NCBI GenBank assembly: GCA_945877425.1
Contig: CAMCRZ010000009.1
Coordinates: 1-64,000, forward strand
Source: an uncultured Treponema sp.
Lineage (GTDB): Bacteria > Spirochaetota > Spirochaetia > Treponematales > Treponemataceae
DNA length: 64,000 nucleotides
Direction of reading: 5' to 3'
This document shows positions 1 through 64,000 of this stretch, piece by piece (position 1 is the stretch's first letter; each line of letters begins with the position of its first letter). Below the pieces are notes generated by a model. It was not told the origin of the DNA, did not search any database, and worked only from the letters and a program-made list of their open reading frames with translations. A program made the translations under genes and the position numbers.

Positions 1-236
1 GTGCAATTGCAGACATCGAAAAACGCCACGAAGAACGCTACCGTGCCCTTTTAAACGAAGAAGATGCCGCATCTGCTCAGCTTAAAGACAGTTCTGTAAA
101 AGTATGGGAATGTCTCAAATGCGGTCACATCGTAGTAGGTCCTTCTGCTCCTGAATACTGCCCAACTTGTGACGAATACAACGCATATACACAGGTTACA
201 GAAGAGAACTACGAATTAATCCGCACTTGGGGTTAA
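1..236 (+). CDS. Rubrerythrin, C-terminal part (5' truncated by window edge)
   Basis: Frame 3 reads ...AIADIEKRHEERYRALLNEEDAASAQLKDSSVKVWECLKCGHIVVGPSAPEYCPTCDEYNAYTQVTEENYELIRTWG*; CxxCG...CPxC rubredoxin-like knuckles and EKRHEERY helix. Confidence 0.85.
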   Translation, partial: AIADIEKRHEERYRALLNEEDAASAQLKDSSVKVWECLKCGHIVVGPSAPEYCPTCDEYNAYTQVTEENYELIRTWG

Positions 237-676
237 TTAATTTTTTTTATTTCAGGCTGTCAGATAGTTTTTCTGCAAGGAATTCCAGCTGTCTGACATG
301 TTGCAAGAACAAGTTTGCTGTACCAGAATGCGTCTTTGCAACTGCTTACCCTGACTGCAGGCTTGTAGTTACAAAAGAAACGATGACCGTAGAGGGAATG
401 ATTAAAATCGTCTATGACCTCTTAAAAGACAAACTGAACATTGCAAAGCTTACTTTCACAAGCGGAGTAAACGCTGCATCTCAGGAATACGACGTAAGCG
501 GCACAAAAGACAGATGCCCATTATGCGGAATTGCCCTGAATGAAAACGCGTATGCCCTAAGTGCGGATATAAAAAATAGTTCCCCACATCCAGCCGTACT
601 CTTCTGCGGATTTTCTGAAGCCCCTTTAGGGCACAGCTATGCTTATGACGGATATAGGACGATTTTTCAAAAATAG
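227..676 (+). CDS. Hypothetical ORF (uncertain)
   Basis: Open 149-aa frame starting inside the rubrerythrin 3' end; contains CPLCG; no family recognised. Confidence 0.25.
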   Translation: MGLINFFYFRLSDSFSARNSSCLTCCKNKFAVPECVFATAYPDCRLVVTKETMTVEGMIKIVYDLLKDKLNIAKLTFTSGVNAASQEYDVSGTKDRCPLCGIALNENAYALSADIKNSSPHPAVLFCGFSEAPLGHSYAYDGYRTIFQK

Positions 677-694
677 AAAAAACTGGAGGACAAA

Positions 695-1147
695 ATGTTA
701 GAAACAGGAACAAAGGCACCAGATTTTGAGCTTTTGGACCAGAATGGAAATGTTCACAAACTGAGCGATTATGCCGGGAAAAAAGTCATTCTGTATTTTT
801 ATCCAAAAGATAATACTCCGGGATGTACAAAACAGGCATGCGGTTTTTCAGAAAGATATCCGCAGTTTACGCAAAAAGGTGCAGTAATTCTTGGGGTAAG
901 CAAAGATTCCGTAGCATCTCACAAAAAGTTTGAAGAAAAGTACGGTCTTGCTTTTACCCTGCTTTCTGACCCGGAGCGCAAAGTTATTGAAGCTTATGAT
1001 GTCTGGAAAGAGAAGAAAAATTACGGAAAAGTTTCAATGGGAGTTGTAAGGACAACTTATCTTATTGACGAAAAAGGAATCATTATCAAGGCGAATGATA
1101 AAGTGAAAGCCGCCGAAGATCCAGAAAATATGCTTCAGCAGGTGTGA
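695..1147 (+). CDS. bcp: Thioredoxin-dependent thiol peroxidase (peroxiredoxin, Bcp/PrxQ family)
   Basis: MLETGTKAPDFELLDQNGNVHKLSDYAGKKVILYFYPKDNTPGCTKQACGF, typical Bcp active-site region. Confidence 0.95.
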   Translation: MLETGTKAPDFELLDQNGNVHKLSDYAGKKVILYFYPKDNTPGCTKQACGFSERYPQFTQKGAVILGVSKDSVASHKKFEEKYGLAFTLLSDPERKVIEAYDVWKEKKNYGKVSMGVVRTTYLIDEKGIIIKANDKVKAAEDPENMLQQV

Positions 1148-1185
1148 TTTTTAGGGGGAAAATTGTCAAAAAATGCGATTATTTT

Positions 1186-1480
1186 TTATTTGCGTATGAG
1201 GGGATAATTCCGTTTTTTTATTTTATAAATTTTGCCTTTATTTTCGCCAAAGCCAATAATAAGACCGGATGCTTCAAGTTTTTTAAATATTTTACGAACG
1301 CCCGAAGCTGAAAGACTTGTAATTTTTCGAGCAATAGAACTGTTTATAGTTTCATGTTCTTTTAAATATTTTAAAATTATATCGCTACTTTTAGCATATA
1401 TCGCTACTTTATCGCCACTTTGTTGGGATTCTATCGCTGGTTTTTCATTATATCTAATATGCACATACCTGTTTTTAAGT
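1186..1480 (-). pseudogene. C-terminal remnant of an ATP-binding/AAA_4-type regulator (winged-helix end only)
   Basis: SDIILKYLKEHETINSSIARKITSLSASGVRKIFKKLEASGLIIGFGENKGKIYKIK looks like a C-terminal wHTH; the upstream part of the ORF is repeat element DNA (1480-1545), so the gene appears 5' truncated. Confidence 0.5.
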
Positions 1481-1620
1481 TCCTTAAAATTACACGACGA
1501 AGAAAGTTTCAACTTTCGAGAAGTGTAATTCGTTCGCGCCAAGCGAACAGTTCAATAAGGGAGTTACGTTAGGAACTCTAAATTAAATCAAATGGCGCAA
1601 TTTTAGACATTTGATTTTAA
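1480..1620 (+). repeat. Multi-hairpin intergenic element, copy A (homologous to 46354-46492)
   Basis: Shares AGTTCCTTAAAATT, AGAAAGTTTCAACTTT and TTCAATAAG with 46354-46492; four successive stems (1488-1495/1523-1530, 1532-1537/1543-1548, 1561-1565/1574-1578, 1585-1594/1608-1617). Confidence 0.8.
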
Positions 1621-1825
1621 CGTTGATCTATTTTGCACTTGATGCACACAAAGGTGGCGGAAAATAATTTTGTAGCAAAGTGATGTTATTTTTTGTCTTA
1701 AACTTTTTATTTGCTTGAAAGGCTTGTCACAAGGAAAAAACAGGCGGATTTGTTCGCATCTAACGATGCTCACGAAAAAAACGAAGAACGTTAGTTTTGA
1801 GCAAATCCGATTGTTTATCTTTGCA

Positions 1826-1863
1826 TTAAACTTTCCATTCGGTCATTTGCGTTATGATTGTTT
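1826..1863 (+). repeat. 38-bp direct repeat, copy 1
   Basis: ttaaactttccattcggtcatttgcgttatgattgttt, identical to 2534-2571. Confidence 0.9.
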
Positions 1864-1870
1864 CTGGTTG

Positions 1871-2254
1871 TTACCTATTTTCAAGAGAAAGTCCTTTTAT
1901 AAAGGAAAAATGTTTATCAGCTGTAACTATTGTCAGATTGTATGCCATTGCACATGCAGCAAGCCATATATCATTTTCTGGAATTGGATGTCCGTCTTGT
2001 TTTAATTGGGCTTTTATTTTTGCATAAAAAGGAGTTACAAAGGAATCCGGCTTTATTTCTTCAAGTTCGCTGCAAAAACCCCTGTAAACATCAGCATTCT
2101 CTGATTTTCGGGAAGAACATTCTGCACCAAAAAGCAGTTCTCCAAGTGTTATAGAAGAAAAATACAGATTTTCCTCTTCGAAAATATCATCAAGAGCATC
2201 TTCATCTTTGATATAGCGGATAATTACATTTGTATCAACAAGTTTACCATTCAC
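1871..2254 (-). CDS. PIN-domain toxin (VapC-like)
   Basis: MNGKLVDTNVIIRYIKDED...ENDIWLAACAMAYNLTIVTADKHFSFIKGL; PIN D-T-N...E...D-x-W...T-A-D pattern. Confidence 0.85.
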   Translation of the reverse strand: MNGKLVDTNVIIRYIKDEDALDDIFEEENLYFSSITLGELLFGAECSSRKSENADVYRGFCSELEEIKPDSFVTPFYAKIKAQLKQDGHPIPENDIWLAACAMAYNLTIVTADKHFSFIKGLSLENR

Positions 2255-2462
2255 TTTTATCCACCTTGCGACCTTCTGTTACGGCTTTTTCTACCAGTTC
2301 GGAATCTGATTTACTGACCTTGCCTACAAATTTTTTTAAGTTCCGCTTGGGAGTATTGAATTCGTCAAGAAAAGTGATGATTACGCGCTGGTCTTTTTTT
2401 ACTGCAACATTGCCTTCTGTTATGTAATTTTGTCCGTCAAAATATCCTTTTACAGAAACCAT
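2244..2462 (-). CDS. Antitoxin partner of the PIN toxin (VapB-like)
   Basis: Small ORF overlapping the PIN start by 11 nt; MVSVKGYFDGQNYITEGNVAVKKDQRVIITFLDEF...; RBS aggaggtgattct upstream. Confidence 0.75.
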   Translation of the reverse strand: MVSVKGYFDGQNYITEGNVAVKKDQRVIITFLDEFNTPKRNLKKFVGKVSKSDSELVEKAVTEGRKVDKSEW

Positions 2463-2533
2463 AGAATCACCTCCTACTTTTTTGTTTAGTATAGCATACT
2501 TTTATAGAAAAATCAGTGTTTTTTGTTTGCGCC

Positions 2534-2571
2534 TTAAACTTTCCATTCGGTCATTTGCGTTATGATTGTTT
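2534..2571 (+). repeat. 38-bp direct repeat, copy 2 (overlaps 3' end of XRE gene)
   Basis: Identical to 1826-1863. Confidence 0.9.
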
Positions 2572-2872
2572 TTACGAGTTGTTTCTGATTTTCGCCCAGG
2601 GTGTCGAGTTTTGCAATCAGGTCTGAATATTCTTTGTATTTTTTGATGTCGATGCCTTCGTTTTTTAATGTCTGGCTTTGTCCTGTTACAAGGTATTCGA
2701 CGGAGACGTTAAGGACTTTTGCGATTCGCAGGGCTGTTTCGGCACTGGGGCAGTTATTATCTTTTTTACCTTTTGAAATATTTGACATACTGAATTTTGC
2801 TTCAGTTGCAAGAGTTTTTTTATTAATTCCTTTTTTGTCGAGTTCAAATTCGACTCTTTCCCAAAAATTCAT
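2534..2872 (-). CDS. XRE-family HTH transcriptional regulator
   Basis: FWERVEFELDKKGINKKTLATEAKFSMSNISKGKKDNNCPSAETALRIAKVLNVSVEYLVTG. Confidence 0.85.
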   Translation of the reverse strand: MNFWERVEFELDKKGINKKTLATEAKFSMSNISKGKKDNNCPSAETALRIAKVLNVSVEYLVTGQSQTLKNEGIDIKKYKEYSDLIAKLDTLGENQKQLVKTIITQMTEWKV

Positions 2873-3010
2873 ATTCTCATAATTGCGAAATTTTCAATTA
2901 TATAGATAAGAATTTGTAAAATTACAAAAAATAATGTATTATTTAGAAATATCCAAATTATTACCGTAAAGTTGGAAATATTAAAATCTTAATTCACTCC
3001 GAGAAAAAAT

Positions 3011-4558
3011 ATGAACGAAATCAAACAATCACTTATTGAAGAAATCAACAGGCGCGTGCAGGATAAGATTCTGGAACCGTCAAATGCAAATCTTCTTATA
3101 AAACTTATTCAAAATGCGGAATCGAAAGACGAGGCGATAAACATTGCAGCGTTGGGAACGACATACAAGCGTACGGGGCTTCACTTTGACAAACGGCTTG
3201 AAAAAATGTCCGACAGTATTCGGTATTTCCGCAAAAACGAAAAACTTTCTTTTTATACTGACGATGCAAAACCTGTAAACAAGCTGATTATCGGCGACAA
3301 CTACGAGGCGCTTCAAAACCTTTTGATTCAGTACAGGGGTGCAATCGATGTAATTTACATTGACCCGCCTTACGGAAAAGACAGCATGGGCGAATTTGCC
3401 AGGACGAACTATGAAAATGCCATTACGAGGGACAATCTTCTTTCCATGCTTTACCCGCGTCTGATTCTTGCAAAACAGCTTTTGTCTGACGAAGGCGTGA
3501 TTTTTTGCAGCATTGATGATAAAAATCACGCTTATGTAAAATGTTTGTTTGATGAGGTGTTTGGGGAGGAAAATTCGCTTTCAGTTATTGCATGGGAGAA
3601 AAGAACTAAATGTCAAAATACAGATACTGCAAAGTTCATGCTTCAGCCTAAAGTGGAATATATTTTATGTTATAAAAATTTTAATCACCGAGCAGAATTC
3701 CGATGTCATGTAGTTGGTGAAAAGTTATATCCTGAAAAGGATGCTTATGGAATCTTTCGTTATGAAGAAATTGGGCAAATGAGCAAGAATGGAGTTCGTG
3801 GTCGTGCTAGTATGATTTTTGATATCTTGGGCGTTTACCCGAATGAAGGAAACCAATGGAAATTAGGGAAAGATACAATACTTGAATATTCTACTCGTAA
3901 TGATGGAAAAGATTTACTCTTAATTAACGAAAGACCTTTTAGAAAAATTCGTCCTGAAGATGAGGTTGTTGAAAATTATAAACCATTTTGGGGAATGTAT
4001 GGTGCAGAGCAATACGGTACAGCTGAAACTGCAAAGTCTGAGTTAGATAAAATTTTAGGAACTAAAGAACATGATTTCAACACAGTAAAACCTGTTGAAC
4101 TAATTGAAGATTTAATTTTTCATGCATGTAAAGAGAATTCTATTGTATTGGATTTTTTTGCAGGTAGTGGAACAACTGGTCAATCAACAATGGAATATGT
4201 TAAAGATTATCACAATAATATAACTTACATTCTATGCACAAATAATGAAAAAACTGAAAAGTGCCCCAACGGCATTGCTTACGATGTTACGGCAAAGCGG
4301 CTCAAGCGAATCATGACTGGCGAATGTTATGACGGAACAAAAGACTTTCCGTGGATAAAAGACAACAAGCCTTATGGCGGAAATCTTGATGTTTACGAAA
4401 TCGGTTCGGTTGCAAATTTTGAAACGGCAGAAGGAAAAAGTGCTTTTGATGTAATCGACGAGACACTTTACGGAAAACAAAAGTTTATGACGGTAAAAGA
4501 AAAAATCGACTGGGTATGTCAGAATTTTGAAAAAACACAAAAAAAGGTGGAAGAATAA
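3011..4558 (+). CDS. mod: Type III restriction-modification, site-specific DNA methyltransferase (Mod), beta class
   Basis: VIYIDPPYGKD (motif IV) precedes DFFAGSGTTGQSTMEY (motif I); adjacent Res subunit. Confidence 0.9.
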   Translation: MNEIKQSLIEEINRRVQDKILEPSNANLLIKLIQNAESKDEAINIAALGTTYKRTGLHFDKRLEKMSDSIRYFRKNEKLSFYTDDAKPVNKLIIGDNYEALQNLLIQYRGAIDVIYIDPPYGKDSMGEFARTNYENAITRDNLLSMLYPRLILAKQLLSDEGVIFCSIDDKNHAYVKCLFDEVFGEENSLSVIAWEKRTKCQNTDTAKFMLQPKVEYILCYKNFNHRAEFRCHVVGEKLYPEKDAYGIFRYEEIGQMSKNGVRGRASMIFDILGVYPNEGNQWKLGKDTILEYSTRNDGKDLLLINERPFRKIRPEDEVVENYKPFWGMYGAEQYGTAETAKSELDKILGTKEHDFNTVKPVELIEDLIFHACKENSIVLDFFAGSGTTGQSTMEYVKDYHNNITYILCTNNEKTEKCPNGIAYDVTAKRLKRIMTGECYDGTKDFPWIKDNKPYGGNLDVYEIGSVANFETAEGKSAFDVIDETLYGKQKFMTVKEKIDWVCQNFEKTQKKVEE

Positions 4559-4559
4559 A

Positions 4560-6584
4560 ATGCTCCAGGAAGCAAAAGATTTACAGAAAAATGCCGTAAC
4601 AAAACTTACAAAAATCCTTATGAATGTGACAAGCAGCAAAAAAGAAATAACTTTTAAAGCTCCCACAGGTTCCGGCAAAACTTACATGATGGCAGATTTT
4701 ATGAACCGTGTAATTTGTGCAGACCGAAACGCTGTTTTTATAGTTTCGACACTTTCAAAAAGCAATCTTGCAGCCCAAAATTTTAATTCATTTAAGGAAC
4801 TTTCGGAAAACGGAACTTTTGCAGACATAAATCCGTTTTTAATCAATTCAGATTCAAGCGGAGAAGGAAGCCTTTTTATTCCTCTGGAATACAACGTTTA
4901 CGTTCTGCCCCGCGACTTGTACAAAGATTCAAGCAAGCTTAAAAAAGAAGGAACTTTTGTCAATTTTCTTTCTTCGCTTACAGGCGACACTTTTATGAAA
5001 AATCCGCAAAAAAAAATCTACCTTATAAAAGATGAATGTCATATTGCAACAAGCAACCTTGATGAGTTAAAAGAGTATTTTTGTGCCGTCATAAATTTTT
5101 CTGCCACGCCAAAACTTTCAAGAAAACAGGAACCAGATGTAGAAATTTCAAATGCAGAAGCCGAAAATGCAAAACTCATAAAAAAAGTTGAAGCAGGAAA
5201 TGAAAATGACAGTCTTGAGTGCGCTCTAATGAAATTTGAAAAAATCCGCAGCGACTATATAAATCAGCTTGATGTAAATCCTTGCTTTATAATTCAGATT
5301 TCAAACAAGGAAAAAGCTGAAGAGGAACTTAAAAATACGATAATGCCTGCCCTGCAAAATCATCAGGAACTGAAATGGGTTTATATAAACGACAAAGGCG
5401 GCGAAACAAACGATTCTGGCTTAAAAAAACTTCCGATTTTTAAATGGAAAGATTACATGAAAGGAAAAGCCTCTTCTGTTTCTGTCATCATTTTTAAAAT
5501 GGTCATTTCGGAAGGCTGGGACATTCCAAGGGCGTGCATGCTTTATCAGATTCGAGATTCAAAAAGCAAGCAACTGGACGAACAGGTTATGGGACGCGTA
5601 AGGAGAAATCCTCGGCTGCTTGATTTTGAAAGCTTGAGTGAAGAAGCAAAACAACTTGCCTGTACTGCATGGATTTGGGGAATTCTTCCAAAAGAGGAAA
5701 ATCTTCCGCGACAGGTAAGGCTTTGCACAGATTATAAAATTGAAGAAAATTTCCGTATAACGCCTGTAAAAATTCTCTCTCCCAAAAAAACAAAAAATCC
5801 TGATATGAAAAATTTTCTGGAGCGCTTAAAAGATGACAGTCTGACTCATCCTTCGATTTTTGAAAGTTACAGGAATTTGCAAAAACAGGGAAATGACATT
5901 CAATCTCTTTGCTACGAGTATTCGGACAGCTATAAAAAATGGACTGTTTTTGCTGAACATTTGGGCGAAATAAATTCTTCTTATGAAAAATATATTTGCG
6001 ATTACGAAAAAAGCATGGTCACTTGCGATGAAGTTTGTTTTCCGCTTGAAAGTTGCTTTGTGGAAAATCAAAACAGTCTGACGCTCGACGACTGGATTTG
6101 GTACAGAAAAGATTTTTGCACTGATTTTTCATTTGACAGCGAAGCCGAAAAAAAATGGGCGGAAGTGCTCAAGGACATTCGTTCATCTTCAATCGGAACT
6201 TGCACAAAAAAGCAGTCTGAACTTTTTGAAACGAGCCGCTTTTTGTGGGGCAAAAACTTTCCGCTGAATTCCCAGATAAAATTTGAATACTATCTTGACG
6301 GCATTCATTCTTCTTATCCAGATTTTGTGATGAAAGACAAAAACGGAAAAATCCACATTTTTGAAGTAAAGAGCGTTAATAAATCTTCTTCCCAAAATAT
6401 CGACGAAGAAGAATACGAAAAAAAAGTGAACGCAATCAAGGACTGCTACAAGGAAGCTTCAAAAAAAACAGGACACATTTTTTACCTTCCTGTGCTGGAC
6501 AAAGCACAATGGCAGATTACACGCTTTTCCGACGGCAAGGGCGAGAACATTACAAAAGATGAATTTGTGGAATCGCTAAAGTAA
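4560..6584 (+). CDS. res: Type III restriction enzyme Res subunit (DEAD/DECH helicase + PD-(D/E)xK-like nuclease)
   Basis: KAPTGSGKTYMMADF Walker A, KDECH, C-terminal YPDFVMKDKNGKIHIFEVK; start immediately after mod stop (ORF track start at 4527 is probably too early). Confidence 0.9.
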   Translation: MLQEAKDLQKNAVTKLTKILMNVTSSKKEITFKAPTGSGKTYMMADFMNRVICADRNAVFIVSTLSKSNLAAQNFNSFKELSENGTFADINPFLINSDSSGEGSLFIPLEYNVYVLPRDLYKDSSKLKKEGTFVNFLSSLTGDTFMKNPQKKIYLIKDECHIATSNLDELKEYFCAVINFSATPKLSRKQEPDVEISNAEAENAKLIKKVEAGNENDSLECALMKFEKIRSDYINQLDVNPCFIIQISNKEKAEEELKNTIMPALQNHQELKWVYINDKGGETNDSGLKKLPIFKWKDYMKGKASSVSVIIFKMVISEGWDIPRACMLYQIRDSKSKQLDEQVMGRVRRNPRLLDFESLSEEAKQLACTAWIWGILPKEENLPRQVRLCTDYKIEENFRITPVKILSPKKTKNPDMKNFLERLKDDSLTHPSIFESYRNLQKQGNDIQSLCYEYSDSYKKWTVFAEHLGEINSSYEKYICDYEKSMVTCDEVCFPLESCFVENQNSLTLDDWIWYRKDFCTDFSFDSEAEKKWAEVLKDIRSSSIGTCTKKQSELFETSRFLWGKNFPLNSQIKFEYYLDGIHSSYPDFVMKDKNGKIHIFEVKSVNKSSSQNIDEEEYEKKVNAIKDCYKEASKKTGHIFYLPVLDKAQWQITRFSDGKGENITKDEFVESLK

Positions 6585-6617
6585 AAAAGTGGTGGCGTGA
6601 TTTGTTCTTCTGCGCAT

Positions 6618-6714
6618 CTTACAGCGTGAGGGATTGTAAGGGCAGCCGAAGGCTGTTGCGAAGCAATGAAGCGATAGCGTAACCCTGAAAAGCCCGACCC
6701 GAAGGGGCACGCCC
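6618..6714 (+). repeat. GC-rich palindromic repeat, copy C
   Basis: Skeleton CTTACAGCGTGAGGGATTG ... AGCGATAGCG ... GCACGCCC shared in order with 7476-7610. Confidence 0.75.
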
Positions 6715-6845
6715 GAATGAAAAAAATATTGTATAATCTACAGGAACGCAAAAAAACAACCAAGTCAAGTGTGATTTTTTTTTCGTATGGAAAATTGTGA
6801 CTTTTTATGATAAAGTAGTAGGGAGATTTCAGTTTGGAGGTTGTT

Positions 6846-7055
6846 ATGTCTTATGATACAATGGTTGAAAAAATAAAAACCGTTCCTCAAGAATGTCTTG
6901 CTGATATTGAAAATTATATTCAGTTTGTTTTGTATCGATATAATCAGAATTCAAAAACAGAAAATAAAACAAATCTATCAAAATATTTTGGTTCCGTAAA
7001 TTTTCAAAAAGATGGCCTTTCAATTCAAAAGGAAATGAGAAATGAATGGAACTGA
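6846..7055 (+). CDS. Antitoxin-like small protein
   Basis: MSYDTMVEKIKTVPQECLADIENYIQFVLYRYNQ..., DUF2281/antitoxin-like; overlaps start of a PIN ORF remnant. Confidence 0.55.
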   Translation: MSYDTMVEKIKTVPQECLADIENYIQFVLYRYNQNSKTENKTNLSKYFGSVNFQKDGLSIQKEMRNEWN

Positions 7056-7414
7056 TTTTTTAGCGGACACAAATGCATTGATGTATCTACTTAATGTAAT
7101 CCATGTATGAGTCCATTTTTGCAGAATAAGTTGGCATTTTCTGTTATATCGGAACTGGAACTCTTGTCTTTCTCTGGAATAACATCAGAAGAAGAGAATA
7201 CATAAAATCATTTTTGCTTAATTGCAATGAAATTTCTCTTACAGATGAAATAAAAGAAAAAACGATAGAAATTCGAAAAAAATATAAAATAAAACTCCCA
7301 GATGCTATTGTTGCCGCTTCTGCAATTGTAAATAACCTGCCACTTATTACAGCTGGCAAAGGATTTAATCAAATAGAAGAATTAAATTTAAAATTAATTG
7401 TTCCAGTTATGTAA
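7042..7414 (+). pseudogene. PIN-domain toxin, frameshifted
   Basis: MNGTDFLADTNALMYLLN then frame change near 7098; ...SVISELELLSF...; second frame change near 7200; ...IRKKYKIKLPDAIVAASAIVNNLPLITAGKGFNQIEELNLKLIVP. Confidence 0.75.
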
Positions 7415-7475
7415 ACAAAATGTACAAGGAACTGCATTCGGAAATCTTTTTTTCAGGTGTATTCCCGCCTGCGAG

Positions 7476-7610
7476 CTTACAGCGTGAGGGATTGGAGCAC
7501 CTGCGAAGCAGTCCCTAAAAACTGAAAAAATCTGAGATTGCCCAGTTGCGAGTTTTTGGAGCGATAGCGGAAAAAACTCGGTAAGCAACCGCAGGTTGCG
7601 ACGCACGCCC
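7476..7610 (+). repeat. GC-rich palindromic repeat, copy D
   Basis: CTTACAGCGTGAGGGATTG 7476-7494, AGCGATAGCG 7560-7569, GCACGCCC 7603-7610; hairpins CGAGTTTTT/AAAAACTCG and GCAACCgcaGGTTGC. Confidence 0.75.
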
Positions 7611-7645
7611 AAAAAATTATAAATCTTAAGGCATGCTTTTTTTAA

Positions 7646-8205
7646 CTATTCCTGCACTACGGAGATTCGTTCTTTGTTATGGCTGCCGCTTGTGATTTCG
7701 TCTACCATGGCGATGCGTAGTCTGCATAACTTATGACGCTTTCGCCTTTTTTGTTGAGCGTGAGTTCTTCGCCTGCAAGTATGTATTTTCCGGTGCGTTC
7801 TGCTTCTGCCTGAAAGTCTGCTGCCGGGCTGATGTATGTCCAGTTTACGTCGTTCCTTTTTCGAAGTTCTGAAAGCGATTTTCCCTGTGATGAAGCAAGT
7901 GGCTTGTACATTTCTGGGAAATCCGGCGTATCCATAAGCTGAACTGTATGTTCTGGGTTTACGTAAAGGCTTCCTGCTCCGCCGACAATAAGAAGGCGAA
8001 CTTTTGTTCCTGACAGAATATCGCACAGATGTTCAAGCGATGCGGAATGCTGAGGAATTGTGTCGGCCGTCCACGCTCCGAACGCATCCACAACGGCGTC
8101 AAAACCTTCCAAGTCCTGAGTTGTCAGGTCGAAAAGATTTTTCACAACACATTTTGCAGCAGCGGATTTGTTTTCTCCGCGGACAAAAGCAGTAAAATCA
8201 AAGGC
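7646..8205 (-). pseudogene. NAD(P)-binding (NmrA/YwnB-like) oxidoreductase, 5' truncated and frameshifted
   Basis: VRLLIVGGAGSLYVNPEHTVQLMDTPDFPEMYKPLASSQGKSL...VISYADYA then frame change near 7719 into IAMVDEITSGSHNKERISVVQE*; N-terminal Rossmann GxxGxxG absent. Confidence 0.75.
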
Positions 8206-8628
8206 ATGAAACTGAATACAAATTTTACGGTCGCTGTTCACACGATTTTGTGCATTGCGTATTTTCAAAAAGATAATAAAGTTACTTCTGATTTTATCGC
8301 AGGAAGTACGGGAATGAATCCTGTGATTATAAGAAAAATTTTGGGAAGGCTGCAGACAACTTCTATTGTGGAAACAAAGGCCGGCGTGGGTGGTTCAACG
8401 CTTTCAAAAAAGGCGGAAGACATTTCTCTTCTGGACATTTACAAGGCAGTCAGCTGCGAGGAAGAAGGTGAGCGTTCCGTGTTCAATTTTCACGCAAATC
8501 CGAATGCAAAGTGCCCGGTGGGGAGCAAGATTCATTCAGTGCTAGACGAGCCTTTGAGCCGTGTGCAAAACGCAATGGAAAAGGAGTTGGGAAAGATTTC
8601 TGTTGCGGAATTGATGAAGGGGATTTAG
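8206..8628 (+). CDS. Rrf2-family transcriptional regulator
   Basis: MKLNTNFTVAVHTILCIAYFQKDNKVTSDFIAGSTGMNPVIIRKILGRLQTTSIVETKAGVGGSTLSKKAEDISLLDIYKAV. Confidence 0.9.
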   Translation: MKLNTNFTVAVHTILCIAYFQKDNKVTSDFIAGSTGMNPVIIRKILGRLQTTSIVETKAGVGGSTLSKKAEDISLLDIYKAVSCEEEGERSVFNFHANPNAKCPVGSKIHSVLDEPLSRVQNAMEKELGKISVAELMKGI

Positions 8629-8677
8629 TTTTACCAAAGTTCTATTCTTCATAATATCTTTCGGCTATACTTTCACT

Positions 8678-10066
8678 ATGAATATTACAAATCTAATTTC
8701 TGATGTTACTAGGGATGAACTTGTTGATTTTCTTTCCGATTTGGCTTCAAAGAATGATACGGTTGCTTCAATGCTCGTTGCGCGTTTTGCAAAAGCCGAT
8801 GGCAGCACTGAACTCTCTGCAATAAAAACCGAGGTAAGTCAGATTATCCGCGGAAACGGCGACCGCTACGGCTTTATCGACTACCACGCATCTTACCGTT
8901 TTGAAAAAGAAATGTATTCGTTTATGAATAATATTTTTCCGTCGCTTATTTCAGCAGGGAAAAACTGGATTGCTTTTGAAGGCTTGTGCTTCATTTTTTT
9001 AACACTTGCCGAGCCTATCGATATTGATGATTCTAACGGCACGATTGGTAACTTGTCTTATGAGATTATGGATTTTTGGGAACAGGCAATAAATTCTATG
9101 GCAGATGATGAGCGCAAAAAAGCCCGTTTGTGGTTCGAGGCAAATATGCATAACGAAAAAATAATCGACTATATGCAGGAATATCTTTTTCCCGCTTACA
9201 TGGATTTTTTCACTGACGAAGACTCTCTGCGCGCCCAAATAAAATTCATCGATTCTTTTTTGGAAGAAACTTCTCCTGAAGCAGCTCATAATATTTTCTC
9301 CGCACGATATGAAGTTGAAAATTATGTCGAAGCAAAAATTCATTGTATGGAAAAATTGAATTTCTCCGAAAATGAGATTATTTCTTTTATGGAAAAATAC
9401 CTTGAGTTCGATAATATCTGCTACATCGTAGTTGAAAAATGTCTGGCTTGCGGAGATTACAAAAGAGCGGAAGATTTACTTGTAAATCTGATTGCAGTAA
9501 ATCAAAATCTGCCGGGAATAGTTCACAAAGCAAACGAAAAGCTGCTTGAAATTTATAGAGAGACAAAGAACGAAGCAAAAATAACACAGACATTACGCTG
9601 GCTTTTTCTGAATTTGCGACGATTTGACCTCAATCTTTACAATGAGTATAAATCTCGGTTTTCTAAAAATGAATGGCCGGACGAGCTTGAAAAATTGATT
9701 TCTGAAAAAGCGGATTCAGATTTTGTTGAGTCAATTTTTGTTGAAGAAAAAAAGTACGACAGGCTTTTTACTTCCGTAAAAAAATCGCACACACGATGGA
9801 AGGACTTTTACAAGCTGGAAAAGTACAGCGAGATTCTGTCAGAAAATTATGCATCGGAAATTGTACAGATGTTCAAAGAAAGTCTTGAAGAAAGAGTAAA
9901 AGGAGTGAACTCCCGGCCTCAGTACGCAGAACTTGCAAACCACCTGGAAAATCTTTCTAAAATCCCGGGCGGAAAAGCAGCCGCTCTGACACTTCGTGAT
10001 GAATGGCTCGAAACATACCGAAAACGCCCTGCAATGGTTGATGAACTGAAAAAGGCAAGGTTGTAG
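8678..10066 (+). CDS. Hypothetical protein, SWIM-associated/DUF6880-like helical repeat protein
   Basis: Long uninterrupted ORF with C-terminal ...YAELANHLENLSKIPGGKAAALTLRDEWLETYRKRPAMVDELKKARL, similar to the C-terminal region of SWIM zinc-finger family proteins; domain name from memory. Confidence 0.6.
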   Translation: MNITNLISDVTRDELVDFLSDLASKNDTVASMLVARFAKADGSTELSAIKTEVSQIIRGNGDRYGFIDYHASYRFEKEMYSFMNNIFPSLISAGKNWIAFEGLCFIFLTLAEPIDIDDSNGTIGNLSYEIMDFWEQAINSMADDERKKARLWFEANMHNEKIIDYMQEYLFPAYMDFFTDEDSLRAQIKFIDSFLEETSPEAAHNIFSARYEVENYVEAKIHCMEKLNFSENEIISFMEKYLEFDNICYIVVEKCLACGDYKRAEDLLVNLIAVNQNLPGIVHKANEKLLEIYRETKNEAKITQTLRWLFLNLRRFDLNLYNEYKSRFSKNEWPDELEKLISEKADSDFVESIFVEEKKYDRLFTSVKKSHTRWKDFYKLEKYSEILSENYASEIVQMFKESLEERVKGVNSRPQYAELANHLENLSKIPGGKAAALTLRDEWLETYRKRPAMVDELKKARL

Positions 10067-10162
10067 TCAAACTCAATACCCTGACCACCCTTTTCAAAAT
10101 TCTTCCCTCAAAAGCAAAAAATTGTGTTATACTATTCTTATCTCACAGACAGGAGGCGGACT

Positions 10163-10432
10163 ATGGCAGCAATGGCATTAAGACAGCAAGTTATAGATTA
10201 TGTTGATCAGCTTGATGATGAAAAAACAGAACTCGTACTTGTTTTTGCACAATCTTTGATAAATTCAAACTCATCTCTCCAAAATTCAAAAACACCAGCA
10301 GAACGCATATTAGCAGCCAAAGCTCTGGCCGAGCTTGAAACAATGAATTTTACCCCAAAAGCAGAAATCAGCATGGACGGACGGAAAGAACGAGCCGAAG
10401 CCTTGTGGAGAAAATATGAAAGTATTTCTTGA
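10163..10432 (+). CDS. Putative antitoxin of PIN toxin
   Basis: MAAMALRQQVIDYVDQLDDEKTELVLVFAQSLI...; overlaps downstream PIN gene; RBS aggaggcgg. Confidence 0.65.
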   Translation: MAAMALRQQVIDYVDQLDDEKTELVLVFAQSLINSNSSLQNSKTPAERILAAKALAELETMNFTPKAEISMDGRKERAEALWRKYESIS

Positions 10433-10841
10433 TACCAATATACTGCTCGACTATCTTCTTAAACGTCAGCCATTTTATGAATCTGTCAAAAAAGTATTTG
10501 AAATGTGCCTGTACACTATTGACGGTTGTGTTACGCCTCATTCTCTAATCGATGTTTTCTATATGCTTAGTGAAAGAACGGATGCAACAACTGAATTTTG
10601 CAGGGAAACAATTTTAAAACTCAGAGCAGTTTTGTTTGTGATTCCCGAAAACGATGACATCGTTCTTGCAGCTGCCCGCAACACAGATTTTTCCGATTTT
10701 GAAGATTCCATGCAGAATGAATCTGCTATGATTGCAGGAGTTGACTATATAATCACCCGCAATAAAAAAGATTTTGATAAATCTACTGTTTCCGCCATTA
10801 CTCCAGAGGAATTTTTGAAATTGGTACTCGGTGAAAAATAA
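10416..10841 (+). CDS. PIN-domain toxin
   Basis: MKVFLDTNILLDYLLKRQPFYESVKKVFEMC...DFEDSMQNESAMIAGVDYIITRNKKDF, typical PIN_3-like protein. Confidence 0.85.
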   Translation: MKVFLDTNILLDYLLKRQPFYESVKKVFEMCLYTIDGCVTPHSLIDVFYMLSERTDATTEFCRETILKLRAVLFVIPENDDIVLAAARNTDFSDFEDSMQNESAMIAGVDYIITRNKKDFDKSTVSAITPEEFLKLVLGEK

Positions 10842-11032
10842 CTGACGGGTTATTCACAATATTTTTCCAGTTCAATCAAAAATCCCTTTAGTTCTTTTCA
10901 TAATTGCTTCGACAGTTAGTTTCCAGTTATTAACAAACCAGCGGAGCGAAGAGACGCATACGCTGCACATCCAAATTTTTAACGCCACTTCATTAAGATG
11001 TGGCTTTTTTGTTTCCGCCCCCAAATTCAAAA

Positions 11033-11468
11033 CTGTCACCCCCAAACTCGTTTCAGGGGTCTATTACTATATGGCACGGATTCTGAAAGCGATGCATTAG
11101 ACAGAATTTATAAATACGCAAAGGACTTTGAAATTGAAAATCCTGAAGTTATCGGCTGGGATTTTCCGTTTCTTTCGCAGGAACAGATAAATGTCTATCA
11201 CATGCACGGTTATACAGCAGCATTGATTCTGCCAGAAGGACTTGAAATCAAGAACAGCGACATGAAAGTTCATCAACAGGAAGAACATAACTACGCCGCA
11301 ATCCACATTGAACGACCGTTCGAAGATCCTTTTTCAACAATTCCGGGAGCATACCGAGCTTTGGATGATTTTATGAAAGTCAACGGCCGGGAACATGAAG
11401 ATAAAAACATCATTCCGTGTTTTGAAACAGTCGGCAAAACCATGGATGTTTATATTGCATGTAAATAA
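11033..11468 (+). pseudogene. GyrI-like/AraC effector-binding domain remnant (N-terminus missing)
   Basis: GYTAALILPEGLEIKNSDMKVHQQEEHNYAAIHIERPFEDPFSTIPGAYRALDDFMKVNGREHE...IPCFETVGKTMDVYIACK; only the C-terminal GyrI-like half is present. Confidence 0.5.
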
Positions 11469-11773
11469 AAGCTGCAAAATTGAATCAACAGCTTTGGCTT
11501 AAATGTCAGAGTTGTTGATTTTATAAAGTGCTGTCTATAACTTCATAGAAATCACACACGCCCCCAAGTTTAGATTGTGAAACAAGTTCAGAATGACATT
11601 GTCCTGCCCAAAGTGAACTTGGATTTTTTAGGAAAGCTTATAAGGTGCTTTAAGACTGCTGCTGTTGCAGCCAATAAGCTTTTCTAAAGACAGCAACAGA
11701 GAAATATTCATTCATGCAATTTTTTATATATTCAGAAATTGTGCGGGCAATCATAAAATTATTATTGGCAACT

Positions 11774-11812
11774 TTGGCGGATATTTCAAGTGCGACTTTA
11801 AATATCCGCCAA
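11774..11812. repeat. Perfect 13-bp inverted repeat (hairpin)
   Basis: TTGGCGGATATTT caagtgcgacttt AAATATCCGCCAA. Confidence 0.85.
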
Positions 11813-11834
11813 TTTTCGCTACAAATAAATGCCA

Positions 11835-11872
11835 AAACCTGCCATGCTCGTAACGCACACAATCTTGCCGGT
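11835..11872 (+). repeat. Short dispersed repeat, copy F1
   Basis: AAACCTGCCATGCTCGTAACGCACA ... TCTTGCCGGT, shared with 14708-14750. Confidence 0.75.
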
Positions 11873-11918
11873 ATGGGATTTTGAAAGCCGAATTTTAATC
11901 TTAGGAACAATGCCCTCG

Positions 11919-11949
11919 CCTGCTTCCCGGAAAGCAGGATTTTTTTTTA
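11919..11949 (+). terminator. Rho-independent terminator
   Basis: CCTGCTT/AAGCAGG stem followed by T-tract. Confidence 0.75.
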
Positions 11950-11990
11950 TCTGAAAAATTTTGTATGTTTGTAATTAATCATGCAAGATG

Positions 11991-12722
11991 CTAGTTGAAC
12001 AATTTTATTTTCCTGCAATCTTCTATGTATTGTTCGGTTAGCGTGCATTTTTTGCCGAAAAGCAGTCTGTCAAAATAATGCGTAAGTGGAAAATCTGTAC
12101 CAAACAAAACTTTTTCTTTGACTCCACTTTTCATAAGTGTAATTATGTCTTTTTCGTCTGAATATGCAGTATCAGATTTTACGTTTTTGTATTTTTTCAG
12201 CATTTTTATTGTAATGTTAACAGGATTTGAATGTGCAAGAATTACGTTTGCATCCGGGAAAATTTTGAAAAAAGGCTCAAATCTGGAAGGTAATGTTTCG
12301 GGAGTTTTTCCGCAGTGAATTAAAACTGATTTATTTTCCGTGCAGCATCCAAAAATTTCTTCAAGTGCTTTTTTATGACATGGATTTTCGAAATCCCATT
12401 TTTGAGCAAAAGGATGAAGTTTTATGCCGCAGTAGTCAAAAGCCTTTAATGCGGATTTTACGCTGATGTTTTCTTCTGCATATTTTGGAATGTACCAGAG
12501 ATATGGCTTTACGACTATTTTTTTTGATTTGAAAGCCTGTGCGTAAGCAATTTCTTCTTCCACTTTTGAAAGTTCTGCATCGTCCCGGCAGGATGAAGTT
12601 GACGAATAGTGAACTTCTGTTATTCCTGTCTGAACACAAGTTTCTTCAATGCTCTGAAAAACAGAATATGCATCAAAATAAATTTCGTTGAACTGCCCTA
12701 TGTGAACGTGATAGTCGGTCAT
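11991..12722 (-). CDS. Amidohydrolase-family metal-dependent hydrolase
   Basis: MTDYHVHIGQFNEIYFD...LIHCGKTPETLPSRFEPFFKIFPDANVILAHSNP...VLFGTDFPLTH. Confidence 0.8.
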   Translation of the reverse strand: MTDYHVHIGQFNEIYFDAYSVFQSIEETCVQTGITEVHYSSTSSCRDDAELSKVEEEIAYAQAFKSKKIVVKPYLWYIPKYAEENISVKSALKAFDYCGIKLHPFAQKWDFENPCHKKALEEIFGCCTENKSVLIHCGKTPETLPSRFEPFFKIFPDANVILAHSNPVNITIKMLKKYKNVKSDTAYSDEKDIITLMKSGVKEKVLFGTDFPLTHYFDRLLFGKKCTLTEQYIEDCRKIKLFN

Positions 12723-12743
12723 GAAACGAACCTGAAAAGTCAA

Positions 12744-13052
12744 TCAGAATTGTGCTAAAAATTCTTTTAAATTAATCGGGGGTTTATTTCCGTAATCTTT
12801 TTCTAATAATTTTTCAATTTCATCAATTTGTTCTTCTAAAAATTCTATTCCGTTTGTTTTCAAATACCCCAGCATTTTTTTGTATTGTGCAAGTGAAAGT
12901 TCTTCTTCATCAGCATCAATTGTGATAGATTCATCATCCGGATTATAAGTTCCTTTTGGAATTTTTATAGTTTCGTCATTATCAACTTTTCCATAACCTG
13001 ATAAATTAAGTGTTTCATTTTTCTGTGGATTTTCTTTTTTACTGTTTTCCAT
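12744..13052 (-). CDS. Hypothetical acidic small protein
   Basis: MENSKKENPQKNETLNLSGYGKVDNDETIKIPKGTYNPDDESITIDADEEELSLAQYKKML...; RBS agaggaaaatt; 21 bp from the downstream hydrolase start. Confidence 0.65.
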   Translation of the reverse strand: MENSKKENPQKNETLNLSGYGKVDNDETIKIPKGTYNPDDESITIDADEEELSLAQYKKMLGYLKTNGIEFLEEQIDEIEKLLEKDYGNKPPINLKEFLAQF

Positions 13053-13124
13053 AATTTTCCTCTTAAAAAGTTTTATGTACAGGCTGCACAAAATTGTACA
13101 GCCTATTTTTTAAGCATTTTCAAT

Positions 13125-13304
13125 AATTACATTTGTTGAAAAATGTGATTACCACCTGTTACTTTGCAACCGGACAGCATTGGGGTTGTTGAGTAACTTG
13201 TGGCGATATAACCGCATTTAATACACTGCCAGTTTGCACCAGCAAAGAAACCTTTTCCCAGCTTTAATTCATAAGCTGGAGTCTTAATGTTTTTCATCTG
13301 TTTC
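13125..13304 (-). CDS. Small putative metal-binding protein (WQCxxCG...GC...H type), not in supplied ORF track
   Basis: Reverse strand: ATGAAACAGATGAAAAACATT...: MKQMKNIKTPAYELKLGKGFFAGANWQCIKCGYIATSYSTTPMLSGCKVTGGNHIFQQM*; RBS ggaggtttcatt. Confidence 0.65.
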
Positions 13305-13330
13305 ATAATGAAACCTCCATAAAATTTATT

Positions 13331-13586
13331 TTAAGAATGTAAAACTACATTCCTATTTTCTTTTTTGCCTATAGTTTTTCCATTTAAAAAGTTTCCTATT
13401 TTAATCTCATACCAATCTGAGTTTTCCGAAATTGATTCCACATCTACTGAAGTTCCATCCGCAAGGGAAGCAAAAACAGTTCCATTTTCAGAAGGACGGT
13501 CTCTTACTTCAACATCACCGTTAAGCTTAACTTCTTTTGCAAAACAAAATGATGTTAAAACAGTAAAGATAAAGCAATAAATTTCT
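13331..13586 (-). pseudogene. Secreted SH3-like domain protein with frameshift in signal peptide
   Basis: Reverse strand ATGAAGAAGAAATTTATTGCTTTATCTTTACTGTTTTAA = MKKKFIALSLLF*; one extra T would give MKKKFIALSLLFLTSFCFAKEVKLNGDVEVRDRPSENGTVFASLADGTSVDVESISENSDWYEIKIG. Confidence 0.55.
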
Positions 13587-13604
13587 TCTTCATAAATCAC
13601 TCCA

Positions 13605-13865
13605 TCAAATTTGAATCCATACGTGTTTAAAACCTGTTACAGGGCAGCCTTCACTAGGAGTTGGCCGTGGACCTGTAAAGCCTGTTGGATTTTTTCCGCA
13701 ATGAAAACATTGCCAGTCACGAGATCTTGTACTTCCTGCCGGGACTCTAAGCCATACGTGACTTGCACCTGCAGGACAGTCTCCGCCAGCACTTGGTAAA
13801 TCTCCTGTAAAACCAGAAGGATTGTTTCCACATTTTCTGCATTGCCATTCTTCTCTTGTTGCCAT
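13605..13865 (-). CDS. Tandem-duplicated small Cys/His zinc-ribbon-like protein
   Basis: MATREEWQCRKCGNNPSGFTGDLPSAGGDCPAGASHVWLRVPAGSTRSRDWQCFHCGKNPTGFTGPRPTPSEGCPVTGFKHVWIQI; two copies of WQCxxCG-x(n)-P-x(n)-CP-x(n)-HVW; RBS gagga. Confidence 0.75.
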   Translation of the reverse strand: MATREEWQCRKCGNNPSGFTGDLPSAGGDCPAGASHVWLRVPAGSTRSRDWQCFHCGKNPTGFTGPRPTPSEGCPVTGFKHVWIQI

Positions 13866-13937
13866 ACATTCCTCATTTTGCGATAGTTCCAATTTTATAA
13901 ACTGTCAGCAACAGCAATCTTTTATTGTTAAGAAAAA

Positions 13938-14192
13938 TCACCAGTGGAAGTGATAGAATTTTAAAAGACTTGCCCATTCCAGAGTGATAATTGCTTCAAA
14001 CATTCCAAAATGACTTAACGACCTTTCAATATCAGCAGGAGTTGATTTGTTTAACCACTCTGCAATTTTACGGCGCAATACAAGCAATAAATAAATCAGT
14101 TTTAAAGGACAGCCTAAAATGATGTACCAAACTGTACAAGGAACTCTTAAAATAGTTAAAAGTACTTTTCCAATAATTTTTAAAATTTCCAT
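13938..14192 (-). CDS. Small membrane protein
   Basis: MEILKIIGKVLLTILRVPCTVWYIILGCPLKLIYLLLVLRRKIAEWLNKSTPADIERS; hydrophobic N-terminal segments; RBS aggaga. Confidence 0.55.
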   Translation of the reverse strand: MEILKIIGKVLLTILRVPCTVWYIILGCPLKLIYLLLVLRRKIAEWLNKSTPADIERSLSHFGMFEAIITLEWASLLKFYHFHW

Positions 14193-14274
14193 TGAATTAC
14201 ATTCTCCTAAAAAAAATCACAGAGTCGACCTCAAATATATGAAATCGACTCCGTATTAAACTCTTTAGAACAAC

Positions 14275-14421
14275 TTATGCAGTTCTTTCACACTTTTGAC
14301 AATTTAAATGCGATGGATTCTGTCCAGGTCCTCCGCTCTTGTCATTGTAAGTTGGACATCCAGCTGCGTAGCTTCCTGATGAAGCGTTCTGTGCGATTAC
14401 CTGTGGTTTTGTATAAGCCAT
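14275..14421 (-). CDS. 48-aa Cys-containing peptide (precursor-like), not in supplied ORF track
   Basis: Reverse strand ATGGCTTATACAAAACCACAGG...: MAYTKPQVIAQNASSGSYAAGCPTYNDKSGGPGQNPSHLNCQKCERTA*; RBS aggagaaaact. Confidence 0.65.
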   Translation of the reverse strand: MAYTKPQVIAQNASSGSYAAGCPTYNDKSGGPGQNPSHLNCQKCERTA

Positions 14422-14449
14422 AGTTTTCTCCTAAAAAAATTGAATATAT

Positions 14450-14585
14450 AATCCTTAACAAGGATTTCTTTTAAATTTTGCTTATGCAAAATACAAAAGA
14501 CAAACTAAAAAACTTTTCGAGCGAAGCGATGAAAAGTTTTTTAAAGCGGTTGTGTCAACCGCTTTAAAGGTATACCTTTAAAGCG
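14450..14585 (-). promoter_or_regulatory. Hairpin-rich leader upstream of the 48-aa ORF
   Basis: 14450-14466 AATCCTTaacAAGGATT; 14475-14492 ATTTTGCttatGCAAAAT; 14507-14542 AAAAAACTTTTC/GAAAAGTTTTTT; 14541-14567 TTAAAGCGGTTGtgtCAACCGCTTTAA; 14560-14585 perfect palindrome CGCTTTAAAGGTATACCTTTAAAGCG. Confidence 0.6.
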
Positions 14586-14707
14586 AATTTTTTTGAGAGG
14601 ATTTTAAGATGGATTAAAGGTATTTCATCGTCGCAAAACAATCTTTCCGTTCTGCATGATAAGTTTTGTTTAAAAAATTAATTTTTAGGAGGATTCTATT
14701 GGAAAAT

Positions 14708-14755
14708 AAACCTGCCATGCTCGTAACGCACAGAACAGATTCTTGCCGGTGATGG
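14708..14755 (+). repeat. Short dispersed repeat, copy F2
   Basis: AAACCTGCCATGCTCGTAACGCACA ... TCTTGCCGGT; TGCCAT/ATGGCA stem. Confidence 0.75.
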
Positions 14756-14927
14756 CACGGATTTTTGGAGAAGAGTTTATGCACAAAAACAATGACAAAG
14801 ACAAAAATGCCACAATTGCCGAGCAATCAGATTTTCTACCATTGAATATAAAAAACAGGTTTCCTTATGATTGTCATATTTCATCGTCAGGCTGAAAATA
14901 AATAAGACTGCGGATATACTTTATTTT

Positions 14928-15380
14928 ATGAACGAATCTATGGAACTGGACATTGGCTTTCTTATTAAAAACATCAACGACAGGCTTGAGCAGGCTGCAA
15001 ACAAGGAGTTCAAGGAACTGGACTTGACGAGCTCTCAAATGAGGGTCTTGTTTTTCCTTCATCAGCAAAAAAATTTTGAGTGCTCACCGAAAGAACTGGA
15101 AGACTATCTGAATGTTTCGCACCCGACTATAAACGGCATTTTAAAGCGCATGGAAGAAAAAGGCTTTCTCTCAACTGAAATCACAAAAAAAGACGGACAC
15201 CTTTCAAAAACCGTAAAATCAACAAAAAAAGGACAGGAAACTTTCAAGAAGACAGGCAAATCCAAAAACATCCACGAAAAAAAACTGTCAGAAAACCTTA
15301 CCGAAAAAGAACGCGCCACCCTCATAAAACTTTTATCCAAAGTTCAAAAAGCTGTTTCTGAAATAATCATGCAACAGTAA
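14928..15380 (+). CDS. MarR-family transcriptional regulator
   Basis: MNESMELDIGFLIKNINDRLEQAANKEFKELDLTSSQMRVLFFLHQQ...VSHPTINGILKRMEEKGFLSTE. Confidence 0.9.
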   Translation: MNESMELDIGFLIKNINDRLEQAANKEFKELDLTSSQMRVLFFLHQQKNFECSPKELEDYLNVSHPTINGILKRMEEKGFLSTEITKKDGHLSKTVKSTKKGQETFKKTGKSKNIHEKKLSENLTEKERATLIKLLSKVQKAVSEIIMQQ

Positions 15381-15404
15381 CACATTACAGTGCTTTATAA
15401 ACAG

Positions 15405-16079
15405 CTACAGGCACTTGTAACCTACACCTCTTACTGTTTCAATTAAATTTTCGTACCTGCCTATTTTCTGCCTTAAAGTGCGGATGTGAACATCAACAGT
15501 GCGGCTTTCTATATCAGCATCAATTTTCCAGATTACGTCAAGAAGTTTTTCTCTTGTCAAAACATTGCCTCTGTTTTTCATAAGAAGCACAAGCAAATCA
15601 AATTCCTTTACAGTAAGAAAAATTTGTTTTCCGTCAGCAAAAACTGTATGCTTATTTAAATCAACTTTCAAACCGTCTATTTCAAGAATTTTCTGTTCAC
15701 CGTTAAAATCAGATTTTTCATAGCGTCGTATAACTGCCTTAATTCTTGAAAGAAGAGTCATCATTCCGAAAGGCTTTGTAATGTAATCATCAGCACCAGA
15801 ATCAAGACCTGTTACTACATCGAATTCGCTGTCCTTTGCAGTAAGCATTATTACAGGAATAAGCGACGTTTCAGGACTGGCTCTAATCTTATGAAGAATT
15901 GAAATGCCGTCTTCTTCCGGAAGCATAATGTCTAAAAGAATAAGTTCTGGCTTTGCCTTAGAAAGTTCCTGATAAAATTCTGACGGAAGGGAAAAACTTA
16001 AACATTTAAAGCCCTGGCTGTTCAAAGTGTAATCAATTAATTTTCTAATGGAATCATCATCTTCTAACAAAAATATCAT
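15405..16079 (-). CDS. OmpR/PhoB-family response regulator
   Basis: MIFLLEDDDSIRKLIDYTL...LILLDIMLPEEDGISILHKIR...VIMLTAKD...TKPFG + winged helix RTVDVHIRTLRQKIG...VRGVGYKC. Confidence 0.95.
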   Translation of the reverse strand: MIFLLEDDDSIRKLIDYTLNSQGFKCLSFSLPSEFYQELSKAKPELILLDIMLPEEDGISILHKIRASPETSLIPVIMLTAKDSEFDVVTGLDSGADDYITKPFGMMTLLSRIKAVIRRYEKSDFNGEQKILEIDGLKVDLNKHTVFADGKQIFLTVKEFDLLVLLMKNRGNVLTREKLLDVIWKIDADIESRTVDVHIRTLRQKIGRYENLIETVRGVGYKCL

Positions 16080-16175
16080 AGTAAAACTTTAAAATTATCT
16101 TTTGTAAAAATCAATTGCACCGACTGCGTTAAATGTTAAGTTTTTGTAAAAATTATTTTTCGCTTATAAATTCCT

Positions 16176-17456
16176 TTACTCTGATTCAGAAAACTTTTTG
16201 AAAACAAGTGACGTGTTTATTCCGCCGAAAGCAAAATTGTTGCTCATAACGTAACGTGCTTCGATTTTACGTCCTTCATTTTTAATGTAATCCAAAGGCG
16301 CACATTCAGAATCAACTTGAGTAAGATTTACTGTCGGGTGAAACCAGCCTTCGTTCATCATGTTGACTGTAATCCAGGCTTCAACGCAACCGCAGGCACC
16401 TAACGTGTGGCCAATGTAACTTTTTGTAGAACTTATTGGAACAGCCCTTTGAAAAACAGAATAAGTTGCCTGAGATTCAGCTATGTCGCCAGTATGAGTT
16501 GAAGTGCCGTGAGCGTTTACGTAATCAATCTGATCCGGAGAAATTCCTGCATCCTCTAAAGCAAGTTTTAAAGCCTGAGCCATTGTCTGTGCATTCGGAT
16601 TTGTAATGTGAGTTCCGTCGCAATTAGTTCCAAAGCCTGCAACTTCTGCAAAAATGTGAGCACCTCTTTTTACAGCGTGTTCCAGATCTTCAAGAATTAC
16701 AGTGCCAGCTCCTTCCCCAATTACAAGTCCGTCTCTTGCTGCATCAAAAGGTTTAGGTTCACTTTCCGGAGTTTCATTTTTAATTGCAGTTGCACCCATT
16801 GCATCAAAAGCAGCTGCATCTGGAGGAACAAGTTCTTCTGCACCGCCTGCAATCATTATATCCTGCATTCCGTTTTTTATTGCTTCGTAAGCATAACCGA
16901 TTGCCTGACTGCCAGAAGTGCATGCCGTATTTGTTGTAATAATTCTTCCGCGCAAAGAATAAAACACGCTTAAGTTAGCAGCACAAGTCTGAGGCATACA
17001 CTTTATGTAAGTCTGGGAATTTATTTTCGAAGTATCATTGTCCTGAATCATGCTGAACATATCGCAGATTGAATCCATACTTCCCATGCATGAACCGTAG
17101 GCAATTCCAGTGCGTCCGTTGTGAAGTTCTTCCACAATGTCTCCTGCATTTTCTCCTTCAGTGATTTTTAAACCTGCTGATTTTAAAGCCTGTTCAGTTG
17201 CAGCAAGTGAAAGCAATGCTACTCTTCCCATACCGCGAATTTTTTTTCTTGGAAAAACAGGAAGTTCTCCTTCATAAGGACAGGCAAGACGTGTGTTCAT
17301 TTTGTCGAAGCGTTCCCAATCCTTTATGTATTTAATGCAGTTTTTTCCGCTTTTAAGTTTAGCCAGAACGTCTGACCATTTTTCACCTAAAGCAGTCAGC
17401 ATTCCGCCGCCTGTAATTACAACTCTTCTTTTTCCTTTTGAATCCAAATAGTTCAT
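16176..17456 (-). CDS. Beta-ketoacyl-ACP synthase (FabF-like; ApeR-like)
   Basis: TTNTACTSGSQAIGYAYEAIK (active Cys), YVNAHGTSTHTGD, SSTKSYIGHTLGACG; full KS length. Confidence 0.92.
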   Translation of the reverse strand: MNYLDSKGKRRVVITGGGMLTALGEKWSDVLAKLKSGKNCIKYIKDWERFDKMNTRLACPYEGELPVFPRKKIRGMGRVALLSLAATEQALKSAGLKITEGENAGDIVEELHNGRTGIAYGSCMGSMDSICDMFSMIQDNDTSKINSQTYIKCMPQTCAANLSVFYSLRGRIITTNTACTSGSQAIGYAYEAIKNGMQDIMIAGGAEELVPPDAAAFDAMGATAIKNETPESEPKPFDAARDGLVIGEGAGTVILEDLEHAVKRGAHIFAEVAGFGTNCDGTHITNPNAQTMAQALKLALEDAGISPDQIDYVNAHGTSTHTGDIAESQATYSVFQRAVPISSTKSYIGHTLGACGCVEAWITVNMMNEGWFHPTVNLTQVDSECAPLDYIKNEGRKIEARYVMSNNFAFGGINTSLVFKKFSESE

Positions 17457-18196
17457 GCTATACCACCGTTTACAGAAATAACTTGTCTAGTAATATATGA
17501 TGCTCCTTCGCTTAAAAGAAATACAACTGCTGCTGCAACTTCTTCCGGCCTACCAACTCTTTTCATTGGAATTGTAGGAAGAATAAATTCAAGAGGTGAA
17601 TCTTTTATCATTTCAGTTTCAATCATTCCGGGAGCTACAGCGTTTACAGTAATGTTCCTGCTGGCAAGTTCAACTGCAAGAGCTTTTGTTGCACCTATAA
17701 GACCTGCCTTACTTGCTGAATAATTTGTCTGACCTCTGTTTCCCATAATTCCGCTGACTGATGACATTGTAATAATCCGCCCCTTTTTTTTGCGGCACAT
17801 GGGCATAGTCAAAGGTTGAACTACATTAAAAAAACTGTCCAGGTTAGTATGAACAACGCTGTCCCAGTCAGTTCCGCTTAATCCTGCAAAAGTGTTGTCT
17901 TTCGTAATGCCTGCGTTACAGATTACGCCCCAGGGAGCGCCATGTTTTTCGCACAAAGCTTCAAGTTTATTTTTACAATCTTCTCTGTTTAAAACGTCAA
18001 ACTGAATTAGTTCGCCGCAGCCGTTATTTTCCTGAATGATGGAAAGAGTTTCTTCTGCTTTTGATTTTCCGTTGTTGTAATGACATATTACGTAATAGCC
18101 GTTTTTTGCACACTCAACTGCTACTGCCCTTCCAATGCCGCCGCTTGCACCTGTAACAATTATTTTTTTTCCTTCATTTAATTTTCTTTCATCCAT
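17453..18196 (-). CDS. 3-oxoacyl-ACP reductase (FabG-like; ApeQ-like)
   Basis: IIVTGASGGIGRAVAVECAK, CNAGITKD, TMSSVSGIMGNRGQTNYSASKAG. Confidence 0.95.
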   Translation of the reverse strand: MDERKLNEGKKIIVTGASGGIGRAVAVECAKNGYYVICHYNNGKSKAEETLSIIQENNGCGELIQFDVLNREDCKNKLEALCEKHGAPWGVICNAGITKDNTFAGLSGTDWDSVVHTNLDSFFNVVQPLTMPMCRKKKGRIITMSSVSGIMGNRGQTNYSASKAGLIGATKALAVELASRNITVNAVAPGMIETEMIKDSPLEFILPTIPMKRVGRPEEVAAAVVFLLSEGASYITRQVISVNGGIA

Positions 18197-18244
18197 AAAA
18201 TTTTTCCTCTTCTATAATCTTCTGCAATAACCTGATTTTATTTT

Positions 18245-18748
18245 CTAATTCTGATTAAAAAAACTTTTCATGTCATTCATTTCCATAACAGAAATCGTAG
18301 CACTTACGAGACATTCTTTTTCATTCTGATTTTCCTGCGCCATGTAAAGCGAACAGTTATATCTGGAAACTGCATCAACGCGACATTCTTCTTTTATGTT
18401 CATGGAAAGTGTTGTGTTAATTTTAAAAGACGGAACTGAAGCTTTATAATTTGCAACGCTTAACAGAACGCCTGGTTTTGGAGGTTCAGGATTGTTGCTT
18501 TCAATTCTTTCAATTGATGCCAGAACAGAAATTCCCTGCGCCATTATTTCAAAAACTGACCAAGAAGGTATGCCGGAAATTTTTTCGCTGTAAAAAATGC
18601 AGTCCTGCGTTACGTCAAATTCTGTTGAAATTGTATGCTCTCTTGAATTGTGATTTTTTACTCTTGTAACTAAAAGCATTTTTCCTTTGTGAGGAATTAG
18701 TTTTTCTATTTCAAGACGGCTTAAACTTTGCGGAACAATATTACTCAA
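18245..18748 (-). CDS. Hotdog 3-hydroxyacyl-ACP dehydratase (ApeP-like)
   Basis: LEIEKLIPHKGKMLLVTRV...FYSEKISGIPSWSVFEIMAQGISVLASIE. Confidence 0.85.
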   Translation of the reverse strand: MSNIVPQSLSRLEIEKLIPHKGKMLLVTRVKNHNSREHTISTEFDVTQDCIFYSEKISGIPSWSVFEIMAQGISVLASIERIESNNPEPPKPGVLLSVANYKASVPSFKINTTLSMNIKEECRVDAVSRYNCSLYMAQENQNEKECLVSATISVMEMNDMKSFFNQN

Positions 18749-19934
18749 AACAATCTCTCCCTAAAACAAGACTTGCATTAGATCCACCGAATGCAAATGA
18801 ATTTGAAAGTGCATAATTTATTTTGTTTAAATTATTTTTGCTCAACTCATTGTCTATAAAATTTAACTCAGGAATTTCTTTGTCAAAAATTTTGTCCCAC
18901 ACTTGAACAGGAAGTTCCTGGGTTTTAAGAGCCATATAGCATACAGCAGCTTCTATTGCAGCAGCAGTTCCTAAAGTGTGGCCGGTTACAGCTTTAGTTG
19001 TACTGCATGGAACTTTGAAAGAAGAAAAAATTCTGCTTACGGCTTTAGCTTCCATTGAATCATTCAGTCTAGTTCCTGTTCCATGAAGATTTACATAACC
19101 AATTTCGCTGCAGCTTATTTCTGATTTTAACAATGCATTTTTCATGGCAGTTTCTGCGCCAGTTCCTTCAGGGTCTGGTGATGTCATGTGGTAAGCATCT
19201 GCACTTTCTCCGTATCCTGCAAGAAAAATTCCGTCTGAACAAATTCTGTCTTTTGAAAGAACAAAAAATGAAGCTCCTTCTCCTAAAGTAATGCCTTTAC
19301 GGTTTGCGCTGAAAGGATTCGTAATTTCATTTGACACAGCTTCCAGAGAATTAAAGCCAAGCAAAACAGTGTCAGAAGCAACATCTGCTCCGCCTGCAAT
19401 AACTGCATCACAAATATTGCTTTCAATAAGCTGGGCAGCTTTAATAATTGCAGCAGCACTTGAAGAACAGGCAGTTGAAAAAGCAAGTGCAGGACCTTCC
19501 AGCGAAAATTTTTCCTTTACAAATGTTGCAGGATAATCAGCACTTTGAATTTCAAGATTGTAATTCTGCGGAAAAGAATTTGTATTGAAAAAAACTTTAT
19601 GACTTTCTACAGAAAATTCACTTCCGTTGTCGCAGGAACCTACGCAAACACCAATGCGTTTTTTTCCGAACATTTCAACTGCTTTTTCTACAGCAGCACG
19701 TATTTGTTCCAGTGCAGCATTTTCAAGTTTAATAATGCGCATATCGTAGCGGCCTTTTGAAGAAGATAACTTTTCGTCATCAACTCTTGCGGCAAAAAAT
19801 TCTTCTCCCGTAGAAGTTAAAACTTTTTTTATTCCACTTTGATTTCCGGATAAAATATTTTTCCATGCATCTTGCAGAGAAGTTCCTGCCGAACAGATTA
19901 TTCCAGGTTCTGAAATATAAATTTTATTTTTCAT
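18741..19934 (-). CDS. Beta-ketoacyl-ACP synthase (ApeO-like)
   Basis: LAFSTACSSSAAAIIKAAQLIESN, YVNLHGTGTRLND, CSTTKAVTGHTLGTAAAIEA. Confidence 0.92.
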   Translation of the reverse strand: MKNKIYISEPGIICSAGTSLQDAWKNILSGNQSGIKKVLTSTGEEFFAARVDDEKLSSSKGRYDMRIIKLENAALEQIRAAVEKAVEMFGKKRIGVCVGSCDNGSEFSVESHKVFFNTNSFPQNYNLEIQSADYPATFVKEKFSLEGPALAFSTACSSSAAAIIKAAQLIESNICDAVIAGGADVASDTVLLGFNSLEAVSNEITNPFSANRKGITLGEGASFFVLSKDRICSDGIFLAGYGESADAYHMTSPDPEGTGAETAMKNALLKSEISCSEIGYVNLHGTGTRLNDSMEAKAVSRIFSSFKVPCSTTKAVTGHTLGTAAAIEAAVCYMALKTQELPVQVWDKIFDKEIPELNFIDNELSKNNLNKINYALSNSFAFGGSNASLVLGRDCFE

Positions 19935-20536
19935 TCTGCAGCCTCTTGGAGTTTATATTCGTAATCACGTAAAAAATTTTTTATAGTAATTATTTTTTCT
20001 TCATCAGATTTTTCTACAGAAATTTCTTCTATAATATTTTCCTTGTCGTAAATAAAATATTTAAAATTTTCTTCGCCGTATTCTTCCCATTGAAAATCTA
20101 AACCAGAAGCACTGTAATTTTCTTTAAGCTTTTCTTTTTTATAGTAAACATTCTGCAAATCGCAGACAATATATTCGCTTTTAAAATTTTTAGGAAAAAA
20201 CTCCGAACTTAAACTGCAAGAAAAACCGTCGTAATAAAGCACTCCAGTTTCAAATCCAAATTCATTCATAAGGCAAACCTTGATTTCCTTTTCATTGCAC
20301 TGAATGTAAACTGGAGAAGAAAAATTTCTGCCGCCGAATTTTCCGCTGAACATCTGAAAACTTTCCACTTGATTTTTTAAATCATAAACAGGAAGCAACA
20401 GAACACTTTTTTCGTCAGTAATGTACACAGGGTTAAGCTGAACTTTTGAAGAACAGCAGCAGGTAAAATACAGGCTTACAAAAAAATAAAATAATATTTC
20501 AGCAACAGATTTCTTATGATGATTTTTTTTATGCAT
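19931..20536 (-). CDS. DUF3261-like lipoprotein of APE cluster
   Basis: Hydrophobic start with lipobox-like FFVSLYFTCCCSS; position between KS and exporter matches the ape lipoprotein. Confidence 0.6.
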   Translation of the reverse strand: MHKKNHHKKSVAEILFYFFVSLYFTCCCSSKVQLNPVYITDEKSVLLLPVYDLKNQVESFQMFSGKFGGRNFSSPVYIQCNEKEIKVCLMNEFGFETGVLYYDGFSCSLSSEFFPKNFKSEYIVCDLQNVYYKKEKLKENYSASGLDFQWEEYGEENFKYFIYDKENIIEEISVEKSDEEKIITIKNFLRDYEYKLQEAAE

Positions 20537-20601
20537 ATGAAGTTAATTTTAAGTTTTATATGCACTTTTGTCAAATTAAAGACTTGGCAATTAAACTACC
20601 G

Positions 20602-22896
20602 CTAAAGCATTGTTGCAAAAAATGCTGCCGTTAAACCTGTAAAAATTGCTGCACCAATAATGTGAACAGGAACAAACGAACTTAACGCCAGAGAGCCAAA
20701 GGAAATTGCTGTTGTCAAAAACGAAAGCACTATTCCAAAAAGTTCAGTCCTGCTGCTTTTGTTAGAAATGCGGTAAATTATGTAGTCAAGTCCCAAACCA
20801 AAAACAAGCACCATTCCTATAATTGCAAAAAATTCCAGAGAGTTTCCTGTTGCTGCAAAAACCGAACAAATAGCACAAACGCTGAGGAAAGGTATGGAAG
20901 CAATTTTAAAAGTTTCACTCCATGTAAAGAAAAATTTTAAAAGCACAAAAATCACAATATAGGAAATTCCGAACATCACTAAAATCAGTTTAGTTAAGTT
21001 GTCCAACCCTGAACTTATGTCCTGAACTTTATTTTCAAAAAATACGCCTTCTTCCAATTTTGCAATTTGTCTGTATTCATCCTGATTTGAAATTTCAGAA
21101 GGCAGAATTATTGAATAAAAAGTTTCGTCTCTTTCTCCAATCCAAAGCATCTGTAAAAGCGTTTCTATAGACGAAGGAAATTTTTCGTTAACAGTAAGAA
21201 AAGAATTTTTACTTTCAGCAAAAACATCTTTGTAAAATTCCACATCGTTTTCTTCAAATCCTAAACTGTAAAAAACATCTTCTGCGTAAGGCAAAAATTT
21301 TTCATTTTCTGCAATTGATTTTTTCTGGAAAGAAACAGGCGGAATAAAATCAGAAGTGCAGATGCTTTTGTCAGGAATTTTTTCCTTAAGTTTCATTTCT
21401 TTTTCAAGAACTTCCTGTTCGCTTTTTCCTGTAACAATAAGCCAGCTACTCGGACTGTAATTTAAAACCTTATACGAAAGAATTGTGTCTTCTTTTAAGC
21501 GGCCTTCCATTTCGTAAAGATTTGAAATGTTGTTTTTAACTTTAAAATTTTTCCCGAAAAGCAAAACTGAAATAAAAGTAAAACACAAAACTGCAGCAGC
21601 AAAAATTTTTGAAGCAATCTTTCTGTTAAAGAAATTAAAATTTATTTTTCCAAGAATTAAAATTTTTCTTTCGGCAGGAATTTTTATAAGAGGGAATATT
21701 CCTGTAGTAATTAAAAATGAACTTAAGATTCCTGAGAAAGAAAAAACAGCCATCTGCTTTAAAAGTGCAAACGGAGCAAAAAATAAAAGAACGTAACACA
21801 GTTCAGTTGAAATTAAAGAAAGGCTTAAACCTTTTAAAAGATAAGAGCGCACTTCCCTTCCGCTTTTCAACTCGCAGGAATTTTTCCAGTTAATGAAAAA
21901 ATGAAGGCTGTAATCTATGGAAGAACCTATTAAAGAAGTTCCGAAAACAAGAGTCAAAAGATGAACATTTGAAAACAAACTGTAAACTGCACAAAATGCA
22001 ATTCCCGAAGAAATTAAAATTGAACACAGCGATGCCAGAATAGGAACAGGAGAACGAAATACAAAAAATAAAATAACTGCAACTGCTATAAGTGAAATTG
22101 TTGAAATTACAGAAATCTCTTTTGAAGCAGAAGATGAACTTGCGTAACTGTGAAAAGGCGTTCCTGAAAAAACAAAACGTGTTCCGTCAGTTTCAAATTT
22201 TTGTGCAGCAGAATAAATAAAAGGCACTGTATTTTCCCTGCTGGCTAAAGCTGAACCTTTTTCAGTAAGTTCGCCTTTTATCATTACGTACCACTTGCCT
22301 TCAAAGCTGCGCCTTAAAACTCCGTCGCCGGGAGACATGGCTGTTCCTGATTTTTCTACAGCAAGAAGATAATTTTCCAGTGCCATCTGATTTAAGAAAA
22401 ACGGATCTTCGTTTATAAAGTCCAGACTTACGGCAGGCTGATATGCTTTCTGAACTGCTTTTTCACAAAACTCCTGAGGAGAAGTTTCCATAACCTTTAT
22501 TTGATTTTCATTTAAAAGATTAAACTTCCATTTGTTTAAAAACTCCTGCATTTGTGAAAGGGCAAGAGAATCAGTGTACAGTTCAAGATTTTCAAACGCA
22601 GCAGATTTTTTCAGTTCATTGTAAAGATGTTCTGCACTGTTTTTTGCTTTTTTAAAATCTTCGTTTTCTGCAAGTATAAAAATATTTTTTGAACTTTGCT
22701 TGGAAATATTTTCGTCGGCAATGCTGTAAACTTTGCTTGAAGAATTTTCCGGCATCATGCTGAATAAATCTGAATCAAGTTTTACGCCTTTATTTTTTAC
22801 TACAGCAAATAAAAACAAACATAAAACTGCAGCATGAAAAACTACAAACGCTAGAAAGTAAAAATCAGTTTTTGCTGAACCATTCTTTTTCTTCAT
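20602..22896 (-). CDS. MMPL/RND-type lipid exporter (ApeM-like)
   Basis: Two sets of TM clusters, SLIGSSIDYSLHFFINW and MVLVFGLGLDYIIYRIS motifs; start MKKKNGSAKTDFYFLAF overlaps the LolA-like gene. Confidence 0.85.
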   Translation of the reverse strand: MKKKNGSAKTDFYFLAFVVFHAAVLCLFLFAVVKNKGVKLDSDLFSMMPENSSSKVYSIADENISKQSSKNIFILAENEDFKKAKNSAEHLYNELKKSAAFENLELYTDSLALSQMQEFLNKWKFNLLNENQIKVMETSPQEFCEKAVQKAYQPAVSLDFINEDPFFLNQMALENYLLAVEKSGTAMSPGDGVLRRSFEGKWYVMIKGELTEKGSALASRENTVPFIYSAAQKFETDGTRFVFSGTPFHSYASSSSASKEISVISTISLIAVAVILFFVFRSPVPILASLCSILISSGIAFCAVYSLFSNVHLLTLVFGTSLIGSSIDYSLHFFINWKNSCELKSGREVRSYLLKGLSLSLISTELCYVLLFFAPFALLKQMAVFSFSGILSSFLITTGIFPLIKIPAERKILILGKINFNFFNRKIASKIFAAAVLCFTFISVLLFGKNFKVKNNISNLYEMEGRLKEDTILSYKVLNYSPSSWLIVTGKSEQEVLEKEMKLKEKIPDKSICTSDFIPPVSFQKKSIAENEKFLPYAEDVFYSLGFEENDVEFYKDVFAESKNSFLTVNEKFPSSIETLLQMLWIGERDETFYSIILPSEISNQDEYRQIAKLEEGVFFENKVQDISSGLDNLTKLILVMFGISYIVIFVLLKFFFTWSETFKIASIPFLSVCAICSVFAATGNSLEFFAIIGMVLVFGLGLDYIIYRISNKSSRTELFGIVLSFLTTAISFGSLALSSFVPVHIIGAAIFTGLTAAFFATML

Positions 22897-23503
22897 CAGA
22901 AAGTTCCTTTTTATAAATTTGATTTGCAAATTCGTATTCAATTAAATCATCATTTTCCTGAACAACTTTCATTTTTTCAAGCTGAACAAATACGGCTTCA
23001 CCCTGATTTTCTGCTGTTCCTTCAAGAAAAATATTTTTTAAAATAAGCGAAATTGTCTTGTCTTTCGGCTCAAGAGCCATCGTCCAGATTTTGTCTTTAC
23101 AGGAAAAATCAACTGTAAAGTTCTGCTCTAATTTTTCACGGCTTCCCTTAAACAGCGAAGACAAAGTTTCTGCAATACAGCCAAAAACTTCATTGGAAGA
23201 TCCGTCAGTAATATTTTTGTTTCCGTAAGAATCTATCTGAACAATATAATTTTCCGTAACGCTGAGAATTGTATTAAAAGGCTTTTCTGTTTTCCAGCAG
23301 ACACCTTCTTTTGTAATTAAATATTTTCCGGAAGATTTCAACGGTCTTTTCAGTGATGCTGATTTTTTTTCCTGAGTAAAGCTGCCGCAAGTAATTTCAT
23401 TTTTTACAAGCCCTGAACAAATTTCGTCAAAAGAAAATTCTTCACAAAAGGCTGCGCTTAAAAATAAAAAATTAAAAACTAAAAATAAAAATTTTTTCTT
23501 CAT
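22865..23503 (-). CDS. LolA-like outer-membrane lipoprotein carrier (ApeL-like)
   Basis: Signal peptide then CSGLVKNEITCGSFTQEKKSASLKRPLKSSGKYLITKEGVCWKTEKPF, LolA/DUF2092-like start. Confidence 0.85.
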   Translation of the reverse strand: MKKKFLFLVFNFLFLSAAFCEEFSFDEICSGLVKNEITCGSFTQEKKSASLKRPLKSSGKYLITKEGVCWKTEKPFNTILSVTENYIVQIDSYGNKNITDGSSNEVFGCIAETLSSLFKGSREKLEQNFTVDFSCKDKIWTMALEPKDKTISLILKNIFLEGTAENQGEAVFVQLEKMKVVQENDDLIEYEFANQIYKKELSDEEKEWFSKN

Positions 23504-23946
23504 TATGAAACCTGCTGTTCTTTAAGTTTTGCTTCTACTCTGTTTAAGAAAATTTCAGGACACACAAAACACGTTTCTCCTGTTTTTAGATTTACTGCCA
23601 TTTGTGTGCTTTCTGCTTTAGTTGTAAGTTCGCCGGTTGATTCTGAAAAAAATTCATATTTGATTTTAATACAGTTTTCATATTCAACAAGGCGGGCCTG
23701 TGCCTTTACTTTTTCTCCAAAACGAAGAGAGCGCACGTACCGGAGTTTTACATCAACAACAGGAAATTCAAAATTTGATTTTTCCATTTCAAGGTAACCG
23801 AATCCAACTGAATCAAGAAGAGCGCATCTTGCTTTTTCCATATACTTGACATAATTTCCATGCCACACAATCCGCATAGAATCCACGTCATAAAATTCTA
23901 CAGGAAAAATTATTTCTGTCTGAATAAAGTTTTTATTTTTTTCCAT
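23503..23946 (-). CDS. 4HBT/YbgC-type acyl thioesterase (ApeK-like)
   Basis: FPVEFYDVDSMRIVWHGNYVKYMEKARCALLDSVGFGY. Confidence 0.93.
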   Translation of the reverse strand: MEKNKNFIQTEIIFPVEFYDVDSMRIVWHGNYVKYMEKARCALLDSVGFGYLEMEKSNFEFPVVDVKLRYVRSLRFGEKVKAQARLVEYENCIKIKYEFFSESTGELTTKAESTQMAVNLKTGETCFVCPEIFLNRVEAKLKEQQVS

Positions 23947-23965
23947 AACTATTAATCTACCTAAT

Positions 23966-24949
23966 TTATTTTGCCCAAAAGTTGTAAAAATTATACCATT
24001 GAAAAGTATAACTTAAACAGTAGTTTTCAAGAAGAACAGCATAACTGCGGCACAGCTGTGTACATCGATTTTTTTTCTCCGCACGTGAACAGTTAAAATC
24101 CACATCAATTTTTTTTACAATCATTTTATATTTTGATCTAAGGGAAAAACTTTTTGTTCGTAAAGCAAAAACAAAATACACCGGCGCATTTAAAAGTGAA
24201 GCTAAGAAAAAACTGCCGTAAGGAAAGGCTGCACTTTTTCCAAGAAAATCTGCGTCAATACTTCGCTGCGGATTTGAAGAAGAAGTTCTGTCTCCTGCAG
24301 TTACAACGAGTCCGCCATGGTTGATTCTGTCCTGAAGAATTTCAATTGTATCAATACCGATTTTGTCTGCAGGAATTACATCAAGGTAAGCTTTTGAATT
24401 TATTTTTTCCATTGACTTGTTGAAGTTGGCAGTTACGTTTACATCCATAATTGAAGTAACGGGAACATTTTTTTCCACGCCTGTTTTACCTTCCGAAGCA
24501 AGGCACCTGAGCAGCTCAATGTTTCCAAGATGAGAGCCAATAAGAAGTGCACCTTTTCCTTGCGAAAGCTGATTCTTTAATTCCAGAATTGAATCGTCTT
24601 GAAAAATCACTTGCTTTAGTTTCAGCTTGCCGCACCAGCCTTCAACTTTTTCCACAAGACATAATGCAAAAGATAAAATCTGCCTGAAAGAATTTACACG
24701 CTTAATTGTAGGAACATTTTTTTTCTTTCCAAAGTCAATTACGTTACGCTGATAAGTCTTACATTCTTTCCGTGCTGCTGAAGAAAAAACAAAATAAAAA
24801 AATCCCACAGGAACTGCAATAAGCGCAAGAAACCAGTGAGGAAAAATCTTAACGAGAAAAATCATAAAGGTTATTGGAGAAGAAGATTTTGCAACTTCTT
24901 TTTTTTCCGACCAATGGATTTCTTTTTCCGGTGATTTTTTTTCACACAT
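23966..24949 (-). CDS. LpxL/HtrB-like acyltransferase (C-terminal half of ApeJ-like function)
   Basis: LLIGSHLGNIELLRCLAS, VVTAGDRTSSSNPQRSIDADFLGKSAAFPYG. Confidence 0.85.
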   Translation of the reverse strand: MCEKKSPEKEIHWSEKKEVAKSSSPITFMIFLVKIFPHWFLALIAVPVGFFYFVFSSAARKECKTYQRNVIDFGKKKNVPTIKRVNSFRQILSFALCLVEKVEGWCGKLKLKQVIFQDDSILELKNQLSQGKGALLIGSHLGNIELLRCLASEGKTGVEKNVPVTSIMDVNVTANFNKSMEKINSKAYLDVIPADKIGIDTIEILQDRINHGGLVVTAGDRTSSSNPQRSIDADFLGKSAAFPYGSFFLASLLNAPVYFVFALRTKSFSLRSKYKMIVKKIDVDFNCSRAEKKNRCTQLCRSYAVLLENYCLSYTFQWYNFYNFWAK

Positions 24950-25722
24950 TATTTTTTCCTCTTAACTGAAAGATACAAAAGATACGGCAGACGGAAAATC
25001 ATTCCTACGCAAAGACGGGCAAAAGTAAATGAAATGTGAACATTATCCCTTACCATTCTGAAATTTGAAATTCCATCTTTAGGATAAGTAACGTGAACTC
25101 CTGCATTTACAAGGGGAACATTTTTCCACAAAAGGTGAACAAGAATGTCTGTGTCGTAACCCATGCGGCTGTTTATCCAGCTGTGAGATTTTAAAACTCT
25201 GGCGTAACTTTCAACAGGATAAATTCTAAATCCGCACAAAACATCTTTTATATTTTTGTTAAGCGTAACGACTCTTGCCCAGCAGTTTGAAAACTCCCTG
25301 CCCTTTTTTCTTTTAAGAGGAACTGTATCATCGTAAATGGGAAAGCCGCAAATTACCGCCTTAGGATTTTCACAAGACAGCTTAATGAATTCTCCGCACT
25401 TTTCAATTTCATGCTGACCGTCTGCATCAAGCTGGAAAATATGAGTCAAACCTTTTTCTATTGCCTTTAAGACTCCGGCTGTCATTGCCTTTCCCTTACC
25501 GCTGTTTTTTTCAAGGCGTACAACTTCAACTTCTTTGTGACTGTCTGCAACTTGCTTTATAAGCATCTGATTTTTTTCATCATTGCCATCGTCTACAACA
25601 ATCACAGGCAGATTAAATTTTTCAAGAGAAGACACAACGCTTTCCAAAGTTGAACCGTGATTGTAAACAGGAATTACAAAGCCGATTTTATTCTGAACAC
25701 TTTCCATTTTTTTACCAAACAC
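24949..25722 (-). CDS. Glycosyltransferase family 2
   Basis: IGFVIPVYNHGSTLESVVSSL...VIVVDDGNDE...IFQLDADGQHEIE. Confidence 0.93.
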   Translation of the reverse strand: MFGKKMESVQNKIGFVIPVYNHGSTLESVVSSLEKFNLPVIVVDDGNDEKNQMLIKQVADSHKEVEVVRLEKNSGKGKAMTAGVLKAIEKGLTHIFQLDADGQHEIEKCGEFIKLSCENPKAVICGFPIYDDTVPLKRKKGREFSNCWARVVTLNKNIKDVLCGFRIYPVESYARVLKSHSWINSRMGYDTDILVHLLWKNVPLVNAGVHVTYPKDGISNFRMVRDNVHISFTFARLCVGMIFRLPYLLYLSVKRKK

Positions 25723-25724
25723 TT

Positions 25725-26072
25725 TTATGCAAAATCAAAACTGCCGCTGCAGCACATAGTTTCATCTTCTTTTTTTGACATTACAAACGAAACTGACTTT
25801 TCACCTTTTTTTAGTTTAAGCATAACAACAGTTTCCGGAATTATCGGCGAAATAAATTTCATTCTCTTTATGGAAGAAACAAATTCCGGAATAGAAAAAT
25901 ATTTTTCTGCAAACCTCGTTATAACTTCAAACTGACCTACTGCAGGAAAAATTTTGTATTCGGGAAAATGTCCGTCAAAAAAATCTGAAGAAGAAGGAAT
26001 TTTTACTTCCAGAACAATTTCATTTTCTGAAGCAGAAATAATTTTTTCGTCTGTAATTGAATGATTATTCAT
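25725..26072 (-). CDS. Hotdog dehydratase (FabZ/ApeI-like)
   Basis: MNNHSITDEKIISASENEIVLEVKIPSSSDFFDGHFPEYKIFPAVGQFEVITRFAEKYF. Confidence 0.82.
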   Translation of the reverse strand: MNNHSITDEKIISASENEIVLEVKIPSSSDFFDGHFPEYKIFPAVGQFEVITRFAEKYFSIPEFVSSIKRMKFISPIIPETVVMLKLKKGEKSVSFVMSKKEDETMCCSGSFDFA

Positions 26073-28089
26073 TTGAACTTTCCGTTTTAAATAATTGTAT
26101 GATTTCTTCTTTATGCTTTTTTCCCTGAACGTCTGCAGGGATTTTTTCAAGGAAGCGCCACTTTTTTGGAATGACTACATTTTCAAAATACTGCATCAGG
26201 AAGTCGTGGAAAAATCTGTTGACAATAAGTTTTTTCTGACCTTCGAATTTCTTTTTTCCTTCAGCATTTAATTCAACTGCAGCAGCCAGATATTGCCTTT
26301 TGTCTTCAAGAGCAACCACTTTTACATCTGCAACAAGATTTGTTTCTAAAATTCTATTTTCAACTTCTGTAACAGAAATTCTTTTTTCTTCAATTTTTAC
26401 GATTGAATCAGAACGGCCTTTTAAAATAAATTTTCCATCATCCTTGATTTCAACTAAATCAGCTGTAGCAAAACCTTGAGGATCTTTTATGTAAGGAGAA
26501 ATTATACGCAGGCAGCCGTCGTCACCTTTCCAGATTTTTGCGTTATCAAAAGGCGTCCACTCAAGTCCGTTTTTACTCTGACGATATGCAATGCCGCTTG
26601 TTTCAGTAGAGCCGTAAACTTCTGTGGGCCAGTAACCGAAAATTCTATCTGTCTGTTCTGCAACTTCCGGAGTTAAAACGCCGCCGCTTGTAAAAATAAA
26701 GCAGTCGTTGAGAGGCAGCTTTTCTTCTACTTCATTTGTGCGTTTTAAAAATGCAGGTGTTGCAATAATCATATATTTTTCATCACTTAGAGTTTCAAAC
26801 TCCTGAGGAAATTCAATTCTTGTACGGCGGAAAGGAATTCCCAAAGCAAATGGAAGTGAAATGCCAAAGAGAAAACCGTAAATATGATGCTGGCTGACTG
26901 TAGTAACAAGCTTGCGTTTTAAAAATTCATCTGCCCACTTTGAAATTACAAAAGCATTGTCCAGTTCAAATTCACTCATACGCTGCAAAACTGCCTTAGG
27001 CTTTCCAGTGCTTCCGGAAGTGTACATAAAAATTTTTGTTTCATCAGAATTTATTGCAGGACAATTTAAACTACTGCTTTTTTCAGCAACTGTATTTTCA
27101 ATTATCTGCGGAATAAAATCAGCATTGAACTTTGGAAGGGTTTCCTGATCTGTAAGGAAATTCATTCCATCTTTTTTTATTTCGCCTAAAAAATTTTCCG
27201 TAATGTTTTGAGTAAGGTGAATTATTTTTCTGCACTGAAGAAGAGCCGTAAAAGTTACAAGAAAATACCAGTAATCTTCGCAATGAAGAATCCATTCACT
27301 GCAATCAGATTTTTCAAGAAAAGTCCGCATCTTTGAAGTGTCGTCTAAAAAGTTTTTCCAGGTTTTAAACTTTCCGTCTGACCATTTTCCTTCATAACAC
27401 AAAACGTAATTCTTATCTCTTGAAGAAGCGCAAAACTTTGTAATAGGAAATACTTTAGGCATTTTTTTGTCCACCATTTTTCTAATTATAAATTCAACAG
27501 TAAAAATCATTCCCATAAGAACGTAAGAAATTCCACCGTTGTAAATTGACCACAAACTGTCAGCAGCCTGTTCGCTTAAACTGAAAACCGAAGAAGCAAA
27601 AGCCGTTAAGACTGAAACCGTACCGTTGCAAATAAAAAACACGCACCATACAATGCAGACTTTTCTGCAGTAAGCTTCAACTTTTTTTTCAGCAGGAGAA
27701 TTTTTTATAGACTTGTCGCCTAAAAGTGCAAACCTGAAAATTATGTTCGGAGGAGAAAACAGAGTGCTTCCAAAAACAAGCAGAAGAGTTACGCTGATTG
27801 CAACAGAATAAAGTTTCAGAAAAATTTTTTCGTTTGTAAAAAAACAAAGAAGTCCGGCTGCCATAAAAAAAGTTGCAGACAAAACAGGCTTTATTTTTTC
27901 AAATAAATTTTTCTCTTTAGATTTATTTTTTGAATTTCCGGTTGCAGCAAGAAAAAAAGACAAGGCAAGGGCAATTACGCAAAGGGAAAGAATTCTTACA
28001 GGAAGTTTCAGTATTACAAGAAAAGTAAAAATTAAAACAGGATAAATTGCGGCAACAATGTAAAAAAGAATTTTAATAAATTTATTCAT
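26065..28089 (-). CDS. Membrane domain (COG4648-like) fused to AMP-dependent acyl ligase (ApeG-ApeH-like)
   Basis: N-terminal ~200 aa hydrophobic with FRFALLGDKSIKNSPAEKKVEAYCRKVCIVWCVFF; C-terminal KIFMYTSGSTGKPKAV, EVYGSTETSGIAYR, FILKGRSDSIVKIEEKRIS. Confidence 0.88.
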   Translation of the reverse strand: MNKFIKILFYIVAAIYPVLIFTFLVILKLPVRILSLCVIALALSFFLAATGNSKNKSKEKNLFEKIKPVLSATFFMAAGLLCFFTNEKIFLKLYSVAISVTLLLVFGSTLFSPPNIIFRFALLGDKSIKNSPAEKKVEAYCRKVCIVWCVFFICNGTVSVLTAFASSVFSLSEQAADSLWSIYNGGISYVLMGMIFTVEFIIRKMVDKKMPKVFPITKFCASSRDKNYVLCYEGKWSDGKFKTWKNFLDDTSKMRTFLEKSDCSEWILHCEDYWYFLVTFTALLQCRKIIHLTQNITENFLGEIKKDGMNFLTDQETLPKFNADFIPQIIENTVAEKSSSLNCPAINSDETKIFMYTSGSTGKPKAVLQRMSEFELDNAFVISKWADEFLKRKLVTTVSQHHIYGFLFGISLPFALGIPFRRTRIEFPQEFETLSDEKYMIIATPAFLKRTNEVEEKLPLNDCFIFTSGGVLTPEVAEQTDRIFGYWPTEVYGSTETSGIAYRQSKNGLEWTPFDNAKIWKGDDGCLRIISPYIKDPQGFATADLVEIKDDGKFILKGRSDSIVKIEEKRISVTEVENRILETNLVADVKVVALEDKRQYLAAAVELNAEGKKKFEGQKKLIVNRFFHDFLMQYFENVVIPKKWRFLEKIPADVQGKKHKEEIIQLFKTESSNE

Positions 28090-28119
28090 ACTTTAACTCT
28101 ACACTTTGCCGCAAAAAAA

Positions 28120-28365
28120 TTAAGATTTTGTATAAGGAAGAAGAGCGTCTACAGCGTCCTGAACTGTCTTTACGCTTTTAAAGATTTCAGGATCAATTTT
28201 AACAGGAATGAATTCCTTAGTTTTTACAACAAGATCAATAAAATCTATTGAATCAAGATCCAGGTCTGTTACGAGATTTGCTTCCGGTGTAATAGATGAA
28301 GCGTCAACTTCAAAATCTTCAGAAAGAATTTTTTTTAGTTTTTCAAAAAGTTCTTCGTTTGTCAT
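28120..28365 (-). CDS. Acyl carrier protein
   Basis: EANLVTDLDLDSIDFIDLVVKTKE. Confidence 0.95.
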   Translation of the reverse strand: MTNEELFEKLKKILSEDFEVDASSITPEANLVTDLDLDSIDFIDLVVKTKEFIPVKIDPEIFKSVKTVQDAVDALLPYTKS

Positions 28366-28634
28366 GAGTTTTGTTCCTTTGTTTTTTCAGATAAAATAAA
28401 TTCCGCAAGAGCATTTACAGATGCAAAGTGTGCCCTGTTATCAGCATTTTCAGAAGAAAATTTTACGCCGAATTTTTTCTTAAGTGCAACACCAAGTTCC
28501 AACGCATCGATTGAATCAAGTCCAAGTCCTGTTCCAAAAAGCGGTTCAGAATCAACTATATCTTCCGGAGTAATGTCTTCAAGCTCCAAAGCTGAAATAA
28601 TTGTTTCTTTAATCTGTTGATTTAAGTTTTCCAT
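28362..28634 (-). CDS. Acyl carrier protein
   Basis: EPLFGTGLGLDSIDALELGVALKKKFG. Confidence 0.95.
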   Translation of the reverse strand: MENLNQQIKETIISALELEDITPEDIVDSEPLFGTGLGLDSIDALELGVALKKKFGVKFSSENADNRAHFASVNALAEFILSEKTKEQNS

Positions 28635-28739
28635 ATTTTTCCTTTAAAATATTTTTAGAATTATATCTTAAAAATTTTTACTGTTCAATATAGAAAGAGT
28701 ATAGAAAGAAATATTGCTGTGTGATAAACTCATAAAGTT

Positions 28740-29873
28740 ATGGATAAAGCTATTTTTAACAATGAAATTTTCAAAACTGATAAAATCCGTGCTGTTGATG
28801 CAAAATTTGAAGCTCAAAAAATTGCATTTTCACCTTTAACTTTTCAGGCAGTCCGTGCACTTATTGAATTAAATATTCTGCAGGAAATTGAAAACGCAGG
28901 TGACGAAGGCATAAGCAGAAAAGCTCTTTCTGAAAAAACAGGAGTTTCTGTTTACGGCATAGGCGTTTTGTGCGAAATGGCTTTAGGAATGAATGTCCTT
29001 AAACTTACCCAGGATTCAGTAGACGAAGAAAGCGAAAAATTTATTCTTGGAAAAACAGGCTGGATGCTTTTAGAAGACGAACTTACAAAAGCAAATTTTT
29101 TCTTTACAAATGACATCTGCTACGAAGGCGCGTTCAATCTTCTGGAATCAGTAAAAAACAGCAAACCTGAAGGCCTTAAAGTTTTCGGAACTCAGTGGAC
29201 TACAATTTACGAAGCACTTTCAACTTTACCAGACAGAGCAAAAAAAAGCTGGTTCGACTTTGATCATTTTTACAGCGACATTGCATTTCCGGAAGCACTG
29301 CCCATTGTGTTTGCAGAAAAACCAAAAGTTATGATTGACATTGGAGGAAATACAGCAAAATGGTCTGTTGCCTGCTGCCGGTACAATCCTGACGTTACAA
29401 TGAAAATTGTAGATCTTCCAGGTCAGACTTCTGTTGCAGAAAAAAATGCCCTTGAAGCAGGATTTTCTGAACGGATTTTAACTTTTCCAGGAAACATTCT
29501 TGACGAAAAAACAACTCTACCAAACGATGCAGATGCTGTATGGATGAGCCAGTTTTTAGACTGCTTTTCCTTACATCAGATTACAAAAATTGCAAAAAAA
29601 ATTTACAGCAGCGTAAATGAAAACTGTAAGGTTTACGTTCTTGAACCTTTGTGGGACAAACAGCATTTTCTCGCAAGCACATATTCTTTACAGGCAACTT
29701 CACTTTACTTTACCTGCATGGCAAACGGAAACAGCAAAATGTACCGCTACGAAGAACTTGTAAATGCACTTAAAGAAGGCGGACTTGAATTAAAGACGGC
29801 ACATCACAACCTTGGGTCTAACTGTTATTCACTTTTAGTTTTACAGAAAAAGCGTACGGAAAAAAATGGCTGA
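28740..29873 (+). CDS. SAM-dependent methyltransferase (O-methyltransferase-like) of APE cluster
   Basis: Winged-helix-like N-term LIELNILQEIENAGDEGISRKALSEKTGVS; VMIDIGGNTAKWSVACCRYNPDVTMKIVDLPGQ. Confidence 0.85.
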   Translation: MDKAIFNNEIFKTDKIRAVDAKFEAQKIAFSPLTFQAVRALIELNILQEIENAGDEGISRKALSEKTGVSVYGIGVLCEMALGMNVLKLTQDSVDEESEKFILGKTGWMLLEDELTKANFFFTNDICYEGAFNLLESVKNSKPEGLKVFGTQWTTIYEALSTLPDRAKKSWFDFDHFYSDIAFPEALPIVFAEKPKVMIDIGGNTAKWSVACCRYNPDVTMKIVDLPGQTSVAEKNALEAGFSERILTFPGNILDEKTTLPNDADAVWMSQFLDCFSLHQITKIAKKIYSSVNENCKVYVLEPLWDKQHFLASTYSLQATSLYFTCMANGNSKMYRYEELVNALKEGGLELKTAHHNLGSNCYSLLVLQKKRTEKNG

Positions 29874-30525
29874 ACTTTATTTTTCAAAGCCTGAATGCTG
29901 GGCGCCTGGACTTGAAGACAATGATTCTCTCTGGCAGCAATGGTCTGCAGGAAAAATACAAATTCAAAATTCCTGTGATGTACCTAAACTTGAATTTACA
30001 ACACCAGTTTTTAGAAGAAGGTTAAGCCAGATTTCTAAAATGACAATTCAAGTTGTACACGCCCTTACGGAAAAAATTGAATGTAAAAATTTAAAGCAAG
30101 TTTTTGTTTCAACAAGAGGAGAAATCAACAGGGAACTTCAAATCAACAGCCAGCTTATTAACGACAAAGAAATTCTTCCTGCAGCTTTTTCTCTTTCAGT
30201 TTTTAATGCACCTGTAGCACTTGCAACTTTAGCCTGCAAACTTACAGCCGGATATTCCGTAATGTTTCCTTCCAGAGAAAATTTTTACGATGCATTGTGC
30301 TGTGCCTGTTCCCCTGTTTTGTGCGGTGACGAAAAAGAAATAATTTTTATTTATGCAGATGAATGTGTTCCTCAAGAATATTCTTCTGTTTTAAAAAAAG
30401 AATTCCTGCCGTTTAGTTTTGCCTGTGTCATTAGCAGTGAAAAAAAAGACGGATGGAAAAAAGCTGAACTTCCTGATTTTTCAAATTCAACTTTCGAAGA
30501 ATTTTTAAAATATCTTCTTACTTAA
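29866..30525 (+). CDS. Beta-ketoacyl synthase N-terminal-like / chain-length-factor-like protein (ApeC-like)
   Basis: FVSTRGEINRELQINSQLINDKEILPAAFSLSVFNAPVALATLACKLTAGYSVMFPSRENFYDAL, KS_2-type short protein. Confidence 0.82.
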   Translation: MAELYFSKPECWAPGLEDNDSLWQQWSAGKIQIQNSCDVPKLEFTTPVFRRRLSQISKMTIQVVHALTEKIECKNLKQVFVSTRGEINRELQINSQLINDKEILPAAFSLSVFNAPVALATLACKLTAGYSVMFPSRENFYDALCCACSPVLCGDEKEIIFIYADECVPQEYSSVLKKEFLPFSFACVISSEKKDGWKKAELPDFSNSTFEEFLKYLLT

Positions 30526-30579
30526 AATCTTTATAAAATATTTTTCATAATCATTTTACGGTGATTATACGGTGATTAA

Positions 30580-31410
30580 ATGAAGACAAAAGATCCACTT
30601 TATATCCAGAAAGATTTGCCTCCTGTTGAAAATCATTTTTTTTATTATTATGCCTGCATTGCAAAAGTTTTTTCCTACATTTTTTTTATAACAGGAAGCG
30701 TACTGTTAGGCGTAATTGTCTTTCCATTTTTAAAACTTTTTTCAAAAGATAAACTTACATTCAGAAAGCGTGCAAGAAAATTTGTTTCGGGAACTTTTAA
30801 ATTTTACATTTCATTTCTCTCTGCACTTCACCTGGTAAAATTTTCTGTTGAAGGAAAAGAAAAACTTTTAAACTTAAAATCAAAAATCATAGTGGCAAAT
30901 CATCCTTCGCTTTTAGATATCGTTACAATAATTTCACTTATCCCAAACGCAGACTGCATTGTAAGAGGCGGCTTGGGAAAATCCATAATGAAAGGCGTTA
31001 TAAATCAGCTGTACATTGTAAACAATTTAGGCACAGAAGAAATGATTGAGCGTTCAAAACAATCACTGGAAGAAGGCAACTGTCTTGTTATTTTTCCAGA
31101 AGGCACACGCACTCCGCCCAACGGAATTGTTCCTTACAAAAGAGGAGCTGCCAGAATTGCCATTGAATCAAAAAGTACAATTGTTCCTGTTTTTATTGGT
31201 GGCGGAAAAAAATACGGTCTTGGAAAATATGAAAATTTCTTTTCTTACAATCACAAAGGAATTTACAATTACAGCCTTTACGTTTTAGATGAAATAGACA
31301 GCAGGGATTTTTCTGATCTTGAAAATCAGATTGCAGCAAGAAGGCTTACCGAAAAAATTCACGAAAGCATTTCCAAATCAGCATTTTTACATGAAGGAAT
31401 AGTTTTATGA
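30580..31410 (+). CDS. PlsC-like 1-acylglycerol-3-phosphate acyltransferase (ApeD-like)
   Basis: IIVANHPSLLDIVTIISLIPNADCIVRGGL, LVIFPEGTRTPPNG. Confidence 0.9.
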   Translation: MKTKDPLYIQKDLPPVENHFFYYYACIAKVFSYIFFITGSVLLGVIVFPFLKLFSKDKLTFRKRARKFVSGTFKFYISFLSALHLVKFSVEGKEKLLNLKSKIIVANHPSLLDIVTIISLIPNADCIVRGGLGKSIMKGVINQLYIVNNLGTEEMIERSKQSLEEGNCLVIFPEGTRTPPNGIVPYKRGAARIAIESKSTIVPVFIGGGKKYGLGKYENFFSYNHKGIYNYSLYVLDEIDSRDFSDLENQIAARRLTEKIHESISKSAFLHEGIVL

Positions 31411-32273
31411 AAAAGATTTTTTTTCTTTCGATAATTTCACTTTTTTCAGTTGCGGCTTACTGCCATAATTTCGTGCAGAATATCTGGGAAGATGTTCCGT
31501 CAATGAAGCATCACCGTGTAATAATGGAAGTTTCTGTTCCTGAAAATTGCAATGGAAGTGCAGTTATAATTTGTCCTGGAGGAAGTTACGATCATCTTGG
31601 AATTATTACGGAAGGACGTTCTACTGCAAAATGGTTTAACGAAAAAGGAACGGCAACTTTTATCTTATGGTACAGAGTTGCAAAAAATAATTTCCACTAC
31701 CCTGCAATGATGGAAGACATTCAGCGGACAATTCAACTGCTTAGGGAAAATTCTTTTCAATACGGCATACATAAAAATAAAATTGCAGCCATAGGATTTT
31801 CTGCCGGCGGACATTTAGTGTGCTGGAGCGGTGAATTTGGAAAAAGAAAAAATGAACTTGAAAAACTGGGCATTTCAACTGATGCAAACCTTCAGCCTGA
31901 TTTTGTAATTCCAGTTTATCCTGTTGTAACAATGAAAGATGATATCTGCCACAAATGGTCAAGAAAAAGTCTTATTGGAAAAAATCCTGATGAACGGACT
32001 GTAAACGATTTTTCTCTTGAACTGAATGTGCCTGAACAAATGTGCCCTGTTTACCTTGTTGCCTGCAAAGATGATCCTGTAGTTATTTACGAAAACAGTG
32101 TGCGTCTTGCCCAAGCGCTGGAAGAAAAAAATGCTGACTATGTTTTTAAAAGTTACGACTGGGGCGGACACGGCTTTGGAATGATGAACAATTCATTTAT
32201 GAAAACTTTCCATTGGAATGAAGATTTATATTTATGGCTTGAAGAAAGAGGATTTTTTAAAAATGATAACTGA
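31407..32273 (+). CDS. Alpha/beta hydrolase (BD-FAE/esterase-like), signal peptide
   Basis: SAVIICPGGSYDHLG...IAAIGFSAGGHLVCW...DDPVVIYENSVRLAQAL...GGHGFGM. Confidence 0.88.
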   Translation: MKKIFFLSIISLFSVAAYCHNFVQNIWEDVPSMKHHRVIMEVSVPENCNGSAVIICPGGSYDHLGIITEGRSTAKWFNEKGTATFILWYRVAKNNFHYPAMMEDIQRTIQLLRENSFQYGIHKNKIAAIGFSAGGHLVCWSGEFGKRKNELEKLGISTDANLQPDFVIPVYPVVTMKDDICHKWSRKSLIGKNPDERTVNDFSLELNVPEQMCPVYLVACKDDPVVIYENSVRLAQALEEKNADYVFKSYDWGGHGFGMMNNSFMKTFHWNEDLYLWLEERGFFKNDN

Positions 32274-33882
32274 ACTTTCCATTACAATTCCCGGCGAACA
32301 GGAAAAAAATTCCAGATATATTTTAAATGAAATTTCCAGAGAACTTTCAAAACAGAAAATTAAATTTTCTCAGGAAGAAATAAAAACCGTTCTCTTAAAA
32401 AAATCAATTGATGCACGGAGAAAACAGATAAAGATTGTACTTAAATACAGGGTTTTTATAGGACAGGAAATTTCTTACGAAGAGCAGCTTCCTGTGTGGA
32501 AAAAAGTTTCTGCAAGCAAAACAGTTGCAATTGTAGGCTCAGGGCCTGCAGGACTTTTCGGCGCACTTAAACTTCTTGAGTACGGAATAAAGCCTGTAGT
32601 AATTGAACGGGGAAGCTCCACTTCAAAACGCAAACGGGACATTGCACTTATAAGCACAAAAGGTACAGTTGACGGCAATTCAAATTACTGCTTTGGAGAA
32701 GGCGGCGCCGGAACTTTTTCAGACGGAAAACTTTACACAAGAAGCAATAAGCGGGGAAACATAAATTCCGTTTTGCAGATATTCGTTCACTTTGGTGCTG
32801 ACAAAAAAATCCTTACAGATGCACATCCTCACATTGGAACAGACAGGCTTCCTGAAATCATAAACAACATGAGGAATTTCATTATAAGTCAGGGCGGAGA
32901 ATTTCACTTTGATACAAAATGCACCGGCTTTTTAACGGAAAAAAAATCAGATGGAAAAATTGCAGTAAGAGGAATTTCAGCCCTTAACTTAAACACAAAT
33001 GAAACTAAAGAATTTATTTGCGATGCAGTTCTTCTTGCAACAGGTCACTCTGCCACAGACATTTACGAACTTATAGGAAAGATTTCACCCCAGGCTCTGG
33101 AAGCAAAAACTTTTGCCGTAGGAGTGAGAGTTGAACATCCAAGACAGCTCATTGATTCAATTCAGTTTCATAATTCCGGCAGCCATGATTTTGGAGCAGC
33201 AGAATACAGGCTTACTACTCAAGTTGATGAACGAGGCGTTTACAGTTTCTGTATGTGTCCCGGCGGATTTGTTGTACCAAGTTCAACAGGACCTGAAGAA
33301 ATAGTTGTAAACGGAATGAGTGCAGCAGGAAGAAACAGCCGCTGGAGCAATGCAGCAATTGTTGTAGAAACAAGACCACAAGACATTCCCCAGGAGTTTA
33401 AAAGCAAAGCTGAAAAATTAAATGTACCTGCACTGTCTTCACTTTTCTGGAGGCAGCACATTGAGCACCTTACTTTTTTAAATGGAGAAAATCAGAAAGC
33501 ACCAGCCCAGCTTATTACAGACTTCATGGAAGAAAAGCAAAGCACTTCTCTTACTGACACAAGTTATGCACCTGGAGTAATTTCTTCACCGTTACACAAA
33601 TGGCTTCCACCTGAAATTTCACGCAGATTAAAAAAAGGATTTTCTGATTTTAACAGAAAAATGAAAGGCTACATCTGCAGTCAGGGAATTTTAATTGCCA
33701 GCGAAACAAGAACAAGCACGCCTGTAAGAATTTGCCGCAGCAAGGAAAGCGGTGAATGTTCTGCAATAGAACGTCTTTTTCCGGCAGGAGAAGGTTCAGG
33801 TTACGCAGGAGGAATTGTAAGCTCTGCAATGGACGGTGAAAATCAGTGTGTAAAAATAGCGGAATTATTTTCTGCTAAATAA
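32263..33882 (+). CDS. FAD-dependent dehydrogenase (COG2509-like)
   Basis: TVAIVGSGPAGLFGALKLLEYGIKPVVIERG; GGAGTFSDGKLYTR; LFPAGEGSGYAGGIVSSAMDG. Confidence 0.9.
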   Translation: MITELSITIPGEQEKNSRYILNEISRELSKQKIKFSQEEIKTVLLKKSIDARRKQIKIVLKYRVFIGQEISYEEQLPVWKKVSASKTVAIVGSGPAGLFGALKLLEYGIKPVVIERGSSTSKRKRDIALISTKGTVDGNSNYCFGEGGAGTFSDGKLYTRSNKRGNINSVLQIFVHFGADKKILTDAHPHIGTDRLPEIINNMRNFIISQGGEFHFDTKCTGFLTEKKSDGKIAVRGISALNLNTNETKEFICDAVLLATGHSATDIYELIGKISPQALEAKTFAVGVRVEHPRQLIDSIQFHNSGSHDFGAAEYRLTTQVDERGVYSFCMCPGGFVVPSSTGPEEIVVNGMSAAGRNSRWSNAAIVVETRPQDIPQEFKSKAEKLNVPALSSLFWRQHIEHLTFLNGENQKAPAQLITDFMEEKQSTSLTDTSYAPGVISSPLHKWLPPEISRRLKKGFSDFNRKMKGYICSQGILIASETRTSTPVRICRSKESGECSAIERLFPAGEGSGYAGGIVSSAMDGENQCVKIAELFSAK

Positions 33883-35260
33883 GGCGGTTTAGTTTCCATT
33901 TTCCACGTGCAAATCTTGCTATAAAAAAAGCTGACCTTACAGCCCAATCTATAAACATGGCAAGCCACACGCTGATAACGCCGTAGCTTAAACTCCAGTG
34001 CATTGCTTCCATAAGCCCGAAAGTTCCTGTGTATTTAAACAAGTAAGCAAGACCAACTCTTACAGTCCACATTGAAATCATGGAAACAATCATTGTAAAA
34101 GTTGCATCACCTGCAGCACGCAATGCATTTGGAAGGGTAAATGAAAGCGGCCAGATAAACAGCGCAAAAAATCCGTGGCAGAAAGTTATGATGTATCCTA
34201 TTTCCGTAACTTCATGCTCCATATTGAAAAGTTCCATAGCTTTGTGAGCCATAAACAAAAACGGAATATTTAAAATCATCATTGAAGCAAAAGCTATTGC
34301 CATAAGTTTTTTCGTGTAATAACCGGCCTGCTCTATTTCGCCTGCACCCATGCACTGACCTACAACAGTCAACATTCCAAGTCCTACAGAAGCAGCCGGA
34401 AAAACTTCAAGACTGCACAAAGTGTTGGCAGCAGCATTTGCAGCAACAGCGTTGGTTCCGTAAGTTGCAACTAAAGACATGACAATTATTTTTCCAATCT
34501 GAAAAGTTGAATTTTCTATGCCGTTTGGAATTCCGATTTTTAAAATTTTTCCGGTAAGATGCCACTGAAAATCAATTTTAGAAATTCCCTTTATGGAAAT
34601 GCTTTTTTTGCCTTTAAAAGATTTTCCCTTGTAAAGAAAATAAAGCAGGACAATTGCAGCTGAAGTTCTTGAAATAAAAGTTGGAATTGCAACGCCTTCT
34701 ACGCCGCAATGCATTTTGTAAATTAAAATAAAATTTCCGCCTATGTTCAAAACGTTTACAAGAAGAGCCGTTATCATGCTTATTCTGGAATTTCCCTGAA
34801 CCCTGAAAAGAGAAGCAGCTGCACTGTAAAGGGCAATTCCCGGAAGAGCAAAAAGCGTAATGAAAAAATATCTTTCACTTGACTTCATAACGTCAGCTTC
34901 TACTCCGCCAAAAATCATTTCAAGAATCTGCCTGTAAAAAATCAATCCTGTAAAAAGAAAAAATAATGCAATGGAAAAAACTATGATTATGATATGCTTT
35001 GCCGACTCTTCTGCCATTTTTTCATTTCCAGCACCAATGTACTGAGCACAGACAACTGCACCGCCTGTACCAAGAGCAGCAAAAATCTGAGTTAAAAGAA
35101 TATTTATTTGATCTACTAAAGAAACACCTGAAACTGCTGCCTTGCCCACACTTGATACCATAAAAATATCAGCAATACCAAGTGTAATCTGCAAAAGCTG
35201 TTCAACAAGAAGAGGCCAGATAAGAAGCCATAAATCTTTATTAGAAAAAATCCGTTTCAT
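33875..35260 (-). CDS. MATE-family efflux transporter
   Basis: LLVEQLLQITLGIADIFMVSSVGKAAVSGVSLVDQINILLTQIFAALGTGGAVVCAQYIGAG. Confidence 0.95.
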   Translation of the reverse strand: MKRIFSNKDLWLLIWPLLVEQLLQITLGIADIFMVSSVGKAAVSGVSLVDQINILLTQIFAALGTGGAVVCAQYIGAGNEKMAEESAKHIIIIVFSIALFFLFTGLIFYRQILEMIFGGVEADVMKSSERYFFITLFALPGIALYSAAASLFRVQGNSRISMITALLVNVLNIGGNFILIYKMHCGVEGVAIPTFISRTSAAIVLLYFLYKGKSFKGKKSISIKGISKIDFQWHLTGKILKIGIPNGIENSTFQIGKIIVMSLVATYGTNAVAANAAANTLCSLEVFPAASVGLGMLTVVGQCMGAGEIEQAGYYTKKLMAIAFASMMILNIPFLFMAHKAMELFNMEHEVTEIGYIITFCHGFFALFIWPLSFTLPNALRAAGDATFTMIVSMISMWTVRVGLAYLFKYTGTFGLMEAMHWSLSYGVISVWLAMFIDWAVRSAFFIARFARGKWKLNRLI

Positions 35261-35267
35261 AAAACAT

Positions 35268-35288
35268 ATCCGCAAAAGCGAACGATTC
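35268..35288 (+). repeat. 21-bp repeat copy 1
   Basis: ATCCGCAAAAGCGAACGATTC, identical to 35995-36015. Confidence 0.85.
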
Positions 35289-35299
35289 AGCAGGACAAA

Positions 35300-35977
35300 C
35301 TATTCTTTATGAGCCATCTTTTTTTCTACGGCAGCAAAAATTTTCGTAAGCCCTAAAGTTAAGCATAAATAAATTGCAGCACAAGTTAAAAGCGGAATCC
35401 ATGCATTGTAAGTTGTATTTCTGATTTTGTCACAAGCCTTCTGCAAATCAACTACAGCAATAAAACTTGCAACAGAAGTTTCCTTTATGAGCGTAATGAA
35501 TTCGCTTGTGTAAGTAGGAAGAATTGTTTTAAAAGCCTGAGGCATAATGACTTTCCGCATAGACTTCCACCATGTAAGTCCAAGGGAACGGCTTGCTTCC
35601 ATTTGTCCAACAGACACGCCCTGAATGCCTGCCCTGAAAATTTCCGTACAGTAAGCTCCGGAATTAATTCCAAAAGCAATAATTGCAACAAGAATAGTGT
35701 TGTTAACTCCAAGAGGTGAAAAAACTACAAAGTAAAAAATCATCAGCTGAGTTGCCATGGGGATGCCACGGATAACTGTAGTGTAAACAGACGACACTCT
35801 TTGAAATATTTTATTTTTTGAAATTTTTAATAAAGCAAAAATGCAGCCGAGAATAGTTCCAATCAAAATAGCACAAATTGAAATTACAAGAGTCCAGCCT
35901 AAGCCTCTTAAAACTACAAGCCATCTGTAATCTGCTATCATGACATCAAAAAATTTTTGAAACACACTGTTCTCCAA
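35300..35977 (-). CDS. Amino-acid ABC transporter permease (HisM/GlnP-like)
   Basis: RGLGWTLVISICAILIGTILGCIFALL...EASRSLGLTWWKSMRKVIMPQAFKTILPTYTSEFITLIKETSVAS. Confidence 0.95.
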   Translation of the reverse strand: MENSVFQKFFDVMIADYRWLVVLRGLGWTLVISICAILIGTILGCIFALLKISKNKIFQRVSSVYTTVIRGIPMATQLMIFYFVVFSPLGVNNTILVAIIAFGINSGAYCTEIFRAGIQGVSVGQMEASRSLGLTWWKSMRKVIMPQAFKTILPTYTSEFITLIKETSVASFIAVVDLQKACDKIRNTTYNAWIPLLTCAAIYLCLTLGLTKIFAAVEKKMAHKE

Positions 35978-35994
35978 AAAAGTTCCTTAAATAC

Positions 35995-36015
35995 ATCCGC
36001 AAAAGCGAACGATTC
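35995..36015 (+). repeat. 21-bp repeat copy 2
   Basis: Identical to 35268-35288. Confidence 0.85.
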
Positions 36016-36093
36016 TGACTCTGCCTGAAAGCAAAAACTTTTCAGACAGAATCATTGATAAAGATTTGCAACGCAAATTCTAAATCAGAAAAA

Positions 36094-36870
36094 TTACATA
36101 AGATCTTTTGCTCTTAAAACTTTGATATTTCCATCAGCCGGCATAAAAGCTTCAAGAAGTTTTTCGTAATTGCCGTTTTCCTTCATCTTTGCAATTGTTT
36201 TGTTAATTGAGTCAAGAAGTTCAGTGTTGCCTTTCTTTACGGCAATAGCGTATTCTTCTGTAGCAAAATCATCATCAACAATTTTAAGCTCTGGTGTATT
36301 TTTTACGATTGACTTTGCAGGAAGTTCATCAATGATGATTGCAGAAATTGATCCGTTTTTCAAAGCAAGTGAAGCGTCAATTGCAGTTTTAAAGCTTTCG
36401 CACTTTGCCTGTGGAAGATTTTCTTCAATGTACAGTTCACCTGTTGTTCCAGCCTGGCATCCAACTGATTTACCGCTGTCGTTAAGTACTTCAACACTTG
36501 ATACAGAATCATCATCTGCCTTTACAATGATAACCTGTTTTGAAGAATAATATGGTTCAGAAAAATCAACGTTCTGCCTGCGTTCTTCTGTTGCTGTCAT
36601 GCCTGCTGCAATAAAATCAATTGAACCTGACTGAAGTGCTGCAATAAGTGAGTCGAATTCCATGTCAACAATTTTAAGTTCCTTGCCGTAATCTTTTGCA
36701 ATAAGTTCGCCCATTGTTGCATCAAATCCGACAATTTCCTGTCCTTCCAGATACTCGAAAGGAACGAATGCAGCGTTTGTTCCCATTTTTACTGCATTTT
36801 CTTTTGCGCATCCTGAAAATGCAACTAAAGCAGAAGCGGCTGCAAGTAAACTAACCAATACCTTTTTCAT
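36094..36870 (-). CDS. Amino-acid ABC transporter substrate-binding lipoprotein
   Basis: ALVAFSGCAKENAVKMGTNAAFVPFEYLEGQEIVGFDATMGELIAKDYGKELKIVDMEFDSLIAALQSG. Confidence 0.95.
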   Translation of the reverse strand: MKKVLVSLLAAASALVAFSGCAKENAVKMGTNAAFVPFEYLEGQEIVGFDATMGELIAKDYGKELKIVDMEFDSLIAALQSGSIDFIAAGMTATEERRQNVDFSEPYYSSKQVIIVKADDDSVSSVEVLNDSGKSVGCQAGTTGELYIEENLPQAKCESFKTAIDASLALKNGSISAIIIDELPAKSIVKNTPELKIVDDDFATEEYAIAVKKGNTELLDSINKTIAKMKENGNYEKLLEAFMPADGNIKVLRAKDLM

Positions 36871-36895
36871 AGAAACCTCGTAAAATAAATTTAAT

Positions 36896-36933
36896 AAAAA
36901 AAGACAAAGCGCTTGAAACCAGGCATCTTTGTC
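36896..36933 (-). terminator. Rho-independent terminator between the EamA gene and SBP gene
   Basis: Minus strand GACAAAG...CTTTGTC followed by TTTTTTTATT. Confidence 0.7.
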
Positions 36934-37025
36934 CTTTCAATGTATTATAGAAATATTTTAAATCTTTGTAAATGACTGTGATGTGACTGTGATACAGTCG
37001 CCTGTACTTGCCGGGAAGCTGCAGC

Positions 37026-37928
37026 TTACTTTTTAAAGATGTTCGGTAAAACTTCTGCCATAATGATGGCGCCGAAAATCAAGGCACAGCCAATCCACAT
37101 TCTTAGCGTAAGTAATTCGCCAAAGAAAATAACGCTGAATATTACGCCGAACACGCTTTCCAGACCCATGAAAAGAGATGCAAGTGCGCTTGGAACGTAT
37201 TTTAAACCTACATTCTGAACAGTAAAGCCGTAAATTGAAGCAAATAAAGTAAGGTACAGAATTGAAACAACAACTTTTCTGTCAAGCAATACAGAAACAG
37301 TTAAAGGTTCATCAAAAAGCAAAGCCGAAATTAAAGAAAGCATTCCGCTTACAAGAAACTGAATTGCCGTAAGCAAAAACGGATCTTCGTTTTCAACATA
37401 TTTTGCCCCGAAAATAATGTGAAGCGCAAAGAACACTCCGCAGACTAAAGTAAGCACATCGCCTTTGTTCATGGAAAGAATTGAACCGTCACCGCTTTTT
37501 AAAGCAAGAAGCCCTATTCCCGTAATGCTCATACATGCTGCAGCAAAAATAAACCATCTTGGCTTAACTTTTAAAAGCGGCCAGCCCAGCAAAGGAACAA
37601 GCACAACGTAAAGTGTTGTAAGAAAAGCATTTTTTCCAGGAGTGGTAAATTTACAGCCTACAGTCTGAGTAGCATAGGCAAAGAAAAATAAAATGCCCAG
37701 AACTAAACCGTGAACAAAAATACTTTTATCAGCTTTTTTTAACCGTGGAATTGAAAAAAGAAAAACTAAAATTCCTGCAAGAAGAAATCTTATGGCTATA
37801 ATCCAGTAAGGTCCTATAACATTCAGAGTGTCTTTCATTACCACAAAAGAAAAACCCCAGATTGCTGCCGTTAAAATTAAGGCAACACTTGCAATAAATG
37901 CTGATTTTTTTGAAACTTGATTTTTCAT
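37026..37928 (-). CDS. EamA/DMT-family transporter
   Basis: ALILTAAIWGFSFVVMKDTLNVIGPYWIIAIRFLLAGILVFL; 10-TM pattern. Confidence 0.93.
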   Translation of the reverse strand: MKNQVSKKSAFIASVALILTAAIWGFSFVVMKDTLNVIGPYWIIAIRFLLAGILVFLFSIPRLKKADKSIFVHGLVLGILFFFAYATQTVGCKFTTPGKNAFLTTLYVVLVPLLGWPLLKVKPRWFIFAAACMSITGIGLLALKSGDGSILSMNKGDVLTLVCGVFFALHIIFGAKYVENEDPFLLTAIQFLVSGMLSLISALLFDEPLTVSVLLDRKVVVSILYLTLFASIYGFTVQNVGLKYVPSALASLFMGLESVFGVIFSVIFFGELLTLRMWIGCALIFGAIIMAEVLPNIFKK

Positions 37929-37974
37929 AATGCTACAATCATAAGCTTTAATGACTTTTTTTCAAGAGCAGATA

Positions 37975-38019
37975 AAAAAATCCCGCCTGCATTTAAGACA
38001 TTGTCTTTTGCAAACGGGA
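37975..38019 (-). terminator. Rho-independent terminator of glgP
   Basis: Minus strand TCCCG...CGGGA stem-loop followed by TTTTTTT. Confidence 0.65.
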
Positions 38020-38044
38020 AGTTAAAGATTAAAATCAGTAAAAA

Positions 38045-40491
38045 TTATTTTACGTTAACTTTTTCCAGATGCCAGATGTCGCGAACGTATTCTTCAATAG
38101 TTCTGTCTGAAGAGAATTTACCTGAATTTGCAATGTTGATGAGAGCTTTTCTAGCCCAGCCTTTTTTGTCAGCATATGCAGCTGCAACTTTTTCCTGAGC
38201 CTGAACGTAAGCATCAAAATCTGCAAGAATGTAGTAAATATCCGGACGCTGACCTTCAATTCCGTGTACAAGAGAATCGTGGATTTCCTGGAAAATGTGT
38301 CCTGTAGAATCGTAAGTTCCGTCAACAAGCTGGCTTATAACTTTTGCAAGTGCAGGAGAACGTTCAATATACTTTTGCGGATTGTAAGAATGTTCTTCAT
38401 TTATTTTGATGATTTCGTCAGAAGTGAGACCAAAAATAAATGCGTTTTCTTTTCCAGCTTCCTGAACAATTTCAATATTTGCACCGTCAAGAGTTCCAAG
38501 TGTAAGGGCACCGTTCATCATAAACTTCATGTTTGAAGTTCCTGAAGCTTCGTATCCTGCTGTAGAAATCTGTTCGGAAACATCAGATGCAGGAATGATT
38601 TTTTCTGCAACGCTTACACGGTAATTTTCAATAAATACAACCCTAAGCTTACCGCGCACACGCCTGTCGTTGTTCACTCTGTCTGCAACTGTATTAATAA
38701 GCTTGATAATCTGTTTTGCACGGCGGTAACCTGAAGCAGCCTTTGCCCCGAAAATAAATGTCCTGCTTGGAGGATTGTAAGACGGATCTTCTACAATTCT
38801 GTTGTACAGATACATTATGTGAAGCACATTTAAAAGCTGGCGCTTGTATTCGTGAAGACGCTTAACCTGAGTATCAAAAATGCTTTCAGGATCAAGGAAT
38901 TCATTTTGTGTATGCTTTAAGTATTCTGCAAGACGCTCTTTGTTGTGGCGCTTAATTTCCATAAGTTCGTTAAGGGCAGCTTCGTCATCAACAAATTTTT
39001 CAAGTCCTTTAAGAAGTGAAAGATCTTTTTCCCAGCCTGTGCCTATTCTTTTTGTAATGAATTCAGCAAGTTCAGGGTTAGACGAAAGAAGCCAGCGTCT
39101 CTGAGTTACGCCGTTTGTCTTGTTGTTAAATTTTTCAGGATAAATCTGAGCCCAAGACTTAAGTTCCTGTTCCTTAAGAATTTTCGTGTGAAGTTCAGCA
39201 ACACCGTTTACGCTGAAGCAAGAGTGAATTGCAAGCCATGCCATGTAAACTTTTCCGTCATGAATGATTGCCATGTGATTTTGATTGTAATAATCTTCAG
39301 GGAATTTCTGGCGGAGTTCAATTACAAAGCGGCGGTTAATTTCTTCAACAATCTGATAAATTCTAGGAAGAAGGCGCTGGAAAATTTCAATAGGCCACTT
39401 TTCAAGAGCTTCTGCAAGGATTGTGTGATTTGTATAGGCAAAAGTTTTCTGAACAATGTCCCATGCGTTATCCCAGCCTACATTGTATTCGTCAAGGAGA
39501 ATGCGCATAAGTTCAGGAATGGCAACAACAGGATGAGTGTCGTTAAGCTGGATTACGTGATACTTAGGGAATTGGGAAAAATCAGTTCCGTGGTGAAGAA
39601 CATAAGAATGTACAAGATCCTGCAATGAAGCTGACGTAAAGAAATACTGCTGGCGGAGACGAAGCTCTTTTCCCATAGGTCCGTTGTCATTCGGATAAAG
39701 AACACGGCTTATGTTTTCTGCATTATTCTGACGCTCAACTGCACGAAGATACTGGCTGTCGTTAAAAAGCTGAAGGTCAAATCCGTTTGGAGAAGAAGCC
39801 TGCCATAAACGCAAAGTGTTTACTGTATTGCAGCCGTAACCTACAACAGGCATATCGTATGGAGTTGCAATAATTTCTTCGGCATTTTCAATGTAAAATC
39901 TGTCCTGACCGTCAGGAGTCTTGCCGTATTTGATTTCGCCGCCAAAACGAACTGTTACAGAAAGGTCTGAACGCTTAACTTCCCAAGGATCTCTGTGTTT
40001 AAGCCAGTTGTCCGGGAATTCAACCTGCTCGCCGTTAATGATGTGCTGCTCGAACATTCCGTATTCATAGCGGATTCCATAACCGTGTCCAGGATATTCA
40101 AGTGTTGCAAGGGAATCAAGGAAACATGCTGCAAGACGTCCAAGGCCACCGTTACCAAGACCGGCATCAGGTTCTTCATCTTCAATCATATCGATATTAA
40201 CGTTAAGATCTTTAAGCACTTCCTTAACGCCTTCCATAATTCCTGAGTTAATGAGGTTGTTTGAAAGAGCCCGTCCCATAAGGAATTCTGCACTTAAATA
40301 ATAAAGCTGTTTGGAATTCTTTGCTTCATATTCACGACGGGTTTCCATCCAGTTTGGCATAATGATTTCAAGGGCACTGGCACTTACTGCATCAAAAAGA
40401 TCATGCTTGGTTGCCTGCGAAAAATCCTTTCCATACTGTCTGCGAAGTCGGGCTACAAGGTTAGCCTTAAATTCTTCTGCATCAAATTTCA
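38045..40491 (-). CDS. glgP: Glycogen/starch phosphorylase
   Basis: YLSAEFLMGRALSNNLIN, DAGLGNGGLGRLAACFLDSLATLEYPGHGYGIRYEYG, AGYEASGTSNMKFMMNGALTLGTLDGANIEI. Confidence 0.97.
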
Positions 40492-40538
40492 TAGTGTTCC
40501 TCCTAAGAAACAAATACTTACACAATATTTAGTTTTTT

Positions 40539-42671
40539 TTACTTTGCAATTAAAATTATAAGCGAACCGGCAGGTATGACGTAATGTTCCTGAGACCTTA
40601 AAAGTTCAGCTTTTCCTTCTTCCGTTATAGGCTGATTTTCATCTGAAGTATCAGCTACAAGATACCATTTTTTTGAAGCTGCAGGAGTAGGAAGATTTAC
40701 CATAACGTCGTGTCTGTCTGTATTTGCTGCAATGTAAAAATCATCATCACAACTGCCGTCTTCTTTTCTGCAACATTCACCACCAAGCCTGAATGCAAGG
40801 AAGTGAGATATTTTATTCCAGTCAGGATTGCTGCCGTCTTTTGCAAACCATTGAATGTCAGGCACTTCACCCTTTCCGCTGAAAAATTCTTTTCTAGTAA
40901 ACACAGGATGTGACAATCTTAATTGAATTGCCCGTTTTGTAAAAGCAACTAAATTTCTGTTTAAGTCTGCATTATTCCAGTCCACCCAGCTTATGTCGTT
41001 GTCCTGACAGTAAGCGTTGTTGTTTCCCTGCTGACCTCTGCGGAATTCGTCTCCGGCAAGAAGCATAGGCGTTCCCTGTGAAATCAGTACTGTTAAAATA
41101 AAATTGCGCATCTGGCGGTTACGGTGACGCTCTATTACAGGATTTGCAGTAGGACCTTCAAAGCCGCAGTTGTAGCTCCAGTTGTTGTCGCTGCCGTCTC
41201 TGTTGTCTTCACCGTTTTCTTCGTTGTGCTTGCAGTTGTAGCTTACAAGATCGTTCATTGTAAAACCGTCATGACAGGCAACGTAATTTATTGAATGATA
41301 CGGCTTTTTTCCTTCAGCAGCAAACAAATCACTTGAACCGGCAATTCTTGTAGCAGCACCAGTTGAAATAAAATCATCGCCACGCCAGAAACGACGGATA
41401 TCATCTCTAAAGCGGTCATTCCATTCAGCCCATCTGCTTCCGGGGAAATTTCCCAAAAGATAAGAGCCGCCTGCATCCCAAGGTTCTGCAATGATTTTTG
41501 TCTTGTGAAGGACTGGATCTTCTGAAATTGCAACTGTAAGCGAAGCGTTTCTTAAAATGCCGCCGTCTTCTCCTCTTGCCAGAATTGAAGCAAGATCAAA
41601 CCTGAATCCGTCAATGTGATATTCAAGAACCCAGTAACGCAGACAGTCGATTATAAAATTCCTTACTACAGTGTTGTTGCAGTTAAAAGTATTTCCGCAT
41701 CCTGAATAGTTCATGTAATATTCTTTGTGGGAATTTACGAGATTATAGTAAACTGTATTTTCCAAACCGCGGAAACTTATGGAAACACCGTGTTCATTTC
41801 CTTCGGCAGTGTGATTGAAAACTACGTCCAGAATTACTTCAATGCCGTTTTTGTGAAGTTCCTTTACAAGAGATTTAAACTCATTTACACAGGCGCCGGG
41901 CCTTCTGTCTGCAGCGTAAGTTGCTTTTGGTGCAAAAAAACCGATTGTGCTGTAGCCCCAGTAATTTTTAAGCCTTTCTCCTGTACGCATATTTACGTTG
42001 GAATTTTCAAATTCATCAAATTCAAAAAGAGGAAGAAATTCTACAGCGTTTACTCCAAGATATTTTAAGTAGGGAATTTTTTCTGCAAATCCTGAATAAG
42101 TGCCTGGATTTTTTACGCCTGCATTTTTTCCTGCAGTAAAGCCTTTAAGATGAGTTTCGTAAATAACGTTTTCGTAAAGCGGACGATTTATGGGCTTGTC
42201 ACCTTCCCAGTTAAAATCATCATTTATGACTACGCATTTCGGGAAACGGTAAACTTCATTTTCATCAATGTGTTCTATGTCTGATTTGTCTACCGGCGTT
42301 TTGTATGATCGCGGCAGATTTAAAAATACTGATGTTGCCGTCAAGGCTTTTGCGTAAGGGTCTAAGAGAGGAACTTTTCTGTTAAAGCGCATTCCTTCTT
42401 TTGGAGAAAAAGGTCCGTCTGCCTGAAAAGTATAAAGTGTTCCAGGCTTTAAATTATGAACAAAGACGTGCCATATATCTCCGGTTTTATTTTCCTTAGG
42501 ATCAAGTTCTATGTGTGCATAAGGAAAGTAATCATCTTCATTTGTATAAAGATTGAGAAAAACTTTAGTTGCATTTCTGCTGAAAACAGCAAAGTTTACG
42601 CCTTCAGGATTACTTTTACAGCATGCACCTAAAGGCAACGGTTTTCCACATTCTATAGCCGATTGTTCCAT
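40539..42671 (-). CDS. glgX: Glycogen debranching enzyme (GlgX)
   Basis: FAVFSRNATKVFLNLY...YETHLKGFT...DVVFNHTAEGNEHGVSISFRGLENTVYY...DGFRFDLASILAR...AGDEFRRGQQGNNNAYCQDNDISW. Confidence 0.96.
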   Translation of the reverse strand: MEQSAIECGKPLPLGACCKSNPEGVNFAVFSRNATKVFLNLYTNEDDYFPYAHIELDPKENKTGDIWHVFVHNLKPGTLYTFQADGPFSPKEGMRFNRKVPLLDPYAKALTATSVFLNLPRSYKTPVDKSDIEHIDENEVYRFPKCVVINDDFNWEGDKPINRPLYENVIYETHLKGFTAGKNAGVKNPGTYSGFAEKIPYLKYLGVNAVEFLPLFEFDEFENSNVNMRTGERLKNYWGYSTIGFFAPKATYAADRRPGACVNEFKSLVKELHKNGIEVILDVVFNHTAEGNEHGVSISFRGLENTVYYNLVNSHKEYYMNYSGCGNTFNCNNTVVRNFIIDCLRYWVLEYHIDGFRFDLASILARGEDGGILRNASLTVAISEDPVLHKTKIIAEPWDAGGSYLLGNFPGSRWAEWNDRFRDDIRRFWRGDDFISTGAATRIAGSSDLFAAEGKKPYHSINYVACHDGFTMNDLVSYNCKHNEENGEDNRDGSDNNWSYNCGFEGPTANPVIERHRNRQMRNFILTVLISQGTPMLLAGDEFRRGQQGNNNAYCQDNDISWVDWNNADLNRNLVAFTKRAIQLRLSHPVFTRKEFFSGKGEVPDIQWFAKDGSNPDWNKISHFLAFRLGGECCRKEDGSCDDDFYIAANTDRHDVMVNLPTPAASKKWYLVADTSDENQPITEEGKAELLRSQEHYVIPAGSLIILIAK

Positions 42672-42902
42672 GATTACGTAATTATAACGAAGAAAAAATA
42701 AATTTACCACTTTTTATTTAATTTACTTCTGATTTTTCCGCTGATTTGATGATATTTTAAGGGTATTTTAAGGAAATTCCATAGTTTTGCACTTGTTTCC
42801 TGCAGTTTGTATGGCATAAGTTGCGGCTCTTTGGCAAGTACGCTAAGGCGGCGGTGCTGTGACGGTGTGTTGTAAAATATTCGATTTTAATATAATCTTT
42901 GT

Positions 42903-43013
42903 GCAACCGGGGTGGTTTTTGCTTTTGAACTGGAACGTAAAAGCCTGAGATTATACCCGCAGGAATTTCGTATGAAGTTCCCAACCTGATCTGGATAATG
43001 CCAGCGGAGGAAG
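42903..43013 (+). promoter_or_regulatory. TPP riboswitch (THI element)
   Basis: ccggggtgg ... aagcctgagattatacccgc ... aacctgatctggataatgccagcggaggaag, near-canonical THI-box, directly upstream of thiamine ABC genes. Confidence 0.95.
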
Positions 43014-43014
43014 T

Positions 43015-44034
43015 ATGAAAAAGTATACTTTCAAATTTATTTCTATTCTTATTGGACTTGCATCGTTTACTTTTATGTTTTCGGGATGCAATAAAAAATC
43101 AGAAGTTATAGTTTATGCCAACGACAGTTTTGCTGCCGAATGGGGTCCTGCTCCTGAAATTGCAAAACGCTTTAAGGAAGAAACAGGCCTTACTGTTACT
43201 TTTGTCAGCTGCGGCAATGCAGGTGAAACTTTACGCCGTGCAATTCTTGAAAAAGATTCTCCACAAGCAGACATTCTTGTTGGTGTAGACGACACTCTTT
43301 ACGAACAGGCAAAGGAAGCTGACATCTTTAAGCCTTACAAACCGGCAAATGCAGAATCACTTATTGAACCGGAAGTTTTATCGGCATTTGGAAACGAATG
43401 GCTTGTTACTCCTTACGACTACGGATGTTTTGCCATGATTTACGATACACAAAGCACATTGCCTGCTCCGGAAAAACTTGAAGACTTAACAAAAGATATT
43501 TACAGACAGTCAGTTATCATCATGAGCCCTGAAACTTCTACAGCTGGACTTGGATTTTTAGCATGGACGGTTGCACAGTTTCCTGACTCTTACATTGATT
43601 TCTGGACAAAGTTTACTCCAAACATTTTCCGCATGACAAATGGCTGGAGCGAAGGCTGGGGATTTTTTACAAGCGGAGAAGCACCACTTGTTATAAGTTA
43701 CACTACAAGTCCTGCTTACAATGTTATTGTAGAAAAAGAAACACGTTTTAAAACAATCATTTTCCCTGAAGGTCATATTGAACAGATTGAAGGTTTCGGA
43801 CTTTTAAAAAATGCTCCTAACGAAAAGGAAGCAAAAATTTTCATGGACTTTATGTTAAGTGAAAAAGCACAGTCTGTTCTTCCGGAAACTCAGTGGATGT
43901 ATCCTTCTAACAAGAACATTGAGCTTTCACAGGAATTTGTTCAGTCATCTCCAAAACCGGCAGCTGTTCTTTCAGTTGATTCCAAAAAAGTTACTGAAGC
44001 CATTCCTGAAGTTTTAAAAATAGTTCAGCAGTAA
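43015..44034 (+). CDS. thiB: Thiamine ABC transporter substrate-binding protein
   Basis: Lipoprotein signal; VIVYANDSFAAEWGPAPEIAKRFKEETGLTVTFVSCGNAGETLRRAILEKDSPQADILVGVDDTLY; downstream of TPP riboswitch. Confidence 0.93.
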   Translation: MKKYTFKFISILIGLASFTFMFSGCNKKSEVIVYANDSFAAEWGPAPEIAKRFKEETGLTVTFVSCGNAGETLRRAILEKDSPQADILVGVDDTLYEQAKEADIFKPYKPANAESLIEPEVLSAFGNEWLVTPYDYGCFAMIYDTQSTLPAPEKLEDLTKDIYRQSVIIMSPETSTAGLGFLAWTVAQFPDSYIDFWTKFTPNIFRMTNGWSEGWGFFTSGEAPLVISYTTSPAYNVIVEKETRFKTIIFPEGHIEQIEGFGLLKNAPNEKEAKIFMDFMLSEKAQSVLPETQWMYPSNKNIELSQEFVQSSPKPAAVLSVDSKKVTEAIPEVLKIVQQ

Positions 44035-44047
44035 GCTTAATAAAAAA

Positions 44048-45676
44048 ATGACAGGCAGAGAAAAAAATTTTCACTCCAGTTCAGTTTTAAAAAAAACATC
44101 AGTATTTCTCTGTCTTGTAATTCTTGCAATTTCAATCTGCGCTTTTGTTTTCCCTTTTTGTAAAGCAATATCTCCTTTATTTAAAAGCGGTTATGGCGCA
44201 GTTGATTTTAAATCACTTCTTCCAAAAATTTCATACACTTTCAGGCAGGCAATTCTTTCCCTTTTGCTTTCACTTTTAATCGGCGTGCCTTCAGGATTTT
44301 TTCTGGCAAGACGGAATTTTCCCTTTAGAAATTTTCTTTCTTCTTTTGCAGCAGTTCCGCTTGCAGTTCCGCCTTTAATAATGGCATTAGGTTATGTAAG
44401 CGTTTTTGGTTTTTCAGGTTTAATAAATTCTTTTTTAATGAATTTGTTTTCCCTTTCACAGCCGCCTTTTAAATTCATCTATTCACTTTGGGGAGTTGTA
44501 ATTGTTCAGGGCTTTTACAATTTTCCGCTTATAATGACAACAGTTGCAGACTCATGGAATTCAATTGACGCTTCACAAAAAGAAGCTGCCCGCTTACTTG
44601 GAGCAAGTGAAATAAAAATATTTTTTACCATTACACTTCATCAGCTTTTAAGTGCAATTTCAAGTGCGTGCATTCCTGTTTTCCTGTACTGTTTTTTTTC
44701 TTTTATGATTGTAATGATGTTCGGTCCTCTTGGAAAAACAACAATGGAAGTTGCCATTTACACCAGTGCAAGAAATGTGCTTGCTTTAAAACAGACAGCC
44801 GTTCTTGCCCTTATAGAAACTTTATGTGCTTACACAATTCTGATTTTTTACAATGCACTGGAAAATAAAACTTCGCCTGTAAAACATTCTGTTGCTTTAA
44901 AAGCCAGACGGAAAAATCTAACTGTTAAGGAATTTATTGCAGCACTGCCTTTGATTTTTTTAGTTCTGATTTTTTTTGTATTTCCACTCGCTTCTATTTT
45001 CATTCAGTCTTTTACAGATAAAGTTTCTGGAAAAATTATTTTTTCTTTTAAAACCTGGAAATATATTTTAACGGCAAAAACTTTTTTAAAATCTTTTCTA
45101 AATACAATTGCATCTGCTTCCTTAACGGGTCTGCTTTCTACGATATGCGGATTTACATTCAGCTGCATTCTCTGGAAAAATGCACGGAACAAAAAGCTTT
45201 TCTTTGCACTTAAAAACATTTCTCTTTTGCCAATGTCAATTTCTTCCGTAGTTACAGGCTTAAGTTTTATTTATCTTATAAAAAAAGGAAATTTCTTTAC
45301 TTTAGTTCTGGCACAAACGGCGCTTACATGGCCATTTGCATTCAGGCAGATTTTTTCTCAATTTAAAAAAATTCCGGCGGAAGTTTATGAAAGCGGAATT
45401 CTTCTTTCAAAAAACTACAGCGACTTTATTTTTAATATTTTAATACCTTACACAAAAAACGGAATTTTAAGTTCCATAGGATTTTGTTTTGCATTAAGTG
45501 CAGCAGACGCATCACTTCCGCTTGTTCTTTCCATGAGAAATTTTGAAACACTTTCGCTTTTCGTTTACAGGCTTGCAGGAAGCTTTCACTTCAGGGAATC
45601 AAGCGCAGCAGGAATTATTTTAACGGCACTTTGCATTTTTGTTTTCAGACTTTCAGTAAAACTTAAGGAAAAATAA
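44048..45676 (+). CDS. thiP: Thiamine ABC transporter permease (two fused permease domains)
   Basis: Two binding-protein-dependent transport modules; AVPPLIMALGYV...SWNSIDASQKEAARLLGAS; start close to thiB. Confidence 0.9.
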   Translation: MTGREKNFHSSSVLKKTSVFLCLVILAISICAFVFPFCKAISPLFKSGYGAVDFKSLLPKISYTFRQAILSLLLSLLIGVPSGFFLARRNFPFRNFLSSFAAVPLAVPPLIMALGYVSVFGFSGLINSFLMNLFSLSQPPFKFIYSLWGVVIVQGFYNFPLIMTTVADSWNSIDASQKEAARLLGASEIKIFFTITLHQLLSAISSACIPVFLYCFFSFMIVMMFGPLGKTTMEVAIYTSARNVLALKQTAVLALIETLCAYTILIFYNALENKTSPVKHSVALKARRKNLTVKEFIAALPLIFLVLIFFVFPLASIFIQSFTDKVSGKIIFSFKTWKYILTAKTFLKSFLNTIASASLTGLLSTICGFTFSCILWKNARNKKLFFALKNISLLPMSISSVVTGLSFIYLIKKGNFFTLVLAQTALTWPFAFRQIFSQFKKIPAEVYESGILLSKNYSDFIFNILIPYTKNGILSSIGFCFALSAADASLPLVLSMRNFETLSLFVYRLAGSFHFRESSAAGIILTALCIFVFRLSVKLKEK

Positions 45677-46353
45677 TGGAATACTTCAGTGCAGAAAATT
45701 TAACAAAGGAATTTGACTCGGCAAAAATCAGCGTAACTTTTTCTGTTAAGCAGAATACTTTTACTTCTATAGTTGGACCAAGCGGCAGCGGCAAGTCTAC
45801 AGTTTTAAGAATGATTGCAGGTCTTGAACAGTGCAACAATGGAAAAATTTTTCTTGACGGAAATGAAATTACAAATGTCAAACCTCAGGACAGACAGCTT
45901 GGAATGGTTTTTCAGAATGCATCACTTTTTATGAATATGAATGTTGAACAGAACATTGCTTACGGCTTAAAGTGCAAGGGCTTTAAAAAAAATGAAATCA
46001 GCGTTCTTGTAAAGGAATGGCTTTCTAAAGTTCAGATGGAAGGTTTTGAAAAACGCAGCTGTTCTTCATTAAGCGGCGGCGAATCCCAGCGGATTGCACT
46101 GGCACGGACTCTTATTATAAACCCAAAGCTTTTGCTTTTAGACGAACCGCTTAGCGCTTTGGATGCACCTTTACGAAAATCACTTGCGGCTCAAATAAGG
46201 AAGCTCCAGTTATCTCTCGGCATAACAGTTTTGATGGTCACTCACGATATAGAAGAAGCTAAATCAGTTTCGGACAAAATCATTCTGTTAAAGAAAGGTC
46301 AGATTTGCTGGACAGGAATTCCTTTAGATTTTAAGGACGACTTTTTAGTTTAA
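45676..46353 (+). CDS. thiQ: Thiamine ABC transporter ATP-binding protein
   Basis: IVGPSGSGKSTVLRMIAGLEQ, SSLSGGESQRIALARTLIINPKLLLLDEPLSALDAPLR. Confidence 0.92.
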   Translation: MEYFSAENLTKEFDSAKISVTFSVKQNTFTSIVGPSGSGKSTVLRMIAGLEQCNNGKIFLDGNEITNVKPQDRQLGMVFQNASLFMNMNVEQNIAYGLKCKGFKKNEISVLVKEWLSKVQMEGFEKRSCSSLSGGESQRIALARTLIINPKLLLLDEPLSALDAPLRKSLAAQIRKLQLSLGITVLMVTHDIEEAKSVSDKIILLKKGQICWTGIPLDFKDDFLV

Positions 46354-46492
46354 AAGTTCCTTAAAATTGCAACCGGAGAAAGTTTCAACTTTAGAGGATT
46401 GCAATTACGTGCACGAAAGTGCACAATTCAATAAGACAGTTTTGCAAAAACTGTAAGTTAAAATAGACGCGCTATTTGTGCGGCTATTTTAA
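46354..46492 (+). repeat. Multi-hairpin intergenic element, copy B
   Basis: Fills the gap between convergent thiQ and rluA-like genes; stems 46365-46372/46399-46406, 46409-46414/46419-46424, 46436-46443/46447-46454, 46458-46466/46484-46492. Confidence 0.8.
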
Positions 46493-47823
46493 AAATCAGC
46501 AGGACATTCAAAGTACATTCTCTTTCCGCTTACCGGATGAGTAAACTCCAGAGTCTGCGCATGAAGCATTAACCGCTCGCCCTTTTCGCATTTTCCGTAA
46601 AGCGTATCTCCCACAATAGGCACACCAAAGCCATGACTGTCGGCACAAGCAAGACGCAGCTGATGAGTTCTTCCTGTTAGCGGAATAAATTTTACTCTTG
46701 TAACATTACGGATTTTTCCTGAAGGTGATTTGTATTTTTCTACATTTAAAATCTTCCACTGAGTAACTGCTTTTTTTCCGTACACTTCATCCCAAATCTG
46801 ATGAGGTCTGTTTTCCACATCAAGTCTGAAATAAAGTTCGCTTTCTCCTTCTTGGGGAATTCCTTTTTTTACAAGAACGTCATCAACTAATGCAACGTAA
46901 GTTTTTTTTACAGTGCGCTCTTCAAACTGACGATTTAAATTTCTGTGGGCTTCTTTTGTAAATGCCAGAACTAAAAGCCCGGAAGTTTCCATGTCAAGGC
47001 GATGGACTGAAGGCTGTTCAATTGAAGAAGGGAAAAGGCGGCGCACTCTGTTTACAATGCAGTCTTGTTTTTCAATTCCTCTTCCAGGCACGCTGAGCAA
47101 ACCGCTTTGCTTGTTTACAACTATAATTGAACTGTCGGCGTAAAGAATTTTCAGTCCCAGAATTGAAGGCAGAAGAATTCCGCAACGTTCGTCACAAGGC
47201 GGATATTTTTGCCTGTTTATTTTTCCTTTTGCATTTCCGTAAAAAATTTCGCACATACTTTCGGGAACAAGATTATTTTTAAAAGCGTAACTTAAAAGTT
47301 TCGGGGCGCAGCATTCACCTGTTCCTGTAGGAGCAAGTGCACCTTTAATATTTTCAGCGCAAATTTCTTTTAAAGATTTTTCTGTTTTGTCGGCACAATG
47401 AAAACTGTAAAGTGAAAAAACTTTTTCCAAAGACTGATCTGTCAGCTTCCTGCGTTCTTCTTCCAAAGCGGCTGTGCTGTTTCCGGCGGATTTTTCTTTT
47501 TCAATTTCAAAAGTAAGTTCGTGTATTTTTTTGTCGTTAGGTGCAAGGGCTTTTTCAATTTTTTCCGGGCTTACAACTGGCTCTACGTAAGTACATTCAA
47601 AGGGAAAAGTGCCGCTTAATTTTTTTGCACTGCCGGAATTTGTTACGAGAATTTTTTCGCTGCCTTCAGAGTTTCTGCACACAAGAATTCCTATCATTAC
47701 ACCAAGGCTGTCACGGCTGGAAGATGGTGCATTTTGTTTTAGAAATAATTTTCTTTCATCAAGTGCATCTGCTATGATGCTGCAGAATTTCAAGGCGCAT
47801 TCTTCTGGAAACGGTGGAAACAT
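46489..47823 (-). CDS. RluA-family pseudouridine synthase
   Basis: VVNKQSGLLSVPGRG...SSIEQPSVHRLDMETSGLLVLAFTKEAHRNLNRQFEERTVKKTYVALV...GRTHQLRLACA; start at MFPPFPEE is preferred over the track start. Confidence 0.93.
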   Translation of the reverse strand: MFPPFPEECALKFCSIIADALDERKLFLKQNAPSSSRDSLGVMIGILVCRNSEGSEKILVTNSGSAKKLSGTFPFECTYVEPVVSPEKIEKALAPNDKKIHELTFEIEKEKSAGNSTAALEEERRKLTDQSLEKVFSLYSFHCADKTEKSLKEICAENIKGALAPTGTGECCAPKLLSYAFKNNLVPESMCEIFYGNAKGKINRQKYPPCDERCGILLPSILGLKILYADSSIIVVNKQSGLLSVPGRGIEKQDCIVNRVRRLFPSSIEQPSVHRLDMETSGLLVLAFTKEAHRNLNRQFEERTVKKTYVALVDDVLVKKGIPQEGESELYFRLDVENRPHQIWDEVYGKKAVTQWKILNVEKYKSPSGKIRNVTRVKFIPLTGRTHQLRLACADSHGFGVPIVGDTLYGKCEKGERLMLHAQTLEFTHPVSGKRMYFECPADF

Positions 47824-47905
47824 AGATGGATTATAAACGAGACTTTTTTTTCTATCAACACCAAGGTGCCTGGTGCGTAAGCCTAACTGCCTTTTACTCC
47901 AGAAC

Positions 47906-48022
47906 GCTGCACAGAACAATACACTTTTCCTGCCAAGCGCCAGCCGCAAAAGTTAAAGCCTGCACTTTTTTGCAAAGCCCCTCTGGCAAAGCCAAAACTT
48001 CCTCGCAAGAACAGGCGCCGCC
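47906..48022 (+). repeat. ~117-bp GC-richer dispersed repeat, copy G1
   Basis: gctgcaca...gcmgcaaaagttaaag...gcaa(a)gcccctct..aaagc.aa.acttcctcgcaag.acagg.gc, aligns with 53640-53756. Confidence 0.75.
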
Positions 48023-48070
48023 ACCACATACCGTAATGACTAAATCATTTACATACACTATAATAAAGCC

Positions 48071-48538
48071 ATGTTACTGAAATTTCTTTCAATTTTTTTT
48101 ATTTCTATGATACCGCTTATTGAACTTAGAGGAGCAATTCCTGTTTCTCAGGGATTAGGACTACCCATTGTGCCTTCTTACATTGTGTGCATAATCGGAA
48201 ACATGCTTCCGGTTCCGGTAATTTATCTTTTTGCAAGACGATTTCTTGAATGGGGTCAGGATAAAAAATTTATAGGCGGAATATGCAGATTTTTTCTCGT
48301 AAAGGGAAAGCACGGCGGCGAAAAACTTCAGGCTAAAGCAGGACACGGATTGTTTATTGCGCTTTTTCTTTTTGTAGGCATACCTTTGCCTGGAACAGGT
48401 GCGTGGACAGGAACTTTAGCAGCCAGCATTCTTGACATGAATTTTAAAGAAACAGTTCTTGCAGTAATGTCAGGAGTTGTGCTTGCCGGAATTATAATGA
48501 TGCTTATAAGCTTTGGCGTAATAAGTGCAATTTTTTAA
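48071..48538 (+). CDS. Small multidrug export protein family (COG2426-like)
   Basis: SMIPLIELRGAIPVSQGLGLPIVPSYIVCIIGNMLPVPVIYLFARR...GIPLPGTGAWTGTLAA. Confidence 0.9.
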   Translation: MLLKFLSIFFISMIPLIELRGAIPVSQGLGLPIVPSYIVCIIGNMLPVPVIYLFARRFLEWGQDKKFIGGICRFFLVKGKHGGEKLQAKAGHGLFIALFLFVGIPLPGTGAWTGTLAASILDMNFKETVLAVMSGVVLAGIIMMLISFGVISAIF

Positions 48539-48562
48539 TTAATTTATATACAGGGGTTTTAT

Positions 48563-49417
48563 ATGGGAAACGAAAACTGCAGCGGCGAATGTGGTAAATG
48601 TTCAAAAGAATGTGAAAAGCGTGATCTTCATGAAAAGCTTCACGAAGGTTCAAGCGTAAAAAAAGTAATTGGAATTGTCTCAGGAAAAGGCGGTGTTGGA
48701 AAATCACTTGTAACAAATCTTCTTGCCTGCAAAGTAATGCGTGACGGTTTTAAAAGTGCAATCCTTGACGCTGACATTACAGGTCCGTCCATTCCTACAG
48801 CATTCGGTCTTGGTCAGGAAAAAGCTCAGACTGCAACAATGCAGCTTAAAGACGGAAGTGCCGGCCAGTACATTAAAAGCGTAAAAAGTGAAAGCGGCAT
48901 TCAGCTGATGAGCATGAATTTTCTTCTTCCTGATGAAACTACACCTGTTATCTGGAGAGGACCGGTTATTTCCGGAGCAGTGCGTCAGTTTTGGACAGAT
49001 GTTGTCTGGGAAGATGTAGATTTTATGTTTGTAGACTGTCCGCCGGGAACAGGAGACGTACCGCTTACAGTTTTCCAGTCAATTCCGGTAGACGGACTGA
49101 TTGTAGTTGCATCACCTCAGCAGCTTGTTCGTGTAATTGTAGAAAAAGCAGTAAACATGGCAAACATGATGAACGTTCCGATTCTTGGTTTAGTTGAAAA
49201 CATGAGTTACGTAAAATGTCCAGACTGCAATAAAGAAATCCGCATTTTTGGAGAAAGCAACATTGAAGGCATTGCAAAAGATTTTGGACTTAAAGTTTTA
49301 GCACGCATTCCAATTGAACAGAATATGAGCGTTGCAGTTGACAATGGCGAAGTTGAATCACTTGATGACGGATACATTGATCAGGCAGCTTTAGCAGTAG
49401 AAGCTCTCCTTAAGTGA
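48563..49417 (+). CDS. mrp: Mrp/NBP35-family Fe-S carrier P-loop ATPase
   Basis: IGIVSGKGGVGKSLVTNLLA, DADITGPSIPTAFG, DFMFVDCPPGTGDVPLTVFQS. Confidence 0.95.
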   Translation: MGNENCSGECGKCSKECEKRDLHEKLHEGSSVKKVIGIVSGKGGVGKSLVTNLLACKVMRDGFKSAILDADITGPSIPTAFGLGQEKAQTATMQLKDGSAGQYIKSVKSESGIQLMSMNFLLPDETTPVIWRGPVISGAVRQFWTDVVWEDVDFMFVDCPPGTGDVPLTVFQSIPVDGLIVVASPQQLVRVIVEKAVNMANMMNVPILGLVENMSYVKCPDCNKEIRIFGESNIEGIAKDFGLKVLARIPIEQNMSVAVDNGEVESLDDGYIDQAALAVEALLK

Positions 49418-50418
49418 CAAAACTGATTTGTGCACCAATGGCAACTCTTTCTACAGAAGCATTCAGACGTTCTGTGGAAAGTTTTGGCGGCTGCGATGAA
49501 TATTTCACTGAAATGATAAACGCCTCTTCCCTTCTGAACATGGGACCTTGGGAAAAGTATTACCTTATGAACGAAGTGTGCCCTGAAAAAATTGTCTGGC
49601 AGCTTACAGGAAATAACGGTGACAAACTTGCTCAGGCAGTTCCGGTTGTCTGCGAAAAAGGCGGCATTGGAGTTGACTTAAACATGGGTTGCAGTGCGCC
49701 TCAGATTTACAAAACAGGTGCAGGAATAAGCTGGATGACAAAGCCTCTTAAAGAAACAGAAGATGCAGTAAAAAAAGTAAAGCGTGCGCTGGAAAAAGTT
49801 TCTTCTGAACAGAATAAAAATTTTCGTTTAAGCGTAAAGTGCCGTCTTGGAAACGAAGATTTTACAACAGAAAGTTTATTCGATTTCGTGCAGATGCTTA
49901 CAGACAACGGCGTTGAACTTGTAACTCTTCACCCACGGACTATAAAAGAAAAATACAGAGGCCTTCCTAAATACGAATACGCAGAAGAACTTGCACTTAA
50001 ATTTCCGCAGACAGTTTTTTATTTAAACGGCTGCATTAAAGACAACGCCTCACTTTCTTACGCAATGGAAAAATCTCCTTCTTCAAAAGGAATGATGATT
50101 GCACGTCAGGCGGCAGTTGCTCCATGGATTTTTGCTCAGTTAAAAAAACAGCTTCATTCACAAGGCAGCTCTTATGAAAAAATTACCGTAGACCGTAAAC
50201 AGACTGCACTGAATTTCATCAGCGACATAACTGAATGTCAGCCTCAGGAATTTTTTAAAACACGCATACAAAGATTTTTTAACTATTACTGCCAGCAATT
50301 CAGTTTCGGGCATTGGTTTCAAAGTCTTATGCTTAACTACAAAAGTGTTGAAGACTCAAAAGAAAAAGTGGAAGCTTATTTTGAAAAAGTTCCACAGGAC
50401 AGGTTTCTTGAAATTTGA
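49414..50418 (+). CDS. tRNA-dihydrouridine synthase
   Basis: APMATLSTEAFRRSVESFGGCDEYFTEMINASSLL...GVDLNMGCSAPQIYKTGAGISWM...LSVKCRLG; GTG start overlapping the mrp stop. Confidence 0.93.
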   Translation: MTKLICAPMATLSTEAFRRSVESFGGCDEYFTEMINASSLLNMGPWEKYYLMNEVCPEKIVWQLTGNNGDKLAQAVPVVCEKGGIGVDLNMGCSAPQIYKTGAGISWMTKPLKETEDAVKKVKRALEKVSSEQNKNFRLSVKCRLGNEDFTTESLFDFVQMLTDNGVELVTLHPRTIKEKYRGLPKYEYAEELALKFPQTVFYLNGCIKDNASLSYAMEKSPSSKGMMIARQAAVAPWIFAQLKKQLHSQGSSYEKITVDRKQTALNFISDITECQPQEFFKTRIQRFFNYYCQQFSFGHWFQSLMLNYKSVEDSKEKVEAYFEKVPQDRFLEI

Positions 50419-50483
50419 TTTTCCGTTTTAAAAATCAGCGTAAAAAAAATGCCGCAGAAAAATCCGCAGCATAAAAATCAGTT

Positions 50484-52301
50484 TTACATTCTGTCAAGGA
50501 ACGGCACTAAGACAAGATCCATTGCACTCTTTAAAACAGTAAGCGTACACTTTGCAAGAGCAAGCCTTGACTTTGCAAGTTCGGCATCACTTTCTGCAAT
50601 CGACATAATCGGACAGTCTCTGTAAAAACCGCTGAATGCTTTGCTTACGTCATAAAGGTAAACTGCAACAATGCTTGGGTCAAACTTCTGTGCACTAAAT
50701 GAAATTATTTCAGGATAGCGCTGAAGTTCTTTGATAAGGTTCCACTCACTTTCAGTTGTAAGCTTTGAAAGGCTCTCTTCGTCTTCTGCAGGTGTAAGTC
50801 CGGCTTCCTGAGCTTTACGCAAAATAGAAGCAATGCGAGCGCCCATGTACTGCAGGTAAGGTCCTGTATTTCCGTTAAAACTTAAACTTTCTTCAGGATT
50901 AAAAAGCATATCCTTAACCGGATTAACCTGGAGAAGGTAATAATGCAATGCGCCAAGTGCAACTTTTTCTGCAACTTCATCAGCGTTACCAAGCTGTCCG
51001 TCACGACCACGTTCTTCAATTGCCTTCATTGCATCACTGTGAAGACTGTCAATCAAATCATCAGCATCAACGATTGTTCCTTCACGGCTTTTCATTCTTC
51101 CGCTCGGCAAATTAACAAGACCGTAACTTAAGTGATAAAGTTTTTCAGCCCAGTCAAAGCCCAGCTTCTTGAGGATAAAAAACAAAACCTTAAAGTGATA
51201 AATCTGTTCTGATGCAACAACGTAAACCATTTGATTGAAAGGCCAGTCTTTGTGGCGGCTTATGGCTGTTCCAATGTCCTGGGTGATGTAAACGGAAGTT
51301 CCGTCTTTTCTAAGAAGGACTTTTTCCTGATTATTTCCGTCTTTTCCTTTTCCAGTTACTTCAGTTACATCGATTCTTACAGAGCCGTCTTCTGCTTGAA
51401 ATAAAATTCCTTTTTCCAGACCTTTTAGAATTTCGCCTTTGCCTTTAAGATAAGTTTCGCTTTCAAAATAAAGTTTTTCAAAACCTACGCCTGTTCTTTC
51501 GTAAGTCTGCTGAACTCCAGACAAAGTCCATCCGTTCATTTTTTTCCACAACTGATGAAGTTCGTCGTCTTCAGTTCCGTTTTCCCACTGAACAAGCATT
51601 TCTTCTGCCTGTGCAACTGCTTCTGGGTGTTCCTTGGAATACTTGTCAAATTCAATATAGCACTGACCTACAAAATGGTCGCCCTTCATTCCCAAAGATT
51701 CCGGTGTGTCTCCTTTAGCTTCGTGGAAAAGTTTGTAAGCCAGCATAGATTTGCAAATGTGAACGCCACGGTTGTTGATGATGTTGACACGATAAACTTC
51801 AGCTCCTGCTTTTTTAAGGATACGGCTTACGCTTTCTCCAAGTGCATCGTTCCTTAAGTGACCAAGGTGCAGCGGTTTGTTTGTATTCGGAGAAGAATAT
51901 TCAACCATGATTTTCTGACCTTCAAGAAACATTTTTCCCTGTTCGTCAGTTGTTCCGTATTTTTCTCCCTGCTCGATAATCGATTTTAAAACTTTTGCGC
52001 CAACGCTTGCCTTGTTAAGCTTTACGTTTACGTAAGGTCCTGCTGCAGAAATGTTTCCAAGAGAAATATTTTTCTTATTTATTATATCTGCAACTTCCTG
52101 TGCAATCTGCTGCGGCGAACTGCGGAATATTTTTGCAAAAGTAAAAAGCGGTACTCCTAAATCTCCCATTTCAGGCTTAGGCGGTGTTTCTACGTGAAGC
52201 GAGTCTGCCGTTACATTTTCAGCTTCAATTCCTTTTGCCTTTATAAATTCATTTATGCCGTCTGCAATAATCTGCGCAAATTCAATTTTCTGATCTGCCA
52301 T
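50484..52301 (-). CDS. argS: Arginyl-tRNA synthetase
   Basis: VEYSSPNTNKPLHLGHLRNDALGESVSRILKKAG...SFNGNTGPYLQYMGARIASILRKA. Confidence 0.97.
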   Translation of the reverse strand: MADQKIEFAQIIADGINEFIKAKGIEAENVTADSLHVETPPKPEMGDLGVPLFTFAKIFRSSPQQIAQEVADIINKKNISLGNISAAGPYVNVKLNKASVGAKVLKSIIEQGEKYGTTDEQGKMFLEGQKIMVEYSSPNTNKPLHLGHLRNDALGESVSRILKKAGAEVYRVNIINNRGVHICKSMLAYKLFHEAKGDTPESLGMKGDHFVGQCYIEFDKYSKEHPEAVAQAEEMLVQWENGTEDDELHQLWKKMNGWTLSGVQQTYERTGVGFEKLYFESETYLKGKGEILKGLEKGILFQAEDGSVRIDVTEVTGKGKDGNNQEKVLLRKDGTSVYITQDIGTAISRHKDWPFNQMVYVVASEQIYHFKVLFFILKKLGFDWAEKLYHLSYGLVNLPSGRMKSREGTIVDADDLIDSLHSDAMKAIEERGRDGQLGNADEVAEKVALGALHYYLLQVNPVKDMLFNPEESLSFNGNTGPYLQYMGARIASILRKAQEAGLTPAEDEESLSKLTTESEWNLIKELQRYPEIISFSAQKFDPSIVAVYLYDVSKAFSGFYRDCPIMSIAESDAELAKSRLALAKCTLTVLKSAMDLVLVPFLDRM

Positions 52302-52387
52302 TTAATTTTCCTTTCAATAAATTGTTTTGCAAAATTGCTTCGTGCATTCTATATAATTTTTCCGCTTATTTCAATGTATGCTGTGAT

Positions 52388-52445
52388 GTCCAGAAATATG
52401 CATTTTCAGCACTTTCAACCGTCCAAAAATATGCATTTTTTGCAC
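52388..52445. repeat. Two-unit 33-bp-period tandem repeat upstream of argS
   Basis: GTCCAGAAATATGCATTTTCAGCAC (52388-52412) and GTCCAAAAATATGCATTTTTTGCAC (52421-52445), 22/25 identical. Confidence 0.8.
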
Positions 52446-52465
52446 CATCACCCCCGCAAACACCG

Positions 52466-53548
52466 CTACTCCTTCGCAGGAAGTCTTCCGTTAATGCCAA
52501 GAATAAGCCAGTCCATGTTCCACACTTCACTGTCAGACATAACGTCACCTTCCTTTACAACAAGGTTGCGCTTCTGATCGTACAACGGACCTGAAAATAT
52601 TTTAAGTTCGCCGTTTATGATTTTCCTTTTGGCTTCTTCAACTTTTTCGAAAGTACCTTCAGCACAGAGAGTTGTAAGATAATCAATGTCAACAGTGCCT
52701 TCCTTCAGACCGCCCCAGTAAAAACGACCTTCCCACTTTCCAAGCTTATATTTTTCAATATCGCCGATAATGTAATTTTTCCATTTAAAAACAGGAGCCG
52801 TAAGATATGCACCGGGAGCAACATCTTCACCGGAAACAGCAAAACCTATGCAGTAAACGCCGGCCTTTTCAGCAGCAAGCATACAGCCGTGAGAATCCTG
52901 ATGCTGGGCAAGAACGTCACAGCCTTTTTCAATAAGAATGTTAGCAGCATCAACTTCTACAGTAAAATCATTCCATGTATGAGTCCACACAACTTCCAGA
53001 GACGCATTTTTGTTTACGGAACGCATTCCAAGATAAAACGCATTTATTCCCCTTATACATTCGCTTACAGGTTTAGCAGCAACAAATCCAACCTTATTGG
53101 TTTTAGTTTTCATTCCTGCAACAATACCGCACAAATATCTTGCTTCATACATTCTGCCAAAAAATGAACTTACGTTTTCGCCCTGAATTGTTCCAGAGCA
53201 GTGACAGAATTTCACATCTGGATATAAAGGAGCAATTCTTTCAACTGAAGACTGAAAGCCGAAACTTCCTGCGTAAATAATTTTGCATCCCTTGTTTATA
53301 AGCTTCAATAAAACTCTTTCGCATTCCGCAGATTCAGGAACATTTTCTTCGCAGTAAGTTTTTATTCCTCTTGCTTCAATAACTTTTCTGGCATTATCAA
53401 GAGCACGTGAAAACTGATTAGATTCAACAAACCCTGAATACACAAAGCCTACAGAAAATTTTTCATCTGATTTTTCACAGCCTGTAAAGATTAAAACTAA
53501 AATTGCAAGAAAAAGAAAAAGTCTGCCTTTAAAAAATAATTTCCTCAT
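52466..53548 (-). CDS. BMP-family (PnrA/Med-like) ABC substrate-binding lipoprotein
   Basis: LAILVLIFTGCEKSDEKFSVGFVYSGFVESNQFSRALDNARKVIEARG...YEARYLCGIVAGMKTKTNKVGFVAAKP. Confidence 0.92.
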   Translation of the reverse strand: MRKLFFKGRLFLFLAILVLIFTGCEKSDEKFSVGFVYSGFVESNQFSRALDNARKVIEARGIKTYCEENVPESAECERVLLKLINKGCKIIYAGSFGFQSSVERIAPLYPDVKFCHCSGTIQGENVSSFFGRMYEARYLCGIVAGMKTKTNKVGFVAAKPVSECIRGINAFYLGMRSVNKNASLEVVWTHTWNDFTVEVDAANILIEKGCDVLAQHQDSHGCMLAAEKAGVYCIGFAVSGEDVAPGAYLTAPVFKWKNYIIGDIEKYKLGKWEGRFYWGGLKEGTVDIDYLTTLCAEGTFEKVEEAKRKIINGELKIFSGPLYDQKRNLVVKEGDVMSDSEVWNMDWLILGINGRLPAKE

Positions 53549-53639
53549 AAATAAATCCTAACTAATCAATTTCATTTTTGCAACTGTTTTTCATCAGCCC
53601 CGGCGTACTTGAGCACAAGCTGCAACTTATGCCAACCAA

Positions 53640-53756
53640 GCTGCACATAAGCCCACACTCTTCTTTTTTACAGCCTGCTGCAAAAGTTAAAGTTCCAGCT
53701 TCCCTGCAAGCCCCTCTCGTAAAGCAAACACTTCCTCGCAAGCACAGGTGCGGCGG
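53640..53756 (+). repeat. ~117-bp GC-richer dispersed repeat, copy G2
   Basis: Aligns with 47906-48022. Confidence 0.75.
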
Positions 53757-53802
53757 CTCTAAAAAAGAAAGGCTGAACGTCGCAAAGCCGGGCGGCAAAA
53801 TC

Positions 53803-53877
53803 AGGCATTAATGCCTTACACACTGTTTGTGGCATGGGAACTATTTTATTTGTCGCTTATGCGACAGCCACAAACAG
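53803..53877. repeat. Hairpin pair: GGCATtaATGCC, then CTGTTTGTGGC/GCCACAAACAG enclosing TGTCGCttatGCGACA
   Basis: 53803-53814; outer 11-bp stem 53823-53833/53867-53877 with inner 53851-53866. Confidence 0.85.
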
Positions 53878-53982
53878 AGCGTTTTTGCACCCGACTTCTG
53901 CTCCTAGCGCCTTTGTTTTAAGCCGCCGCAACATACGCAACATCGGTACAATTGAATTTTTATACAAAAAAGGCTACACTTC

Positions 53983-54750
53983 TTGCGACATAAAATGAAA
54001 GACTGTTACAAGATACTGGGCGTTTCCCACAATGCAACTGCAGCGGAAATTAAAAAAGCCTTCAGACAAAAAGCCAAGCTTCTTCATCCAGACATCACGC
54101 AAGGAGATGATGTACAGTTCCGCGAACTTTTAACTGCCTATCAGACACTTTCAGATTTAAGGTCACGTTCACTTTTTGACGAATCATATTCCTACAAGCA
54201 GTACACTCAGGAACGCAAAAAAAGAAAATCAGAATTTGATTATAAAACATGGCTTCTTGAACGCAACGATGATGAAAGCCACGCAAAACTTATTTTCTAT
54301 TATCTCGTACACAATCAGGATGATGAAGCTGTTGCTGAATTTAAAAAGATGAACATGGAACGTCCAGGCTTCAGTCTGTCCCGCTGGTTTACAAGAGAAG
54401 ACTTTATGGACTACGGTTACATTCTTGCAGAAGAGCTTGTCCTAAGAAACGAATATTACGATGCAGTGCTTCTTCTTGAGCAAATCATAAAAATGGAATA
54501 TTCATTTAACTACTTTAAATTCTTCTTCCCTGAAGTAAAGGGACTTGCCCGGCACATTTTGCGAAACAAGATTGAAGGTTTTGTAAACGACGAGCTGGCA
54601 CTTGATGCATGGGAACGGGCGCTAGAACTTCAGTTTGGAAAAAGTGACGATTCATTTTTCTTAATGAAAATGGCAGGTGCTTACGAAAGAATGGGAGACT
54701 TTACTACAGCAAAACTCTGCCGCATTGAAAGTGAAAAAATTTCTGTTTAA
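53983..54750 (+). CDS. DnaJ-domain (J-domain) protein
   Basis: CYKILGVSHNATAAEIKKAFRQKAKLLHPDI. Confidence 0.9.
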   Translation: MRHKMKDCYKILGVSHNATAAEIKKAFRQKAKLLHPDITQGDDVQFRELLTAYQTLSDLRSRSLFDESYSYKQYTQERKKRKSEFDYKTWLLERNDDESHAKLIFYYLVHNQDDEAVAEFKKMNMERPGFSLSRWFTREDFMDYGYILAEELVLRNEYYDAVLLLEQIIKMEYSFNYFKFFFPEVKGLARHILRNKIEGFVNDELALDAWERALELQFGKSDDSFFLMKMAGAYERMGDFTTAKLCRIESEKISV

Positions 54751-54787
54751 TCTTATGTAAAAAAATCAGCATTAGGAGCGTAAAAAT

Positions 54788-55567
54788 ATGATAAGACTTA
54801 AAAACGATGAACAGATTAATAAAATCAGAAAAAGCTGTCATTTGCTTGCTGACTTATTTAATGAAATCATTCCTAAAGTTAAACCTGGAATCAGCACAAA
54901 AGAAATTGACGACTGGTGCATAGACTTTACCCGTAAGTTTGGAGGAAAGCCTGCCTGGTATCAGGAAAATTTTCCCGGCTGTGCATGCATCAGCATTAAC
55001 AATCAGGTTATACACGGAGTTCCTTCAAAAAAACGTTTTATACAGGACGGAGACATTGTTTCACTTGACATAGGAATAAATCTCGACGGTTACATTTCAG
55101 ATTCAACACACACAGTTATGGTGGGCAACGTAAAAAGCGAAGTGCGGAAACTTGTGGAAGTTACAAGAGAAAGCCTTATGGCAGGAATTCAGGCTTGCAA
55201 AGTGGGCAACAGAATCAGTGACATTTCAAATGCAGTTTACGATTTATGCTGCAACAAAAACGGTTATGGCGTAGTTTACGACTATTGCGGACACGGAGTA
55301 GGACTTGACGTACACGAAGATCCTTCCATTCCAAATTGTCCAAGCAGAGGACCAAATCCAAGAATTCAGGCAGGAATGGTTTTAGCTATTGAACCGATGA
55401 TAAATCTTGGAACTGATGAAGTTGAAATTGAAGAAGGTTCAGACTGGACAGTTGTTACCTGCGACGGAAGCTGGAGCTGCCACGAAGAGCATACAGTTGC
55501 AGTGTTCCCTGATCATACTGAAATTTTAACTGATTTAAATTACAACGGAAACGGAGTTACTAACTAA
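54788..55567 (+). CDS. map: Type I methionine aminopeptidase
   Basis: GISTKEIDDWCIDF...SLDIGINLDGYISDSTHTVMVG...YCGHGVGLDVHEDPSIPN...EEHTVAVFPDHTEILT. Confidence 0.96.
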   Translation: MIRLKNDEQINKIRKSCHLLADLFNEIIPKVKPGISTKEIDDWCIDFTRKFGGKPAWYQENFPGCACISINNQVIHGVPSKKRFIQDGDIVSLDIGINLDGYISDSTHTVMVGNVKSEVRKLVEVTRESLMAGIQACKVGNRISDISNAVYDLCCNKNGYGVVYDYCGHGVGLDVHEDPSIPNCPSRGPNPRIQAGMVLAIEPMINLGTDEVEIEEGSDWTVVTCDGSWSCHEEHTVAVFPDHTEILTDLNYNGNGVTN

Positions 55568-55587
55568 ATATTTTTAAGGAGAATCAG

Positions 55588-56784
55588 ATGGCTAAAATCC
55601 AGATGAAAAACGCAATTGCCGAACTTGACGGCGATGAAATGACACGTGTGCTTTGGGCTGTAATTAAGGAAAAGCTTCTTGAACCTTTCATTGAGCTTAA
55701 AACTGAATACTATGATCTTGGTCTTAAATCACGTGATGACTCAGACGACAAAATCACTTACGAAGCAGCTGCAGCAATCAAGCGTCTTGGTGTTGGCGTA
55801 AAATGTGCAACCATAACTTCCAACGCAGCCCGCATGGAAGAATACAAACTTAAACAGCTTACTCCTTCTCCAAACGGAATTCTTCGAGGCGAACTTGACG
55901 GAACAATTTTCCGTGCACCAATTTTTGTAAAGAACATTCAGTGCAACGTTACCTCATGGAAAAAGCCAATCGTTTTAGGAAGACACGGTTACGGCGATGT
56001 TTACAAGAATTGTGAAATTAAAACTCCTTGTGCAGGAACAGCAGAACTTGTGTTTACAGGAGAAGACGGAAAGGAAATCCGCAAAACAATTCAGGTAATG
56101 AAAGGTCCTGGAATTATTCAGGGAATTCACAACCTTGATGAATCAATTGAAAGCTTTGCACGATGCTGCTTTAACTATGCACTCGATCAGAAAATCAGCG
56201 TATGGCTTGGAACAAAAGATACAATCAGCAAAACTTACGACGGAAACTTTAAGGCAATTTTCCAGCGCATTTTTGACGAAGAGTTTAAGCCAAAATTTGA
56301 TGCAGCCGGCATTGAATATTTCTACACTCTGATTGATGATGCAGTTGCCCGTGTTATGAAAAGTGAAGGCGGATTTTTGTGGGCCTGTAAAAACTACGAC
56401 GGCGATGTTATGAGCGACATGATTGCCAGTGCCTGCGGAAGTCTTGCAATGATGACATCTGTACTTGTTTCTCCAAACGGTGAATTTGAATATGAAGCAA
56501 GCCATGGAACTGTTCAGAAACATTATTACCGCTACCTTAAGGGAGAAAAAACTTCTACAAATCCGGTTGCAACTATTTTCGCCTGGACAGGTGCACTTGC
56601 CAAACGTGCTGAACTTGACGACACACCGGAACTTGCAGCCTTTGCAAAAAAACTTGAAAAAGCAACTTTAGACGTAATTGAAGAAGGCCGCATGACAGGA
56701 GACCTTGCCCGTCTTGCAAATCCACCGGCAAAACAAATCCTCAACTCCTGGGAATTCATTGATGCCATTGCAGAAAAACTTTAA
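55588..56784 (+). CDS. icd: NADP-dependent isocitrate dehydrogenase (eukaryote-like type)
   Basis: AELDGDEMTRVLWAVIKEKLLEPFIELKTEYYDLGLKSRDDSDDKIT...SPNGILRGELDGTIFRAPI...EASHGTVQKHYYRYLKGEKTSTNPVATIFAW. Confidence 0.96.
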   Translation: MAKIQMKNAIAELDGDEMTRVLWAVIKEKLLEPFIELKTEYYDLGLKSRDDSDDKITYEAAAAIKRLGVGVKCATITSNAARMEEYKLKQLTPSPNGILRGELDGTIFRAPIFVKNIQCNVTSWKKPIVLGRHGYGDVYKNCEIKTPCAGTAELVFTGEDGKEIRKTIQVMKGPGIIQGIHNLDESIESFARCCFNYALDQKISVWLGTKDTISKTYDGNFKAIFQRIFDEEFKPKFDAAGIEYFYTLIDDAVARVMKSEGGFLWACKNYDGDVMSDMIASACGSLAMMTSVLVSPNGEFEYEASHGTVQKHYYRYLKGEKTSTNPVATIFAWTGALAKRAELDDTPELAAFAKKLEKATLDVIEEGRMTGDLARLANPPAKQILNSWEFIDAIAEKL

Positions 56785-56813
56785 AAGTTAAATTTGCAGA
56801 ATCCATAAAAAAA

Positions 56814-56866
56814 CTGCCTGATAAGCAAGTGATTTTTTCCACAACTTTTCAGGCAGCTTTATTTTT
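56814..56866 (+). terminator. Rho-independent terminator of icd
   Basis: CTGCCTG ... CAGGCAG followed by ctttattttt. Confidence 0.65.
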
Positions 56867-56886
56867 AAACTCATTGCAGAATTCAT

Positions 56887-57711
56887 TCAGGAAAATTCTA
56901 CAGTTCCGCCCCAGGGAATATCCATATTTTTACATAGAGTTACATATTCTTCAGTTTCACTTTCCGAAGCTTCAGTTACAAAAAAAGTGCAGTCCTTTAC
57001 GCACAAAGATTTTTCGCCTTCACAAGTTTCATTTTTTCCGTAAAGCTTAAACTGCTTCAACGCCTGATTTGCAACGCCTTCCCTGCTGTCAACTACATTA
57101 ACTTTTTCTCCAAAACTTTTTTTCATAACGTCAGCAATGTGAGTAAAATGAGTGCAGCCTAAAATCACTGTGTCACATTCATTTGCCTTAAAAAAATCAA
57201 CGGCATTTTTTACAGCTTCAATTTTCTGCTCTTCTGTGGAAGTAAAAAGATTTTTCTCTATAAACGAAATAAGTTCAGGATCACCTCTGTTAAAAACCTG
57301 GCAATCGCTGGCAAAGTCCTGAATTAATTTTCTGCAATAAGGATGATTTACAGTAGCGTTAGTTGCAAGAAGCCCGATTTTTCTGTTCACTGAAATTTTA
57401 CCGGCAAGCTTTATTGCAGGAACAGTTCCCACTATTGGTACTTGCGGAAAATTTTTTCTTAAAATATCAAGAGCAGTTACGCTGATTGTGTTGCAGGCTA
57501 CAACTATAGTTTTAGGATTCCATTTTTTTATAATCAAATCAACTGCAAGAGAAGCACATTCTGCAACTTGAGAAAAACTTTTTTCGCCATAAGGAAAATG
57601 AGCAGTATCACCAAGATAGACACACTTTGCAGAAGGCAGTTTATTTTTCAGAGCTTTCATGTAAGGCAAGCCGCCTGTTCCTGAATCCAGAAAAGCAAAA
57701 TCAACACGCAT
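56887..57711 (-). CDS. murI: Glutamate racemase
   Basis: DSGTGGLPYMKALKNKLPSAKCVYLGDTAHFPYGEKS...IVVACNTISVTAL...VILGCTHFTHI. Confidence 0.95.
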   Translation of the reverse strand: MRVDFAFLDSGTGGLPYMKALKNKLPSAKCVYLGDTAHFPYGEKSFSQVAECASLAVDLIIKKWNPKTIVVACNTISVTALDILRKNFPQVPIVGTVPAIKLAGKISVNRKIGLLATNATVNHPYCRKLIQDFASDCQVFNRGDPELISFIEKNLFTSTEEQKIEAVKNAVDFFKANECDTVILGCTHFTHIADVMKKSFGEKVNVVDSREGVANQALKQFKLYGKNETCEGEKSLCVKDCTFFVTEASESETEEYVTLCKNMDIPWGGTVEFS

Positions 57712-57765
57712 GATTTTAGATTTTAAGCATTTGACTAAATACTTTCAATAGCATAAATTATTACA

Positions 57766-58452
57766 ATGTACACGTTGAATAAATGTCAGTGTCCGGAATG
57801 CAGTAAGCCGGCAATTTCTGTTATTGATGATAAGGGCAACATTACCATGAAGCCAGGCTGGTGCATAAACCATGATCCTGAACCTGAAAAAACTTCTGCA
57901 AAAATTTTAAAGTTCATAAACGAACACGAAAAAATTGTAGGACTTACAGCCTGTGAAATTGAAATAAAAAATGCAGACTTCAAAAACAAAAAATTTTACG
58001 GATGCAATATGCAGCACTGCTCTTTTTCAAACGTCCACTCAAACGGAATGAGAATACGCATGAGTATGTACGACAATTCATCTTTTATAGACTGCGACTT
58101 AATTAACAGCGACATTCAGTTTTCTTCTTTCGCAGGAGCAAAATTTGTTCACGCAATTTTAACAGGCAGCAATTTAATTCATTTAAACTTCAACGGTGCA
58201 AATGCATATCAGTCAAGCTTAGATGACTGCGACCTTTACAACAGCCGTTTTATAAAAGCAATTTTAATAAACACTTCAATGAAAAACTGCAACTTAAAAA
58301 AAACAGTTTTCTATGAATCATTCAGGGACAACGTTTCTTTTAAATATTCAAACACACGGGAAGCTCTTGTTGACAGAAATAGAGGCGGACTTATGGGCGA
58401 CAGTGATGCAGTACTTTCCGAATCAGACAATGAAAGTCAGGAGATATTATGA
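57766..58452 (+). CDS. Pentapeptide-repeat-like protein
   Basis: IKNADFKNKKFYGCNMQHCSFSNVHSNGMRIRMSMYDNSSFIDCDLINSDIQFSSFAGAKFVHAILTGSNLIHLNFNGAN. Confidence 0.8.
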   Translation: MYTLNKCQCPECSKPAISVIDDKGNITMKPGWCINHDPEPEKTSAKILKFINEHEKIVGLTACEIEIKNADFKNKKFYGCNMQHCSFSNVHSNGMRIRMSMYDNSSFIDCDLINSDIQFSSFAGAKFVHAILTGSNLIHLNFNGANAYQSSLDDCDLYNSRFIKAILINTSMKNCNLKKTVFYESFRDNVSFKYSNTREALVDRNRGGLMGDSDAVLSESDNESQEIL

Positions 58453-59012
58453 AAATTTACTTTCACCTTTCTCTGGAAGAATTCACGAATTGTTATGTTG
58501 TTGTAAATGATGAAAGCGAAAAAAAAGAAGCAATTATTGTTGATCCCGGAGTCATCACCAACGATATGATAAAGCAGATTGAAGCCGGACCTTACAGACT
58601 TTCAGCCGTTCTTATTACCCACAATCATTTTAATCACGTAAAGGGATTGCGCACTTTAAATAAAATTTACTCGCCTGTAATTTACGCTGCTGATTACGAA
58701 ATAACAGGAAGCAAAACTTACGTTTTAAAAGGCGACGGTAAAATAAACATTGCAGGACTTGACGTAGAATATTTTTCCATTCCAGGCCACACAGCAGACG
58801 GTATGGTTTACAAAATAGGTTCAGTGCTTTTTACAGGTGATACAATTACTTCAGGCATAACAGGCGAAACTGCAAGCCATTATTCCAAAAAACTTATGGA
58901 AGATAAAATCAAGGAAAAGATTTTTTCCCAGACTGATGAAACTGTAATCATGCCGGGACACGGACCGCCTACAACTGTTCAGTCTGAAAAAAGATTCAAC
59001 CTTGACATTTAG
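58449..59012 (+). CDS. MBL-fold metallo-hydrolase (glyoxalase II-like)
   Basis: AVLITHNHFNHVKGLRTLNK...YFSIPGHTADGMVYKIGSVLFTGDTITSGITG...MPGHGPPTT. Confidence 0.92.
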   Translation: MKIYFHLSLEEFTNCYVVVNDESEKKEAIIVDPGVITNDMIKQIEAGPYRLSAVLITHNHFNHVKGLRTLNKIYSPVIYAADYEITGSKTYVLKGDGKINIAGLDVEYFSIPGHTADGMVYKIGSVLFTGDTITSGITGETASHYSKKLMEDKIKEKIFSQTDETVIMPGHGPPTTVQSEKRFNLDI

Positions 59013-60796
59013 TCTTTGGAAAAAATATTTACTCTTCCAGCTGCCAGTCCCCAGTTTTCAAAAGCGTAACTGTTTAAGGATTCGGCTGCCTGGACAAAAT
59101 AAAATCCGTTGTTGCTCCTTACGTATTCGGCAAGTTCACCTTCGTTTTGCCTTACAGTCCATCTGTTTGCAAGATCTTCTGCAAAATACGCTGAAGTGGA
59201 AGCCAGGTTCTGCTGCATTAAGTAAGCCATAAATTCATTTTTCATAAGGTATTCGTCATTTCTGTCGTAGCCTAAACCTCTTTGAGTTTCCCAGAAAATT
59301 TTAAGGAATTCCATTGAAGCATGGTCAAAGTTAACGTAGATATTTTCTACAAAGTTTCTGAATTTTTCATCACCGAAATAAATGCCGTGCCAGCTTTCGT
59401 GAGCAAGAAGCCGCCATCTTAAATAATCTGGACTTTCCCTGCTTATGGAAATGATGCTGCCCTTTCCTTCCTTGTAAGAGCCGTCTTCATTTTGCAAAAT
59501 TATTCCGTTGGCAAGAAGAATTTCTTTAAGCAGCTGTTCCCTTTCGTTTATGGCAAAATTTTCTTTCCGAACTTTATTAAAAAAAGCAGCCAGATCTTCT
59601 GCCTTATAATCGTGGGCATTGTAGCCGTGCTGATTTTCCACAAAGTCGTTGCTTACAAGCGTTCCCTTATAGCCTGTCTTTTCTACAAAAAATGCAAGCC
59701 TTGTAAAAAATTCATTCTGCACTTTGTAATCGGCAAAATCAAAAAGTAAAGTGTCAGGAAAATTTTCCCACTTGAAAAGTTCATAATCATTGCAGCGCCA
59801 GTTTTTTCTGTTCCAGTCCACAACCATTCCAATGTCAGAAACTAAAGGGAAGAGAACTTTTTTATTTTCATCAGGATTTAATTCAGGAGAATTTTTTCTA
59901 AGCAGAATTGAAGCAATTTTAGAACCGTTTTCCGTAGAAGCAAATTTTCCAAAAGGGCTGTCAAATGCACTAAGCTGAACAGTTACGGTATTTTTATTTT
60001 TCACACGCCTTATAGTACAGTTTTCGCCGCTGTAGTTAAATTTTACTTTAGTCTGATTATTGTAACTTCCGATATTTTCTTCCTGTTCAAGCTTGATTTC
60101 CAAAAACGGATAAACTGAATTTCCTTCACTGCCTGAACCGTAAACATTCCGTGCACTTGTAAAATCAAAAAATTTATTTTCAGAAAAAAATGTTCCGCTT
60201 ATTTCAGAATACTCTTTAGTAAAACCGTAATACGGAATTTCTCCTGAAAAATCAAAACCAACTGCAGGCTGTGCAAACTGAACTTTTTCTATTTTGGCAG
60301 GAACCATTGAGTAAACAAAAAAACCGGAAGGCACTTCATCGTTTTCCTTGATTGTAAAAGAAAGAACGGCTTTTCCGCCTGTACCGTAAAAATCAGAAAA
60401 CATTCCTGTAATGAGAGGACGCTTTTGAATTTTATCCTTTAATTTTTTTTCGCTTTCAAAATCTTCATCGTATAAAAAACCGTAGGCAAAAGGCTTGTCT
60501 CCTTTTTTATTTTTAAAGTCCAGCGTTACATTTACGGCTGCATTTGAATTTTTGTAAAACTGATTTTCCAGCATTGCCTTCTGGTTTACCGTAAATTTAA
60601 AATACAGATAAGAATGTTTTTCAGGATTTTTTATTTCAGCATTTACGCTTTGAAAATTCAGCGCAATAAGACTTTCACCTTTTATTCCCAAAACAGAAAC
60701 GTCGTTGGAAAAATATTTATAAACTTTAACGGCAAGAACTGCAAAAATTACGGCAAAAGAAAAAAGCATTACTTTAAAAATTGATTTTCTGTTCAT
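59009..60796 (-). CDS. Membrane-anchored hypothetical protein with HExxH metalloprotease motif
   Basis: N-terminal TM VMLFSFAVIFAVLAVKVY; WRLLAHESWHGIYFGDEKFRNFVE (HESWH). Confidence 0.65.
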   Translation of the reverse strand: MNRKSIFKVMLFSFAVIFAVLAVKVYKYFSNDVSVLGIKGESLIALNFQSVNAEIKNPEKHSYLYFKFTVNQKAMLENQFYKNSNAAVNVTLDFKNKKGDKPFAYGFLYDEDFESEKKLKDKIQKRPLITGMFSDFYGTGGKAVLSFTIKENDEVPSGFFVYSMVPAKIEKVQFAQPAVGFDFSGEIPYYGFTKEYSEISGTFFSENKFFDFTSARNVYGSGSEGNSVYPFLEIKLEQEENIGSYNNQTKVKFNYSGENCTIRRVKNKNTVTVQLSAFDSPFGKFASTENGSKIASILLRKNSPELNPDENKKVLFPLVSDIGMVVDWNRKNWRCNDYELFKWENFPDTLLFDFADYKVQNEFFTRLAFFVEKTGYKGTLVSNDFVENQHGYNAHDYKAEDLAAFFNKVRKENFAINEREQLLKEILLANGIILQNEDGSYKEGKGSIISISRESPDYLRWRLLAHESWHGIYFGDEKFRNFVENIYVNFDHASMEFLKIFWETQRGLGYDRNDEYLMKNEFMAYLMQQNLASTSAYFAEDLANRWTVRQNEGELAEYVRSNNGFYFVQAAESLNSYAFENWGLAAGRVNIFSKD

Positions 60797-60842
60797 AAAA
60801 AAAATAGTACACTTTTTTTATTTTTTACTCTACACTAAAAAA

Positions 60843-61295
60843 ATGAACGCTTTTATTCCAGGAAAAGACACAGAACTTTTTCTAAAAAACTTCCAGACTG
60901 ATTTTATAAAATTTTTTTCTGAGTCAAAAAAAATAATGATGTATCCGGAGTTTCCGCTTTTTGCACTTATGGAAGATGATTGTAAAATTGATTTTTCTTT
61001 GCTAGAAGAATGTTTTATACAAACACCAGAATTTGAAAAGGGCAATTTCTATTTCCCAGTTCAATTAAAAAGCAAAAATTTTTCTTTAACACTAAAAATT
61101 ATTTTTGCAACAACAAAAGACAAAGACTTTTTTTTAACTACTGATTTTTTACAAGATTTTTTTTCAGCCAGCAAATCCTACGAAAAAACTTTTCCTAAAA
61201 AAGAAAAATCTTTTCGTGCAGGACAAATAATTTTTTCACAAAACAGCTGGCAAATATTTGATGACAAATGGTATAAAATTCACTTTGCAGAATAA
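60843..61295 (+). CDS. Hypothetical protein
   Basis: Uninterrupted 150-aa ORF filling the interval between flanking genes; no family recognised. Confidence 0.55.
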   Translation: MNAFIPGKDTELFLKNFQTDFIKFFSESKKIMMYPEFPLFALMEDDCKIDFSLLEECFIQTPEFEKGNFYFPVQLKSKNFSLTLKIIFATTKDKDFFLTTDFLQDFFSASKSYEKTFPKKEKSFRAGQIIFSQNSWQIFDDKWYKIHFAE

Positions 61296-61333
61296 TCTTA
61301 AATTAAAACCATTTAAAACTATCTGAAAAAAAA

Positions 61334-61825
61334 TTATTTCATAATTTTTGAACCGCGATCCATTGCTACAAGTCCGGAATTTAAAAGTTCAAGAATTCCG
61401 TATGGTTCAAGAAGCCTTATCAAAGAGCTGAGTTTGTCTTCGCTTCCAGTTGCTTCAACAATAAGTGAATTTTCTGACACGTCAACAATGTGGGCACGGA
61501 AAATATTGCAGGTTTCAATAATAACTGCACGGGAAGATCCGTCTGCCTTTACTTTAATAAGAGCCATTGCCCTTTGAGTTGTTTCAGAAGAAAGACAGTG
61601 CTCAATGGAAATAACTTCAACAAGTTTAGAAAGCTGCTTTTCAATCTGTTCAAGAATATATTCATCGCCGCGAACAACGATTGTCATTCTTGATTTATTT
61701 TCATCAGCAGTTTCGCATACAGTAAGAGAGTCAATATTGTAGCCTCTGCGGCTGAACAAACCAGACACACGGCTTAAAACACCGGCGTGATTTTCAACTA
61801 AAACTGAAAGAACATATTTTTCCAT
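61334..61825 (-). CDS. ilvN: Acetolactate synthase small subunit (ACT domain)
   Basis: MEKYVLSVLVENHAGVLSRVSGLFSRRGYNIDSLTVCETADENKSRMTIVV. Confidence 0.95.
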   Translation of the reverse strand: MEKYVLSVLVENHAGVLSRVSGLFSRRGYNIDSLTVCETADENKSRMTIVVRGDEYILEQIEKQLSKLVEVISIEHCLSSETTQRAMALIKVKADGSSRAVIIETCNIFRAHIVDVSENSLIVEATGSEDKLSSLIRLLEPYGILELLNSGLVAMDRGSKIMK

Positions 61826-61889
61826 AATCATCATTCTCCTGTAAACATCAATTAAAATATAATCAATTTAACTTTTTTATTTTATCAGA

Positions 61890-63842
61890 TTATTTGCCTT
61901 CAGAATAGACGCCAAGGAGACGCACTTCTTCTGTTTTTTCTTTTAAACATTCAAGCAGCTGTTTTGCAGCATCTTCACTTTTGCCGTTTAAATTTTTCAA
62001 TTCCACATCAACGTAAAACCAGCTCTTCCACAACTGACCCTGAATAGGCCGAGATTCTAGTCTTGTTAAGTTAAGCTTTTTTTCTTCAAACAAACTCAGA
62101 ACTTTGCAAAGTGCACCGCTTTCGTTTTTAGTCGTAAAGATAAAGCTTGCCGTATCACATTCAATGTTTCTTGCACCAGGATGATTTTCTGCTTCCTGAT
62201 CTTTAGACTGAATTACAACAAACCGTGTGAAATTTCCTGAATCATCTTCAATATCCTGAGCAAGAACTTCAAGATTGTAAATCTGTGCATTTTTTAAACT
62301 TCCGATTGCAGCATTTTCCAGAGAGATGCTTTTTGCAACTGTTTCTGCAGCAGTGGAAGTTGAAACTGAATCAATGCAGTTCCAGTTTTTATGATTATCA
62401 AGGAATTTCCTGCACTGACCGAATCCCTGCGGATGAGAATAAACATTTTTGATTGTAGAAAAATCAGCACCTTTTGCAGCAAGAAGGCAGTGGCGTATGT
62501 TCAGCGTAACGGATCCGCAAATTACAACATCTTCAAACCTGCTGAAATTATCGTAATTCTGATAAACAGAACCGTTTAAAGAATTTTCTATAGGAATCAT
62601 TCCGTAATCTGCTTTTCTGTCAATAACGCTCTGGAACACTTCGCTAAAACTGTCAAGAGAGAGGCTCTGTGCTTCGCCGTCAAAATACCGTTCTATTGCC
62701 TGTTCTGCATAAGCTCCTCGTTTTCCGCTGTAAGCACAAATTGTCCTGCCTGTTTTTTCTACGCAGGAATCTGAGCCCCGTAAAGAAGATGCATTTTTTG
62801 AATCACACCTTATGTGAACAATGGATTTTCCCATAACAGGCGCAAAGGCTTCAATGTCATGCATCATTTTGTCAAACTGAGACGGCAGCAGGCTTCTGGA
62901 AGCACCGCTTAATGCATTTTCCGGATGATTGTGAACGTCTACAACTACTCCGTCTGCACCGCTTGCAACTGCAGCTAAACCCAATGGCGCAATTTTATCA
63001 CGTATGCCTACTGCATGACTTGGGTCAACCATTATAGGAAGATGAGTCAGACTTCTTAAAACAGGGATTGCACTTAAATCAAGAGTGTTCCGTGTTGCGT
63101 GTTCAAAAGTGCGTATTCCTCTTTCACAAAGAATGACGTTTTCAGTTCCCGAAGCAAGAAGATATTCTGCGCTCATAAGAAGTTCTTCCAGAGTTGCAGT
63201 GTAGCTTCTTTTTAAAATTACAGGCAAACCGGCAGCTCCTACTTTTTTAAGAAGTTCAAAGTTCTGCATATTTCTTGCGCCAATCTGAAAAACATCAACG
63301 TAATCTTTCATAACAGGAATTAAGTTTTCGCTTACAATTTCTGAAACTACAGGAAGTCCGAATTTTTCACCTGCTTCTTTTAAATATTTTAATCCTTCTT
63401 CACCTAAGCCCTGGAAACTGTAAGGAGAAGATCTTGGCTTAAAGCAGCTTGCCCTTAACAAAGCAGCACCGCTTTTTGCAACTTCTTCTGCAATTTCCAT
63501 AATCTGACTGCGGCTTTCTACAGCACTTGGTCCTGCAATAGTAACAATCCGCTGACCTCCAATGCGTACAGTCTGACCCTGACCGTTTGGAATTTCTACA
63601 ACAGTGTTTTCTGTCTTAAACTCACGGCTTGCCATTTTATAAGGCTTGCTTATCGGAATGATTTTCTGAACGCCCGGCAAAAGTTCCAGCTCTTCTATGT
63701 CCATGTGGACTTTTCCTACTGCAGCTATTACAGTATCTTCTTCACCCTGAATTTCGTTAAGGCGAAAGTTTTTTTGAGTAAGAAAATTACGTACATTATT
63801 TTTCTGTTCTTCCGTTGAATCTTTTTTTAAAACTATAACCAT
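61890..63842 (-). CDS. Fused 3-deoxy-7-phosphoheptulonate synthase (AroF/AroG-beta type) - prephenate dehydratase (PheA) with ACT domain
   Basis: N-term ferredoxin-like VIVLKKDSTEEQKNNVRNFL; RIVTIAGPSAVESRSQIMEIAEEVAKSGAALLRASCFKPRSSPYSFQGLGEEGL; then CAYSGKRGAYAEQAIERYF...YGMIPIENSLNGSVYQNYD...GNFTRFVVIQ...SFIFTTKNESGALCKVLSLF. Confidence 0.93.
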   Translation of the reverse strand: MVIVLKKDSTEEQKNNVRNFLTQKNFRLNEIQGEEDTVIAAVGKVHMDIEELELLPGVQKIIPISKPYKMASREFKTENTVVEIPNGQGQTVRIGGQRIVTIAGPSAVESRSQIMEIAEEVAKSGAALLRASCFKPRSSPYSFQGLGEEGLKYLKEAGEKFGLPVVSEIVSENLIPVMKDYVDVFQIGARNMQNFELLKKVGAAGLPVILKRSYTATLEELLMSAEYLLASGTENVILCERGIRTFEHATRNTLDLSAIPVLRSLTHLPIMVDPSHAVGIRDKIAPLGLAAVASGADGVVVDVHNHPENALSGASRSLLPSQFDKMMHDIEAFAPVMGKSIVHIRCDSKNASSLRGSDSCVEKTGRTICAYSGKRGAYAEQAIERYFDGEAQSLSLDSFSEVFQSVIDRKADYGMIPIENSLNGSVYQNYDNFSRFEDVVICGSVTLNIRHCLLAAKGADFSTIKNVYSHPQGFGQCRKFLDNHKNWNCIDSVSTSTAAETVAKSISLENAAIGSLKNAQIYNLEVLAQDIEDDSGNFTRFVVIQSKDQEAENHPGARNIECDTASFIFTTKNESGALCKVLSLFEEKKLNLTRLESRPIQGQLWKSWFYVDVELKNLNGKSEDAAKQLLECLKEKTEEVRLLGVYSEGK

Positions 63843-63901
63843 ATTTCAACCTCAAAAAAATTGAATTTTTGCACAAAAGGCTGAATGTGCGGATTAAAAC
63901 A

Positions 63902-63960
63902 AAAGGCAGAAGTCCAGATGTTCCAGCACTTAAAATGCGTTATAACAGACTACTGCCTTT
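63902..63960 (-). terminator. Terminator-like hairpin in the leader of the aroF-pheA fusion (minus strand)
   Basis: Minus strand AAAGGCAGtAGTC...GACTtCTGCCTTT then TGTTTTAAT; 60 nt upstream of start codon. Confidence 0.6.
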
Positions 63961-64000
63961 ACATTAAATTTCTGCTTTACACTAGAAACTGGAAACGTTC

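Follow-up and report, generated by a model that had tools for sequence, protein, structure and literature searches.

We suggest that two short intergenic elements, copies A and B, in a 64,000-nt stretch of DNA from an uncultured Treponema sp. (the window, the whole stretch analysed) belong to one Treponemataceae family of small non-autonomous mobile elements, the TD-1/TD-2 of Rfam, with a fold kept for recognition in trans. The probability that we assign to this reading is about 0.78. A preliminary description, made from the sequence of the window, had paired the two copies, had taken compensatory changes in four stems as a sign of selection on a folded nucleic acid, and had placed the element in no known family. 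The folded nucleic acid stands; the statement about families does not, because Rfam TD-1 (RF03155) and TD-2 (RF03162) cover the element, and its mobile, tandemly arrayed nature had been missed.

Copy A is a full-length class M element, with hairpins H1 to H4, on the + strand at positions 1480–1622 of the window (1480–1620 as first described). It scores 137.7 bits, with a rough E-value of 9.8e-26, against R2, a full-length covariance model with 144 positions and 46 pairs. Both copies and all four stem pairs named in the preliminary description are present where it had placed them. H1 (1488–1530), read directly, is formed by AATTACAC at 1488–1495 and GTGTAATT at 1523–1530. The block AGAAAGTTTCAACTTT, previously considered unpaired, is actually a nested hairpin on top of this stem, with GAAAGT (1502–1507) pairing with ACTTTC (1512–1517) to give a cap that reads GAAAGT-TTCA-ACTTTC in full and is itself covarying. 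H2 (GTTCGC/GCGAAC, 1532–1548), seen in the sequence and by covariation, has a loop that is often GNRA in relatives, and is followed by a conserved linker, TTCAATAAG, with an AATAA core (1551–1559). H3 (GAGTT/AACTC, 1561–1578) was read directly and found to covary, and H4 (AAATCAAATG/CATTTGATTT, 1585–1617) is defined by the sequence and the full-length alignment; all of these lie on the + strand. Next to copy A is the C-terminal part of a Fic-domain gene (1186–1479, − strand), recognised by homology with the intact 356-aa Fic gene of a relative (L261), which aligns to window positions 1213–1486 and ends at copy A. Since the homology stops at copy A and the C-terminal part alone is left, the break in the Fic gene coincides with copy A.

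Copy B, also a class M element on the + strand, is at 46357–46495 (R2, 106.2 bits, rough E-value 1.7e-19) and was also read directly. Its H1 is at 46365–46372/46399–46406, its H2 at 46409–46414/46419–46424, and its linker at 46427–46435, after which come H3 and H4. The stop codon of an ABC transporter ATPase gene (45676–46353, + strand) is immediately 5′ of copy B, and the stop codon of a pseudouridine synthase gene (46489–47949, − strand) is inside its 3′ end. Copy B thus occupies the interval that separates two convergent genes, touching both stop codons. Some other features of the window were observed near copy A. A short repeat just past it, at 1823–1863, occurs again at 2531–2571 (98%), and the segment 1731–1818 has matches at many places in related genomes. 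The − strand of 1871–2872 carries a PIN-domain gene and an HTH gene, possibly parts of toxin–antitoxin loci, and 3011–6584 contains an N6/N4 DNA methylase gene followed by a ResIII helicase gene, resembling a type III restriction–modification system.

The evidence for a conserved fold comes from two alignments, with very strong covariation in every stem, and from the loops. In the core alignment of 45 distinct sequences, double-sided changes are seen in 25 of the 28 pairs, and 98.5% of the cells are paired. The covariation score is 0.528, compared with 0.148 for shuffled alignments, with none of 500 shuffles reaching the observed value, and ≤0.10 for slid controls. Within H1, all 8 outer pairs and all 6 cap pairs covary. 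The full-length alignment of 21 sequences agrees with the core result and adds H4, with 13 of 15 pairs covarying, so that each unit has four or five covarying hairpins. Which strand is folded? Among pairs flanked by Watson–Crick pairs, class M elements have 60 G.T and 13 A.C, compared with 5 G.T and 7 A.C for class S, the second class described below, and GNRA tetraloops number 39 on the + strand and 0 on the other strand; all these counts are inflated by relatedness and by a slight lean of the models to G.U. The excess of G.T and the GNRA loops suggest that class M folds on the + strand. A transcribed RNA with its own function would also fit the GNRA-like loops and the wobble bias. The same RNA-like features on the + strand favour a process in which a structured RNA is reverse transcribed and inserted in trans, as for a bacterial SINE. 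We consider this very improbable, as it is already weakened by the lack of any RVT_1 match, hence of a host reverse transcriptase, in the five TD-rich genomes G120, G133, G044, G049, and G109.

The family is large. A search of the 2.4-Mb genome for the exact pattern AGTTCCTTAAAATT-N-AGAAAGTTTCAACTTT gave two hits, against none in the reversed control and none in viral contigs, while a relaxed pattern gave a third copy in this genome and two in Treponema metagenome-assembled genomes. Covariance model searches, as the preliminary description had proposed, then revealed further copies both in this genome and in other Treponema genomes. R1, a model of the core built from five copies, found at least 8 copies in this genome (rough E-values from 8e-24 to 3e-10) and gave hits in 67 of the 196 genomes searched from the genus. 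With R2, there are at least 9 copies in this genome and from at least 45 to at least 102 in complete or near-complete Treponema genomes, these copy numbers being lower bounds. Thus, many more copies exist, and their stems are kept. The outcome that the preliminary description had named as a refutation, a lack of other copies or a loss of the stems in them, was not observed. In a sample of the phylum, 34 of 298 genomes have copies; these belong to 8 genera, all in the Treponemataceae, and no copy was seen outside this family among the 298 genomes. The unit, of about 143 nt, has no ORF, and copies are either solitary or, often, arranged head to tail in unit-exact arrays with at most five members, joined at TTTAAAC-N-TTCCTTAAAAT. 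Adjacent units in arrays (L044, L079, and others) often alternate in stem type, for example ATGCGGCATTG beside ATTCAACAGTCG, which looks like avoidance or loss of identical neighbours.

The mobility of class M was seen by comparison of two sister genomes, G120 and G133, which are roughly 90–97% identical where aligned. One copy in G120 (L078:1505) interrupts a CPBP-protease gene (Rce1-like, CAAX-protease-like), and another (L089:2099) interrupts an Rpn-type (Transposase_31) gene; in G133, the two genes are uninterrupted at the exact site, and both of these polarised gene insertions come from this single genome pair. Conversely, the site of the G133 copy c1b:317526 (L152:17526) is empty in G120. 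An apparent empty counterpart of G133 c1a:262159 was rejected, as it was not clean. Class M insertions have TTC on both sides, often together with the preceding base, giving an (N)TTC direct repeat, although at c1b:317526 of G133 the match does not extend to that base. Part of the duplicated (N)TTC could thus be the element's own end. The 5′ and 3′ junctions of one copy are more alike than junctions of different copies (56 ends, z = 4.1, p = 0.0005). Array lengths also differ between G120 and G133, with 5 and 2, 1 and 2, and 2 and 1 copies, respectively. We also observed a composite repeat of about 0.5 kb at L082, L087, L088, L089, L092, L093, and L095 in G120 and at L133 in G133. Its ends, CAGGG.TTACGCATGA, are inverted, it forms strong GC-rich hairpins, and its 3′ end resembles a terminator; it occurs with or without a TD unit at one junction, GCTTGCCA/CGGTC, the presence or absence of TD being precise.

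Class S was found at Shine–Dalgarno motifs in the related genomes G120 and G133 and terminates in CATAAAAACTTTTGCAG. On the opposite strand, it forms a structured 5′ leader ending in CTGCAAAAGTTTTTATGGGAG-N-ATG, which brings a new GGGAG right before the start codon of many genes. In the parts of these two genomes that were examined, 33 class S ends were counted, the majority with a further GGAG(G) immediately 5′ of the leader. In one stretch of G133, a start codon, with an ORF of at least 60 codons required, follows 18 of 19 class S ends, compared with 492 of 2441 other GGGAG/GGAGG sites. The genes that follow include homologues of FtsY, HslU (HslU-like), DivIC, FlaA, a flagellar rod/hook gene, and Pta, as well as genes for a phosphoglycerate mutase-like protein, phosphoglucomutase, a Cys/Met enzyme, and permeases. 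Three presence/absence pairs, all unpolarised, were available. A hydroxyisobutyrate dehydrogenase-like gene has class S in G133 and GGAGGAG in G120, an Rpn gene has class S in G133 and CCGGAGGTTTTATG in G120, and a surface-protein-like gene has class S in G120 and ACGGAGGTTTTATG in G133. In these three pairs, the GGAG-type motif (a Shine–Dalgarno GGAGG) is single when the site is empty and is present at both ends when it is filled, in the form of GGAG to GGAGGT flanks.

How does the element relate to the Rfam entries? A scan of the window at the default cut-offs gave nothing, because the copies there fall short of the gathering cut-off. A permissive scan placed TD-1 over H1–H3 on the opposite strand, with up to 73.6 bits; the gathering cut-off of 64.5 bits is passed by close relatives (73.6, 69.6, and 68.7), but not by copy A (38.2). 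TD-2 was placed over H2–H4 on the same strand, with a best score of 45.9 bits (E = 0.00037), below its 48.7-bit cut-off at all loci tested. From the positions and strands of these matches, TD-1 and TD-2 describe a single unit, in parts that overlap and lie on opposite strands. Both are in clan CL00124. TD-1 is filed as cis-regulatory, and its strand is opposite to the folding strand of class M but is the leader strand of class S, where it scores 42–55 bits; its model leaves out H4, the mobility, the arrays, and the termini. TD-2 matches the + strand but is filed as an sRNA and covers only part of the unit. These Rfam types, together with the position of class S upstream of start codons, favour a mainly regulatory or structural RNA family that has spread by duplication rather than transposition. 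We find this improbable, since the copies that interrupt genes and the sites that are cleanly empty speak against a reading without any mobility, as do the window copies, one in a broken Fic gene and the other between convergent genes.

A non-autonomous mobile element may be compared with known small elements. REP/BIME sequences, associated with RAYT, occur as about 100 intergenic, palindromic, non-coding copies per genome, in tandem or mosaic clusters (PMC2817692). The TD element is similar in its high intergenic copy number and in being palindromic, non-coding, and clustered. However, its unit is about 143 nt with four different hairpins, rather than a 20–40 nt palindrome with a conserved GTAG-type foot, it inserts in genes with a short direct repeat, and the TD-rich closed genomes lack RAYT. 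A Y1/HUH transposase of the IS200/IS605 or RAYT type could still move it as folded ssDNA, as proposed for REP/BIME. One-strand hairpins near both ends, the lack of coding capacity, the multi-copy intergenic spread, the recurring short site at the ends, and the strand asymmetry are consistent with this, and 12 of about 21 genomes with a Y1 protein of about 250 aa also carry TD. Nevertheless, we think it unlikely, because direct repeats at both ends are atypical of such elements and because Y1_Tnp has no match in the closed TD-rich genomes G133, G044, G049, and G109. No Y1/RAYT transposase was found in those four or in G000, and G120, which has recent insertions, has Y1_Tnp only as a stop-riddled remnant. 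An IS200/605 guide-like pairing of the bases preceding H4 with the target (GAA/TTC and GAG/CTC) was suggestive, but is not claimed here, as it is confounded with the H3 stem.

Bacterial MITEs are small, non-autonomous, multi-copy elements with direct repeats at their ends (PMC10969869). The TD element shares these properties, with direct repeats of (N)TTC for class M and GGAG to GGAGGT for class S. Terminal inverted repeats, if present, would be limited to TTTAAAA-like ends of about 6–7 bp, and the element differs in an internal fold kept by compensatory change. A DDE transposase or a tyrosine or serine recombinase might act in trans on dsDNA through the short ends (TTAAAA near both), with the hairpins serving transcript stability, insulation, or the like. 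This is a real possibility, although the balance is against it. The short direct repeats, the weakly inverted TTTAAAA ends, and the unit-exact arrays would be explained, but the compensatory change in every internal stem would not, and the candidates IS110 and TnpB are not general. An IS110 transposase, needed for a bridge RNA, is absent from G133, G044, G049, G143, and G168, and TnpB, needed for an omega RNA, has no match above the cut-off in any TD-rich genome tested. Integron attC sites are folded single-strand recombination sites in array-like units. TD arrays differ from these in having four hairpins per unit and no cassettes between units, and no cassette structure was seen around TD copies. 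The H4 ends, GTTAAA/TTTAAC, had suggested attC, but this identity was rejected for a near-perfect hairpin without cassettes.

No recurrent transposase adjoins the copies, and the neighbouring genes are diverse. By co-occurrence, Y1, RT, IS110, TnpB, and Rpn were each rejected as the mobiliser, as none is present in all TD-rich genomes; Rpn showed no link as a partner, and it gave no match in G042, which carries at least 10 copies. The absence of the usual enzymes of small elements from the closed genomes points to an unrecognised mobilisation system. Most likely, TD is a non-autonomous element, moved by machinery that acts in trans and recognises one of its strands in folded form. We prefer this because compensatory changes preserve the internal stems, and an element with plain terminal repeats would have no need of them. 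The fold would be required for a transposase supplied in trans to recognise the + strand as a folded single strand, either ssDNA or RNA. Arrays would probably grow when a unit inserts into the repeated junction AAAC-N-TTCCTTAAAA, or through recombination there.

These results bring together two orphan Rfam entries, of unknown function there, as a single mobile element whose life cycle can be tested. We propose, tentatively and with the chances a little short of even, that within this family, recognised as a single strand and moved by unrecognised machinery in trans, one class homes to Shine–Dalgarno motifs and duplicates them. It would thus place structured leaders, each with its own ribosome-binding site, before dozens of core genes that have no relation to each other, and transposition would in this way assemble a scattered regulon under post-transcriptional control. 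To our knowledge, class S would be the first mobile element known to target ribosome-binding sites and yet spare the gene, and it would be a common source of leaders for FtsY, HslU, Pta, FlaA, and others.
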